From Phoenix dactylifera (Eukaryota; Streptophyta; Magnoliopsida; Arecales; Arecaceae), in assembly GCF_009389715.1 (NCBI RefSeq), contig NW_024067666.1, positions 4,505,001-4,569,000 of the forward strand: DNA of 64,000 bases. The letters are read 5' to 3'. The position numbers and the translations under genes are program-made. Shown here one piece after another: positions 1 through 64,000 of this stretch (positions are counted from its first letter, which is position 1; the number at the start of each line of letters is the position of its first letter). A model generated the notes under the pieces. That model saw only the letters and a program-made list of their open reading frames with translations. It ran no database searches and was not told the DNA's origin.

Positions 1-1796
1 TGTGCCACCAAAATTTTGATGAAGCGTATAGACTATTAAAGGAAAATGATCATGTAGAGAGATAAGGAATAGGTCAACATGCCACACATGTGACTGATGG
101 TTCAATCAAGTGCAAGGGGATAAGCATGACGGCCTAACTAGCTGCCAATCTTATAAAATGCATAGACTGCAGAGTTCTAGTGAGAAAAAAATGATTGGTC
201 TTTGTTGACAAGTGCAAAATGTTATCATACTTCGAAGGTCAAATGCATCTCGAGACAACATGTCAAAGGAAACAGAGATGATAAGACACATAACATTCAC
301 CAACTGGTTAAACAATGTGCTTACAAGGGTTCTAATTATCTGATCAAGTGGTTATTCCTATCACAAGAGTAAACCAACCGAAGGCTGCTTCATCCCAAGT
401 GTTCGCCACAGCCAGTGGCAACATACAAGACCCATAGGCTTATTCATTCATATATCATTATTGGACCTCATGGATTTACTGCCTCATCATGACTACTTGA
501 AACCTTTTACTCTTGGGCATAGAGAAATCTGTGTGCTCCTAGCATCATCTGATCAGAATATGCAACAAGCAGGAGCTAGAGCTAGAGATAAAGCACTGTG
601 GAAAAAGAGTAACATTCTGTTAATTGGGCTTCCTGCAATAATGCTCACTCCTTGCTAACTGATAAGGTGACAACAGGAGATAGAAAGGTACTTGGAAAGA
701 AAATGAACTCATATTGGGGCAAGATTTACATCCGTAAGCCTTGTTGTTCAAGAGGCTACAATTACAAAACGGACATCTGTAAGCCTTGTTGATCATCTAG
801 AGCCATCTCTCCAGAAGCTCAAGCAAGACCACAGCATCACCGGAAGCCAGTGAATGCAGCTGAGGGGATTCATTAAAATGGGAAAGATTAAGCAGCAATG
901 TTATCAAGGCTTCCTTTAGTCGCAGGAGGAAGTCACTTTTTTCACCACAAGTCACTTGTAATGTTAGTTGAAACAGGTCAATTTTGGATGAATTCGCAAC
1001 GCAGATCAGATGGTTCAGTCAATAGACCAGAAATGCAGATATAGATTATACTTGAGAGCTTTATAGGTAGCTTTTCTAGTTATTCACATTCCTATAAAAT
1101 ACTTCGACTTGCCACAATAGGTTAAATTAAAATCTTAACACTCACTTCTACAAATTTGACATATCCAGGACAAATACTTCGCACTTGAATATTGGCATTG
1201 ACACTTTGTGGATACTTTTTATCCATGTCTTAACCTATGAGCTTCTCTCTTTCAAGAGATATTTACACAATTATTATTCCATCTAACCTCCTCGCCTAGA
1301 TGCCACACCAGTTATGAACTGGTTTCAACTACAATTCCTAACCCTCATGAACTTTCTAGTGGTACTATTAACTACTGCCAACATTACTGAATGCAATCAA
1401 TTCAGATAATATTTGTTCAAATATTGTTAATAATTGAACTAGTTTTTAAATGCCATTCCTTAACTTATATAGTATGTCATTTTACGCAAATACTTCTAAA
1501 GTTGTTCCTTTTCTTATTAACCTTCAGGATCACTCTTCCAGCTACTGCACCCAAATCTACCCCTGCATCGAGTCTCCATTTTGGGCAAATATAGAACATT
1601 TAGTCAACAAGAAGGCATGATACTCATATAAGGAGCATCCAAATCATTACTGACAAAACTGATCATATAACCATGCCAAATATTTTGCATTTGCAAGATA
1701 TATATAACAACTGTCTTTTATCAACTATTTGTATCTGTGCACGTGTTTTAAATGTTATACTAATTACATTCAAGATTTCCCAGTGAAGAGCCACAC
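1..1796 (-). other. TypA intron, left part, no exon seen
   Basis: This stretch follows a GT donor at the end of the TypA exon ending at 1797. I searched the minus strand for the next expected TypA segment (the part after the SPFVGRE motif) and did not see it, so I read the whole stretch as intron running past the left edge. No other gene, RNA or clear repeat is visible. The short open frames here have no recognisable similarity. Confidence 0.6.
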
Positions 1797-4700
1797 CTCT
1801 CGACCAACAAAAGGTGAAGTATTGATAGAGAATGACATTCTCACTGTTGGCTCTTCCACTTTAATGGCAGGTAATGCCTTCCCAGAATTTTTATCAGCTA
1901 TAGTCTCCCCAATCTGCAGATGAAGACAAATAAAACAAAGTACTTCTCATCAAGAAATTTAGTTCCCAGCTTGAAAATTCCATATGTGGCTCTTAAAACA
2001 ATACTTGCATTTAATTGAAGAAAGGCAAATCTAAAGATGCTAACCATTATGTCACTAATACCGCATACAGCACAGATATCACCAGCCTCCACATTTTCAG
2101 CCGGAACTCTGGTGAAGTTTTCGTACACAAAAAGTTCACTAATTTTTGCGAGTCTACATGTTTCATCTGATGTGCATACCTGCAAAAGAAAGTTGTATAA
2201 AGGAAAATTTTATAAAAATTAATACCAAGAACACTTAAAACAATCACCATCAAGTAACTTGCATTTATTCCTACTTCCATATAGCATGTCTTTAAGTGAT
2301 GCCCTGTAAGTGCTATAGGATTTAACAGAAGTGCTTGATGATAATCACTCAGCTGTATATATAAGTATCCAAAGATTTAATATGAACTTCTATGTTTGGC
2401 AACTACCATAGTAATACTACAACAAATGATTATCTCATGCACACTTACTCGAGTGCAAGGGCAAGAAATGGTCTCATGCAAACCATAGTCCATATGTACA
2501 TCAAAGAAATCACCTTACCTCAAGATCTGCATTAGAAAATTGTTGCTTTAAGTTGTGCTAGACTGAACCTATCTACCAAAACTATTTAGGAACAAACCCA
2601 AAAATTCCGTGATTGTAACCTTGTAATAATTTTTAATCACCTATCAAAAAGAAGCCATCTTTCACACTAGAAAGTTCAGAATAGGATATAATAAGATGGA
2701 AGAAGAACTATGAAAAAATTTATCCAAATCATGTCTAGTCCAGATATAGCAAGGGGCATTGCTTGGTGCAATGGTAAAGGCTTAGGTTGACAAGCATAGT
2801 GGCGCAAATTCAAATCCTGGGGTAGCCACTTTGTGCAAAAAAATGACAAAGGTTAGTTCTGTTCCCAGTCCACCCCCCAGAACTCCGGATTGCCTGGATC
2901 ATAACTAGGTAATGGTCTTTTTTATGTTTAGTCCATATCAAGCCCATATCCATTCCATGTCAAGTAACAAAACAGCTTTTGTACGATAGGCAGATGCATA
3001 CAAAATGTATCTAAGACATAGAGGGCCATATTCAAGGTGTGTCCATACTGACATATCAAACATTGGCACCACAGTTCCTCTAAGGTGGCAGTCATGCTTT
3101 AATTGTAACAAATATCAATTTCACATAACTAATAGATGATTATAGCTTGTCTGGAATATGGTTCTGAATAATCAGATAAAACAATTGAAATATCTTCACC
3201 TTCACTTCCACTCCTCGCTGCAACATTCCAGCATGCAATCGTCCAATTGCTATTCTCCCTTTATGCTCATCATATTCAATATTTGTTACCTGTAGTTTGT
3301 AGAAGTGAAAAATTAACAAATACTTCTGGATCTATGAGCAGAGACATGAATAGAAAACCAAAATAAAATCCATTCACTAATACTTTCTGTCAAATGACTG
3401 TGAATGGTGTTCTTCCAGACCATTACAATTGCAAGCACTCCTAAGCTAATAAAAGATGTCATTTCTCAAGCTTGTCATGAAATGTATAAGCTTAACCATA
3501 CAAATGACGAATAGCAACAAAGAGATTAAACTATCGATATTGTTTCTTACAGGGTTTTACAAAATGATGTAACTCCTAAAGCAATCTAAGCCAATGACTT
3601 ATAAACATGGCTACCATCTGAAACAAAAGGAACAATAAGAAGACCAATATATCCCCTTATCATAAGTTTGAACAATTGCAAAAACTTGGTCAAGTTTTTA
3701 TTCTTTGCTGTATTTAACACTCATATAATCTTTTGCTTGTCAAGCTACCAGACAAGTCATGTAATAATGATAAAATAGATTCAAAAGTCATACATTACAA
3801 AAGTGAATTTGACAACAACTAGCGGTCACACCCATCCACCAAACAATGGGAGGTTCCACATTAGAGTTTTGAATCATGTATCCCCTCCCCGAGTAATAGG
3901 AAATGGATAACCAAACCATAATGTACGTCTCCCTCCCTTTCCCTCGAAAAAAAAAGAAACGAAGGTTGTATGTTGCACACATCTAAAATGAAACTATATT
4001 CAGTTTCTTTATAAAAAAAATTGAAAACGAAATTCAATCTCAAAAGAAATCCTGATGCTACTGCCTCTTTATTCAAAATTTGGACAACTCCATGCTGGCC
4101 TTAGACGGCTAGGTTAAAACCATTTCAAATAAAATCAAGGTAGACAAGAATTTCTGCACCTGTATGAGAGCACTTGTCACTAATAATAAATTTAGAAAAT
4201 AATAAATACATCATAGTATTCATGCCAGAAATATTTTTAAAAAGAAAATTTCCAGTATGTGGCATCAACATGGCGCAAAAGTAAAACAAAATTCTGTCAA
4301 CTAAAGAAACTCATGAAAATGACTGTTCAGAACAACCAAAATGATGTAACTCCTAAAGGAATCTAAGCCAATGACTCATAAACATGTCTACCATCTAAAA
4401 CAAAAGGAATAATAAAAAGACCAATATATCCCTTTATCATAAGTTTGAACAATTGCAAAAACTCGGTCAAGTTTTTATTCTTTGCTGTATTTAACGCTCA
4501 AATAATCTTTTGCTTGTCAAGCTACCAGACAAGTCATGTAATAATGATAAAATAGATTCAAAAGTCATACATTACAGAAGTGAATTTGGCAACAACTAGT
4601 GGTCACACCCATCCACCAAACAATGGGAGGTTCCGCATTAGAGTTTTGAATCATGTATCCCCTCCCCGAGTAATAGGAGATGGATAACCAAACCTCAATG

Positions 4701-7700
4701 TACGTCTCCCTCCCTTTCCCTCAGAAAAAAAAAAAATGAAACGAAGGTTGTATGTTGCACACATCTAAAATTCAACTATAGTTTTTTTTAAAAAAAAATT
4801 GAAAACGAAATTCAATCTCAAAAGAAATCCTGATGTTACTGCCTCTTTATTCAAAATTTGGACAACTCAATGCTGGCCTTAGACGGCTAGGTTAAAACCA
4901 TTTCAAATAAAATCAAGGTAGACAAGAATTTCTGCACCTGTAGTGAGACCACTTGTCACTAATAATAAATTTAGAAAATAATAAATACACCATAGTATTC
5001 ATGCCAGAAATATTTTGAAAAGAAAATTTCCAGTATGTGGCATCAACATGGCGCAAAAGTAAAACAAAATTCCGTCAACTAAAGAAACTCACGAAAATGA
5101 CCGTTCAGAACAACCAAAATGCTATTATGCCTGAACAAAAAACAACGAGAATCAAAAGATGATTAAACCCAAGAAAAACATTCAACAAACAAGTTCATGT
5201 AAATAAATAAATAACAACCACTGACAAGCATCTGCAATGCACCGTCTTTATTAATACTGGGCTCTGGTATGCATCTAAGAATAGCCTCAAAAAGAGGTCC
5301 AAGATCATCCGCCAGATTGTCTGGAGAAAGTCCTGCCTTCCCTTTGATGCCACTTGCATAAATCACTTGGAAATCACACTGCATGCATCAAGAAAATAGT
5401 TAAGATGTCTCGACTATAAAGCAAATACTCTATTATGATTTTCCATTTTACACTCTAAAAGCTAAAGAAGGCATCAATTGAAGGATAAATTGGCAGCTTT
5501 ACCTGTTCATCTGTTGCATTTAATTCGATAAAAAGTTCGAATGTGGAATTGATCACAAAATCTGGACGAGCTGAAGGTCTGTCAATCTTATTCACAACAA
5601 CAACAACAGCATGACCATATTCTAAGGCTTTCTTTAGAACAAATCTCGTCTGTGGCATTGGTCCCTCCACAGAATCTACCTACAAAAAGAGCATCACTCC
5701 AGATGACAACTGACATAACAAATCAGAAATCAAAGTGCCAAAATGTGGTAAACATTGAAATTAAGCATGCCCGAATTTGATAACCATCAAAAGCATTTTC
5801 ACGAAGCAATGAAAGCACAATATACTCAATGTGCCAATGCCCTTGCGATGGGGATCATGATGGATTTTGAGTCTCCAAAAAGCGCGCAAAGAAACATCCA
5901 AGCCTTTGGATTAACTTGGATGAATTGGCACCATCATGAATATCATCAAGCATTATTGGAGTTTTTGTCAAGTTTTGCATCTTAGTGTCATTTGTTTTTT
6001 TATCTTATTTATATTTTATCCATGTTTTGTTTAGTACAGTTTTAAAAAGACTGAATGAAAGTGACTAGTTTAGTCAAATGTTTTATTAGAGTCAAGAGGG
6101 AATTTTAGAAATTAAATAAGGGGCGGGTTACTGTTCATGGTACTGTAGGGTGGAAGTAATGCTACAGTACCATACCTTGTTAAGGCTTCTTTACTTTAAG
6201 GATTTTCATGAGCATTGTATGCAGAATTTTTCATCAATGAAATCAAAGTTCTCTTTCTTTTTTCTCTACGTGTGAGGCATGGAAACATCCCTCTATCCTT
6301 GTTAGTGTCTCTCATAGCAGTCACTCTACACCCAGTCACCCATCAATCAACACCTACTTTGGGCCTTGATATATCTAAAATCTGACCCATGTGAGTCCAA
6401 TAAGATCTGCAACTTCAGCAGACCTGTCAGCCCTCTTTCTTTTTAGAAAGTCTTGCAGTAAATCAGAAAATCCTAAACCTAGTCCTTGGAGTGCATCAAT
6501 TCCTACTATAACTGAAAAGGTCTCGGATCTTGGGCTGTTGTACATGATTTACAAGCAGGAAAGGAAAGGACTGGATCTGGATGACAATTGCAGCGTATTC
6601 ACCTAGGCGAACGAAGATCCATGGCTTTGCATCCTCCAAAGAATTCTGGTAACTTTGGACATTTCTGCTGCAAGATCATATGCTTTATTCATGAAAAGCT
6701 ATTGTCTGAATCTGATTTCAGCAAGTGGCATTAGGCATCTATATCAAGCATCTTCTTTACATTATAATAGGTTGTAATTTTGAGTCCTAAACCTGATAGT
6801 TTCTTAATTTTAATTTCAGATTGCTGTTTAGTGTTGCACAGATATCACACTTTCAGATATTTACATCCATAGAATTTAAGTTTTCATAAGTTTGGGTTAG
6901 GGTTTCTTACATTTGTAGCATCAATTATTAGCTTCCTAGGATTGTCCTGCATCACCTTGATATGATGGCTTCATCTGGTATATGCATGGATATAAAGTGA
7001 TTATTTTAAACTAACAAAGAAAATTCTTTCTGCAGTCAAGATTAACGTATTCCACCCACTATTCAACACCTAGGATGACCATACTCTAATGACAAAGATT
7101 GCTGTCATAAATGCTCAACACTGGAAAATGATCTTTTAAGTTGCAAGAGTTTGAATCTAAAATGAAAGTTCCAAGAAAAGTTTGAAAGAATATCCAGTTG
7201 TTTCAGTTGCTTTGCTTGTTTATTCTGAAGTCTTGACTACAATAAGTAGCATCCTAAAGTCAAACAAATAATACACAAATTAAGTCAATATTCCATAGCA
7301 ATGAAGCATCAAAAGACAAGTATAACTGGGATGCTACCGCCCAGTAAACTCTGTCAGTTTGAGAATCATGAAAGTCATTCTTTGCATCTAGTACCACTAG
7401 AAGAACTCCTTCCACCATGTTGAGGACACGCTCCACTTCCCCGCCAAAGTCAGAATGACCTGGAGTATCGATGATATTTATCTTAGTGCCCTTGTAGGAT
7501 ATTGATGTATTTTTGCTGAGTATCGTAATTCCCCTCTCTCTTTCCAGATCATTAGAATCCATTATCCTCTCTTGTACAACTTGGTTATCACGAAAAACCT
7601 GGAAAAGAAAAAGGAGAAGATTTAGTAGTCAACATTGAAGGAATTTGATGGAGTTGACAGTTCAGGCCAGTCAAGGGTGTGTGCACGCGCGTGAATTTAC

Positions 7701-9794
7701 TAATTAAACACCATGTTGGTTTTGTCACATTTCCTGCACCAATTCTGGAAGGTAATGAAGCATTGTTGTTTGCAATGCCTTTGGGCACCAGCAATTTTTT
7801 GGCTATACATGTTCTGAAAAGATCAAATTCTTTGCATATACTATTGAAGGTTAGTTCATTTTATCAATATGATGATAGTTTATTTCTAAATTTACAAATA
7901 ATGGAACAGATATCATCCTCATAAAGTTAAAGGGAAAGCAGAAAGACCCTTAAACAACAAAATGTATCTTGATGGCCCAATGCAAAAAGTTCAATAAGCA
8001 TCAAATGACAAAGTTAACTGAAGATGCAACTAGTGGTTGCACACTTTGATGCTACCTTCGCTTGCTTCAACATTGCATCCACCAAAGTTGTTTTCCCATG
8101 ATCTACATGAGCAACAATCGCTATGTTCCGTACATCTCTTCTTGTCATTAACTTCTTTTTCCCTACTGCACCAACAAATCACATAGGTTACACTTACAAA
8201 TTGCCCAGTATATAGAACAGAATATCCAAGTTATTGCAAAAAAACATCTTTTCCACACCACTATACATAAATCAAAGCCAACTGGACTCCACTTTTCATT
8301 GTGATAAGAACTTATGTAAACGGAAAGGCATTATAGTACAGCATGACAAAACAAATGGTCAAACTGAAACTGAATAAACAAACAAAGTCGTGTGATCTTC
8401 ATGCTAGAAATCTCAGGGTGACAATATTTCTCAGCTTTGTAAAGGACAAGCATGCAAGCTTAGTGCTTGAGATACATCCTTTGAGGAACAATTGAAGAGA
8501 AAAATTCAAGTATACAAGTACATGAATCATGATAAATTCATTGATGTAAGTTCTGGGAATAGAGTTCCAGAAGAAAAAAAATGTAGCAACATGGCAGGAC
8601 AAATTCGTATTCTGGAGGGGGTGACCACGATAGAGTGATATACAGAGTTTAGCATCTAATCTTATTCCTATTTAACTTGGTTTTGCTACTGCAGAAAACC
8701 TACAGACCAATGACCTAAAATCTGAATATTTTTTTCCCCATCAATCATAATGAACCAAAGTCCAAACAGTTTAGGTACCTTTTTTGAAGAAATAATAGTC
8801 AGTTCCCTAGTTTGAAGGTTGTGCAAATTAAATATCACTAATTGAGGAAAGGTGAAAAAGTGGTAGTACTTTTTCTTTGTTTCTTTTTGTTTCCTCTTTT
8901 TCTTTGAATGGTGGTCCTCTCATACTCTAGCAGCAGAGCGTGAGTTCTGAGATTGGGACATCTCTGCTGGCATCAGCAAAGAACTTTATAGGTAGCTCAG
9001 TCACGCTGGCCAATTCCATAACACGGGGAGTGAGAGGGGAGCTTGAAATTGGAGAGGTGAAAGAAAAAGATTGTCAGGGATGAGGATGATGCAAACCTTC
9101 TCCAAGAATATATCTCTTGGTAACAAAATATATAACTGATAACAACACAAACAAACAAAAATATTTAATAAGACGCTTAAGATATCGCTCTGCATTCAGT
9201 CTTTCCATCCAAGAATTACTTCTAATCGTCTATTCATTTTGTTGTCATAAAAAAATTATTCTTGAACCATTCTACCATAATTTTCCTGCAAAGAAGTTGG
9301 GAGAAATAAAGAAAGAAAACTCATGGCGACAAACACAACAAACGCCTATAACTGATGATTGTTACAACGTAATCAAACCAATATTCTTCAAGAAAAGGTT
9401 TAAGCTATCCATCTAAGAATCCCTTCTAATCATCTTTTTTATTTTATTTTTTAATAATTGATTCTTGAAATGACCTAAAGAAATTGGGAACAAGAAAGAA
9501 GCACAGGAGACAGAATTAGACAAACAAGAATCCCAACGATCCTCTAAAGGTTGGAAAAATACCAGAGGTGATTTCTGTTGTCGATGAAACCGAGCACCTG
9601 GTAGCTGTTCGACGCGAGGACCTCAACCGGATGGCGGGGTTCTTGCTACCTTTGATGGCTAAACCTAGGCACGGACTACCGCCAAAGATCTCCTTAGCGA
9701 GGCGGAGCGAAGGAGGAGCTTCTCGAGGGCTGAAGTTAGGGTTGTTTTGGGGGAGAAAGCTGAGAGGAGAGCGGAAGCCCACCGTCATCTCCAT
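1797..9794 (-). CDS. TypA: TypA/BipA-type GTPase, plastid, partial (5' eight exons)
   Basis: Translational GTPase of the TypA/BipA family (Arabidopsis SVR3-like), which acts on plastid ribosomes. Exons, all phase-consistent: 9563-9794, 8056-8162, 7395-7598, 5503-5679, 5226-5378, 3200-3289, 2045-2179, 1797-1913 (405 codons). Residues 1 to about 77 are Ser/Arg-rich and look like a transit peptide. The G motifs are all present: AHVDHGKTT (95-103), RGIT, DTPGH (157-161), NKID (211-214) and the SGIKGKAG segment (from 249). The start is the first ATG (MEMTVGF) in the frame. Family members are about 670-680 residues, so the C-terminal 40 percent lies beyond the left edge. Introns hold a tandem duplication, a SINE and an old LTR-element remnant, yet every exon is intact. 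Plastid location is inference from the N-terminus and family. Confidence 0.95.
2731..2935 (+). mobile_element. Au-type SINE with target-site duplication
   Basis: An insertion of about 181 bp (2743-2923) in a TypA intron. It carries an A-box-like segment (TGGTGCAATGG, 2764-2774) and a B-box-like segment (TTCAAATCC), then a TTTGTGCAAAAA stretch and GGTTAG as in Au SINEs, and ends in a T run. It is flanked by direct repeats, ATGTCTAGTCCA (2731-2742) and ATGTTTAGTCCA (2924-2935), one mismatch in twelve. Length and T-tail fit the Au SINE family of plants. It is orientated opposite to the host gene. Confidence 0.7.
3561..5122. repeat. Tandem duplication of about 777 bp in TypA intron
   Basis: Copy 1 is about 3561-4337 and copy 2 about 4338-5122, head to tail, offset 777 bp at their starts. 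The copies are nearly identical with scattered substitutions and small indels; both start at AAAATGATGTAACTCC and share the CAGAACAACCAAAATG junction. The unit is wholly intronic (intron between exons 5226-5378 and 3200-3289) and has no coding potential I recognise. The divergence suggests an old but not ancient duplication. Confidence 0.9.
5740..6350 (+). mobile_element. Possible LTR-retrotransposon remnant in TypA intron
   Basis: This block in the 1.7-kb intron between TypA exons 7395-7598 and 5503-5679 begins with a short coding-like segment (about 5755-5985) and runs into sequence with the look of a plant LTR end: a stretch near 6180-6290 with a leader-like ATGAGCATTGTATG and TCATCAATGAAATCAAAG. 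No paired repeat or target duplication was found, so the family is unknown and the element is broken and old. Alternative: unrelated intronic sequence. Confidence 0.35.
6390..6560 (-). other. Unexplained coding-like segment, antisense frame
   Basis: On the minus strand a frame of about 50 codons reads [18 protein letters not shown], then a basic patch (LKRKRADRS) and [11 protein letters not shown] before a stop near 6381. The composition looks protein-like, but I do not recognise it. It lies inside a TypA intron next to the possible LTR remnant and may belong to the same inserted DNA. Confidence 0.25.
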
Positions 9795-10124
9795 TGCTCG
9801 CTCGTTCGAAGCGGGCGGATTTGGCAAGCGTGAGGCTCTTATCGGCGGAGGCGTCGGAGGGAGACGCTACTTATAGGTTAAAGTTCAGCTATGGTGTTCC
9901 GCCAGAACCGGTTAGAAAATGAAGACGGTGAGATGTCTCTCTGAAAGACGGGCGAGTCGGTGTAATTTTAAATTTTTAATTGAGCTGTTAACCGATTCCA
10001 AAGGTATATTATCGTTGCAGCTGACGTGGCGGCCGTGTGTTTAACGAGATAGAAGATGGGCTCAGGTCCCTCCGCTTGCGCTTGTGGTTGGTGTCGTCGC
10101 GTTAGGAGGCAACCATCACCTAGT

Positions 10125-10488
10125 AAACATAACCAAAACCACCAAGATGGTAGGCTGGTGGTAAGAAGGCTTAGACTTCATCCAAATTGTCCAAGTTCGA
10201 AACGTACGGGCATCGATTAAATCAGGAGACTACATGCTCCTAGCCCGGATGACTCTGTATGGATATGTTTTTCTTCCATCAGTATTGAGGTGGCGCTGGA
10301 ATGACGTACTCACACGTGGAAGGCCCAGTGAGGTTTTTCATGGATTGGAGAGGGTACGCGAAAATTTGCGATCCGTATTGAATATTTTCTGGTGGAAGGG
10401 GAGCCCAGTGAAGACTGTTATGTTGGTGGGGTTCTGCCCCTCCTCCTCTCCTCCTATTTTTTACCAAAAAAAAAAAACATAAGCAAAG
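10125..10488 (+). mobile_element. tRNA-derived SINE with A-tail and target duplication
   Basis: An element of about 334 bp (10141-10474) with A-box-like GGCTGGTGGTAAG, B-box-like AAGTTCGAAAC and a terminal A run (10465-10477). It is flanked by an imperfect direct repeat: AAACATAACCAAAACC at 10125-10140 and AAACATAAGCAAAG from 10475. The layout (Pol III boxes, A-tail, flanking repeat) supports a SINE; the family was not identified. It lies about 350 bp upstream of the TypA start codon. Confidence 0.6.
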
Positions 10489-12049
10489 GCCCAATGTAGC
10501 CGTTTGTGCCCCATAGAATATGAAAAACCAATACATGTGAGGTGGCCATCAAAGTGTAGCTTTTTTCTCTCTTGGAAAAAGCAAAAACGGCTAGATTGTG
10601 ATTTGTAGCTTGGTAACTTTAATTTAAATAAAAAGAGGGGGTTACCTTTACCCAGTCATTGAAGTGAGAATTGAACTCAGGTCATTAGGAACCATAGTTC
10701 ATTGATTTTACTAACTATATTAGCCGGCATCCACGATCATCAAGAATACTTGAATGATGAATGTCTTCAAAGAATAATGATATGACAATTGGCAATCCTA
10801 GAAGATAATCACTAAGAAATAAGATTAGTGCTTAAGTAATAGCAGTTAGGGTGAGGGGCTATGTGCATGAGTCTTGGACTTCCATATTGCTGAAATTTTA
10901 TTTGGGTTAACCTCATTCTACGTCAGAGTTGTATCATTTTCTATTTTTTAAGCAAAATTTTACTATTTTTTAATAAAAAGGGTGAGATGCACATTTGACA
11001 TTTACAATTTACAATTATGTGAGGAAGCGATTAAGTGTGTGCTGTTAGGATGATGCCATAGTCTAATGTAAAGAACTACAAAGAGGAAGGGGGGTGTCTA
11101 CAATTCAAATAAGGATATTAAGCTTAAGGCGTAGAAGTAAAGAACAAACTATCTATTTAAGACCTAATTGATTTTCCCTCGTAAGAGTATCTAAGTTAAC
11201 AAAATATCTTTTTTTTTAACTATAGGTAATAACCTTTGTTTAAGCAAAATTCTATCCTTTACTAGTAGGTTTTTCTTTTTTTTTTTGGATATAACAACAC
11301 CATCTTGATCAACATAACAAACATATAATCAACTATTTTGTTTTCTCCATTTCTTTTGAGAGAGTTGGACTAGTCTAAGTTAGTGATAACTTTTAAAGTT
11401 TAAAAGATCCAACTTTCCTAGCACATAGATAGGATATACTATATTGGTGACATCACTAAGACCAATCTTTGTATGGCAGAAGGAATTTAATTCGAGATAA
11501 AATACTCTAGACAAATTTTAATTTAATTTGAGGTAAGACGCATCCCGTGATTGTTCTCTATAGAAATAATAGTTGATAGACTTTAGGTAACTTCTCACTA
11601 ATTGAATAGAAAATTTGTCCTCTTGCATCTTGAATTATTATTATTGTAGATTTTTTTTACCAAGCTTGATGTATACTTTTCAACCTTATCTTTCATGTGA
11701 TTTTTAATAAATAAGCAAAGTTTATAGCATAGTTTGAAGTCCATATCAACATCAAGGGCCATATCTAGATTGGCGGCAATTACCAATTGATTTGAGAATC
11801 CATAAAAGAGAAAAAGATAGAAACTGACTAAAAAAATTAAGATATAAATCACATCAAGCCTTTGCATATGCTTTTATTCAGCTTGTCTACAAAAGATAAT
11901 CGTAGAATATATTGGTCAAAATTTCTTGCTAAAATAAAAGGGAAAAATTTGAGATTCCAAAAAAAGACAATTTCGTGTTGTTTTGTGACACATTCTTAGG
12001 ATTATAGAATGTTAAGTTCTTGTAAAGAAGGTTGAGTTGTTAATTAATA

Positions 12050-13295
12050 GTCTAGGCCTTTTAGTTTCTGTCCGGTACGGAGGACTTGGATAAAGGCGGC
12101 AGGCCACCCACCCGGCGGTCCAACTTTCTTAATTAATTCGCGCAGGAGCGGTAAGTTACGTCCAGGACACCGCATACTACTCACAGAACATTCATGGAGC
12201 TCATCAAATCCACGGTCGCCAACACTTTGATGGTGCCTGGATCTGGAGACTACGTATTCATCCACGCATCGCACTTTTTCTATGGAAGGTAGCATGGGGT
12301 TGCCTACCCACTAGGAGTGTTCTGATGCGACGGGGAGTACGGATAGCTGCAGATTGTGTTGTCTGTCCGGAGGTGGAGGAGTCTATCTATCATGTGCTAG
12401 TCGAGTGCCCGCGGGCTGTTCAGATTTGGAGGTCTGCAGGGATCGCCGATGACTCGGGACAGAGATGGTCGTCCATAGCCGAGCTCATCCGTTTCCTAGA
12501 GTTCCCAGGGGCAGGACCCGGGGTGGAGGAGAGAGGGACTCGTGTTGCATATCTGGCTTACCACTCCTGGTTAGACAGGAATGTACGAGTCTTTGAGGGT
12601 CGCAGCTCGTCCCCGGGGGCGGTGGTGGCCAGGGCCTTTCTGCATGCAGAGGAGTTTCTTAGCACTGCTGTTAGGTCACCTTCCAGGTTGGCTAGGGACA
12701 TCTGGGGTACCCCGACCGCTCTTGGAGCGTCCATCTGTTTCGTATCTTGGGTACCCCCACCCCCTGGCTTCCTGAAGGTGAATTTTGATGGTAGTTTGGC
12801 AGCTGACGGTAGTGGTGGAGGTGCAGGCTTCGTCATCCGTGATCATGATGCCAGGTTAGTGGCACTGGGGGGGCAGCGGATCTTCGATGCATCGGTGGTA
12901 TGTGCGGAGCTCCGAGCCGCATGGAAGGGCATATCTTATGCGAGACGGATATTGCATGCCGACTAGGTCATTCTTGAGGGCGACTCAGCCACTGTGATTG
13001 ATTGGATTAGGGGTCGAGGTCGTGCAGGTGAGGGCAGACCGCTACTCATGGATATTCGCGGACTTTTGCAGGCGTGTGGAACCCATCAGGCTACCCACGT
13101 CTACAGGGAAGCGAATTGTGCAGCCGATTGGGTCGCTTCCTATGCGGCTCACCATTCTGGTGGCTTTACTGTGCGGGAGCCCGACACTGTGCCGGAGTCT
13201 CTTTTAGATTTACTTGCTTCTGATTTTGTAGGCCGTATTCATACCCGTAGGGTATGAGCCGCCGTTGCACCTAAAAAAAAAAAAAAAAAAAAAAA
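12050..13295 (+). mobile_element. LINE 3' end: zinc-finger RT tail and RNase H, A-tail
   Basis: 5'-truncated non-LTR retrotransposon. One frame stays open from about 12190 to 13257 apart from a TAG at 12964-12966. It reads through the region after the reverse transcriptase (RIALFLWKVAWG), a CCHC-like zinc finger (DCVVCPEVEESIYHVLVEC) and an RNase H domain (VNFDGSL, GAGFVIRDHD, EGDSATVIDW, REANCAADWVA). An A run at 13273-13294 marks the 3' end. No target duplication was seen. High GC compared with its flanks also marks it as inserted. The reverse transcriptase and endonuclease are absent. Confidence 0.85.
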
Positions 13296-13664
13296 CAGCC
13301 ATCTCGAATCTGACACGTCAATTTCTGTACCTTCGCGAGACAACCTATCGCCAGCTGGAAAGGCAATCTCGATAATTCCGTAAATTTAGATAAATTAAAC
13401 ACAAAGAGGAACCTATAGAAAATTCTCGTCGGCACTAAATTTAAACTAACATCGGCAACCATTCACCGACATCTGTTCAAGCGAAAAATATTTAGGCACT
13501 AGTACTTATCTAGATTTATATTTACGTCTCTGACTTTTTTTTAAAATATATGTTTCGGAAATAGCCCTGTCGGTCGCATAAATTGCGATACTACCCTTCC
13601 TAGCGCCGGAATAAAAGCGGAGGGGATCCAAGTTCTAAGAAGGCCTAAACCAAGGAAAGACCCG

Positions 13665-16600
13665 ATGGATTTGGAAGCGATGGAAGCAGCGATGGTTGGG
13701 GAAGAGAGCAGCGGGAGCTGGAGCTCGTCGACGAACTGGGTCGCTGCCGAGGGATTCCTCCGAGACTCCATCTCCTTTGAGACCTCCGATGATGACGCCC
13801 CCGCCTTGACCTCGAGCGGCCTTCTCCTCGTCCGGCCGCCCTCCGATTACCCCCCTCCCTGCGAGGTCACCAGTAAGTCCAACATCTCTCCTTTTATTCG
13901 ATCCTCTTTGAATTTATACGGGATAATAATGTCGTTGATGAGATCGAAAGTTTCTTTCCGTTAATTGATGAGAATTCGTTAATTTTTTTGCGTGGATTCT
14001 TGATCTTGGATAAAGAAGTTATTGATGAAGAAAGTTTCTAGGTTGTGTGGAAAAATCCCTAATTACTGGAGGTATTTGGGGACTTTTTTGACTTGGAGTG
14101 ATGGATTGATGTGTTTATTTGTTAGATTACTGGATTTTGAACTGCCTGCTAAGTAGATTGGACCTTTTTGTGCATCAGGAAAAAAAAAGGATCTGTTTTA
14201 TGTGGATTTGGATCACAATTTAAGGAAACTTGGCTATTTGTTATTTTGGTTGCTGTCTGTCTGATTTTAATGGTTCGAGACATAGTTGGTAGATCCTGAT
14301 ATACCCAAGAAAACGAGAAAACTTTGTTAGGGCAATTTGGCTGGAGTCCTGTTGCAACGTTACTTTCTTCTCTTTTCCTACAACATCGTGAGGGGACGTG
14401 CCTTTTAAAAGCAAGGAGACTTGGAAATTTTCTTGATAATGATATTTTATAGAAACATTGTTTTATAAAAAAAAAATACAGTATTATACTGCTTCGTATT
14501 GCATAATGGCTGCTCTACTGTTTATTGTTTCTTGTTCTGAAGTTTCAACAAGGTTGGGAATCCTTGAGGCCAATAAGCAATTCAGTTTGTTAGGTTTTAT
14601 TTATTTATTTTTAAAAAGGTTAAGGAAAAGTTAATATAAATGAGTTTCTATGAGAATATCTTTTTGATTTCTTTTCAAGAAACCTTTTTTGGAGACCGAT
14701 AGGTCATATAACCAGGTAAATGTTTTTTTTAAAAAAAAAAAAAATCCCTGGCTCGTTACATAAAATATTTTTAACAGAAAATCAGGTTTTTTGGTTCTCC
14801 ATATTAAAGTTGCGCCCAAATACGATGCACCAACCCAAATTTATGAATGTAAAATAGGATACATATGCAAGTTGTAAAATGTCTCATTTAAGTAACTAAT
14901 TTGAAGTTTCAACCCAACTCTACACTGTTTCAGATCAAATTATCTATCCCATTTGATTGTCCATTTGGCGTGACCATGGGTTGCATATGTAATTAGTATC
15001 TAAGTTGATTGAAATGTAGTCATCATGCATTTCAAATGCTATAGCTTGGGATCAGTGGTATGGGATTTCACTTTAGAATAGCATGTTAGCATGTTCTATG
15101 CACATGACTACATGAGGACTATATTTATGGCTGTGTAGTTATGTGAGTTTTTTTCCTTTTCCTTTTCCCTTTCTTTAATTGGTTGAGAAGTTGGCTAGAA
15201 ATTAATTACACTATTATCAATGAATGCTTGGAAAACTTCCCATTGATGACAAATAGATGTGTTTTTTCATTTAATTTGATATATATCTCCCTTCTGGTGT
15301 GAACAAAAACATATTAATAAAAGAAAGAGGCGTCCTTTTCCACCCGCATGTCTGTATCTAATAAACTTCAAATAAAGAGTCATGGAAATATTCAGGATTC
15401 TTATAGACACGATGAGAATGGAAAAAGAAGGGCGCTTTATGTATCTCTCCACATATAGATTTCTCTCAAAGCTTTCCCATCTCACTTGTGGGGCAATATG
15501 AGATGGTTAATTGAATGGTCAAAGGTTGTTTGAGAATTCCCATCAGATATAGTAGGAGATGGTCTATTATGTTATCTGCAATAATATGTTTCAAGCTCAA
15601 ATCCTATTTATGTATGCATACATGCATGAAAATGAAAATGAAAATGATTAGAGCTGTCATAATGAATGGAATAGTTTTTCTGAGGTTACATCTAATGCAT
15701 TCCTTACACAGTAGTATTTGTTTCCTTATATATGGTTTTAAAAAATGAGGTTGTAGCTCTTCATTTTTCTTCCGAAGTTAGTACAGTGCTTTGGGGATGC
15801 TATCGATGGACACAATCTCACTATTAGGATGTTGAGGTGGTGGTCAACCATACTATTTGATGGAAATATTTAAAACTTTTAGTTCTCTTGGCTTCATACT
15901 TTTTCTCACAACTGAGTTTGTAACTGGTAGGAATTGTTGGTATTAAAACTACTATGGAAATTATATATAAAATCAGTTGGAGATATTTATGGATTTTTAT
16001 GCATTGAATAGCATTCATGTGCCACTTGGGCAAGGTTTGAGATGTACGCTTATGAATCAGAAGTATGAGGTGTTTGTGACAGAATGATTTATTTTTTATA
16101 AGTCGATGCAAAGCACAATCAGTTCATACATAGGATGGCTTATTAATGAGTTTTAAGTATTTTGAGTTTTCGGAGCTGTACATGGAGTTTTGTTTCCAGA
16201 ATCAAGAGTGTGTGTGAGAGCAGGAGTGGCTTTGGGTGCAGGAAAGTAGATAATTCAGAAATATTTTTAGAAAAATAGCATGTAAGAAGCAGGTGCATTA
16301 GCGAGATTTGGGAAGATACTGTAGTGGGTGTGTCGCCCAAGGTAGAAGATTCTGACTGCCAAGGTAATGAGATGAACTATTGGAGGTATTGGCACAAGGG
16401 AGATGATTATAATGATATTTGACAAGCAACTCTTACTGCCTTTGTATTTACCTGCACTCTAGAATGTACATGGAATTGGTGATTAGAAGTATGGTAGTGC
16501 ACAGAAACTTAAATTTGGGTTCAACTTCTTAGTGTGCTAAGTTATTAGATTGACGATGAAGAGAGTCTGTGGTGGTTAAAGTAACTCTTTTGCAGACTTT

Positions 16601-19600
16601 GTAACAGTCAAACAAATCATACATCATCTAGTACACAAGAAACTAGCTTATCGAATATAGTTGTAGCCAACTATGTTGGCCAGCTTCAGTTTCATACTCA
16701 CCAAAGGTCAAAACTCAAAATGAGTTAAGATGAGATTTTACCAAATAATTTCTTAAGATATCCAATTCTTTGGCATCGCCACACCTTTTAGGACCTTTTA
16801 ACCTGATCTTTTAATATATCTATTTCAAGGCAGTAAGACCTCTTGCACAAATAGACAAAGCATCTCAAATGGTTTTTCTTGTCTCTGTCCTTTACTAAAA
16901 CCAATCTAATATGTAAATGTTCAGTGTACTCGCTGGACTGCATCATACCAAGGAAAGTTGATGTTGGATTCAGCAAAGCTTATTGAGTTTCAGCCACAGA
17001 AAATTCAGTAGTTTGATTTTAAGTTATGGAGTTCTGGCTGAAAGTTAATGAAAAAATTCTAACAAGTCAGAAGGATAAATTATTTGAAAAAAATAGAATG
17101 TGGAAATATTTAAAGAAAATAAGAAATATATGTATTACACATTAATTAATATTTGTTGTTTTGCCCAGAATATTGGGCTGTATAGTTCTGGTTGTTTCGT
17201 TGAAACTATGGACTGCCATACCACCCTGAACTGCTTGGTTTGGGGCATACTATAGTATATGGGGTTGGAACTAGTACGAAGATCGCATTTGGGTCAGTAT
17301 AGGTCTTATACCGACCCGTACTGTGGCATATGGAGATGAACCGAGGTGCGTACTATGTTGACTTGTGCTGTACTGAACCAGTAGCATGCCGGTATGATAC
17401 ATAGTATTAAGATTGCAGACCTTAGTTGAAACTATTGAAAATATTTAAAAAAATTTAGACAATATTAAATTGCTTGTTTTATACCATTTAGTGTAACATG
17501 TCGTTTAACTGTGTTGCAATAATCTAACACATGGTGCAATTCTTGTCTATTTATGAGCATGAAGAAAATTTTAAAAACATTTTTATGAAAATTTACAAAC
17601 ACTTACCTAAATTTTGAACATTGACAAGATTTGCCTAATATGATTAATATATAAAATTCAGGGAAGGGCTACCCGTAAATATACTTAGAACTTGTTGAGT
17701 TCAGAATTTGCCACCTTACAAACAAGATTCTAGCACAAATCTTGAAATTTCTAGCTGAAGTCTGGCAAATCCACTATGTAGAAGGCCCAATGTCTGTTTG
17801 AATATCTTCTATTCGCTCTCAAAAATGTTATAGAAACCTCTAATATCTCCAATCTTATGATAAACTACCTTGACGAATTTCCTGCAACCAAGAATCCAAA
17901 TACTTCTGGTTTCCTCAAAAGTTGCAATATGCAAGTTTACTTTCTGGAATTTAATTATATGAATGGAGGACCAAAAGATTACACAAATTACCTATATACG
18001 CGTTCTGCAGGTTAGTCTCCAGAGACAGTTGTATTTGGCATAATACAAACATTATGGTTTCAATTCCAGAGTTCACTTGAAATTTAATATTTTAAATTGT
18101 AGTTCTACTGTACATCCACCTAAATTCCTTGTGATTTCTGCTTTTCTTGCGCTAATGTTCATTCTACCTCCAAAACAGCAAAGATGGTCTTACTGCTGCT
18201 ATCCATTTTTTACTTTTTAATTTGTTTTAGTCTCAATTAACCTTAGCATTTGCATAACAGCCTAAGAGGTAGTCCTTGCTTTTTCCACCATAATGCTTAA
18301 TCACAGTACATAATAAAGTACAGGAATCATATGCGGCTAAGTAGGTAGTTTCATGTTTTAAATTTTAGCTGCAAATCATTCATTTCCCACTTAAGTTGTA
18401 CCCAGTGCAATGTTTTCACCCTAATGAATTTTCACCTAATCTCCATGACTTCTTTTTCTTGGTGCAAGCATGTCCCTTTTTTGGCAGCATTTTGCTGTAA
18501 TGCATGTGTAGTGGTGTTGCTGATGTGGCTTTTATGAAAGGCCATATCATGATAGGCTAGTTTTAAAGTTCAGACTTAAGGCAATGGTTTGTACATATCA
18601 ATGACATAAAGCACAAACTGTTTGTGAAGTTTGTGAAATATTGAATGATTCATGAACAATCTGATTATTCAGGCATAAAGAATCATTAAGCCAGAGAAAA
18701 AACGCAAGAATTATCTTAGATTTTTTCATTAGCTTGGAAAACATATTAGGGTTATTGAATGACTTACTTGCAAAACATAGTTGATTTTTAATATATGAGG
18801 AATCTGTAGTATATGGTGCTTTGAAAAATAAATTAATGCAGATGATTACATTCATCATGGCTGCACAAATTGCTTTTAAAAAATTCTTAGCTGTCTAGAC
18901 CAGTAATGTGCAGCTGATTCGAAGCATCTGTATCAAAGAGTGTCAATCTCTTCTAGTTGTTGGATAGTTTATCTCATAATTGCTGTACTGCAGTCTTGTT
19001 CAGGGAAAAGCATGAAATTCACAGGGTCTATGTACGAAGTACAGCCCGAGTGTATGAGATATACTATGCTGCTGATCGGCAGAATAAAAGTAAGGAGTAT
19101 CTGTGTACAGTACGTTGTGGTCCTGCTGCTGCTGCTAGTGAAGTGATGCCACCAAGTAGTTCTGAGGGAGCTATTACCAAAAGCCAAAATGGTAATGATG
19201 GAACTATGGAAAAGCATGAGAAGATGGCTAGAAGTGATAGTAATAATAGCGTTGAAGATGGTTGGGTAGAAGTTAAGGTTCCTGATTCTCCTCAGCAGAA
19301 TGACCAAGCAAATGCTCTGTCAAAGAAGGTTGATGGAAATTCTAGTGCAAATTTTCAGGTTATTTTGCATTTCCCGTTGAACTATGATGCTTCTTTCTCT
19401 TATACATATGGAAAAATTTGTTTTGCAATTGCTTACTGAAAATAACTTGCAGATCCATTATGAGGCAACGGCTGAGATTTCAGATGCTAGTCCTTGTGCA
19501 GCCCTTACACTTCGTTTGCTCTCACTGCAAACTAAGACATGTGTTCATGTAGAGGAAATTTACATATATGCTGATCCTGTCGATTCCCCCAATCCTGATC

Positions 19601-22443
19601 CTCATGTGAGTATGGAGGGAAACTTGAGTGGAAATCCTCTACTTGCCATGCTTGTTCCTGGTCTTCTGCAATTATCTAAATCAGGTACTAGCAGGATACA
19701 GAATAAGTATTTTTCCGTTGACTCGGGGGTGCGAGAACATCAGCATTGTGTGGATAAAGCAGCTGAACAAAGCAGGTTGGACATGTGTGGAACAGGGCTG
19801 CGACAAGCAAATTGTGGTATGATGCAACAAAATTTCGGGCTATTGCAGGAAGAAACCAAGGTAAAACCTGAAAATATACAGTTGGAATCTGGCCAGAATG
19901 TAATCGATCAAATAGATCAAACTTTGGGGCCATTGCAGGAACAAACTGAGGTAAAACCAGAAAATGTACAGTTGGGATCTAACCAGAGGGTAACAGATCA
20001 AGCAGATCAAGAGTTGGGGCCAGTGCAGACACAAACTGAGGTAGAACCAGAATATGTGCAGTTGAGATCTGGCCAGAAGGTAACAAATGAGGTAGAACCA
20101 GAAAACATACATCTGGGATCGAACCACAAAGTAACAGACATGGATCAGGTGCCAAACTCTGTGGTTGAAGAAAATAATCCAGCCTCTAGTCATGTTGAGA
20201 AGGTATTGGATGAGCTAGTCTCAAGAATGGGAAGAATAGAAGCTTTCTGTTCAAGATTTGAGGAAAACATGATGAAACCCCTCAGCTGCATTGAGATGAG
20301 ACTCCAGCGACTAGAGCAGCGATTTGATTCATTTGCTGTGGGAATGCAGTATTCTGAAAGAAACCCTTGTTCAAGGATATCGGCCCCAGAATTTTCATTT
20401 GACGAATCGGACTCAGAGAACAAAGGCTACAATATTTCATTCACAGTAGGGGAGGTTACTGTGTCTAATGACACATCATTTCCAGCTAATGATGTTGCAG
20501 CTTCTGTGCCCGAGTCCAAGATGTGTCCAGGTCTGGCAGTCAAGGCACCTGAATTCTGTAATGAGGATGACTTCTCATTATCAGCCACGGATGGTGCAAC
20601 TTCTGTGCCTGAATCTAATATGCATCCAGGACTGGTGGTTAAGGCACCTGAATTCCCCAATGAAGATGAGGAGTTTCCCAACACTGACAATACTTCAGAT
20701 TCAAGTGTGAAAGATTGCCCCAATGACAATACACCTCAATCTGTTGATGCCGCATTAGCTTCAGCACTGGCAGCATTCCTCACATCAACTACTGTCAAAT
20801 CTCCCAAACGTAGCCCAAATGTGACCGAAAAACCTCATTGGTCTTCTAATGGTATTAACAATGACTCAGATTCGTCTCCTGTTGGCGTATCTTCTGAGGG
20901 ATCTGATAAATTATTCAGCAAAATTGACTTAGAGACAAATGGCTGCGGCACATTGGATGTAATGAAGACAACCAATAGTGACGACTCACTGTCATCAGCT
21001 GATGTTGTGGGAGCTCCTGATACATCTTTAGATGAATCTTATTTGGAAGATAAGGGTTGTGATACATCAGATGCAGCAAGGCATATTGCTGCTTTTGGTG
21101 GCTCATCATTGTTTGCTGATAACATGAACTCTTCTGTGTCTGTGCCCCAGATTTCAGGTTTGATATTTACAGCACCTGAATTTCCAAATGAGGAAGATGA
21201 TTTTATTGACTGTGATAATACTTTAGATTCAGGTGTAGAAAATTGCTTTAAAGATCACGAGGCAGCATTTCTTTCCTCGACAAACGTAAAATCTCCTGAG
21301 CACAATTCAACATTGTTAGGGGCAGCCTTGGAGCTTTTCAATGGTGATAACAATGAGTTGGCCGGGTGCGATCATACCATCGCTAATGCACCCGATCCCA
21401 TCATAACACCGGATAACAATGAGTTGGCCTCCACTTATGTTGAAATTCCCTGTGAAGTTGGCAGAGGGGGTACTACAAACCATGGAAACAACTCAGAAAG
21501 CAAGGTTGATTTGAACCAAATCCTTTACTACTTGCTTCCTGATGGTCGGTTGGAACATGGTGAGCATGCTAAGCTAAGGCATCAGAATGGTTCCACCGAG
21601 CCAACTGTTGGAGGATCAACTGCTGACTGCATGCCTCTCAAAGATGGCATGGAACAGAAGGATCATGGTGTAAAATGGGACAGATCAAGTTCCACAGAGG
21701 CAACTGCAATGGAGGAAGGATATTTCGCACAGAAGGTACCTCATTGTATGGGCTTTCAGTCAAATGGAGGCATCAGCAGCAAATGGCATGATGTAAGCTG
21801 GGTAGATGATGGTGATGCTGAGGAAGCTGCACATGGTAGTCCTTGCTTGAACCAACTGAGCAGAGAGTGGACTGAAGACTGCAGCACAGATTCGAGCTTT
21901 GATGAAAATTTTGTTAGAAGTAAAGTTCAGATTTATTGGTCAGATGATAGCAGCACAGATTCCTTTGGAAGATCTTTCACAGTTAGGCAACAAAGTGGAC
22001 AAGCTGCTAAAAACGACGAGGGTTTCCAAGCCTTAGTTGATGATTTCTCCGTAGGTATTGGCCTAAATTCTGCAGATTCTAAATCATCGGCAGAGCTTAA
22101 ACGGGCTTTTGACTCGAAACTGGATTATGAAGATCGTATTATGGATTTTAAGTTTGTCCTAGCAAGAGATTGGGGAACTAGACTTCCACTTGAACTCTTG
22201 CTGGGTGAAACATCTGATGCTGAGGTGCAAGTTTCAACTGTCAGGGATGATGGCAAATGCATTGCAGATGGACAACAACATGATTTATTTTCATCCCAGA
22301 CGGAGGATAAAAGTTCTACAGCAGTTAATCAGCTTCTAGTGGAGGTGGAAGATCTTAGGGTACGAAGTGAGACATGTCTGTGGGATGCTGATCTGCAAGG
22401 TCGTGAAAGCAGCAACGAGCAGCCATTCTCCAGCCTTATTTAA
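13665..22443 (+). CDS. Large plant-type protein of unknown function (1187 aa)
   Basis: Three exons with consistent phases: 13665-13872, 18994-19358, 19453-22443 (stop included). The 5.1-kb first intron splits codon 70; joining gives EVTILFREKHEIHRVYV, followed by RSTARVYEIYYA and EYLCTVRC, a compact N-terminal region that I believe recurs in uncharacterised plant proteins. Exon 3 begins IHYEATAEISDASPC and contains HVEEIYIYADPVDSP and the hydrophobic LLAMLVPGLLQLSK. Then come 30-residue tandem repeats (19843-20146), a short coiled coil (VLDELVSRMGRIEAF... to about 20340), three PEF(P/C)NED repeats and a long acidic, Ser/Asp-rich tail. No enzyme motif, signal peptide or membrane segment is seen. 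Function is unknown; a scaffold-like, mostly disordered protein is inference. Confidence 0.85.
13873..18993 (+). other. Long first intron (5.1 kb) of the 13.7-kb gene
   Basis: Donor CA|GTAAGT at 13873 and acceptor CTGCAG at 18988-18993. It is AT-rich. A degenerate repeat lies at about 17165-17415; otherwise I see no exon, RNA gene or clear transposon. The open frames inside are short and unrecognised. Confidence 0.7.
17165..17415. repeat. Degenerate repeat rich in GTACC/GGTAC-like words
   Basis: Inside the long intron a segment of about 250 bp is full of related words (CATACTATAGTATATG, ACCGACCCGTACTG, GTGCTGTACTGAACC, GCCGGTATGATAC). Such GTAC-rich segments are common in monocot genomes as remnants of non-autonomous DNA elements. 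Ends and target duplication could not be fixed, so the assignment is tentative. Confidence 0.3.
19843..20146 (+). repeat. In-frame tandem repeat, about 30 residues, 3-4 copies
   Basis: Within exon 3 of the 13.7-kb gene the protein repeats a unit of about 30 residues (90 bp): QEETKVKPENIQLESGQ, QEQTEVKPENVQLGSNQ, QTQTEVEPEYVQLRSGQ, and a shorter fourth unit EVEPENIHLGSNHKVTD. The frame is kept throughout. The units differ by several substitutions each, so the array is old enough to have diverged under retained reading frame. Confidence 0.85.
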
Positions 22444-23131
22444 GTACACGAACTATTGTACAGTATATAAAATAAAAATGGAACTATTTGCATGATGTTT
22501 GGTTTTCTTTTCTTTTCTTATGGTTCTTTTATTTTGTACGCTGATGTCAATGATTGCAAGTAAACTAAGGAATGGAGTTCATGGTTGGTAAACTTACTGG
22601 GAAATCATCTGAATTCAGGGCATGAGGGAGCTCAGGTTTGATAACATTTTACCCTTCAAGGTACTGTGGCAATCTGCGAAAATAGACCATCTATTCTATC
22701 CAACTGTCCGCTTCCATGTTTTTTTTATTTGTTCCTGGTGAGGTTGCCACCAGAACTACATATATCTGCGGATGAAATATGCATTGTAGTAGATCATGAA
22801 TGACAATGACACTCGTCATTCGTCAAAGTTAGCTTTCTTACAATCTTGAGCCTTGAACTAGGCTTGTTTCATAACCGAACCGAGCTTGAACTGGCTCATT
22901 TAATTTTGATCTAAATTCAATTTGTTAAAGAAATTTGTTTAAGAAATTTGATAGGACATTGAGGTTCACCGATGATTTCTTATATATATGTTGAGCTAGT
23001 TTCTACCGGTGGATCTCAACATTATACTCAGATTGCATCCTTTTCATGTAAATTATGTTGACTTTATATAATTATAAATATAATAATATTTTTTATTTAT
23101 AAATAATAAGTACAATAATATATATTATTTA

Positions 23132-23196
<65 letters not shown>

Positions 23197-24129
23197 CAGA
23201 GACTGCTTGTGCGAAACTCTCCATCCATCGTCAAGATGTCCATATCAGTAACGAAGGACTCTTTCATTAATAAAAAAACTTATTAACTTATTAAATTATA
23301 TTAAATAAAAAGTTTTTCATTAGTATTATTAAATTAATACAGCAATTAATAACATTATTAATAACAATAAGAAGCATCCAAGGTCTGCCGGAAAATGAAA
23401 ATTTTTCAGAAGTACAAATGTTTTTATCTTAGAAAGTTGCATAAATATTATGCCCTACCAAATTCGAGGTCGGAATCCAGAGACTCCAGACTAATCAATG
23501 GCCGGTGAAAACTCAGTCACAAATAATCTACTTTTTTTTAATTCTGATTAGAACCAATCAATTGCTAGGAGCCTATTTTGATACCGACTACAAAAATTAC
23601 CAGCATTCAGAATAAGCAAACATATGCTGGTTGAAATCAGAGCAACAAAATAAACCAAATGCTAGGGTGTTTGAGTTAATGGATTCTGGAGGATTCTTGA
23701 GTGTCATTGAGTGTAGAAAAGCAAAGGTCCTGAACAAAGATTTAGAGAGATGATTGAATAAGATAACATCTGCATCATGATTTACTCATTAGGGTAGAGA
23801 ATCCACTCAATCTAGCTGTACATGGCAGTCACTAGCAAAGCTAAGCACAACACATTCAACTTAAGAATAGAAGTTTTATGACATAAGAACAGACTCGAAG
23901 AATCTTTCACTGGTAAGAACACACTGCATGACCCATTTCACCCTATAACATAGAACTTCATTGTTTACATAATTGGCAACCTCAAGGTTATTTTCTTGCC
24001 GGAACAAAACCACGTTCACAGTATTATATGAAGTAGACAGGATCCAAAACTCGTTTCTGTGACTGTCAAAAAGGACGCAGACATGGGCACAATCTGTCAT
24101 TTTTAACTATCAAAAAGAGTTCACAGAAT
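22444..24129. other. Intergenic, convergent 3' ends, with TA microsatellite
   Basis: This gap lies between the stop of the 13.7-kb gene (plus) and the sulfite reductase 3' end (minus), so both 3' UTRs are here. A (TA)n tract is at 23136-23191. AT-rich sequence from 22980 to 23400 has no gene. No typical single poly(A) signal could be chosen with confidence. Confidence 0.65.
23136..23191. repeat. (TA)n microsatellite
   Basis: Uninterrupted alternating TA of about 55 bp within a wider AT-rich stretch between two convergent genes. Confidence 0.95.
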
Positions 24130-24276
24130 TTATTCAGCTTTGTCATTTTTCTCAGCAGCAACATTGTTACGAATAACTTCCAAGGCCAACTGGCGAGGAG
24201 TCTTGTTCTGCAGATGACCAATCTCATCCATTGCTTCATGTCTGTCTGCAAACCTTTTGAGATTGAACCCTGATGG
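24130..24276 (-). other. Conserved in-frame extension after the SIR stop
   Basis: Directly after the TGA the same frame runs 48 codons to TAA (24130-24132). It reads FNLKRFADRHEAMDEIG, then HLQNKTPRQLALEVIRN and ends NDKAE. This resembles the C-terminal extension I recall from longer plant sulfite reductases (pea, tobacco), giving 686 aa if translated. The stop context is TGA followed by C, the more leaky class in eukaryotes. It may be read through, bypassed by splicing, or a recent loss not yet decayed. Confidence 0.7.
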
Positions 24277-27200
24277 TCACTCCCTAATACCTTCCCATTT
24301 ATCTACCATTTCCTGCAATTTTTCAAAGCCCTGCAAAGTAGCAAAGAAAGAAGAATCACATATGCCGCAACAGTGATTTACTCTCTCTCTCTCTCTTTTT
24401 CCTATATATCTTTTGTGTGTGGATGCCCGTGCATGCTTTGGTGAGGGGTGGCTGTTCCCCAATATTTGTGAACATCCTGGCCTTCACGAAGGTGGGATTT
24501 GAACCCAGGTTTCCGGTACAACCACCAAGAGACTCATCCAGCGGGATGAGCTGGCACCTCCACTTCAACAGTTTGAAAATTGAAGAACTAGATTGCAATG
24601 TTCAAAGCAGTGCAAGAATACCAACTGCTTCTGTTCTCCCATGCTATATGCCTTGCATTAAAAGGGTATTATTCTGTCTAAAATGATTATACTAATACTA
24701 ATCTATTTAAGAATGCATAAACCATTATGTTCACTAATAAATTCATGATTAGAGATAAACAATAGGGTTTGTATATGAGTCTGTACAAGAAGCAAGGATA
24801 ACCTAAATATGCTTGTAGCTGCAACATAGGTAATGGCATCTTTGGATAATAAGCCTGACCAGAGATGGCCAAGAAGCATGATATTGTCTGTCTGGTTCAA
24901 GAACCAATCGCGTGCAATTTGTATCTTTAGACCTATAATTTATTTATGTCTTCCACTAAAAATAACATTATCAATCAGAATACCGCATCTCAAGCAGCAG
25001 ATTCAACAAGTAGCTGGTAAGAATTAAAGATTTTAGTAGATAAGATATAGATATGATACTCACTGTTCTGCCTGTGAATACACCAAATGGTTCACTTTCC
25101 AGGCGTTTTACTTTCCAATTGTAGAACAGCGGCTCCAAAACCTTCTCTAGATCTTGGATCTTCACTTTATTCATAAAGCACTTGGCTAGAGTAGTCTGGT
25201 TAGGCGTCCCCCCAAGCCAAATCTGTTTGTCACAAGCAGTAAACCAGAGCTTATTATTCATTTAATGTTTCAACCGTCAATTGAAAGTTACAGCTTCAAG
25301 CTTCACATTAACTCATTGTGATATCCAGTGTGCTTTCATGGCTGTCAAGTACAGCAAAAACATCTGCTAAGGAGTGATTTTCTCAATTTTGATGCAGGAT
25401 ATGGAAGGTTCCACCCATGTCCAACACAGTTTGATCCCTCAACAACTGTCAGCGTTGAGGTCATAACCAAAATAACATTTTAAAATGTATTGAAAAAGCA
25501 AAAGAAAAAAAAGAAAACTAATCCTCCAAAATATACTGTTAACAAAGTAGGCATTTTAAATACCTGGTAACTGTTGGGGCCATCACCAACAAATCCCAGC
25601 TCAGCCATGTAAGGTCTGGCGCACCCATTAGGACATCCAGTTACTCTTATCACCACTGACTCATCGTGCTTAATACCCACCTAAGAAAGATTTTAATCTT
25701 CAGAAATCAGAACCAAAAAAATCTGCATCTAACACTATATCTGCAATGTATTGTAACATGGTACAGAGAAAGACTGACTAAAGATATACCTTATCAAAGA
25801 CAGCTCTAACCCGTTTAAGGATGCTGGGGATTCCTCTTTCGGCTTCTGTTATTGCTAGCGGACAGAGTGGTAGAGCAGGACATGCCATTGCAGTTATATT
25901 GAGAGGATCAACATACGTAGGATCCTGTAAATATGGCAAGGCAGAACCAGAACAAGTTTTTTCAGGTCACAGAAATTTAATCCAGAAATCCTTGTTATTA
26001 GCCTCTTTGTATTTCAATATAACTGCCTACTTCATAACATGATTCTAGTTTCATCTGATATGTTTGAACCTTCTGTGTACTATAATGATAGTTCAATAAA
26101 TTGTGATGCAATGTCAATATTTCAAAAAATCTACAAGACTTCCAAAGCAGCTAATTTCCTCCAAGCCTCAAGTTGGTTGGTTTTATGAAACATTATATAA
26201 TAGTGACATAAAATGGAATATTTTGGTATCCAAAAAGTGCAAAGGGGAAAAAGTTTTACCAGCAGACCAGCTTCGGTGAGAGCCATTGTGATGGCCTCCT
26301 TCCACGAGTGGTCAATGTCACACAAGATTATATTCTGATTTGGAGTAAGGCGCACATTCAAGTTATAGTTCTCAATTATCTCTCTTAAAGTTTTCTTCAC
26401 GATGCCTCCAATACGACCGTTATCAACATGCAGTCCACAAAACATGGCACCATCACCCTGCAAGTAAATGTGTAAAAACACAATAATAGTGAAAAAGACA
26501 ACTAGGAACATAATGCACTCCATATGTCTAAATACTTAATGATATGATTTTGAGTAAACTATGACTAATAGACTATCATTGAACAACACTGCATAATATA
26601 ATTGGAAAAGGTGAAAATTCACATATGTGAACAAAAACTTAATGAACTATCCATTTAGAAGTAGACCATTAATGGAGCATGGCCCATTATTTTATACTTA
26701 GTAGTTACTATTTCTGGGTTTTAGTGTGTATTACAGCTATGCTGTTATACTTGACATTTTTAATAGCTCAACATTTTCAAAATTTCTTTTCTAGCTTCAG
26801 CAAACTGGAATTTCGGATATCTGATATGCTGACCTGTGAAATTTAGGGACATACTATTTTGTAATGGACTTTAGGTCAACATAGTAATTGGATATACTTG
26901 ATATATATAAAAACAAACCTGTTCGTGCCACCCAACATAGCTTTTGAACTCCCACTCTGGTAGCTCTCGGAAGGTCTCAAACTTCTTCCCATAATACTGC
27001 TCGACAACACTCCGGAACTTTTCAATTCCCCATTCATTAACCAAGTATTTCATTCTACTATACTTGCGATCATCTCTCCTTCCATTTTCTCTCTGTGTAA
27101 CAACAATTGCTTTTACAGCATATAATATATCTTCCTTTGGGACGTAACCCAGTGGTTGACCCAGACAAGGGAAGGTGGTCTCCACCCTGAGTGTTCTTCC

Positions 27201-30200
27201 CATGCCACCTCCTACCTACAAAAATAAAGATTTATCAATCAGCAATAAGAACTCAAGTAGAAGTGCTAGAAAGCTAAAGAAAGGATCATTGCTTTTAATA
27301 TTGTAACTTACATATATATTGAATCCTTGAGGTTCTCCATCACTGTCAGAAACTACTACCACACCAATGTCATTGGTTAGAATATCAACTGAGTTATCTC
27401 TAGGCACAGTGACAGCAATCTTGAACTTTCGTGGCAAGAACTGAGTGCCATATATAGGCTCTGGAGAATCAAGAAAGTTGGTTCCATGAGAATTATCATT
27501 ACGGGCTTTAACTACTTCAGGAGGTTCAGCTGACATGATTTTCTCTCCATCTACCCATAAATCATAATAAGCACCAGACTGGGGTGTCAGAAGTGAAGCA
27601 ATGTTCTCTGCAGTCTCCTGAGCAAAAACATATTCTTTTGTGGTATACGGTGCTGCAGGTGCAAGCACATTTCTGTTCAGATCACCACAAGCACCAAGAG
27701 TTGAGCCCATATTTCTGATGACGGTACTTATTACAGTTTTGAGGTTCTTCTTAAGGATGCCATGCAGCTGGAATGTTTGTCGGGTGGTCAGACGCAGAGT
27801 GCCAATGCCAAACTCATCTGCAAGTTTGTCCATAGCCAAATAAAGCCTGTTTGATACTTTGCCACAAGGGTTCTTAGTTCGAAGCATAAATTGGTAAGAT
27901 CTTTGACCACGTTCATCTCGATTAGTCTGTTGATAGCTTCCGTGAAACTTAATCAGTTGTGTGGCAGCCTCATTTATATTTGGAGCCTCTGTTCGCAGCT
28001 CCTCGTTCAAGGGATATCTAAGAAAGTTGCTTTGCTCCTTGAATACTTCAACCTTGCTCCGTTTAACTTCAGAAGCATCTGTCTTTACAGGCTGTATAAA
28101 GATGTAAGTTAAGTACCCACAAATATATGATCACATCTCACTATATTAGAGCTACAATCTAACAAATACTAACAAAAGTCTAGATAACCTGTTCCCAGTA
28201 ATTGACTATAGATGTGTCTAGTCTAGTGGGAATGGAAATAAAAACTAAATATGTATATCAGAAATGCTATGAGAATTTATTACTAAGGAATCTCAAGTTT
28301 AGCAACTCGATTTAACATAGAATAACAGTGTAGAAGCAAAAGAATGGACAGATAATGATATCATCTTTTCAGTTTGTACTTTTAGATATAAAAAACAAAA
28401 GCTTCAATAAACAACTACAACTGAGCTTTGTCGATACAGTTTGTCAATTTATATATATGTCATCATAGAACACGTGCAGCTAAAAAAATCAATGCAATTT
28501 CCATAAACAGTAAAGCTGCTGAAAGAATCCAAAACAGGGCAATTGGCTTAATACAAAGACAAAGACGTTCTCACAATATCCTTTACATGCTTTCAAATAA
28601 TAATATGATGCCATAACAACAACAAAGAATAAACAGGGAAAAATAAGATTCCTTGCAGATGCTAACAAACACTGACTATATGAGTTTCTTTAACACTTGT
28701 AAATGATACAACTTATTTCCCCATTAACAATATCTAATACCGCTAAAAGGGGTTACTTTATCACAAATTATGTGCTTTGAAGTATAGGCAATAATTTATA
28801 TTAAAAAGCATCTCAATCAACAATGATTCCTTATGCGATACTATTTTGATTGATGAGTAAGCTCGGTTTGAATGCTTGATCTCAAAATTGTGCATATTTC
28901 AGCCAACTTGAAGTATGGACCTAAATTCTAGCACACTACAATAAATTTCAACAAGCTTTATACATAACCTGTTATATTATATTAATAAGCCTCAGAACTC
29001 ATAATTATAATTGTAAGTGAAAAGAAAAATTACACAAAAGAGCAATGCTAAGTAACAATTTTTGGGGGGAAAACCCTCGAGAATGTACTCTTTCAGAAAG
29101 AAACATCATGCTCTGATGGGTAGGTTCCATCAGGCGCATGCTCCTTCCCCAGAACGAGATTTTTCTAGGTTGTAATATTCCTTACAAAATTGGCATCTCA
29201 CAAGTATTGATAATTTAACCATCTGTATGACACCATTAAAGACAGCAAATATACGTAACAAGTAATCCACCATAATCTGGAGGCATATAATTTTAAAAAA
29301 GCAAGAGAGGAAGACCATGGGCAAGTGTTTACATGCTGCAAGTTTATGAAAAAATAAACTCAGCATTCAGCCATGGAAAATATCTCCAAGTTACACAGAA
29401 GAGAGGAACAGGATGGAGCTGATTGGAAGGCTAAAATTACCTTCCTGTGGTTGGGGTCTAGCATTGGTCTATTAAAGCAGATCATGCAGCAGATTACAGT
29501 CAAAAAAAGTTGGGCTTATTCTCATGGATGTGGATTTGAACTTCCTTAGAAACAGGTACATAAGCTGGAATTACTTTAATGACTGATGCCAAGAAGGTGC
29601 AAATCCTACCATTTATCTGTTCTGATCTCATTTCCTCATCAAGATCTGTTTCCTTCAGGACACACTAGCTCAAGTAATAACTACTTTAAAGAGCATGAGA
29701 ACTTATACTAGCTAACTCGATATCTTTAATGTCAAGTCAGGAATAAGAAATCCATGGTCATGCAATTAAATGAAAAAGAAAAAAAAATAGAACTGATTCA
29801 ATACAAAGACCATGGTCATGCAATAAAAAGATAAGTGATGATGAATATACAGGCTCAGTAGTATGAAATCATATCAATGCTAGTTGGAAGATGCAAGTGA
29901 AAAAAGGAGGTGGGGGTCGAATAGCTAAAAGGGCAAGTGCTCCACAAACAAAAGCTTAGCATACGGTGGGGAAAAAAAGCAACTTGGCTCGCGATTGGAG
30001 AACAACATTCGGACTGGATTCCGATATGGCTAATCTAACACCACTCTGATATCAAAAGCCAACCAATCTTCAATTTTTCATGAATTACACTAATTCCCTA
30101 AAGAAAATCTTCAATCACTCATCGAATTATATCTCGAGACAAGAGTCTATACCGGGAATAAACCACATGAATCGACCCAAAATGAAAACTTCCAGCACAA

Positions 30201-30716
30201 TAAGGGTACGTTTGGTTCGCGACTGGAATCGGAATCAGAATCGAAATGAATTGAATGGGAATCGAATGGCTATAATCCCCGATACATTTGGTTCTTGACT
30301 GGAATCGGAAATGAAATCGAAATGGGATTTGAATACTAGGGAGTGTCAGGATTGGATACTGGGGGATTGGGGCATTTCCATTCCGCTCCGGAATCGGAAT
30401 GGGAATGGGACCCTCCGAAACCAAACGGGGGGAATGGGAGTCGCTCATTCTCATTCCCGAGCCCAACTCCCCCCAACCAAACATGCCCTAAACCTACAAG
30501 GACATAAAACCCAAGCAAATTTCGCCAGAATGCAGCACTCACCGAAGACACGGCCCTTATAACGCCCGGAGAGCTCGAAGAAGGCGTCAACGGTTGTGCC
30601 CGCAGTGATCTACCAAGGGCAATCGATCCGGAACGCCTCAGACCATGAAATCCATGCCTCAGGACCACCGGATCCTTCACGGAACCGGCCATCCCCGTCG
30701 CCGCCGACGCTGCCAT
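24277..30716 (-). CDS. SIR: Ferredoxin-sulfite reductase, plastid
   Basis: Reduces sulfite to sulfide with ferredoxin in plastids during sulfur assimilation, using siroheme and a 4Fe-4S cluster. Exons: 30543-30716, 27312-28091, 26919-27215, 26260-26457, 25790-25924, 25564-25680, 25064-25222 and 24277-24330 (with TGA), giving 637 aa. Residues 1-58 are Ser/Arg-rich and fit a transit peptide. The cluster cysteines are intact: [10 protein letters not shown] (C498, C504) and TGCPNGC (C544, C548). [12 protein letters not shown] and [10 protein letters not shown], conserved in the family, are also present. The start ATG (MAASAATG) is chosen by homology; the frame is open upstream to 30956. The TGA at 24277-24279 ends the protein 17 residues into the last exon, where Arabidopsis SiR also ends as I recall, but the frame then stays open for 48 more codons to TAA at 24130. 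Confidence 0.95.
24415..24570 (-). mobile_element. tRNA-derived SINE-like insertion in SIR intron
   Basis: On the minus strand, inside the last SIR intron, a segment carries a B-box-like GGGTTCAAATCCC and, about 35 bp before it, an A-box-like TGGATGAGTCTCTTGG. The spacing and words fit a tRNA-derived SINE; the ends and target duplication are unclear. Confidence 0.45.
30201..30491. mobile_element. Harbinger/Tourist-like MITE in SIR intron 1
   Basis: A 285-bp element (30204-30488) with terminal inverted repeats GGGTACGTTTGGTT and, reversed, GGGCATGTTTGGTT, flanked by TAA on both sides (30201-30203, 30489-30491). A three-base TWA target duplication and GGG...TTTGGTT ends are typical of PIF/Harbinger MITEs. 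The interior is rich in GGAATC-type words. No transposase frame is present. Confidence 0.75.
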
Positions 30717-31159
30717 GCCAAGAACTCCACAACCAAGAAAGAAAGCAATAAGAAGAGCCGCGAAAAAGCGAGGGCTTTGAGACCAGTTGAAGAACAACGA
30801 GAAATAGCGAGCAGGAGAGATCGACGGATTTAAAGGGAAGGGGAAGAAGTGTTGGATTTCTCCTCCGCTGCCACGACGGCGCTGATGGAGGAGGCGGCGA
30901 GTGGCGGCCACGCGGGAGCTGGTCGAACGAGGGTTCCCCGAAGACAAACCTCCCAAAACCTGATATTGTCACTCCGAGTTGGCCTTTGGCGCGGTCTCCT
31001 CAGTCCTCTCACTTCTGGGTCCCAAGGTGACTTAAAAGAGGAGTGGTGCTATCATATCTAATGGCGCTTGATAGACTGTTTTCAGTGGAAATTTTTTATT
31101 TGTATGTGGGTTCATCGAACCTGGACGTCTCAATCTTCGGCGGCGTCACACGATTTCCT

Positions 31160-31800
31160 TTATTTTCCTTAGGCTGGGATACATCAAATTATAAGATAAT
31201 CGATTTCTAAAAATTATTTATCTAAAATATATATAAAAAAACAATTTATCATACTTTGTTAGTGAAAAAATTATTTTAAAAAATAATATCGAAAAAATAT
31301 TACCATATTTAATTGGAGATAATCATATACGTAAATATTGCTAAATTTTAAACAATACTTTTGAATAAATAATTCAAGTAATAATTTTTTTTCCAGTTCA
31401 TTTATTGGTCATTTATGCTCTACTTACATAAATGCTGTCGATATTAGCTATTTCGAATGCCAAAATATATTTATACAAGTTAATAAATACTTTTAAATTA
31501 ATTATACATATATTAGAAAATATTTTGTTTATTATAAAGAAATTTTAGTATATTTTGATATATAAATAAATATATTAATTATTGATAAATCCCATATTAG
31601 ATTTATTGATAATCAATAAGCATTTACTAATTATTTATTAATAATTAAAAGTTATTAATAAATATATTAATATATTAAATAAAAATTATTTTTGATATAT
31701 TAATCCATTTATTATGTATTAATGCAATATTAATATAATATATTAATGTAATTAATATTTATTAGATAATATATTAATATAATATAAGTAAGGACATTGC
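31160..31800. repeat. AT-rich low-complexity tract
   Basis: About 640 bp dominated by AAT/ATT and TTAATATATT-like words between the SIR promoter and the region downstream of the guanylate kinase gene. No open frame or RNA-like structure is obvious. Confidence 0.8.
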
Positions 31801-32663
31801 TGTCAACAAATGATAATCTTAAATTATCTCTACTTGATAGTCCAGCATGGAAAAATAAATATAATCCTCTTTAATGGTATTTGTTTTACTTTTTCTTATT
31901 CAATGCCGGATTTATTTTGCTATGCTAGATTACCCCCAACCAAATAGGCCCTAAGTGTAGAATAGGTCCCACTTGAGGCATCTAATTGGAATTGGGGATA
32001 AATTATCAAATGGAAGGAGGGAATAATGACTTTGATCTGATAAATAAATTTCAATTTTTAGCTGGTTTTTTTGTATGTTGTTTTAAATAAAATTTTTACT
32101 GTTTATTATGCTTTATTTGAAAATCGAATATATAGAAAGTGAATTGGGTGACGGAATTTTTGTGTGATGGATAAATAAAAAATTATTATATTTATATTTT
32201 TTTTGGTACATATATTTATACTTTGATTGTAGAGATATAAAATCTAATATGACTAGAGTTGATTATGGACCGCGACTTGGGCTTAAACCTATATTTATCA
32301 TCAGTCAGACTTCGGATTTGTCTTATTTAAAATTTCATAGTGTCCGTATCTAAGGTCGGCCCATGGATAGCTTTAAATATGACCTATAACTCATGGTCTA
32401 ACTTTAGTGGATTATGAACCAAATCATCTGACGTATTTTGTATTTTTTATTGAAGATAGGTAAGAATTATTGATTGAAATCTAAAAAAAGAGGAGACTTG
32501 AATCCAAATAAATGGTATCCAACCCTTAGCAAGTTTCCAAGCAACATGGCACCCTTGAGTATTCTTTTATATTTGATGCTTCGCTTTCTTAATTAGTGTG
32601 GATGTTACCTAACATCTGCGAAGTCCAACTCTATACAAACAATATCGAACAAACTTAACAATA

Positions 32664-32826
32664 TAGCACCATCGCCTTCATTCATGCCTAGAACATACTC
32701 CTTACGCTCAGAATTCACCAAGAGTTCATTCCTACACTGAAAAGATTTTAGAAAGAAATAGCACCATCGCCTTCATTCATGCCTGGACCATATACTCCTT
32801 AAGCTCAGAATTCAGCAAGAGTTGTG
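32664..32826. repeat. Short tandem duplication, about 95-bp spacing
   Basis: TAGCACCATCGCCTTCATTC starts at 32664 and again at 32759. The following stretch (CATGCCT... to CAGAATTCA(C/G)CAAGAG) is repeated with a few substitutions and small indels. It lies in intergenic sequence. Confidence 0.85.
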
Positions 32827-34369
32827 GAACATCAAACATGTACAGATTTTAAACAAAAGGTCTTGTTATAAACGACACAAGCATGAATTAGGACATGCCA
32901 CCATTCTGAATCTTCTGTAAATAATACATTTTGTGGGTGCATGTACTTCTACTGTATTGGATATCAATGCAACAGAGAAACTTGCAAAAAAATGGCAGCC
33001 ATAAACTCCAAGATAGCTGTCAAATCACTAACAGCGGGAAGCTCGAATGGGGATGGAGAAAAGCAACCAATTTTGCCGAATGCAAGGAAATCCACCAACA
33101 TGAAGTTCAGAATTTATGCCAATAAAGATACAACAATCTAACCCTAAACCCCATATTTAGATTTGAGATTTTAGATGCAGAAAATCATATAAATGAAAAT
33201 CACCTGCATGTAATGTTAACCTAAAATCAAGATTTGCGCTCTATCAAGTGGGGCTTAACATGAAAAGGGATACAATTTAGGCCTACTTTCCCTCAACATT
33301 AGACTCCATGTGAGAAAGAAATAAAGATGAAAAAAAAAACATCTCTAAGTGTGCGCATCTTTCATTTGCTATGTTTTTGCTTTAGCATCCAGATAAATAG
33401 TTCGATATCAAACCTCGAGAAGAATAGTCCAATTGATTTGATGGTCATAAATATCTTCCGGCAAATAAGATTAAGCAATAATTTATCAATTAAACTTTAT
33501 GAGAACAAAAAAGAAGAGAATAAAGTAGATGACTAGCGGAGTTGATAAGCACTGCATGACAAACGACACAAATAACAAAGAAAATCCTATGCTTGTCCTT
33601 GTTGTAACATGGTTGGTACTATGATACAAAAACAACCTAAAATGCCGGACGTGGTTTTGCTGACAGGGGTTATATCAGTACAAAAAAATAGTTTAGATTC
33701 GCCATGTACTTGGCAAATAAAAGCACACTATCAGCACAACAATTAACAAAATTCATTGAAAATTCCAAAGGAGCATATTTGAATAATAAGATTAGAGCAT
33801 CTACTTAGAAAAACATATTGCTAGCAGTTCTGTGAAATAGTTGGTCAGACAGGTGCGCAATGATGCATTAAGTTGAGCTAACTAGACATCATTCTATCAT
33901 CGGCATGACAATTACAGAAGTTCACTAGAAATTGCTCAGGAGAATATCTAAATAATAAGACAAGATTTATTTGGTTCTCAGCAACAGAATAAAGAATGTC
34001 CAAAGAAACATCTATCACTAAGCTCTCAAAAATTTTCATTGTCGTGACACTACTACAGTAGTAACCAGGTGCCCATTTATGCATTAAGTTTGAACTAGAC
34101 AGCCAATTGATTTCAAAACCACTATACGTGACCTAAAGTCAATCCAAAACTCAGTTTCAGTGAGGGGCTCAATGCAAAAGACTTCGAGGTAGCTTGATCT
34201 CATCTCATCATTCTGCATATGAGCTGATGGCATATACACCGAGTCCTCTCGTCTGGCCAGGAGAGCCTCCTTTAAGTGAGGATACATCAAGCAAAAATCT
34301 ACTCAAGAAAGACAGGGAATTAGACCATGAGGAACATATGATAGAATCCAAAACAAGTCAAATTGATTC

Positions 34370-37300
34370 TTACAAGCTAGTGATTGCTTTTCCTAGTTCA
34401 GAAGTTCCACAGCGCATCAGAATTTTTTGGTCTTTGATGGACACCGAGTGACTCACGGGAATTTCGAAACTTCTCACAGCTGAAACATTACGAGATTATT
34501 CCAGCTGCCATGACTTCAAATATAGCAAACTTCAAAAGATCAAATACAGTAAACAACAGCCAAATCAAAAACTATACTTACTCGGCTGATAATTAGCATT
34601 AGTGCCATCATCTAACATGAGTAATTTCTGCAAGAATAAAAATTCTGTGAGGAAAAGGAAAAACCATGAAACTTGGCTAACTTTTATCAGCAAAAAAAAA
34701 TCTGGAAAGCATGCATTATATCTGAAAAACCTTTTCCTCACAGCAAAAAATTCTGTGAGGAAAAGGAAAAACCATGAAACTTGACTAACTTTTATCAGCA
34801 AAAAAAAATCTGGAAAGCATGCATTATAGTTCATGTTAAAAGAATATAAAACCTTAAGATTCTCATAACATGTTTCCAGGTCATCATTCACCAAGATATG
34901 ATCAAATAGACCCAGAGATTTTCCTTCCTCAAGTTCTGCTCGTGCATTTCTAAGTCTCTTTTGGACCTGTTCCTCGGTCTCCGTTCGCCTATGTACAAGA
35001 AAATCAGTGCATTAAGACATACACACTAAGCTCAAAGTAAAGAGCAATGTGAAAACAGTGGAAACAAATAATCCATAAAGAATTTGAGAATTTAAATACC
35101 TTGAACGAAGGCGCTTCTCAAGTTCCTCAAATGAAGGTGGGCGGATAAAGATAAATAATGCTTCAAGGGAACTAGACCTCACAGATCTAGCACCTTGAAC
35201 ATCAATATCGAGGATGCATCTCTACAATTGAGAGGGGAATTATATATGTAAGCTATCAAGTTCGAGGAGATACTAAACTGGCACTCATCTTCATGTTTGT
35301 CACCAATAGAAGAAGCAGAGCATTTAAATTTACCTTTCCAGCTTCTGCGACTGCTTCAACTGCTTCAATACTTGTTCCATAAAGATTTCCATGAACTAAT
35401 GCTGATTCAAGGAATTTCCCGTCTCTTATCTCTTTCTCCATGGTGCTTCGTTCAGTGAAGTGGTAGTGAACTCCATCAATCTCCTTTTCTCTTGGAGCTC
35501 GGGTTGTGTGACTCACAGAAAATCCAAAGGTTGTTGGGAATTCTTTCATTAGCTTCGAAATTAGTGTGCCTTTACCTACTCCAGAGGGACCACTAATGAC
35601 TACAGGCTTGGGGCCTTCACCTACAACCCCCTTGCTCCAAGCAACCACCTCGGCACCAAGTAACTTACTTTGTTCTTTTACATATGGGCTGCCCACCTAG
35701 CATATAATCCATATAGAGGTTCTTAATAAAAAGGAAAGTAACACCCAAAAAAGAATTAAAAACATTTCCCATGATCATCAATATATTCTAATTGTTGGAG
35801 TGGTAGCTTATCAACAAGCATCTGCCACAAGTCTCCTCTGCAAGTAAACTATGCAGGTATTCTTTTTTTTCACATTTTGAACTCAATGAACTCAGCAATA
35901 GTTAGTATGGTCATTAGCTAGTGGCATTGCTGTGTGCCACCAAGTTGCATCTAAAAAGACTGGTCTCGCAAACACTCTTCAGTCAAGATAATACTGCATG
36001 CAATTTCTGCTATGAAATTGGTAACTATGGATATCAATCCCTTCTACACCCTCTATTCGTTATGCTCATCAGCTGCTCTCAGGCTACCGACAAAGTAGTT
36101 TTGGAACAAATATTTGGAAATACCAGACCATATAGTGTTTAATATTATAACACTTAGTGAAGTGATTGGCAGCCACAATTCAAATTTGTCAGGTAATATC
36201 TGAACCAGTACAAAACCAACTAAAATATCTGGCACGTATTAATCATTGCCATGATAAGTGCTTTAAAAAGTTAAAAGCATAGGCAAGGCGCTTCAGCCTG
36301 AAAATGCAAGGTGTAAGCCTCAAGGTGTTTTAAAGCATAAGCCACAATTATAAGCCTTAAAAAACAATAAGCATATCATTTATGTGACGCTTCCAACCAT
36401 TTATTGCCCTGCATTAAAGATCCAGGAGCTTAAGGTGTCGACAGAGATAAGGAAACGAGTTTATATCTTCCTTGAGGGCATAATCGTCATTGGCCATTAG
36501 TCAAACATGTTAAATTTCATTTTTTTATATCTTAAAGAGATATTGTGCTAGGATATTAAGAGTTATAGACCTCTTTGTTGCCTTAAAAATCCTCACAAGG
36601 GGTATGTTTTAATTTGTAAGCGGAAGCCTTAGTCAATGATCACAAGGTGGAAACCTTGAGGCTTTTTTTCTTTGACAGTCTCGCCTCAAGGTGTAAGCTT
36701 TTTAAGCTTCAAGTTCAGCTTCTTAAAACCATGGTTGTGACATGATTCATGAGCATAACAAGTTGAATAAAGACACTTTAATATTTTCTTCTAAAAACAT
36801 TATTCAAAGAAGCTTGTATTGCATGTATTATAAAGCAGTTTGCAGTAGTCAAACCTCAAGAAACCAGAAACAGTCATCTGCAGAACAATCCGCCTTAAGA
36901 ATTAAAATCCGATCATCGTTTACAGGAACAGCTGAGTGGCCATTTGATGGCCTCGGTTTTGTACCCAATACAGTAGGAATTAACCTGCCAGTTCAACCAA
37001 AAACTGGGTATTTCAACTGTAGCCTCAGAATTAGAGCAGCAAAAAAATGGGCATGGACCACAGAGTTACCATTTTCCTGTTGACTTGTCAAAAATTTTGA
37101 CATCAATCCACAATTTCGCTGCATCCCTTGATCCTTCAACCACATACTGAACATATACATGAACAACTGTTAAGATCTCACATAACCATACTGTTATTGG
37201 AATATAAAATCAGCGAAAAAACAAAAACAACGTTGAGCTACTGTGGCCACTTACTATCTTGTCGTTGACAAGAGTAGCTGTCTGATGGCCTTTGGATTCT

Positions 37301-37537
37301 GAATCATAGCCAACAGACAAAAGTCCATCTGGAATATCTAAAAGATTACCTGGCGCCTCCTGTCCCTGATCAAAATTCAAATAGATCAAGACTCTCAGGC
37401 CCACATTTCCTACCCTTGAAACCGACTAACCAGAAAACTTGACACCTAGTTTACCAAGAACGCTGTTAACTTAGAATTTAGAATTACTTTGCTTTCTTAA
37501 CAATGATGCTGCTATTCCAAAAGAATCATCTTACCAT
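34370..37537 (-). CDS. GK1: Guanylate kinase with kelch-like N-terminal half
   Basis: Phosphorylates GMP to GDP with ATP. It is the plant AGK1 type, in which a kelch-like N-terminal region precedes the kinase. Nine coding exons: 37535-37537 (ATG only), 37255-37365, 37070-37146, 36855-36984, 35334-35696, 35100-35221, 34853-34988, 34582-34627, 34370-34479; 365 aa, all phases consistent. The N-terminal part ([27 protein letters not shown]) resembles kelch blades. The kinase domain starts near residue 108 and has the P-loop GPSGVGKGT (143-151), [19 protein letters not shown] for GMP binding, ILDIDVQGA and the lid region. The C-terminal tail ([15 protein letters not shown]) resembles AGK1 tails. 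The start codon is the last three bases of an exon before GTAAG. Likely cytosolic or nuclear, as for AGK1. Confidence 0.92.
34639..34831. repeat. Direct duplication in a guanylate kinase intron
   Basis: A segment of about 85-95 bp starting AATTCTGTGAGGAAAAGG occurs at 34641 and again at 34749 (offset 108 bp) with one clear mismatch (TTGGCTAAC against TTGACTAAC). Copy 1 begins 14 bp from the acceptor of exon 34582-34627, so it takes in much of that intron's 3' end. Confidence 0.9.
36255..36735. mobile_element. Possible non-autonomous DNA element in GK intron
   Basis: Within the 1.16-kb intron between exons 36855-36984 and 35334-35696, both ends carry related words in inverted order: CTTTAAAAAGTTAAAAGC, AGGCAAGGCGC and AAGGTGTAAGCC on the left; CTCGCCTCAAGGTGTAAGC and GCTTCTTAAAACC on the right. 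Such GCCTTG/CAAGGC-rich segments with TTTTAA ends are common degenerate plant elements. No clean target duplication was found. Confidence 0.35.
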
Positions 37538-40500
37538 GAAGAGTTTCCTTGTCTCCGATTCAGCCTTCTAAACTGGAAAACAAGAGAAAAGATTCCCATC
37601 AAGAGACAATACCCATCAAATACACACTTAAATTTCAGCAAAGGTTTCATGTTTAGAGAATTTATATATTGATGAGAGAAAACATATTAAAATTCTTGAA
37701 ATAAACCTTATTTTTCCCCAAAAAAATAAGGGAAAAATTACGGTATCCAAGGAGGAGAAATCTCATACCATTTAAAATCTAACATATCAGGAAAAAATAT
37801 TTTTCACATCCCACTCATGAAACTCTTTTTTTTTGCTACAAACACGAAAACGAAACTCGTTGCTAGAATTCTATATACGATACCATATAATAAATACCAT
37901 ATCTAATGAAAACCATTAAATTAGAATGAATATAAAACTTCATGCCAGCAGGCCCAACACATACAGCCGCATGATAACCAAAATAAGAACGCAAATCAAT
38001 CTCGAAGCTTTCCTCACGAAAACACCGTAGATTTGAAACAAAACAATAAAAAAAGTATCGAAACTTTAACTAAAACTCATGCTGTCGACCAACATAACCC
38101 TAGGGAACAACCAAAGCCCATCTACGAAAAAAGAAACCCAGAAAAGAAGAAGAAAGAACCATGACCTTGAAAAAAGGACGAAGGAACATAACAACAAAAC
38201 ACCAAACTCACCCAAAAAAAAAAGAAAGAAAAGAAAAACTGACCTTAGATCTTGAGATTGTTATATATCTTCAAGCTATAATCAAAGAACAACGCCCCCA
38301 AAAAACCCAGAAAGATAGAAAAAGAGTCCCCTCGGAATCAGGGCCAGGGGCCTTGTCTTTAGGAATTCGGCTAATAATAGCATTGCTCCTCTATTTCTTC
38401 CGCTAATTTCCTAAACCTCTTCGGATTGCCCCTCTTTTACGATAAAAAAAAACCCAGAATATGAGAAGGAAAAAAAAAAAAGTCCTGAGGAGGAGGATTT
38501 CTCGTGGCTTGGAGTTCAAAAAAAAAGAGGACACAGGAAGCTTCACCTGCTCTCCTCAAGGACTCGGCCCGGCTTATGCCTCCGAAGCGCGTTTCTCGTT
38601 TCCCTTTGGACTTTGGCTTTTAGTGAACCGCGTTCATCTAACCGGGTTCTGTGTGCCGAAACGGCCATCCAACTGGCGCAATCATCCGAATCTTCTGATT
38701 CGATCGTGACCGTTGGAGGCCATCTTTTTCTCCACCTTTCGTCCAATTTTGATGGCCCAGTGTTAATGATGGGCGGCCCCTGATGAAGTCTGAGTCCGGT
38801 GGATTGCAAGCCCACCGAACTGGTTAGGCGGAATGAGCAACCGCGTGTGTTGCAAGCCAACACCTTAGTGCTCGAGGGCGACTTAGCTACTGTCATTCGC
38901 TGGATCTAGCAGAGCATGAAAAAGGTGGGTGATTACGATCAGAAATATTCGGACGATGGTGAGAGATTCGATGGCCTTGCAGGTTAAGTATGTGTATCGC
39001 GAGGCCAACGAGACAGCAGATTAAGTAGCAACCTATATGGCCAACCATTCTGAAAATATCCTATGGCTAGAAGAGAGGGGACTACCCGATGCATTCCGAG
39101 ACTTGTTATTCTTTAATTTTTTTAGGTGTATTTTATATCTGCTACGTGTGATACAACAAAAAAATACCACTGTGATGTCTCTTACTGTGAGTGGGCCATA
39201 ATAGGTGGAACCAATTTAGGATTGGGTTTGTCCTTGTGACTGTATCTATTAGGCAACCAGATCAAACATATGCAATTTTTTATACTTATAAAATTTTTTA
39301 TCTATATTTTTTATCAAGCAACCTAGTCAATCACGTATATTCCCATCTTTTTCTAATCATTAGAAACCATTCCTATATTTGTGCACTCCGCGATCACGAA
39401 TATTCTGTTTATAATCATGAGATCCCTTATATTGACTTCTATATTTGTCCATACACTGTAGCTGTTCCTATGAAATTTGTAATTTTAGTTTAGAGATTAT
39501 GGGATATATATAGAGAAGATCAAATCATTCTTTCCAAGTTCTCGATATCATTTTGTAATTTTAGTTGTCTTAAAGATTATGTGCCTAGCTAAGTTTAGTA
39601 GCAAGTGATAAAGTCTAGAACAATTATTTTAGGTAATGTCTAAAGATATGTAGAGATTCACATTCGTCACATTCAGAGCCTACTGTTGACGCTAAAATGG
39701 AATTGAATTCATCTATGTTGGGGTGACTAGTGGAGAATATAGGATGGTTGTTTCTTGTATTTGAAAGATATTCTGTAAGAGCTCATTTGGATGCCCATAT
39801 GATCTATTTGTTGGGTACTCTTTATATAGTTGATGGTACTAAAAGATAGAATTCTTCCAATTAGAGATTTATTAGACCCAATGATCCCAAAAAGAGAAAA
39901 TGTGAAAAATCAACTTTTACAAAAGTCAGACTTTTTTTTCTTTCATGATTTGTTCAATTTAGAAGGTTCTAAAGGCTTCATTCTCCCGTGATAAAGTTGG
40001 TTAAACAATTATTAAAGAGACATTTTGTATAATTGTTATATTTTATCACGGATATTTTGGTATAAAAAAAACAGCTTTTCTACCGGGCCTAAAAATGTTT
40101 TTTCGGAAAGCTCTAAAATAAAACTTCTTCCAAAAAAGCTGTTTTTAGCTTTGTGAGAAAGCTACCCAAAATTTTTTATCAAATATTCCTATTTCATCTA
40201 AAAGTGCTTTTGATGGGCTAAAAAATGCATTTTGTCCCTCCAAAAGCTTCTCCAGATGGCCCCCAGATACTTTGGAGTTTGGAGACGCGAGCAAAAAAAA
40301 ATAGTAGGAAGGGGCAAAATCATATTCTACTATATAAGTCAATACCATTAACGAACCCATGCAGAAACCATATTTAACCGCCCGAAATTTCCTGCTCACG
40401 TTTTTCCATCTGCATGCTATGGATGTTTTCAACCCTCTATCTTACATGCTTCCACATTTTGGTCAGAGAGTATGGCTAATTAAAGAGACCAGAAGTTTGA

Positions 40501-43500
40501 ATTCTTTCTCCAGACTTTATCATCTATTTATTTAAATAAATCATACTATTGGGAAATTTATTTTTATAAAAGAAATTCAAACAAGTTCTACTCGAAGACA
40601 TTCAAAAGAAACGCATCTAGATGCTCGTCAATTCTTGATCGAAAAGTACATGAAGAATCTTTGGATCGGGGCAAAATTCTTATGGGGCAACTCTATAAAC
40701 TCCGAATTTGTTTTTTAAATTAGTGTGGTTATTCAAATTTAGCAGCATGAGAACTTTCAACCCGGAGAGGGGAATGAAAAACAAAAGGAAAGTTTCGAAT
40801 GACCCATGACTTTTTTAAGAATTTTAGTGGATGCCGGACTACGTTCTAGAAAACCATGGTGAACGGCATTATACTTCTTCACAGAAGGTCTTTTCATGGA
40901 AAAATGCTAGTTTGGCCCACAAATTGGACTCAACGCATGGGGATGGCATTAAATAATATCTTCATATCCCTCTAATGCCATTGTTTTCATGCTAACCAAT
41001 GGATTCCGTCCTTTCTTCCCTGATTTTTTTAAAGTAGGATTGACCAGATAACTTCCAAATTTTTTTTTCAAACTTTCAGCAAAAAAATCCTGTATGATTG
41101 ATGCACTTGTTAGAATTATACATAACTTCGCTTATTATAGTATGTACAATCTTGAATATCACAACTGCTTTATATTGATGCAGCAATCTCTAAAAATTTT
41201 GAAATTTGATTGTCATATTCAAATTTAGTATCTGTATCAAATTATTAAATTTGACCAATAAAATTAGAAAATAAAAGAGCATACAATGGACCTGCCCAAA
41301 CAAACCCTCCGGAGTGATGGCTCTATTCAGAGATGAGGACGTGGAGTAGGCCGAAAAGCCTGAGCAGTCCGTGTATCAATTTGGCCCAAACTTTCAGCAC
41401 AGTCGGGCTTCGTCGGGTCGGGGCCAACTGGATTTTGGTCCAGGCTTACAAGCTTTTTGGGCCTAGACCCAGCCCGAAACCAGAAATAGTTTTATTTCGG
41501 GCCCGGGCCTGAAGAAAACGAGGCGCCGCCCAGGTCAGACCCCAGCCGGTCCAAATGAAAGGGTTTTCTACTTTTCTTTTCTAGTTTGATTCATTCAAAA
41601 GAGTATGTCGCATATATTTGGTAAGCCATGCTTAGGAAAAAAAAAAAGAAAAAAAAAAAAAAATAAAAGGATCATGTAGTTTCTAGATCAAATTTTGTAA
41701 AGGTTTATGGAACCTATTATTTCCAACTCAGGTAGAAAATCTAATATAAGCTACAAACTTATGTCTAAAATTGCAAATTTTTAAATGTGTTTGCTTCTTC
41801 GTCACTAGACAAGAGAGTTGCTTCTAGGGTTTTTTTTTTAAAAAAAGATTTCAATGTGCAGATTTATCCCTTTGATCAGTCTCTACATGATTAATTCACA
41901 TTTACAAAAGGAGTTGGGAGGAGAACTTGTAGTTTGGAGAGCTGGGTTAGATAGAGCCATAGAGGCAAGACTTTAATCGATGTTTTAATTATCAAATATA
42001 GTTGGTTCTACCTCATATATCTAAAGTTTTCTTTCGAAAGTTATAGATTTAGCTGATTTAGAGTTTAGTAATCTACAAACTAGGTTTGAATGCATAGATA
42101 GATCCTTTCAATGAGTCTATCTACCAAAGGCGATACTCTAAATACAAAACTCACTATAAAAAAATCCTAATAAAACACCTAATGGTCTGTTTGGATATTC
42201 ATGAGGAATATCCTGCAAGAATTAGACCTGTTGACTTGCCCGACTCACATCTTCTAAGAGCCGGGTGAAGGCATATCCTAAATCCTTATCAGTGGGTCCG
42301 TTGGGACGTAAAAGGCAAACAAAAAAAAACTATAGAGGTCTTTCTTTTCTTCTTTTTTTTTCTTCCACAGGATTTGGATTTAGATAGGGGAGGAGGGGTT
42401 CAGTTGATATGGTCTATGTCCAAATGGATTTCCCCATCCCTAAAGTCGGCAGAAAATTTCATCCAATCCCTGCTGCATTATTCAAATAGATCTTGAGATT
42501 AGAAATAAAACTTATATGTGGTTTTGGGAAGGAGTTATATTTATCTCCAAAGGATGTATATGGCCTTGTGTTTATCTTGTCTTTAAGCTGAAATGGATAA
42601 TATAATTAATGAATATAGACTCATAAAGTAGAATACGTCCACGATCTTCGTAACACATATGATGTTCAAAAGTCAATGGAACAATTTCTCAAAAAAAAAA
42701 AGAATGCCTTGCAAATTAACAATGGTATACTTTATCCAAATCTAATCTTTTATGATCTTTGTGGTGGCCAAGTTGCTTAGATAATATCTATAAAGAAAAA
42801 AAAGCTTGTTCCATGACTAGCGGAACCCTCAAACCCTCTAAAAGAGATAATAACCAAGAGGACTAATCTACCTAGCTGAATCTTGTTTAGTTCTGGAGTT
42901 TTTGATCTATTAAAGCTGAAATAGCATAGAGGTGTTCATGATGCGATATGTATTGACTCATGAATTGTCTGTATTTGGACTACACCATGGCCATAGAGTT
43001 GGAATCTTGGAGGGGCCAGCCTCCCACTCTCTTGACTGTACTAGAACTAACATAATGCTGAACCAATCAATAAATTCCAAAGGCAAGACACAGTGACCTA
43101 ATGATGGCCAGGCCTACTCCATGGAGCCAACAGGCAATTGTCCATAATACGACCTAGCTAGATAAGGAATTAGTTCTCCAATTTTGCTCGGATGCTTCCG
43201 AAATATTACAATAACTGATGTGAGTGATTATATATACTCAAAAGCCTTGTAAAGTAGCTGTCACAGAAAAAGAAAGAAAAAGAAATAGTTATAACCACTA
43301 ATGGTGGGACTATTCTTCCCGTGAGTCCAGATTGTATTTTCTGCACGAAAGAATGATTCATCTTCTTTCATGACGTCAACCATTAGATTATGCAAATCCA
43401 TGCGAGTGCATGAAAGAAAAATATTGAAATACTTTAAGAGCTGTGCAAAATGCGGTCCCAAGGTTGACATCAAGATAGAAGAATTTTTTTTTTTTTTTTT

Positions 43501-44114
43501 TGGTGCGCAAATATAACCAGAACCCAGTCCCCCCAACATTTTCCGGTCACCACTGCCACTCTCTCAGCATCCTACACTGAACCCGAGTCAAAGTAACAGA
43601 GACTTGTCTCGAACGTCATGGTGCAATCTCTCTTAAAATTAATGTCTGGCCGTTCCGAGAATACTCTTTTCAGTGGCATTGGGAGCCACCAGGGACCGCA
43701 CTTCATCTCCTTTGACCGTGCATTCATTAGGTTAGCCAAACTTTTCAGTTTGGCACGAGACACAGATGCCAAGGTGATCACAACATCAACAAATTTAGAA
43801 GATAAATGCTCGCAAAAGAAATAAATTAAAGAGTTAATCTTTTTTATGGACAAATGGATACAAAGAAAAATGCCAATCATCACATTGATTTATGAAACAC
43901 ACATACTTAATTTACAGCAAACATAGCTTTCAGCCTCACAATTCTGTCTCTTTTCAACTAGCAAGCACTCTATGACTGAAATTAAGCTTTCAAGGCCTGT
44001 TTAGCTTACAGCTCTTCAAACACAAAAGTATATATACATATACATATATATATATTTGAAATATATAATAAAGCATTCCATGCCACATAGGGAGAGAGAG
44101 CAAATTAAGCATGG
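37538..44114. other. Intergenic upstream of GK, downstream of remorin
   Basis: It begins with the GK 5' UTR and promoter (to about 38150). A LINE fragment lies at about 38730-39166. A (G+C)-rich patch with many GGCCCGGGCC-like words is at 41340-41560, and purine runs are at 41635-41668. 39170-44114 is otherwise AT-rich with no recognisable gene. A segment at 42183-42495 has weak inverted ends (TCTGTTTGGATA) and might be a decayed MITE. Confidence 0.6.
38730..39166 (+). mobile_element. LINE RNase H fragment, decayed
   Basis: Pieces of a LINE RNase H domain are recognisable on the plus strand: NFDGPV near 38750, then LVLEGDLATVIRWI at about 38865-38910 followed by a TAG, and VYREANE near 38990-39010 followed by TAD and a stop. 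The frame changes between pieces and several stops occur. It is the same family type as the 12.05-13.3-kb element but more decayed. A short A run follows at 39161. Confidence 0.7.
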
Positions 44115-44994
44115 CTAAAATAAGGAGCGCTTGGAAGGAGCTCTACCCACAGCCCTCATCAAATTAGCCAAATCCAAAACTTTCGCCACCTTCGTCCCCC
44201 TCTTTGCCTCCGACGACGCCCTCTTCTCTTCCGCCTTCCGGTGCGCTCTCGCCAAATCGTTCTGCATCTTCTCAATTGCCTTTGCTCTCTTTTCATCCAG
44301 TTTCCTCTGCATAAATTGGCATCATTAAGAGTTTTATAACAATCATCTCATCGATATATAATTCTCTCAGAACTATCCAACTCAAGAACATATATAGATT
44401 AGTTACCTCTACTTTCTTCAACCACGCCGTCGCCTTCTCGATCTGCTCGCTTTCCCATCCATTGATGATCATGTCCTCCCGCTTGAGCCGGTTGCTGATT
44501 TTGGCGATCTCGGAGGTCTGCCATGCCGATATCTTGGACTCGACCTCCTCCTTCTTCACCTGCTGCACCGAGAGCTCCTCCACAGGGGCCGGGGAGTCAG
44601 CCGGCGGTGCATGAGTGGGCGAGGGGATGGGATTGTTGTCCGGGACGATCGCGAGCGGGTTCGTCTCCTCAAGCTCCTCCTCTCCGATCCTCGCAAGGTT
44701 CAGCCCGTCGTGGTTGCCGTTGCTGGCGTTGCTGTCGTTCTGCATGGTGGATCCGGCGACGACCATGGCGTTGAACTCTCTGCTCATAGTCGAGAGGTGC
44801 TCGCTGGGGACGTCGCTCCCCACGGAGAGCGTCGACCAGCGGTGGCTGCTGGCCTCCCACGACTCCCTCCTCCGACCGCGGCTCGACGAGGGCTCGGAGG
44901 ACGGAGGTAGCTCGTGGATGTCGCGGAATTCGGTCTCGTCGGCGGCGGCGGTGTCTACTTCTTCTCCTGTTTGAGGCCTTTGATCATTCAACAT
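44115..44994 (-). CDS. REM4: Remorin, group-4 type
   Basis: Plant plasma-membrane nanodomain protein family. Exons 44407-44994 and 44115-44306 give 259 aa. The N-terminal part has FRDIHELPPSS, SEHLSTMSREFNAMV, and RIGEEELEETNPLAIVPDN, matching the N-terminal signature I recall for Arabidopsis REM4.1/4.2. The C-terminal remorin domain (about residues 145-257) has KISAWQTSEIAKI, INGWESEQIEKA, WLKKVERKLDEKRAKAIEK and a coiled-coil run of Glu/Lys/Ala, ending APSKRSLF. The start is the first ATG (MLNDQRPQ). Group-4 remorins have been linked to stress and hormone signalling; membrane association is through the C-terminus. The closing residues are slightly shorter than I recall for Arabidopsis. Confidence 0.93.
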
Positions 44995-45940
44995 GTCAAG
45001 GTGGGGGGTGCAGGGAAGAGGTTAAGGGATTTGGACCAGGGGGGTGGGGTGGTGACCATTAATTCGTTTAGGGAGAGGGGAAAGGCAGGCTTCTCTCTTG
45101 TAGGTGATGGTGGAAGAGGGTTCGAGCTAGCCACGCATAAAAAAGGGTTTGGTGGAGTGACAGCAACCAGTGAGGACTTGAATGTTAAAGAGGCATGGGC
45201 TATGAATGGCGTGGCACCAACTTTGTTTCTTTTATAACGATATTAGTTTGTGACCGGACCCACTCACAAGCACTTTGAAGGGGATATTATTCCTTTTATT
45301 TTTGACTGGTTGTTGCAATAGGAAGTGCTTTGTCCTGATCTGATGGTGCTTTGAATGGTAACTCATGCGGTTCCCTTAAATTGATTTTAAATATAATATT
45401 GTTCCCACTAGGCCACTATTATGCTTTAAGGAAAGAAAACTAAAGATATATACTTGTACCTCTAAAGAAAACTAATTAAACATACTTGGAGCTCTGGCTT
45501 ACCTTGGCACTGATCTCTGAATGGATGAACCATTCATTAATTTGTTGTGCAACAATAACAAAGGCCAGGGTTATATGTAAGGGTAAGATAGGATTACCCC
45601 TTCTCTCCCTCTCCATGTGTGCGAGTGTGATAATAAATTAATTCTTCAATAATCCAAAAATCTCACACAAGCTGCTGTACTGTTAAAGTGTAATCTTCTT
45701 ATTATTTTATATACATTGGCGATTGAAAGGGAATCATGGAAGATTAATTATGTATGTATAAGCTGCTTAAATTTTATGTGAAGTATAGATAGCAGTTACT
45801 TTGAAGAATTTGAAGTTTCCTCCGGCTTGGATAGATTAAAAAACTCAGATATTTTTATCATCATCTAAAGTAAATTATCTGAGTAAATTGCATGTGGTCT
45901 AGAGTTAGATAATGATACAACCATCATTCTAACTTAACTC

Positions 45941-46431
45941 TTAGGGCTCGTTTGGTTCGCGGGGAAAAGAAGGGGGGAAAGTGTGGTCAACGGGAAAGTA
46001 ATGAGATGCCTCTTGTTTGGTTGGAGTTTTTCAAAGGAGAGAGAAGGGAAAGTTATATTCCCATGGGAATGTGATTCCCATATTTCATGGGAAAGTCTTT
46101 CCCATGAGAAACATGGGAAAGTTACTTTCCCATGAGGCGGGAATCACTCCATTTTTACTTTTTTCCAAAAAGTCCTTTCAGCATTAAAGAAGCATTAAAG
46201 AGGCATTAAAAACTTAATTTTTATTAAGGGCATAATAGGAATTATATATAACTTCCTAGGAAAGTGGATGGCCAAACCAAACATAAGCACTTTCGAAATT
46301 TGTCACTTTCCCATGGTCAACCAAACATGCCAAAAGTACTGTTCCTAGGCATCATCTTCCTAGGAATTTGTTTCCCAGAAATCATATTCCTAGGAAGGAA
46401 AATGCTTCCCGGCGAACCAAACGAGCCCTTA
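45941..46431. mobile_element. Harbinger/Tourist-like MITE, 485 bp, perfect 17-bp ends
   Basis: The element 45944-46428 has identical 17-bp terminal inverted repeats GGGCTCGTTTGGTTCGC and is flanked by TTA on both sides (45941-45943, 46429-46431). The inner sequence is also largely palindromic in theme (GGGAAAGT, CCTAGGAA, TTTCCCATG). Perfect ends suggest a fairly recent insertion. No transposase is encoded. It shares its TTTGGTT core with the MITE at 30204-30488 but has a different interior. Confidence 0.88.
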
Positions 46432-47590
46432 AGGAAATAGCATTATAGAGGATTTACCGCTAGCTGTCTGGGGTAGTAAGGGAAGAGAGGACACGGTAAC
46501 TGCACTGCCGTGTTCGGACTGTAAAGTCTAGAGTAGGTAGGGACGATGCAGCATCAAGAAAGAAGAGGAAGTTTCGTCGACAAATATCTCCATCATTTGA
46601 TGAATCTTTTCATGAAAAAAAAGCATACGTAGTCATGAAACGGACGCGTGGATGTCGGTGGAACCACCCAACACGAGCAGGACACGTGGACGAAGGAACA
46701 AGCCTCCTCCGGGTCCCAATCGCTTGTGGTCCGGTCCAAGGGGGCGTGCTTCCATGCACCGCGTGAGGTGACGCCATGCCTGTCTGAAGGAGGGAATTCC
46801 ATTAACGCGTACGACTCCTCCAATCCTCGGCCTCCAAATAACCCCACGTAGATGGCTTTTCTGCATGTAATAAAGGACCGAGTCGACACAGTAGAAAGAA
46901 GGAAAGCAAGACGGACGTCCGCGGCATGGGATGTGGGCGCCCATCGCGCTTAGTTTTTAAGCGTTTGGTGGAGAGTGAAGACGCAGTGGAGTGGGAACAC
47001 TTGGCTCTTGCGCTGGCGAGGAGCTTTCCACTTGATGTGATGGGATCTTTTTGGTGTTAGCTTGGGTGGTGGAAAACTTTTGACGCGTCTGAAATAGCTG
47101 CTATAATATTAGTGGACGTGGACATGAGATTTGACGTGTAGTCCTAGTGACATGAAACGTGAGCTGTTTAGCTCAATGAAACTGCTTAAACATATGGAAC
47201 GTTGGAGATTAGTTGCCCGACATGATATGATCGTATCTTCGTTCTCATTTTGAAAACGCCATATCTAGCTCCCATCTGCTAAAGCCATCGTTTATATATA
47301 TATATATATATATATAAAATAAAGAATTGAATATAGGATAGGCCCAGCATGGAAGACCACCGAAATATCTGATGATTGAGTACAGAAATGTGTGATTATT
47401 GGGAGAAGCCCAGCTCAGTATCCATTGGTGAGTGTCATGGTGTAACATGATACTTTTAGCTCGATCTAAATAGAGAGCCAAATATGCACGTGGCGATTGT
47501 CATGTTCTTTTGGCTATTACTATAAATTTGATGGGTGAGTAAAAAAAATATTATTAGAAGTATAAAAGTAAAAGAAATATTGATTTGACA

Positions 47591-47596
47591 AATATA

Positions 47597-47632
<36 letters not shown>
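47591..47632. repeat. (TA)n microsatellite
   Basis: Alternating AT tract with one interruption, in intergenic sequence. Confidence 0.9.
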
Positions 47633-47635
<3 letters not shown>

Positions 47636-48689
47636 ACATGTGTTGTCATATGACTTTTGTTATATATTATTTTGTGTATATATATGTGTACAAATTTTTA
47701 AATTAATTTTAAAAAATAGTTTATACTTACGATATTAAACATTGTAAAATTGTTTTCCTACAGTTGCATTGCCGACGCTTTACAAAGTATCAGAAATCTA
47801 TCACGCGGTGCTTTTTTTGTGTCAGCAAATGTATTAAAAAGCATCGGCAATACCAAATGTTCCAGTAGTGATGCCATATAGTTTTTGGTTTTAGTTATTT
47901 TGCCTTTCAAGAATATGGTGGCAATAGTTCTGCAAGTATAAAAACTTTACTGTGTTTATGACAATCTGAATAGGGGAAGGTGTCATAAATTTGCTATTTT
48001 GTATTCATGAAATCATTATTCAAGTGTTGGAGATGTTATAGAAGATTGTAAGGGTAAGCACTTACTCATCAAAAGAAAACTTGGCAGCTTCTTTCATCTG
48101 TATCACTAGTCATCACAAGAACCAAATCTTGATTCTATTTTTTAATGTCGATATTGAGAGCATATTTCAACAAATGGCAACTTAGTTGTATTTGGTATTT
48201 CAGAAGAACGATTTCAAAAATGAATAGAATTGAGTGGGTCAAAGCATTGGTGCAGGTATCACATGTCAGCCGTATGTGTTAAGAGTTTTAATTTTTTTTA
48301 AGATTAAATTTTTCTTATACTCTAATTTTAATTAGTTTAAATACTTTAAAATACTTTTTTGTCAGATACCTCTTTCAGAAAAAGTTGCAGCTCTTTGAAA
48401 GAGAACATTTATTTCTAAAAAGATACGATGTTTTCAAAACATTACGTATCTTCGAAATCATCACAGTCTCCTCGATCATCTATATAGAGTCTATAAATAG
48501 GCTTTGAATCCAGTATCTAGAATTTTTTAGCACAATCTGATTTCTCTCTCATTATTGGTATTTGTGTCTCTCAAGAGTTTTTTTTTTCCACAGATAGAAT
48601 ACTTTCACTCTTCAATTTTCTGTTCTCTATTCCTTTCTTTTCTGGGGCATCTGAAAGAGTTATTTAGGTCAAGGTTCTCCAAAGAACAT

Positions 48690-49350
48690 GCTTGTTGGAG
48701 AAGAATCGGGTTGAACCAAATTATTGCACCTTAGAAATGAGATTGTTGCCTCTTAAAGCCACACGTAGGAGTCAATGGCGCTCTCCTCAATGCATGACAA
48801 ATCCACAAAGGGTCGAATTAGCAGAGTATGAAGCTTGAGAGCTCTTCAAGCTTGAACAAGAGAATTCAGGCAACTATGTATTGCTTTCTAACATCTATGC
48901 TTCAACAGGGAGATGGGAGAGTGTTAGGAGAATTATGCAAAAAAAGGTGCTGATAAAATGATAGGATTGGGTAGATTTTGGTGGTAAAGTGCACCAGTTT
49001 ATAGCTGGCGATAGGTCGCACACTCGCACTGTCGGTCAGAGGAGATACACGAGATGTTGAAAGAGGTAGGAAGGAAGATGAGGGCATTAGGGTACATAGC
49101 TGATGAGAGTTTGTGTCCTGAGGTATGTTGAAGAGGAGGAGAAGGAAAAAATCGTAGGGAGCCACAGTGAGACGCTAGCACCTGGCTTTGCACTGCTTGT
49201 TTTTGATGCGAAGGCACATAGTAAAGAACTGAGGACTGTCATGTTGCTATCAAGATCATTTCAAAGATTGAAGGGAGGGAAATTGTGGTTAAAGACAACA
49301 AAAGGTTTCGTGTCTTTGAGAATGGGAGGTGCTCCAGCAAGGACTACTGG
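48690..49350 (+). pseudogene. PPR-DYW gene, C-terminal remnant
   Basis: The C-terminal E and DYW regions of a plant PPR protein (organelle RNA editing family) are readable in pieces: ALLNA and VELAEY (48776-48830), [15 protein letters not shown] (48872-48916), GWVDFGGKVHQFIAGDRSHT (48967-49026), HSETLAPGFAL-like HSE box (49162-49195), then [19 protein letters not shown] and the closing KDYW (DYW at 49342-49350). Several stops and frame changes separate them, and no PPR repeats remain upstream, so it is a truncated, dead copy. The conserved HSE and DYW words allow a firm family call. Confidence 0.85.
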
Positions 49351-52300
49351 GGAAGCCCTCGCCGAACCTGAAGTAACTCTGGGAGTTTTGTGATATGACA
49401 AGGGGCTTACTGAGTTCTAGATATATATCCATTATTTCAATTCTTCAAATATGAAAGTTATTCCTTCATGGTTGTTGTATATAGAATAATCAGCCGTTAC
49501 AAAGTTATCTTTCAATAATAGTTTGGCTGGCATGGCAACAGTTTCTGACTTTCCTCCCACTTTTTTTAAAAACATTAATATCTAAAATGAAATAGTGTGG
49601 TGCAACAATATATATATATATAAAGAGAGAGATATAGAGAGAGATGGACCAGACTATATTCAATGTAGCTAGATCCGAATCCACTTGCCACTTTGATCGA
49701 CACGGATTTTGCAACTTCCAAACAATATCCAAAGACCCGATAATTGCCTTTTCTTTGCAATAAAAAAAAAAATTAATGGGATAAGACAGGGCACACTGCC
49801 CATGCCCGTATCCTCCCGTGGGATGCATACCCCGTCCACGCTCTCTCACCTCTTTCTTAAATAGACATTAACTCCAAACGATAAACACCTCCTTGACGAG
49901 AATAAACATAAATATCATAAACATAAATAAAAAAACACAGCCACTTGCTAAAAGAAAATATTAAAAATTTAAAAATAAATACTATATGCTAGTGTTTATT
50001 TCTGCAAAGTTACTGGTGCATTATAGTTCCATTTCAATTAGAGTTACAAAGATATGACTGAGTCACCACCTAATTAATATTGCTGATTAATATTGCTAGG
50101 AATTCAAAGATCAAAGAAGAGCCATAGAACTGTAAGCACAACAACCATTGTTTCCAATTTTTGTGATTAATTAAAAATCATGATATTCAAATGAAAAGCA
50201 TGGATAAACATATGACTGATGTGAATAGGGGGGATCATTTAGTCAACATAAATTGCATACAATACTTCAATGAATTTATTATTTTATGACAATATATGAG
50301 AATATATTCAGTAGAATCAGAGCACAAATGAAAAAATTAACAGCTACAGCGAGTTGCATGACTGCGGCTGACCAACACTCTAATAGAAAATGAAAACATA
50401 CGAGTATATGAGATTTCAGCAAGATAATTAGAATAGCTATGCAAGAAGGATTAGTGTACTAAGCAACATGGGGGAGCATCTGCATGAAATGAAAGCAGCA
50501 ATAAATATGGCTATAAAATGCCACATTCCTTGTTGGCACATCAATAATGAAAGCAACAAGAATCAGTTGAGCACCCATTAATAATGAATCAACAAGAATC
50601 AACGGTTGTCTAACAAGAGCTAGAAGAATTATGACCATGTTGAAAGAATAATCCATATTAGTAATTCTTCAGATATTTCTAACCTCGCCCAATTTTTCCT
50701 CCCTCTTCTATGGGCATTTTTTAATAAAAAAAAGTGTAATTTACTTCTTTTTAACTATATGTAATTTACTTCCCTTTAACTATAAAGAGAAGTACCGCTC
50801 TGGATGATAACCACCTTACACCCAGAAAAGTAAAACAAAGAAAGTAATGAGGACCTCTCAAGTACTATGTGAAACCCCCATGAAGCCAACCCACCACAAT
50901 AACAATTCCAAGCTTTTTTTGGACACCAAGAATGTAGAAAAACAATGCCATCTCTAACATAAGGTTGTCGTCAGAACACCAGGATGAAAACAGCATTTTT
51001 TGAGGCTGGCAGTGAAATAATAACAAGCAACCATCTCCACCTCCACCTCCTCAGTTCTTCCAATCAAATTAACATGAGTGCAAGTTGATGGTGACAATGG
51101 AATTACCCAATGTTATCAAACTTATGCAAGCTTTCCCCAAGGCAAGAGTTTCAAAATAGTTCTAATGACTATGGCACCCACCAAATAAACATGACAATAA
51201 GGGGCCAATTGGTTGCTTCTATGCACTGCAAAAAAGCCAAAAAGATGATGTTAAGGAGTACTTATAGGTTCTATGAGAAAACAAGACTGGTCCTACTCTC
51301 CATCAAACTCATTCTTCATATTTTCTGACTTTCTTAAAACTGCTTTTATGAAAAGAAAGCAATGGAACCTTTTACAGAATTCATTTTCAGGTGCTGTGTT
51401 AATTTGGTAGAGCTTTACACCCAAATAATCCACAAATGACTGCTACCTCACTAAATCTAAAAGAAAATAAGAAATATTTCCCACTATATGGTGTCATGGC
51501 CACCTCAATGAGGTAACAAGTGAAAGGATCATGGCAAAAAGATGACAGTTTGACCCACACTTGGGCCGAGCAAACACTTCTAGAGTTTAGCAAGCAGCAC
51601 CGAATTACCTACAGGGTCAAATGGACATCATTGATCATGATAAATGTAAGGATTGCCTAGTTGGTTCTACTTGTAACCTGATTCACCCTAGCTGACTCTT
51701 TGGTTTACCATTTACATAGACTTGGTATGCACAAAGAAGAAACAACACTAGCATAGTGAAATATTTGCTTTAGGATACCCAATAACTTGAAAGTTGTAGC
51801 ACACAAACATAAATTCTCAGCAACCACTGACATGAATCTGTTAAACATGCAAATATTGACTAAGCTACTGAAACATAACCACATTTCTAAATTTTGCAAG
51901 AGAATGGTTGTCATTAATCTGCTAATCCATGCTTGCATTGGTAATACAAGAATATCACTTTTTCCCAATGGCTAGAGGTGCCCTAAGTTCATGTCAACTG
52001 AGGAAACGGAAAGAAGCCTGTTTGCCAAATGCTGAGGAAGCAAAAGGTTCTTTTCTTTGGTTTTTTTTATCATTTTCTTCTTGTAATCAAATAAACCTTA
52101 CCGTAGGGTAGCTCCTCGAGAATGTTGAAAATTCGTCCAAGGGTAGCTCCGCCCACCGGAACACTTAGAGAAGCTCCCGTGTCAATCACTTCCATTCCTC
52201 TCATTAGCCTATTTGTTGTTAAAAAGTTCAAATCTATCATACATCCTGGTGAAGGATGAAGTGATCATTTTATCATAGCTTGTATTTCTATTTTAGCTTT

Positions 52301-54480
52301 TCTGTATCTCATATTCTTGTTAAAATTAACACATATTCAATTTGTATCTGAAGATTATTATTATGGCTATCGAATAATGATCACAACATCCGATGAAATT
52401 TGAAGATATCAACTCATCTAGGCAGGCACTAAGATCATCCTTGCATTTTCAGGTTATGTTACGAAATTGTAGATTAGTCCAAACCGCTCCTTGGTCAATT
52501 TATTTCTAAGCAAATGTCTCAATTGTTTAAGTTTGTCTCGTAAACCTTTATGGGGAGAGAGACTAGCTTTTGGCTAATGTACGAAATTATTGAGGAACCT
52601 AGCCTCCAATATCAATTGTTCTGGGCCTAGCCTCTAATATCAATTGTTACCATTTGAAACATTTAAAACATTTTATATGATTATGATAAAGAAAAGAAAA
52701 AATTAATTGAAAGATGCAATAGTTTAATCTTCGAATGTGCTCAAACTTGTGTCTAAGTGTGCTACTTATCTTGCTTTATGGAGCTGTAACCCATTTATGG
52801 CATTAAAATAGAGAAAGTGATTTTTGTAATTGCTCAAGGGAATGGAGCACTTGAGAGCATTGGATGATCTACTTAATTGTGGAGCTTTCGTATTAAAATT
52901 GTACATATTTGTTTCTGAGAGCTATGGAAAAGATGGAAAGATTCTGTGCTTACTCAAAAACCTAAAAAAAAATTCATATTTTTTTGTTTAAACTAATGCT
53001 GCAAAGTGGACCTATTTTAATCAGTTTAGATTGTCCTTAGAATTTTGCATGTACGAAGCAATGCTATCCTTCATGACAGATTTAGCTCGATGTAAATGAG
53101 TTCAGTAAAATTAGGGAGAGTTTCTAATTGCTAGTTATGGCCTTCAGTTGCTGATTAGGTGTAAGGTTGGAACTCTCCTGGAGGAATTCCTGTCATCTAG
53201 TGCACCTTGCCTATTCTAGGCCTTCAATTGAGGGCATAGGTCTCGCCATTTGAAAAGCATGCCAATGTTATCCTTGAATTGAAGGAAGGATTGCTATTGT
53301 GTTATTGATTGCAGTTAGTTCCATCAAAGCTGTATATTAAGATTGGATTTAGCATGAATAAGATTTTGGCCAACTCTAATGGTTGCCTATGAAATAAGAT
53401 CACTGGCAGGCAAATACCTGCATTCAGAATTAGTGGAGCCTCTAGGATGATCCATTTTTGCAGTGAAAAGAAAGGGTAAATGGTCCTACTCTGAGCTGTT
53501 GAAGCGATTTAAAATTGCTTCAACAATAAGCGGAGACCAACCAAGGGAACAAAAATTGCCCCAACATTCCCATACTATTTGATGCCTTCTTTGTCAATAC
53601 GAAGGTTTGAAATCTGAATCAACTTGTGACTTATCCAGGTTATTTTTTAGGCTAGTCAAAATTTCATTTAATTTGCTAGTTTAAGAAACAAAAAGGGAAA
53701 AAGATGTTTTGGCTGGTGTTAAACAAAGTTTTGTGACTTGAAGGAGTTGGTTTAAGAATATTCTTTCAAGTCAAGTTCTTATCTAATTAATGATATTTCC
53801 AACCTTGTTAAACTTGAGACAATTTGTGGACTTAAGTTGAAATGAGTTCGAATCTTCCCAATTATTCACATATAGTTTTCAATTTGTTTTAGATGTTATT
53901 TGTGCCTGTAGTCTCCCAATTATTCATATATTTAGTTTGTAGCAACTTTACATTACTGCATATGGATATTTAGTAAAATATGAAATCTCCCAATGTTACA
54001 TAATAGAGAACTAAACTGGTCCTTTGATTCATTAGCTTGGCATACTGCTACATGTCGTGTTCATATTATAACTATAGTTGTCAACTTGTCATTATATATG
54101 TGGTATTATATATTTCTTATTGCTCGTGATCTCTTAATATGTTCAAAAATATACAAAAATGAAGTAAATTAAACATTTTGAACTCCTCAAATACTTTTAA
54201 GGTTATTCATGGTAGGAAGGTTACTATTTCAACCTTGTGATTATTCATTAAGATTTTCCTTGTGCTTTAACAATTCTACTAAGAATTGACATGCAAGTTT
54301 CAAGGGAAAGTTTCATAAGCTATTTGCAACCTTTTTTCTCCAACAAAATTGATCGTCTTTATCAGTTATACTTCTTTTGTTTTATTTTTTTGCCTAAGGT
54401 TTATTCCCGTGTGGTATGTACCATTAAATATTTAATTTAAAATAAATGGCCAGTTGACTTTCCAAAGTATGCTTGTCATC
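49351..54480. other. Gene-poor stretch with a small atpB insertion
   Basis: AT-rich sequence. Apart from the plastid atpB fragment at about 52115-52208 I see no gene. A possible short coding-like run (KWSYSELLKRFKIAS, 53478-53522) follows a TTGCAG at 53458-53463 but is not recognisable. Frames at 51110-52111 lack similarity to anything I know. Confidence 0.55.
52115..52208 (-). other. Plastid atpB fragment in nuclear DNA (NUPT)
   Basis: Read on the minus strand this segment encodes [11 protein letters not shown], then [15 protein letters not shown], matching chloroplast ATP synthase beta subunit (residues near 90-120), after which similarity stops. About 90 bp survive, out of context and with no start or stop. 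The codons match plastid atpB usage rather than a nuclear mitochondrial ATP2 gene, so I read it as a nuclear insertion of plastid DNA. Confidence 0.85.
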
Positions 54481-54497
54481 TTTACTGGCCTGTCCAA

Positions 54498-54742
54498 AAG
54501 CTTATTGGTTCTACAGGCCAAGAAGCCCAATTTAAAAGTGACCATAGCCGCTCAGTGGAGTCTGAGGGGATAGTTGAGGAGAGGCGTGGAAGCACTGTGA
54601 AACTCATGGGAAAGAATACTTTTGCTGCACCCAGAGCTGTTGCAAGACCCCTTGGGTGGAGTAAAAAGGAAGCAAAGATTGATGGAGAAACTGAAAATCC
54701 CAAATCAAATGATGAATTCAGAGAGATGTTTCTCAAGAAATG
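54498..54742 (+). CDS. Orphan exon-like segment, unknown protein C-terminus
   Basis: An open frame following a CTACAG acceptor-like site (54512-54517) reads SVESEGIVEERRGSTVKL, NTFAAPRAVARPLGWSKKEA and SNDEFREMFLKK before TGA at 54740-54742. The charged, evenly used composition looks like a real last exon. I do not recognise the family and could not find upstream exons on the plus strand. It could be the end of a gene with long introns or a stranded pseudogene piece. Confidence 0.35.
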
Positions 54743-56067
54743 AACATTTCATTTCTGCAAATGGTGAGTTTTTCGGTTGCTTGTTGAAATTCGGAGTAGT
54801 AATAGAACTTTGTGAGAAGTAACTAATTATCTTGGTTTTGGTTAATTATCGCCTTCTCAAATGTTCTATCATGTCCAAATTTGAGCATGTTTTTTAACGT
54901 AGTTCTATCTTTGCATCTTGCTAAGCGATCCTGGAGAAAGTTTAGTTTATGTCTTCTAGAATGAGGGAACTTATATAACCTTTCCTTGCTAGTCTTCAGA
55001 TCACAAAAAATTGATAGGATATTTAGACACCACCTCTTCCTTTAGTGCGCTATCAGAGTTTATTGAGTTCCAATAAAACCATTTCTGTCTTCATTCCAAT
55101 CAGTTGAAAATTTCCCAATATTTTCCCTCCAAGAAAATGCGGCACAAAGCAGGCATGATTTCTACCCTACCCCAGTTGGACTCTCCAATAAAACATTAGA
55201 AATGTAGCAAACTAGAAACTCAGGCACAGTTTCATCACATTGTGGATAGAAAAATGTAGTGAAAAGTGAAATCTATTAAAAGGCACTAAAACGGCAGAGA
55301 TGCCAAACAAAATTATAATAATGCTTCAAGAGAGCAACCATAGTTTCAAGAGCCGAAGAAACAACTTCCGAGAATAAACTATTAAGTGACAACTAAATAG
55401 TTTACAGAGACAATGATGTGCAAATAACCTAGCTATCTCAAAAAAGAATTATTAATGAAGAAGGTTGCCAGATAACATGTGACTTCAGCAGTGAATGTCT
55501 AATAAACGACTTCAACAAATTTAAATTAGAAGTGGTCAAAATTAAACTAACCAAGATCATTAGAGTTTCTTCCCAAGAAGAGAAGAAAATAAATAAAAAT
55601 CAAGATCGACATAGAAGAAAACTTAATAAAAACCGTTCGAAGTAGCAAATTCTCCTCAGTCTCACAGAAACAATATTACAAGATTCAAGTGAACCAAAGA
55701 ATAAAAATTGTTTTAGAATATAAATATGGTTCGAACTAGCAATTGATTTGAATAAAAGAAATAGATGAAAGCAAGAGTAATAAGTAAAGAAGATCAAGAA
55801 CTGACTATGTGATTTGTGGAGACAATGAGTGAACAGAAGTAAACCTCAAGAATTATTATCCATGATACCTTAGCATGCAGTAGTCATATTAAAACTTTCA
55901 ATGGCATCAAAATACATTGTTTTCATTTTCTTTAAGACAAAATACTAGAACAGAGATTTTTGTCACCTGAATTCTCCCAACACAGCCCCCTGGGTTGGAG
56001 ATTTTATATCAACTTAGGAAGAACGATGCTAAAATAAGCAGTATATAAAGAATTGAAAATCTTTTAC

Positions 56068-56195
56068 CTCAAGTATATTTTCTTGGAATCTCCCATTCTT
56101 TTCTTCATACCCATCATTCCTTTCCACCAGCGCCCCCCCGATCCTCCTGATCTTCTTTTCCCATCATCACTTCGATCAGAGTCGTCCCCATCCAT
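56068..56195 (-). CDS. Possible short exon, MDGDDSDRSDDGKRR start
   Basis: On the minus strand an ATG at 56193-56195, preceded by a TTAG acceptor-like end, opens a frame MDGDDSDRSDDGKRRSG, then GGRWWKGMMGMKKRM, up to a GTAAAAG donor at 56067. It lies downstream of the TATA box and duplicated leader at 56.6-57.2 kb, so it could be the first coding exon of that transcript. No following exon was found and the family is unknown. Confidence 0.25.
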
Positions 56196-56601
56196 CTAAG
56201 CTACCATCATCGACAAGATTCATTCATATTTGGTTAGAAACCGTAACGGGGCACAATATTTTAAAAAGCAGAGTGAAATGAAGAATAAAGACCAAAAAAA
56301 AAAAGAACAGAAAAGAAATTGGTCCAAAGTACCGTGAGGTCCACCAGCACTGCACCACGATCCTCCTTTTCTTCAAATCTGCTCGGCTAAGGGTACCGAC
56401 CCTGCGTCAGTTCCCATTGTTTCAGCTTTGTTAAACTCGAAGAAACAAAAAAACAACAAGAATGCCAATCAAGAAATATAAGAAACACGAGAAGAATAAA
56501 AACTTCAGAGGCTAAAACCCTTCAAGAATCGATGAAAACCCTCATCGGAACAAGAAACCATTAATGTCCATCGAAACTCAAGCAAGTGAAACAAGAACCA
56601 C

Positions 56602-57090
56602 GACCGTAGGACAGAAACCCTCGGCATTGGGTCAAAACCCAAGCAGGGGAAGGAATCACATAAAGAAGGAAGAAGAAAAAGAGAGAAGGGGAAGAGAGAG
56701 AGGAGAGATGGAGTACCGAAAGCACCGAGAGGCTCCGGTAGGCGAATCAGTCGTACAGACCGGGGATCATGGACTTCCAACGGCGATACCTCTTGTCCAC
56801 CGCTCGGCGAGAGACCCCATTCTTTCCTTCATCTGCCTCTCTCGACCATAGGACAGAAACCCTCGGCATTGGGTCAAAACCCAAGCAGAGGCAAGAATCA
56901 CATAAAGAAGGAAGAAGAAAAAGAGAGAACGGGAAGAGAGAGAGGAGAGATGGAGACTTGGAGTACCGAAAGCACCGAGAGGCTCCGGTAGGCGAATCAG
57001 TCGTACAGACCGGGGATCATGGACTTCCAACGGCGATACCTCTTGTCCACCGCTCGGCGAGAAACCCCATTCTTTCCTTCATCTGCCTCT
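56602..57090. repeat. Tandem duplication of a leader, about 245 bp
   Basis: Copy 1 (about 56602-56842) and copy 2 (about 56843-57090) are head to tail, nearly identical, offset 242 bp at their starts; copy 2 has 8 extra bases (GGAGACTT region). On the minus strand each copy carries the same 21-codon open frame (57017-57082 and 56767-56832), starting MKERMG and ending VGSP. Together with the TATA box at 57165-57173 this looks like a duplicated 5' leader with two upstream ORFs. Confidence 0.85.
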
Positions 57091-57164
57091 CTTCCTCTCC
57101 CTTCTCCTTCCCCCTCGCTCTCGCTCTCTCCGCGGGCGTTGTGCCGCCTGAAACGAGAGGGGCT

Positions 57165-57173
57165 CTATTTATA
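57165..57173 (-). promoter_or_regulatory. TATA box (minus strand)
   Basis: TATAAATAG on the minus strand, 83 bp upstream of the first leader ATG (57082) and followed by a GC- and GA-rich leader. It would drive a minus-strand transcript through the duplicated leader. Good match to the plant consensus. Confidence 0.55.
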
Positions 57174-58164
57174 GGAGCGGAAATGACAGTGGGACCCCGC
57201 CGGGTTCGTGTACCGCCAGCTGTCAGAATATGACAATTTAAAGCATTTCTTGAGGAAATGATTTCAAGATAAGCATGAATATGATAGCCATGTTGACCTG
57301 CATAAATCTATTTGGTCAAAGAGGGTGGATTAACTTTATTCAACTTTTGAGAATAGCTTCAATTCAACCTATTAGTTAGCAGGTATTAATATATTCCATA
57401 TTATCGAACCAAATAACATTTGTAGCTATTCCATTTTATTTATATGGAGTCTCCAACCAAATGGAATCAGCAATTTACTTGTATAAAAAAAAAATAAAGT
57501 TAAGATCCGGAGGAATATATAGCAATGAAAAAAACTTATACTCTGCTTCCAAGCCTTCTGGAGATTTTATAAATATTTTAAAAAATAAAAAAGTTTTATC
57601 ACGTTGATTGTCCTATTCTGCTTTTCTTTTTTTTTAAATTTCTTGCATAAATATCTTTCTAAATATCGAATTTTACATGAATAACCTCTCAAAATTGACA
57701 TTGGCATATATAACTTATAAAACACTTGTTTTTGGTATCTATTTTTTTTTAATCTTTATTTTTGCATATATATCCCCATTATCTGATGCCATTAAAAAAT
57801 TAATGGTATCAAATTAAAATGACTAAAATATTCTTAATAGATAAATGTGCAAAAAAATATTTATAAGACCATCGTGATGGAGAATAAAAAAATAATTTCA
57901 AAATTTTATTTATTTTTAATTAAAATAAATATGGTTTTTATTAATAGGGTTTTTATTTCCTCACTCAAGCAGCCTCCGTAACTGTTAAGCCTTGAGACCC
58001 CTTCGCGGGCCTCCACCCAAGGCAGTCCGGTAGACCGGTGTCCCAAAATGGGCCGGGCCGGAAATCCGAACCCTAGTCTGTAGTTCTGTTATAAGCCCTG
58101 ATATTTGCTCCCCAGACCCGAAGAGAGCGGGGCGAAAGCAGCATCAGTGCCGGGAGAAGAAGAA

Positions 58165-58179
58165 TGTTTCCCAAAAGGT
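58165..58179 (+). CDS. Possible first exon of a plus-strand gene
   Basis: A GC-rich leader (57960-58164) ends in AAGAAGAATG; the frame MFPKR is cut by AAAAG|GTGAACC, a fair splice donor. The base composition change and T-rich sequence after it resemble a gene start with a following intron. No downstream exon was recognised within the remaining 5.8 kb, so this is weak. Confidence 0.25.
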
Positions 58180-58329
58180 GAACCGAGAAGGGTTTCTACT
58201 CCTCCTTCTCTCTTCTTTTTTTGCCGATCAATGTTGCCCACGATATATTCTGTTCTTCTTTCCTTTTTAATTCCCCCGCATGCTTCGGTCTGGTATCATC
58301 AAAATTATTTCTCGATTTCTTGTTAGGAT

Positions 58330-61300
58330 CAGTGCTGTTGGTCTGGGATTGTGTGTTCTATTGATAGTTCTTGCTATCGTGGGACTGAACTTGCTTTCCT
58401 TTTTGTTTTTTCCCACATTCCAAAGCTCTTACCATGAATTAATCATGGCAAAATTTTAGTCCTTTATTTTATGGGATTGGTTTCTTTCTTCTGGGTTACG
58501 ATTTAGGAATCTCTGCTAACCTTGTTTGCGATTGGTTTCTTAAGGTTGCATTATGATTCTGAATTATTTTCATTTCCTTACATTCTAGAGTTGTCCTAAC
58601 TATAATCTTATCGAAGGCAAAGAACTTGATGTATAGAAGATTACTTAGGAAACCCCAATCCTACACACTCTTATTATGTATGTTGCTCTAATTACAGATA
58701 TTTTAGTTCACTGACTGGTGGAAATTGACGTTATCCGTAGCCAAAATAAGGAAATCAAAATATTTTGGACTGGAACTAATTATTTTATTTTATTTTATTT
58801 TGTGTGTGTGCATGCATGTGTGCAAATCGCCCTGTATTTAGAGAATAAGTAGGGGATACATCAGACAAAAAAATATGAAACTTTGAAGCGAATTGGATGA
58901 GTTTTTTTTAAAAACTATTTATACATTTTTTGGCGATAACCAGGGGAAACTCATCTCTTTCCAACTTTTGACCAATCCTTGGTGAAGTTAAAGCAAGCAG
59001 GGATTTTATGACAAGGGAAATCCAACATTTGTATACATTTGCATGTTTGCAAGAAGATCTAAAGATTTTCCAAGAATTATGCTCATCCTTTTGGATCTTG
59101 GATCCATCCTAGACTCTCTTCCCCCTCGTTTTCATCTTTGATTTTGTGAATCTAACCTTTCGAGATTGCAAATTGTCTCTAGTATAGGTTTATCGACTAA
59201 AGATGGAATTGCAAAAGCATGCCATGATTTTTTCTAGTATGGGCCAAGACTGTCCATATGGGCTGATGCATGATACATTCCCTTGTATCATGCTTTTTGT
59301 TGGGGAAGAAAGCATCAGGTATTGGAACCTAAATCAATCAATGCAAGTATTCACCAATAACCACCCAATACCAACCAAAGAAAAGAGTACGCTAAGATTT
59401 TTATAAAGAAAACTATCAAAGAGAAAGACCATTGGGCCACACCTAACTAAGTCTCATCCACTATAGGAGAGTAATTGGACACAAGTCCTCTCTAGTCCTA
59501 GGTAGAGGCATACACCATTAAGAAACTCTTAGGTAACAAGCTATACTTTACAAACAGGTGGATTACAAGTAACAAGACTGTAGGAAAAACTCACCAAAAA
59601 TAATGGATGCGAAATCTTATAGAGAAAGCCCTTTGAAGGGCAAAAGAGATTAACCCGGATAGGTAGATTTGATGCTTATAAACCTGGTGATGAAATCCCT
59701 CTTAAATGGAGAGCAAACATCTCTCTCCAATGGCTTCCTTTTCTTCTACCTACCTTTCTCTTGTTTCCAGCAAAGAGAGAACCATGGACCTCTTTTCCCA
59801 AGTCTCCTCTCCTTCCCTTGGTATATTAGAAAGATTTTAAAAGATGAGATAGTATAAGGCATCACATTGGCGAAGTTCAGCCCACTCATTTTCCAGGCCC
59901 AAAATGAGGGAAGTTCAACTGAACAATTGTATCCCAATTTCTGTTCAAGTCCTCCACAACATGAGGTATTGGTAAACTCTTTAATCCTCGTCGGAAACCA
60001 AGTGTTTCGTGGTTCAAAAATGCCGAATCTCGTCTCAATCATCATTTGTCAGGACTTTTCGGAGTAAGTTCCTTGGCTTGGGCAGGACATTTAGTTCATA
60101 TCGCCAATAAAATCAAAAAATTTGATTTGAAAAGAACTTCCATTTTGATCATTTACACAATAATGAGGACCATTGGCACCAGCTCTCCTCCATGGGGGAA
60201 GAGTTATGTTCTACATATTCTGCCTGTGACTGTGCCTTTTCACCTGAAGAGAGAGAGCCCTCCAGGCATATCAAACATTGACCACTTTGAAAGACAACAA
60301 TTTAGCGAACCATTTTAGTGTAACGTTTTTGTCATAATTTGCTCTGAATGACATTTTTTAGTTGACTCATGCAAAACATAGATAAATGGCTATAATTAAT
60401 TATGCTCCTATTTATTTGCTTTTGTTGGTTCTTAATCTACCAGCAATCTTTATTAGCTCATCACTGAACTAGCTATTAAAGAGAATATATTATTAAACCA
60501 GCATCACTTCTGTATGAAGGCTCATGCATTCTCACATTATAATTGTTTGAATTTTTAATTTATAAGCAGGGTTTGATAACATTACATTGCCACAAGGTCG
60601 CTTATAACTTTCTTGTAAATAGTGTAGAATTATTATCATTGTGACACTGTGATTAATTTTGCTTATAACATTGAAAAACATTTTTAAGATATCTTAATGT
60701 TTGCTTGACCTTTAAAGGACACCAATTTATCTTTGAGTAATTAGCCTCCCTTGACAGAGGCAATCTCATCAAAGACCGCACTGTTTGAATCTTGTAGTGA
60801 CTCTGTTAAGGCTTGTATGTCTTAAATTTTAGAAGAAAGGCCTGGGAAAGCGATAACCCCAATGTGCCGAGTATCTGATGGAAATATATCATAGTTGTTT
60901 GTGAAATGGCATCTTCTAACAATTCATTGTAGCCAAACCTCATGATATTCTTCATATTGTAATTACTTTTTCTAAAAGGAAATCTTTTGGTGTTCCTTAT
61001 TCCTTTTAGATTTGGTTGGCACTATTCTCATTTCCAAGTTTGGAAGTAGTCATGGTTCCTCGAGATGCATATATCTAATTACCAGGAAATATTTTACCTT
61101 TACTTCTTCGTTGTTGATTATTTTATTCTATTTTGATGATCATATAACAAACACTAACCTCCCTCTACCTATCCTCTTTGAAATATCTAATGCACTTGCT
61201 TTTATGGTACTGTAGCTCTGAAGCTCTTTCATAATAACATTGTTGATGGTCATTGCTCGTCCATGTTTTGCCAGGACTAAATTTTAGTTGTATCAACATT

Positions 61301-64000
61301 ATTCTCTATTCTAGCTAGAATAGGATTTGAACTGTTCATGGAATAGGAACAATGTAATAGGAGCAGGGTCTTGTGACAAATATGTTTTGAGTGGTTGAGT
61401 GGCCCAATTTGTGCCAAGTGGGATACAATCAAAACTTTGGAGGGAGAAAGTTGTTAGATGTCAAGTGTTGTTGGTGGGTGTGTGATAATATGGTCGATGT
61501 CCGTAGTTGTTTTGGTCTAGTAATGGAGGGAAATCAAAATAGTGGTCAGTTGTGTTTGAAATTGAGTAGGAGTCGAGTATACGATCAACTCTGGGTTCTA
61601 TTACTAGAATCAGGATCTTAATGCTATGCATTGGTGAATGATTTTGTGTTCTACTCAATGTTGCAGGGACCTGGACATGAGAATCCAATTTATTTGCATA
61701 TTCTGCAAATAGTAATAATAAGATATGGAGACATATAGAAAAATGGTTTTTTTATAAAATATACTTAAATTTTCATAATTTATTAAATGAAAACATTGAA
61801 CAAGACATTATAAAATGATAAATATTCGGATAAAATATTGATAGTGTAATGCACCTGTTGTAACTTTTATTTTTAAATTTCTGCTACAAAACTTGTTTGT
61901 ATAAGCAGGTTGCGGGCAGATAAAACCGGACATGGGGACTCGGGTCTGGGTGCATTTATGTTTCATTAGTTAGTTACATAAACAAGCAGCATAAAAATAA
62001 TAAATAGATGATGCGTTGCATTTTTCTTTTTGCTCCTTTTGTAGCTGGCATAAGCTGTCTACTTTTCTTTTTAAATGCTTGTATAGCCACTTACCATTTA
62101 GCACTAGAGGCCACATGATAAGGGTCGCAATTGCCTATTATAATAAATTTCAGAAGGTGTCTAGATAGGATGTTAACTGGCTATAGCTTTCAGCTAAGGA
62201 TGAAGCTGGTATTTTGGTTCCAGAAAATCCCCAACCTCCCATGATTGGTGGATCTAAACCCAATTTATATCAAGAATGCGTAGATGCACTTTTTACCCTG
62301 CCATCAACCCATCAGTACACATTTTCCTGTTATTGGGGTTAGGCAAAACAATGAACAATGGAAGAGAGAGCGCTGAGCAGCAGATGAGAAAGCAAAGGGA
62401 TTTTGGATGGTAGACTAGTAGTATTTCTAGACTAGATTTCTTGTATCTTCTTCTCTCTATTTCCCCTCCATTCCTTTCCTTTTCCATGCCTAGACTCCTC
62501 TTTTTTGAGCTTGGATTTGCAAAGAGTGGTGTTAGATTCACCTTTAGCAGAGTGTAACAGTTCACCGACTCAAAAATCCTGATAGGCATCGTATTTGGTG
62601 CGTATCCCATGTGTCTGATATGTATCGATACTCGAATAAATATTGACACGGCACTTTGGGGTTGGATACACATATCCAAGTATAATTGGTTCTAAAAGGA
62701 GTAAAATATTAGTTTTGAGGTGCTGTAATTTGATTTTGGCCTTAACCGATCATGGTAGAGCAGGCTGGTTGCATTTTAGAGAGAGTGTAATGACCCTGGG
62801 TCTAATGTTGGAGTTACAATTCTTTGAAGTGATTATAGCCTTAGGGTCTTTGTGCATCTTGTAAGTTTTTTAACTAATAAAACTCATATTGTTTCTCTCT
62901 CCAATTTTATTCTTTTGCATACATATTCCATATACATTGGTGCTTGTTCATATTGATCCTGCATATTGGATGATCCTCCTATGTAGTGATCGTTGTTGTT
63001 CGACAAACATTTCCATTAACCAAGCATCTTTTTTTTTTTTTTTTTTGCATCTTACCTCATGGCTTTTATTAGACAAGTATCTATTGCTTGAGTCTAGTGC
63101 GCACATGAAGAATTTGACCTTTCTTGTAACTTCATTCTCAATATTACTTGTTTACTCTAGACGTGTGGTTGGGTTATCCTGATTCCAAAATTCCACCATC
63201 TTGCTTCAAAAGCTCCAAGCTGCTTTTTATGGAGGGCATCTTCAGTAAAACAGGAGCGTCTTTGCATTCAGACTTCCCACTTTCTTATTTCTACCTTCCC
63301 CAAATAAGTAACTTTGCATTTGTGACTGATTCATGTTTATATCTCAGTTTTAAACTAGTTATATCTGCAATCCTTCCATTTTGTTTGAGCAACACCACCT
63401 TTTTTAAATGCCCCCATATCCTAGTTCTTTGGACTCTTGTACACTACCCTATACTTTTGTTTGTTGTCAATGGCTTATCCCTAAGCCCAAACTGCATGTG
63501 TAATCATGCCATTGTACAAGCTGTTCTGACAACTAGTGTTTGAAATCACGAGGCTGATGCACAGCCACTGGAAATGCATTTTTTTTTTTACTTTGGAATT
63601 ATTGCATCTTGATGATTCCCCAGATGATTTTTTTTTCAAATGTTATTTTTTTAAAAAGCCTTAGATATGAAGACTGGAAGGCAACTTTTTTTTTCCTCTT
63701 AGCTTACATAATCTGATTTATGAGGGATTGAAGACTAATATGTTCATGAGGCGGTGCTTAGATATGTTTGAATTTTATAAAGTAGTAAAGGTCAAAGACA
63801 ATTCAACTTGAGTTTCAATTGCTTCAAATCTTTTTGTGACTTGGATCTTTGGTCATACATATCTCAATGTCTTCTCATGTTTCATCACATCTACTTAGAA
63901 CTCTGGTTTCCTAAACTTTTGCCAAAATCTTAGAACCGTTTGCAAATGTGCAAACAATCCACAAATTAGTTTAAATTTTTCAAGATTTTGTGGAACTTTT
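58330..64000. other. Right end, no recognisable gene
   Basis: AT-rich sequence with only short, unrecognised frames. A plastid psaB fragment lies at 59993-60106. 59298-60050 begins TGTTGGGGAAG and may be part of an old repeat, family unknown. If the start at 58165 is real, much of this would be its introns. Confidence 0.5.
59993..60106 (+). other. Plastid psaB fragment in nuclear DNA (NUPT)
   Basis: Plus-strand translation gives [18 protein letters not shown] followed by [11 protein letters not shown] and GHLVHIA, matching photosystem I PsaB near its mid-N-terminal part, with a few changes ([10 protein letters not shown] for the AWTGHLVHVA I recall). Similarity stops sharply on both sides. 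About 113 bp remain, with no gene context, so it is a nuclear insertion of plastid DNA. Confidence 0.9.

What the first reader, a model, noticed from the sequence alone, without database searches (positions are those of the whole stretch)
24130..24330. Sulfite reductase: leaky-context TGA followed by 48 conserved in-frame codons
Seen: the last SIR exon has TGA (followed by C) 17 residues in, then the frame stays open for 48 codons with extension-like sequence (LKRFADRHEA, QLALEVIRN) to a TAA. Known, from memory: Arabidopsis and maize SiR (about 635-642 aa) end near this point, while pea and tobacco SiR (about 685-693 aa) carry a C-terminal extension; TGA-C is a readthrough-prone stop class. 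Inferred: the gene may make both a 637-aa and a 686-aa form by stop readthrough, or has just lost the extension.
Basis: partly seen in the sequence, partly recalled or inferred. Interest (0 to 1): 0.75.

Follow-up and report, generated by a model that had tools for sequence, protein, structure and literature searches.

The report
Sulfite reductase tail behind a stop
A plant sulfite reductase gene has a stop signal just before an otherwise intact stretch that seems to encode the tail thought to bring this enzyme to chloroplast DNA, so this plant has either recently lost the tail, or makes it only by reading through the stop, or the stop is a sequence error.

Summary
An intact eight-exon ferredoxin sulfite reductase (SiR) gene lies on the minus strand (30716-24130). 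Codon 638 is TGA (24279-24277), followed by C; then come 48 open codons (24276-24133) and TAA. The 48 codons look coding: 0.37 per codon against 0.25 for the SiR body; 0 of 542 open intron stretches reach it. The enzyme body is normally constrained.

Readthrough is possible but not supported. TGA-C is a weak stop, yet neither CUAG nor CARYYA follows and no downstream RNA structure stands out. A frame of this length stays open long without selection (P 0.39 at 0.05, 0.15 at 0.1 substitutions per site). Best reading: a stop gain cut off the tail. Error and programmed readthrough stay open, because no plant relatives or reads could be reached.

New lead: cyanobacterial SiRs carry a ribbon-helix-helix (DNA-binding type) tail at this place (79 of the 80 loci returned; 41 of 47 in a phylum draw). 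The plant peptide may descend from it, but the similarity in this window is not significant by most tests.

The parts
30543..30716 (-). SiR exon 1 (start codon; N-terminal region, probably transit peptide)
   Evidence: ATG, GT donor, phase 0; 'transit peptide' is inference from plant SiR being a plastid enzyme
27312..28091 (-). SiR exon 2
   Evidence: TIGR02042 match of the joined protein
26919..27215 (-). SiR exon 3
26260..26457 (-). SiR exon 4
25790..25924 (-). SiR exon 5
25564..25680 (-). SiR exon 6
25064..25222 (-). SiR exon 7
24130..24330 (-). SiR exon 8: 17 codons, TGA, 48 codons, TAA (the 3' end of the transcript is not known)
24277..24279 (-). in-frame TGA, context GAG-TGA-CCATCA
24133..24276 (-). 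48 open codons: C-terminal extension cut off by the TGA; predicted helix-loop-helix (helices at residues 6-19 and 27-47 of the extension)
   Evidence: AlphaFold2 single sequence, mean pLDDT 79, pTM 0.41; coding score
24130..24132 (-). TAA that closes the extension frame

Best explanation
The gene is a working chloroplast ferredoxin-sulfite reductase whose main product is a 637-residue enzyme without the C-terminal nucleoid peptide. A stop gain in the last exon cut off a formerly translated 48-residue tail; the tail is now translated at most at the background rate of a TGA-C stop and is drifting. Shown: gene structure, TGA, coding-like 48 codons, normal constraint on the enzyme body. Inferred: that an ancestor translated the tail as part of SiR, that the TGA is real in the organism, and that constraint on the tail is relaxed.
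For: Eight clean exons, and an enzyme body with 7 private changes against 7 in maize at 257 sites that are at least 95% conserved in 76 cyanobacterial SiRs, so the gene does not look like a pseudogene. The 48 codons score as coding. No known readthrough motif and no significant RNA structure. Neutral simulation: the frame stays open with P 0.68 at 0.02, 0.39 at 0.05 and 0.15 at 0.1 substitutions per site, so an open frame does not require selection (indel rate assumed). Maize SiR ends near this point, so an enzyme without the tail is viable (635 residues, PMC6249382 passages). If the tail is a ribbon-helix-helix domain, 5 of 12 core positions that are hydrophobic in at least 90% of 113 cyanobacterial tails are not hydrophobic here (R8, R12, H13, P27, N38), which fits decay (register set by me on the QNK/QGK turn).
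Against: No second stop or frameshift in 48 codons, and a coding score above the body's mean: the loss must be young, or the tail is still used. The core-position argument depends on a homology that most tests here did not establish. No relative with or without the TGA was seen.
Confidence: 0.5

Rival explanations
1. Programmed readthrough: the TGA is kept and a minor share of SiR is extended by 49 residues, giving a nucleoid-binding form beside the soluble enzyme.
For: A stop followed by C is weak (PMC4132726 passages); TGA is over-represented among the 144 readthrough genes found in Arabidopsis, some with new localisation signals in the extension (PMC9293766 passages); the 48 codons are open and coding-like.
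Against: CCATCA matches neither CUAG nor CARYYA (motifs); RNA folds z +0.93, -0.48, +0.71, although a 9-bp stem is predicted from the 11th base past the stop when 61 bases are folded alone; 'sulfite' does not occur in the main text of the Arabidopsis readthrough paper (its supplementary gene list was not available); 5 of 12 presumed core positions are lost.
Confidence: 0.2
2. Sequence or assembly error, or a rare or null allele: the organism's usual gene has a sense codon here and makes a 686-residue SiR.
For: The rest of the gene is intact and the frame after the stop is open and coding-like, as a single wrong base would leave it.
Against: No other stop or frame break in the 2061 bases of joined exons. 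The presumed core changes in the tail would not be expected in a fully functional tail, if the homology holds.
Confidence: 0.22
3. The transcript avoids the TGA by splicing, so the tail is still made.
For: A 21-base GT...AG stretch, a multiple of three, spans the TGA (24290-24270, read).
Against: 21 bases is far shorter than plant introns are known to be (recalled). The five in-frame AGs after the TGA would remove nearly all or all of the first predicted helix.
Confidence: 0.03
4. The open frame is chance 3' UTR and was never coding.
For: 174 of 2586 TGAs in the window are followed by 48 or more open codons.
Against: Coding score above every one of 542 overlapping open intron stretches; predicted helix-loop-helix; same place as the reported plant SiR C-terminal peptide and the cyanobacterial tails.
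Confidence: 0.05

Closest known systems
Land-plant SiR with C-terminal nucleoid peptide (pea, tobacco, soybean DCP68 type)
   Different: Here a TGA separates enzyme and extension
Tail-less plant SiR (maize, PDB 5h8v)
   Same: 80% identical over 573 aligned residues; ends within a few residues of the same point; also eight exons, 635 residues and a TGA stop according to PMC6249382 (passages and figure legend)
   Different: Whether maize keeps any trace of the extension after its stop was not testable here
Cyanobacterial ferredoxin SiR with ribbon-helix-helix tail
   Same: Homologous enzyme with a short tail at the same place
   Different: Its tail has a ribbon-helix-helix signature and no stop before it; the window tail does not reach significance against it
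PutA (enzyme fused to a ribbon-helix-helix domain)
   Same: Metabolic enzyme plus small DNA-binding domain, as an analogy for cyanobacterial SiR; the PutA domain (2jxg) is matched by the tail profile only at E 0.38
   Different: Different enzyme, domain at the other end (recalled)

Membership tests
Ferredoxin-dependent sulfite reductase (TIGR02042) | Whole-protein score above the curated cut-off | tested here: met
   1049.4 bits against 731.5, residues 62-632
Ferredoxin-dependent sulfite reductase (TIGR02042) | Normal constraint at conserved sites | tested here: met
   7 window-private and 7 maize-private changes at 257 sites; 44 sites changed in both
Nucleoid-type plant SiR with C-terminal peptide | Peptide in frame with the enzyme without a stop | tested here: not met
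   TGA at 24279-24277
Nucleoid-type plant SiR with C-terminal peptide | Sequence similarity of the extension to known peptides | not testable with these tools
   no plant SiR with the peptide was found in the collections I could search; text search for recalled peptides found 0 papers
Nucleoid-type plant SiR with C-terminal peptide | Nucleoid localisation or DNA compaction | not testable with these tools
   needs an experiment
Programmed stop-codon readthrough genes | Weak stop context | tested here: met
   UGA followed by C
Programmed stop-codon readthrough genes | Stimulatory motif (CUAG or CARYYA) or downstream RNA structure | tested here: not met
   CCATCA follows; fold z-scores +0.93, -0.48, +0.71
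Programmed stop-codon readthrough genes | Extension conserved in relatives that share the stop; footprints past it | not testable with these tools
   no plant collection or reads at hand; no genome held for the window
Ribbon-helix-helix domain (the 48-residue extension) | Significant profile match | tested here: inconclusive
   Pfam: no ribbon-helix-helix family; HMMER with the tail profile: 429 of 5000 shuffles rank above it; hhalign E 0.033, probability 1.5%; PSSM: 176 of 3000 shuffles and 17 of 574 open stretches of the window as good, 0 of 148 SiR 48-mers; pairwise: 70 of 300 shuffles as good by best score, 19 of 300 by mean
Ribbon-helix-helix domain (the 48-residue extension) | Strand, helix, helix with hydrophobic core | tested here: inconclusive
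   Two helices predicted, no strand in the monomer; 7 of 12 core positions hydrophobic; Foldseek none for the single-sequence model, nothing better than E 2.6 for the alignment model

The most novel reading that the evidence does not exclude
Plant SiR inherited from the cyanobacterial ancestor of plastids a ribbon-helix-helix DNA-binding tail that ties sulfur assimilation to the plastid chromosome, and in this plant the tail has been put behind a leaky TGA, so that readthrough sets the ratio of soluble enzyme to DNA-bound enzyme.
Probability: 0.12. Interest if true: 0.85.

Novelty: new variant of a known kind. Interest (0 to 1): 0.42.

Why it matters
SiR is a two-job protein: it reduces sulfite and compacts plastid DNA (PMC4154389 passages). 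A gene caught with the DNA-related tail just behind a stop shows how the second job could be dropped, or dosed, without touching the first. The side result, a ribbon-helix-helix tail on most of the cyanobacterial SiRs examined, offers a testable origin for the DNA-binding job. I found no mention of it in the held open-access library ('sulfite reductase' with 'ribbon-helix-helix', 0 papers; with 'CopG' and 'cyanobacter', 1 paper, a review of bacterial copper homeostasis by its title and the start of its abstract). Most subscription papers are not in that library.

Tried and rejected
Whole genome of the window: none held, so a second SiR copy could not be looked for; within the window a 20-base probe from the extension has one match, itself. 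Viral contigs with the SiR C-terminus: one weak 34% hit, not used. Text search for recalled plant tail peptides: 0 papers. The key paper on the SiR C-terminus (Kobayashi 2016, PMC4898807) is not held; only its title and one citing sentence were seen; further searches for it gave one citing paper and a listing of nine, of which I opened only PMC6249382 and PMC4154389. Search for readthrough with sulfite reductase and plant: 0 papers; for 'CEP' with Physcomitrella and sulfite reductase: 0. Splicing around the TGA: no in-frame acceptor that spares the first helix. Extension against PDB sequences: two NEMO entries at E 0.089, rejected as chance. Pfam MC1 (a chromosomal protein family) for the extension, E 0.024 and below its cut-off, rejected; NCBIfam none. 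Rfam on the window at gathering thresholds: 0. From memory, unverified: the tail of dicot SiRs has hydrophobic or aromatic residues where the window has R8, H13 and N38, and two more residues before the first helix; if right, this favours both the ribbon-helix-helix homology and decay here. It is a lead, not a test.

Full report
The observation. The window has no whole genome held. On the minus strand eight exons (30716-30543, 28091-27312, 27215-26919, 26457-26260, 25924-25790, 25680-25564, 25222-25064, 24330-24130), all phase 0, join to 637 codons, TGA (24279-24277), 48 codons and TAA. The protein is a ferredoxin sulfite reductase: TIGR02042 at 1049.4 bits against a cut-off of 731.5, and maize SiR 5h8v aligns with residues 59-633. 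The maize chain has six further residues, so it ends close to the window's TGA.

Is the gene sound? Among 257 alignment sites that are at least 95% conserved in 76 cyanobacterial SiRs (76 of the 80 fetched; four with 560 residues or fewer were left out), the window has 7 private changes and maize has 7; 44 sites differ from the cyanobacterial residue in both. So the enzyme body evolves like that of a working gene, and the TGA is not part of a general decay.

Are the 48 codons more than chance? Length alone is not: 174 of 2586 TGAs in the window are followed by 48 or more open codons. Codon usage, trained on the SiR body and on the last 900 codons of the neighbouring long reading frame (19381-22443, taken to be coding), gives 0.371 per codon in this frame, 0.112 and -0.351 in the other two sense frames, a SiR body mean of 0.252 (on training data), and 0 of 542 overlapping open intron stretches as high. 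A structure prediction from the single sequence gives two helices, residues 6-19 and 27-47 of the extension (mean pLDDT 79, pTM 0.41).

What is the extension? [quoted passage not shown] PMC4154389 (passages seen) reviews SiR as an abundant nucleoid protein that compacts plastid DNA, and notes that maize SiR was not found in a maize nucleoid proteome although it was found in unfractionated maize plastids. The position here fits that peptide; its letters could not be compared.

A deeper origin. I searched bacterial and archaeal genomes for the SiR C-terminus. 79 of the 80 carry, by length and by eye, a tail of the kind RHRVS...Y..LK..A..QGKPMT.LV.EAL..YL after the enzyme; L035 lacks it. In a separate draw of 117 genomes of the phylum, 52 have a match and 44 a match over the family cut-off. 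I examined 47 SiR matches, those 44 and the next three. 41 of the 47 have the tail (E below 1e-14 with a profile built from the first set), and 41 of the 44 over the cut-off; L104, L131 and L132 lack it. The two sets overlap in part (for example L001 and L082). Of 33 tails that I chose out of 79, 23 match Pfam RHH_5 at E up to 0.1 (best 4.9e-7) and most other frequent families are ribbon-helix-helix too; the five tails scanned stay below the curated cut-offs. A profile of the 33 finds ribbon-helix-helix proteins in the PDB: AvtR 9.9e-6, ParG 5.5e-4, ORF56 0.0012, and weaker ones. Cyanobacterial SiR thus commonly is an enzyme with a ribbon-helix-helix tail. DNA binding by that tail is inferred from the fold.

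Does the plant extension descend from it? The evidence is suggestive only. Against: with the HMMER profile 429 of 5000 shuffles rank above it; Pfam gives no ribbon-helix-helix family; local pairwise scores are unremarkable (70 of 300 shuffles reach the best score, 19 of 300 the mean); hhalign gives a probability of only 1.5%; 17 of 574 open stretches of the window score as well with the profile; Foldseek finds nothing for the single-sequence model, and for the model made with the cyanobacterial alignment, which leans towards that fold (helices 6-22 and 27-47, pLDDT 82), nothing better than E 2.6, although PutA (2rbf, TM 0.65 by query length) and several antitoxins of this fold are among the 50 listed of 56 rows, mixed with homeodomains. 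For: the same place in the same enzyme; hhalign E 0.033 over the end of helix one and helix two; a profile score reached by 176 of 3000 shuffles in any register, by 4 in the same register (chosen after the fact), and by 0 of 148 48-mers of SiR itself. In the register set on the QNK/QGK turn, 7 of 12 core positions are hydrophobic; helix two is well kept (L30, A31, V34, I35, V39), while R8, R12, H13, P27 and N38 break the pattern. Either the homology is wrong, or this copy has lost core residues. Neither reading favours a fully functional DNA-binding tail made by readthrough.

How would it work? A stop followed by C is weak (PMC4132726 passages), and TGA is over-represented among 144 Arabidopsis readthrough genes (PMC9293766 passages). 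But the bases after it, CCATCA, are neither CUAG nor CARYYA, and three folds of the downstream RNA are unremarkable. A simulation without selection (4000 runs each; substitution pattern, indel rate of 0.12 per substitution and indel lengths assumed by me) keeps the frame open with P 0.68, 0.39, 0.15, 0.056 and 0.026 at 0.02, 0.05, 0.1, 0.15 and 0.2 substitutions per site. So an intact frame bounds the age of a neutral stop but does not show selection.

Verdict. The most likely history is a stop gain that made SiR tail-less in this lineage, as maize SiR is. Error or polymorphism and programmed readthrough come next, about equal. The novel core lies outside the window: the ribbon-helix-helix tail of cyanobacterial SiR as a possible source of the plant nucleoid peptide.

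Noticed in passing
L001-L080 (79 of 80), L082 and L090-L135 (41 of 47): Cyanobacterial ferredoxin sulfite reductases commonly end in a ribbon-helix-helix tail, joined by a linker of variable length; not found in print in two library searches.
   Followed up: partly
window 24290-24270, minus strand: A 21-base GT...AG stretch, a multiple of three, spans the TGA (read); too short for a normal plant intron (recalled).
   Followed up: partly
window 24266-24218, minus strand: A 9-bp stem starts at the 11th base after the TGA when 61 bases are folded alone (z -0.48, not significant).
   Followed up: partly
window 19381-22443, plus strand: Long reading frame (1020 codons from stop to stop) converging on SiR, with tandem repeats of 90 and 99 bases (multiples of three) and no Pfam match at E 0.01.
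   Followed up: no
window 44293-45021, minus strand: Reading frame with part of a remorin domain (Remorin_C E 6.8e-11).
   Followed up: no
window 12133-12966, plus strand: Piece of a retroelement: zf-RVT E 7.5e-17, and RVT_3 below its cut-off.
   Followed up: no
window 56601-57092: Two tandem copies of a 250-base unit, 94% matches.
   Followed up: no
G096:C23:12477-13520: A weaker relative of SiR in one cyanobacterial genome has four in-frame stops.
   Followed up: no
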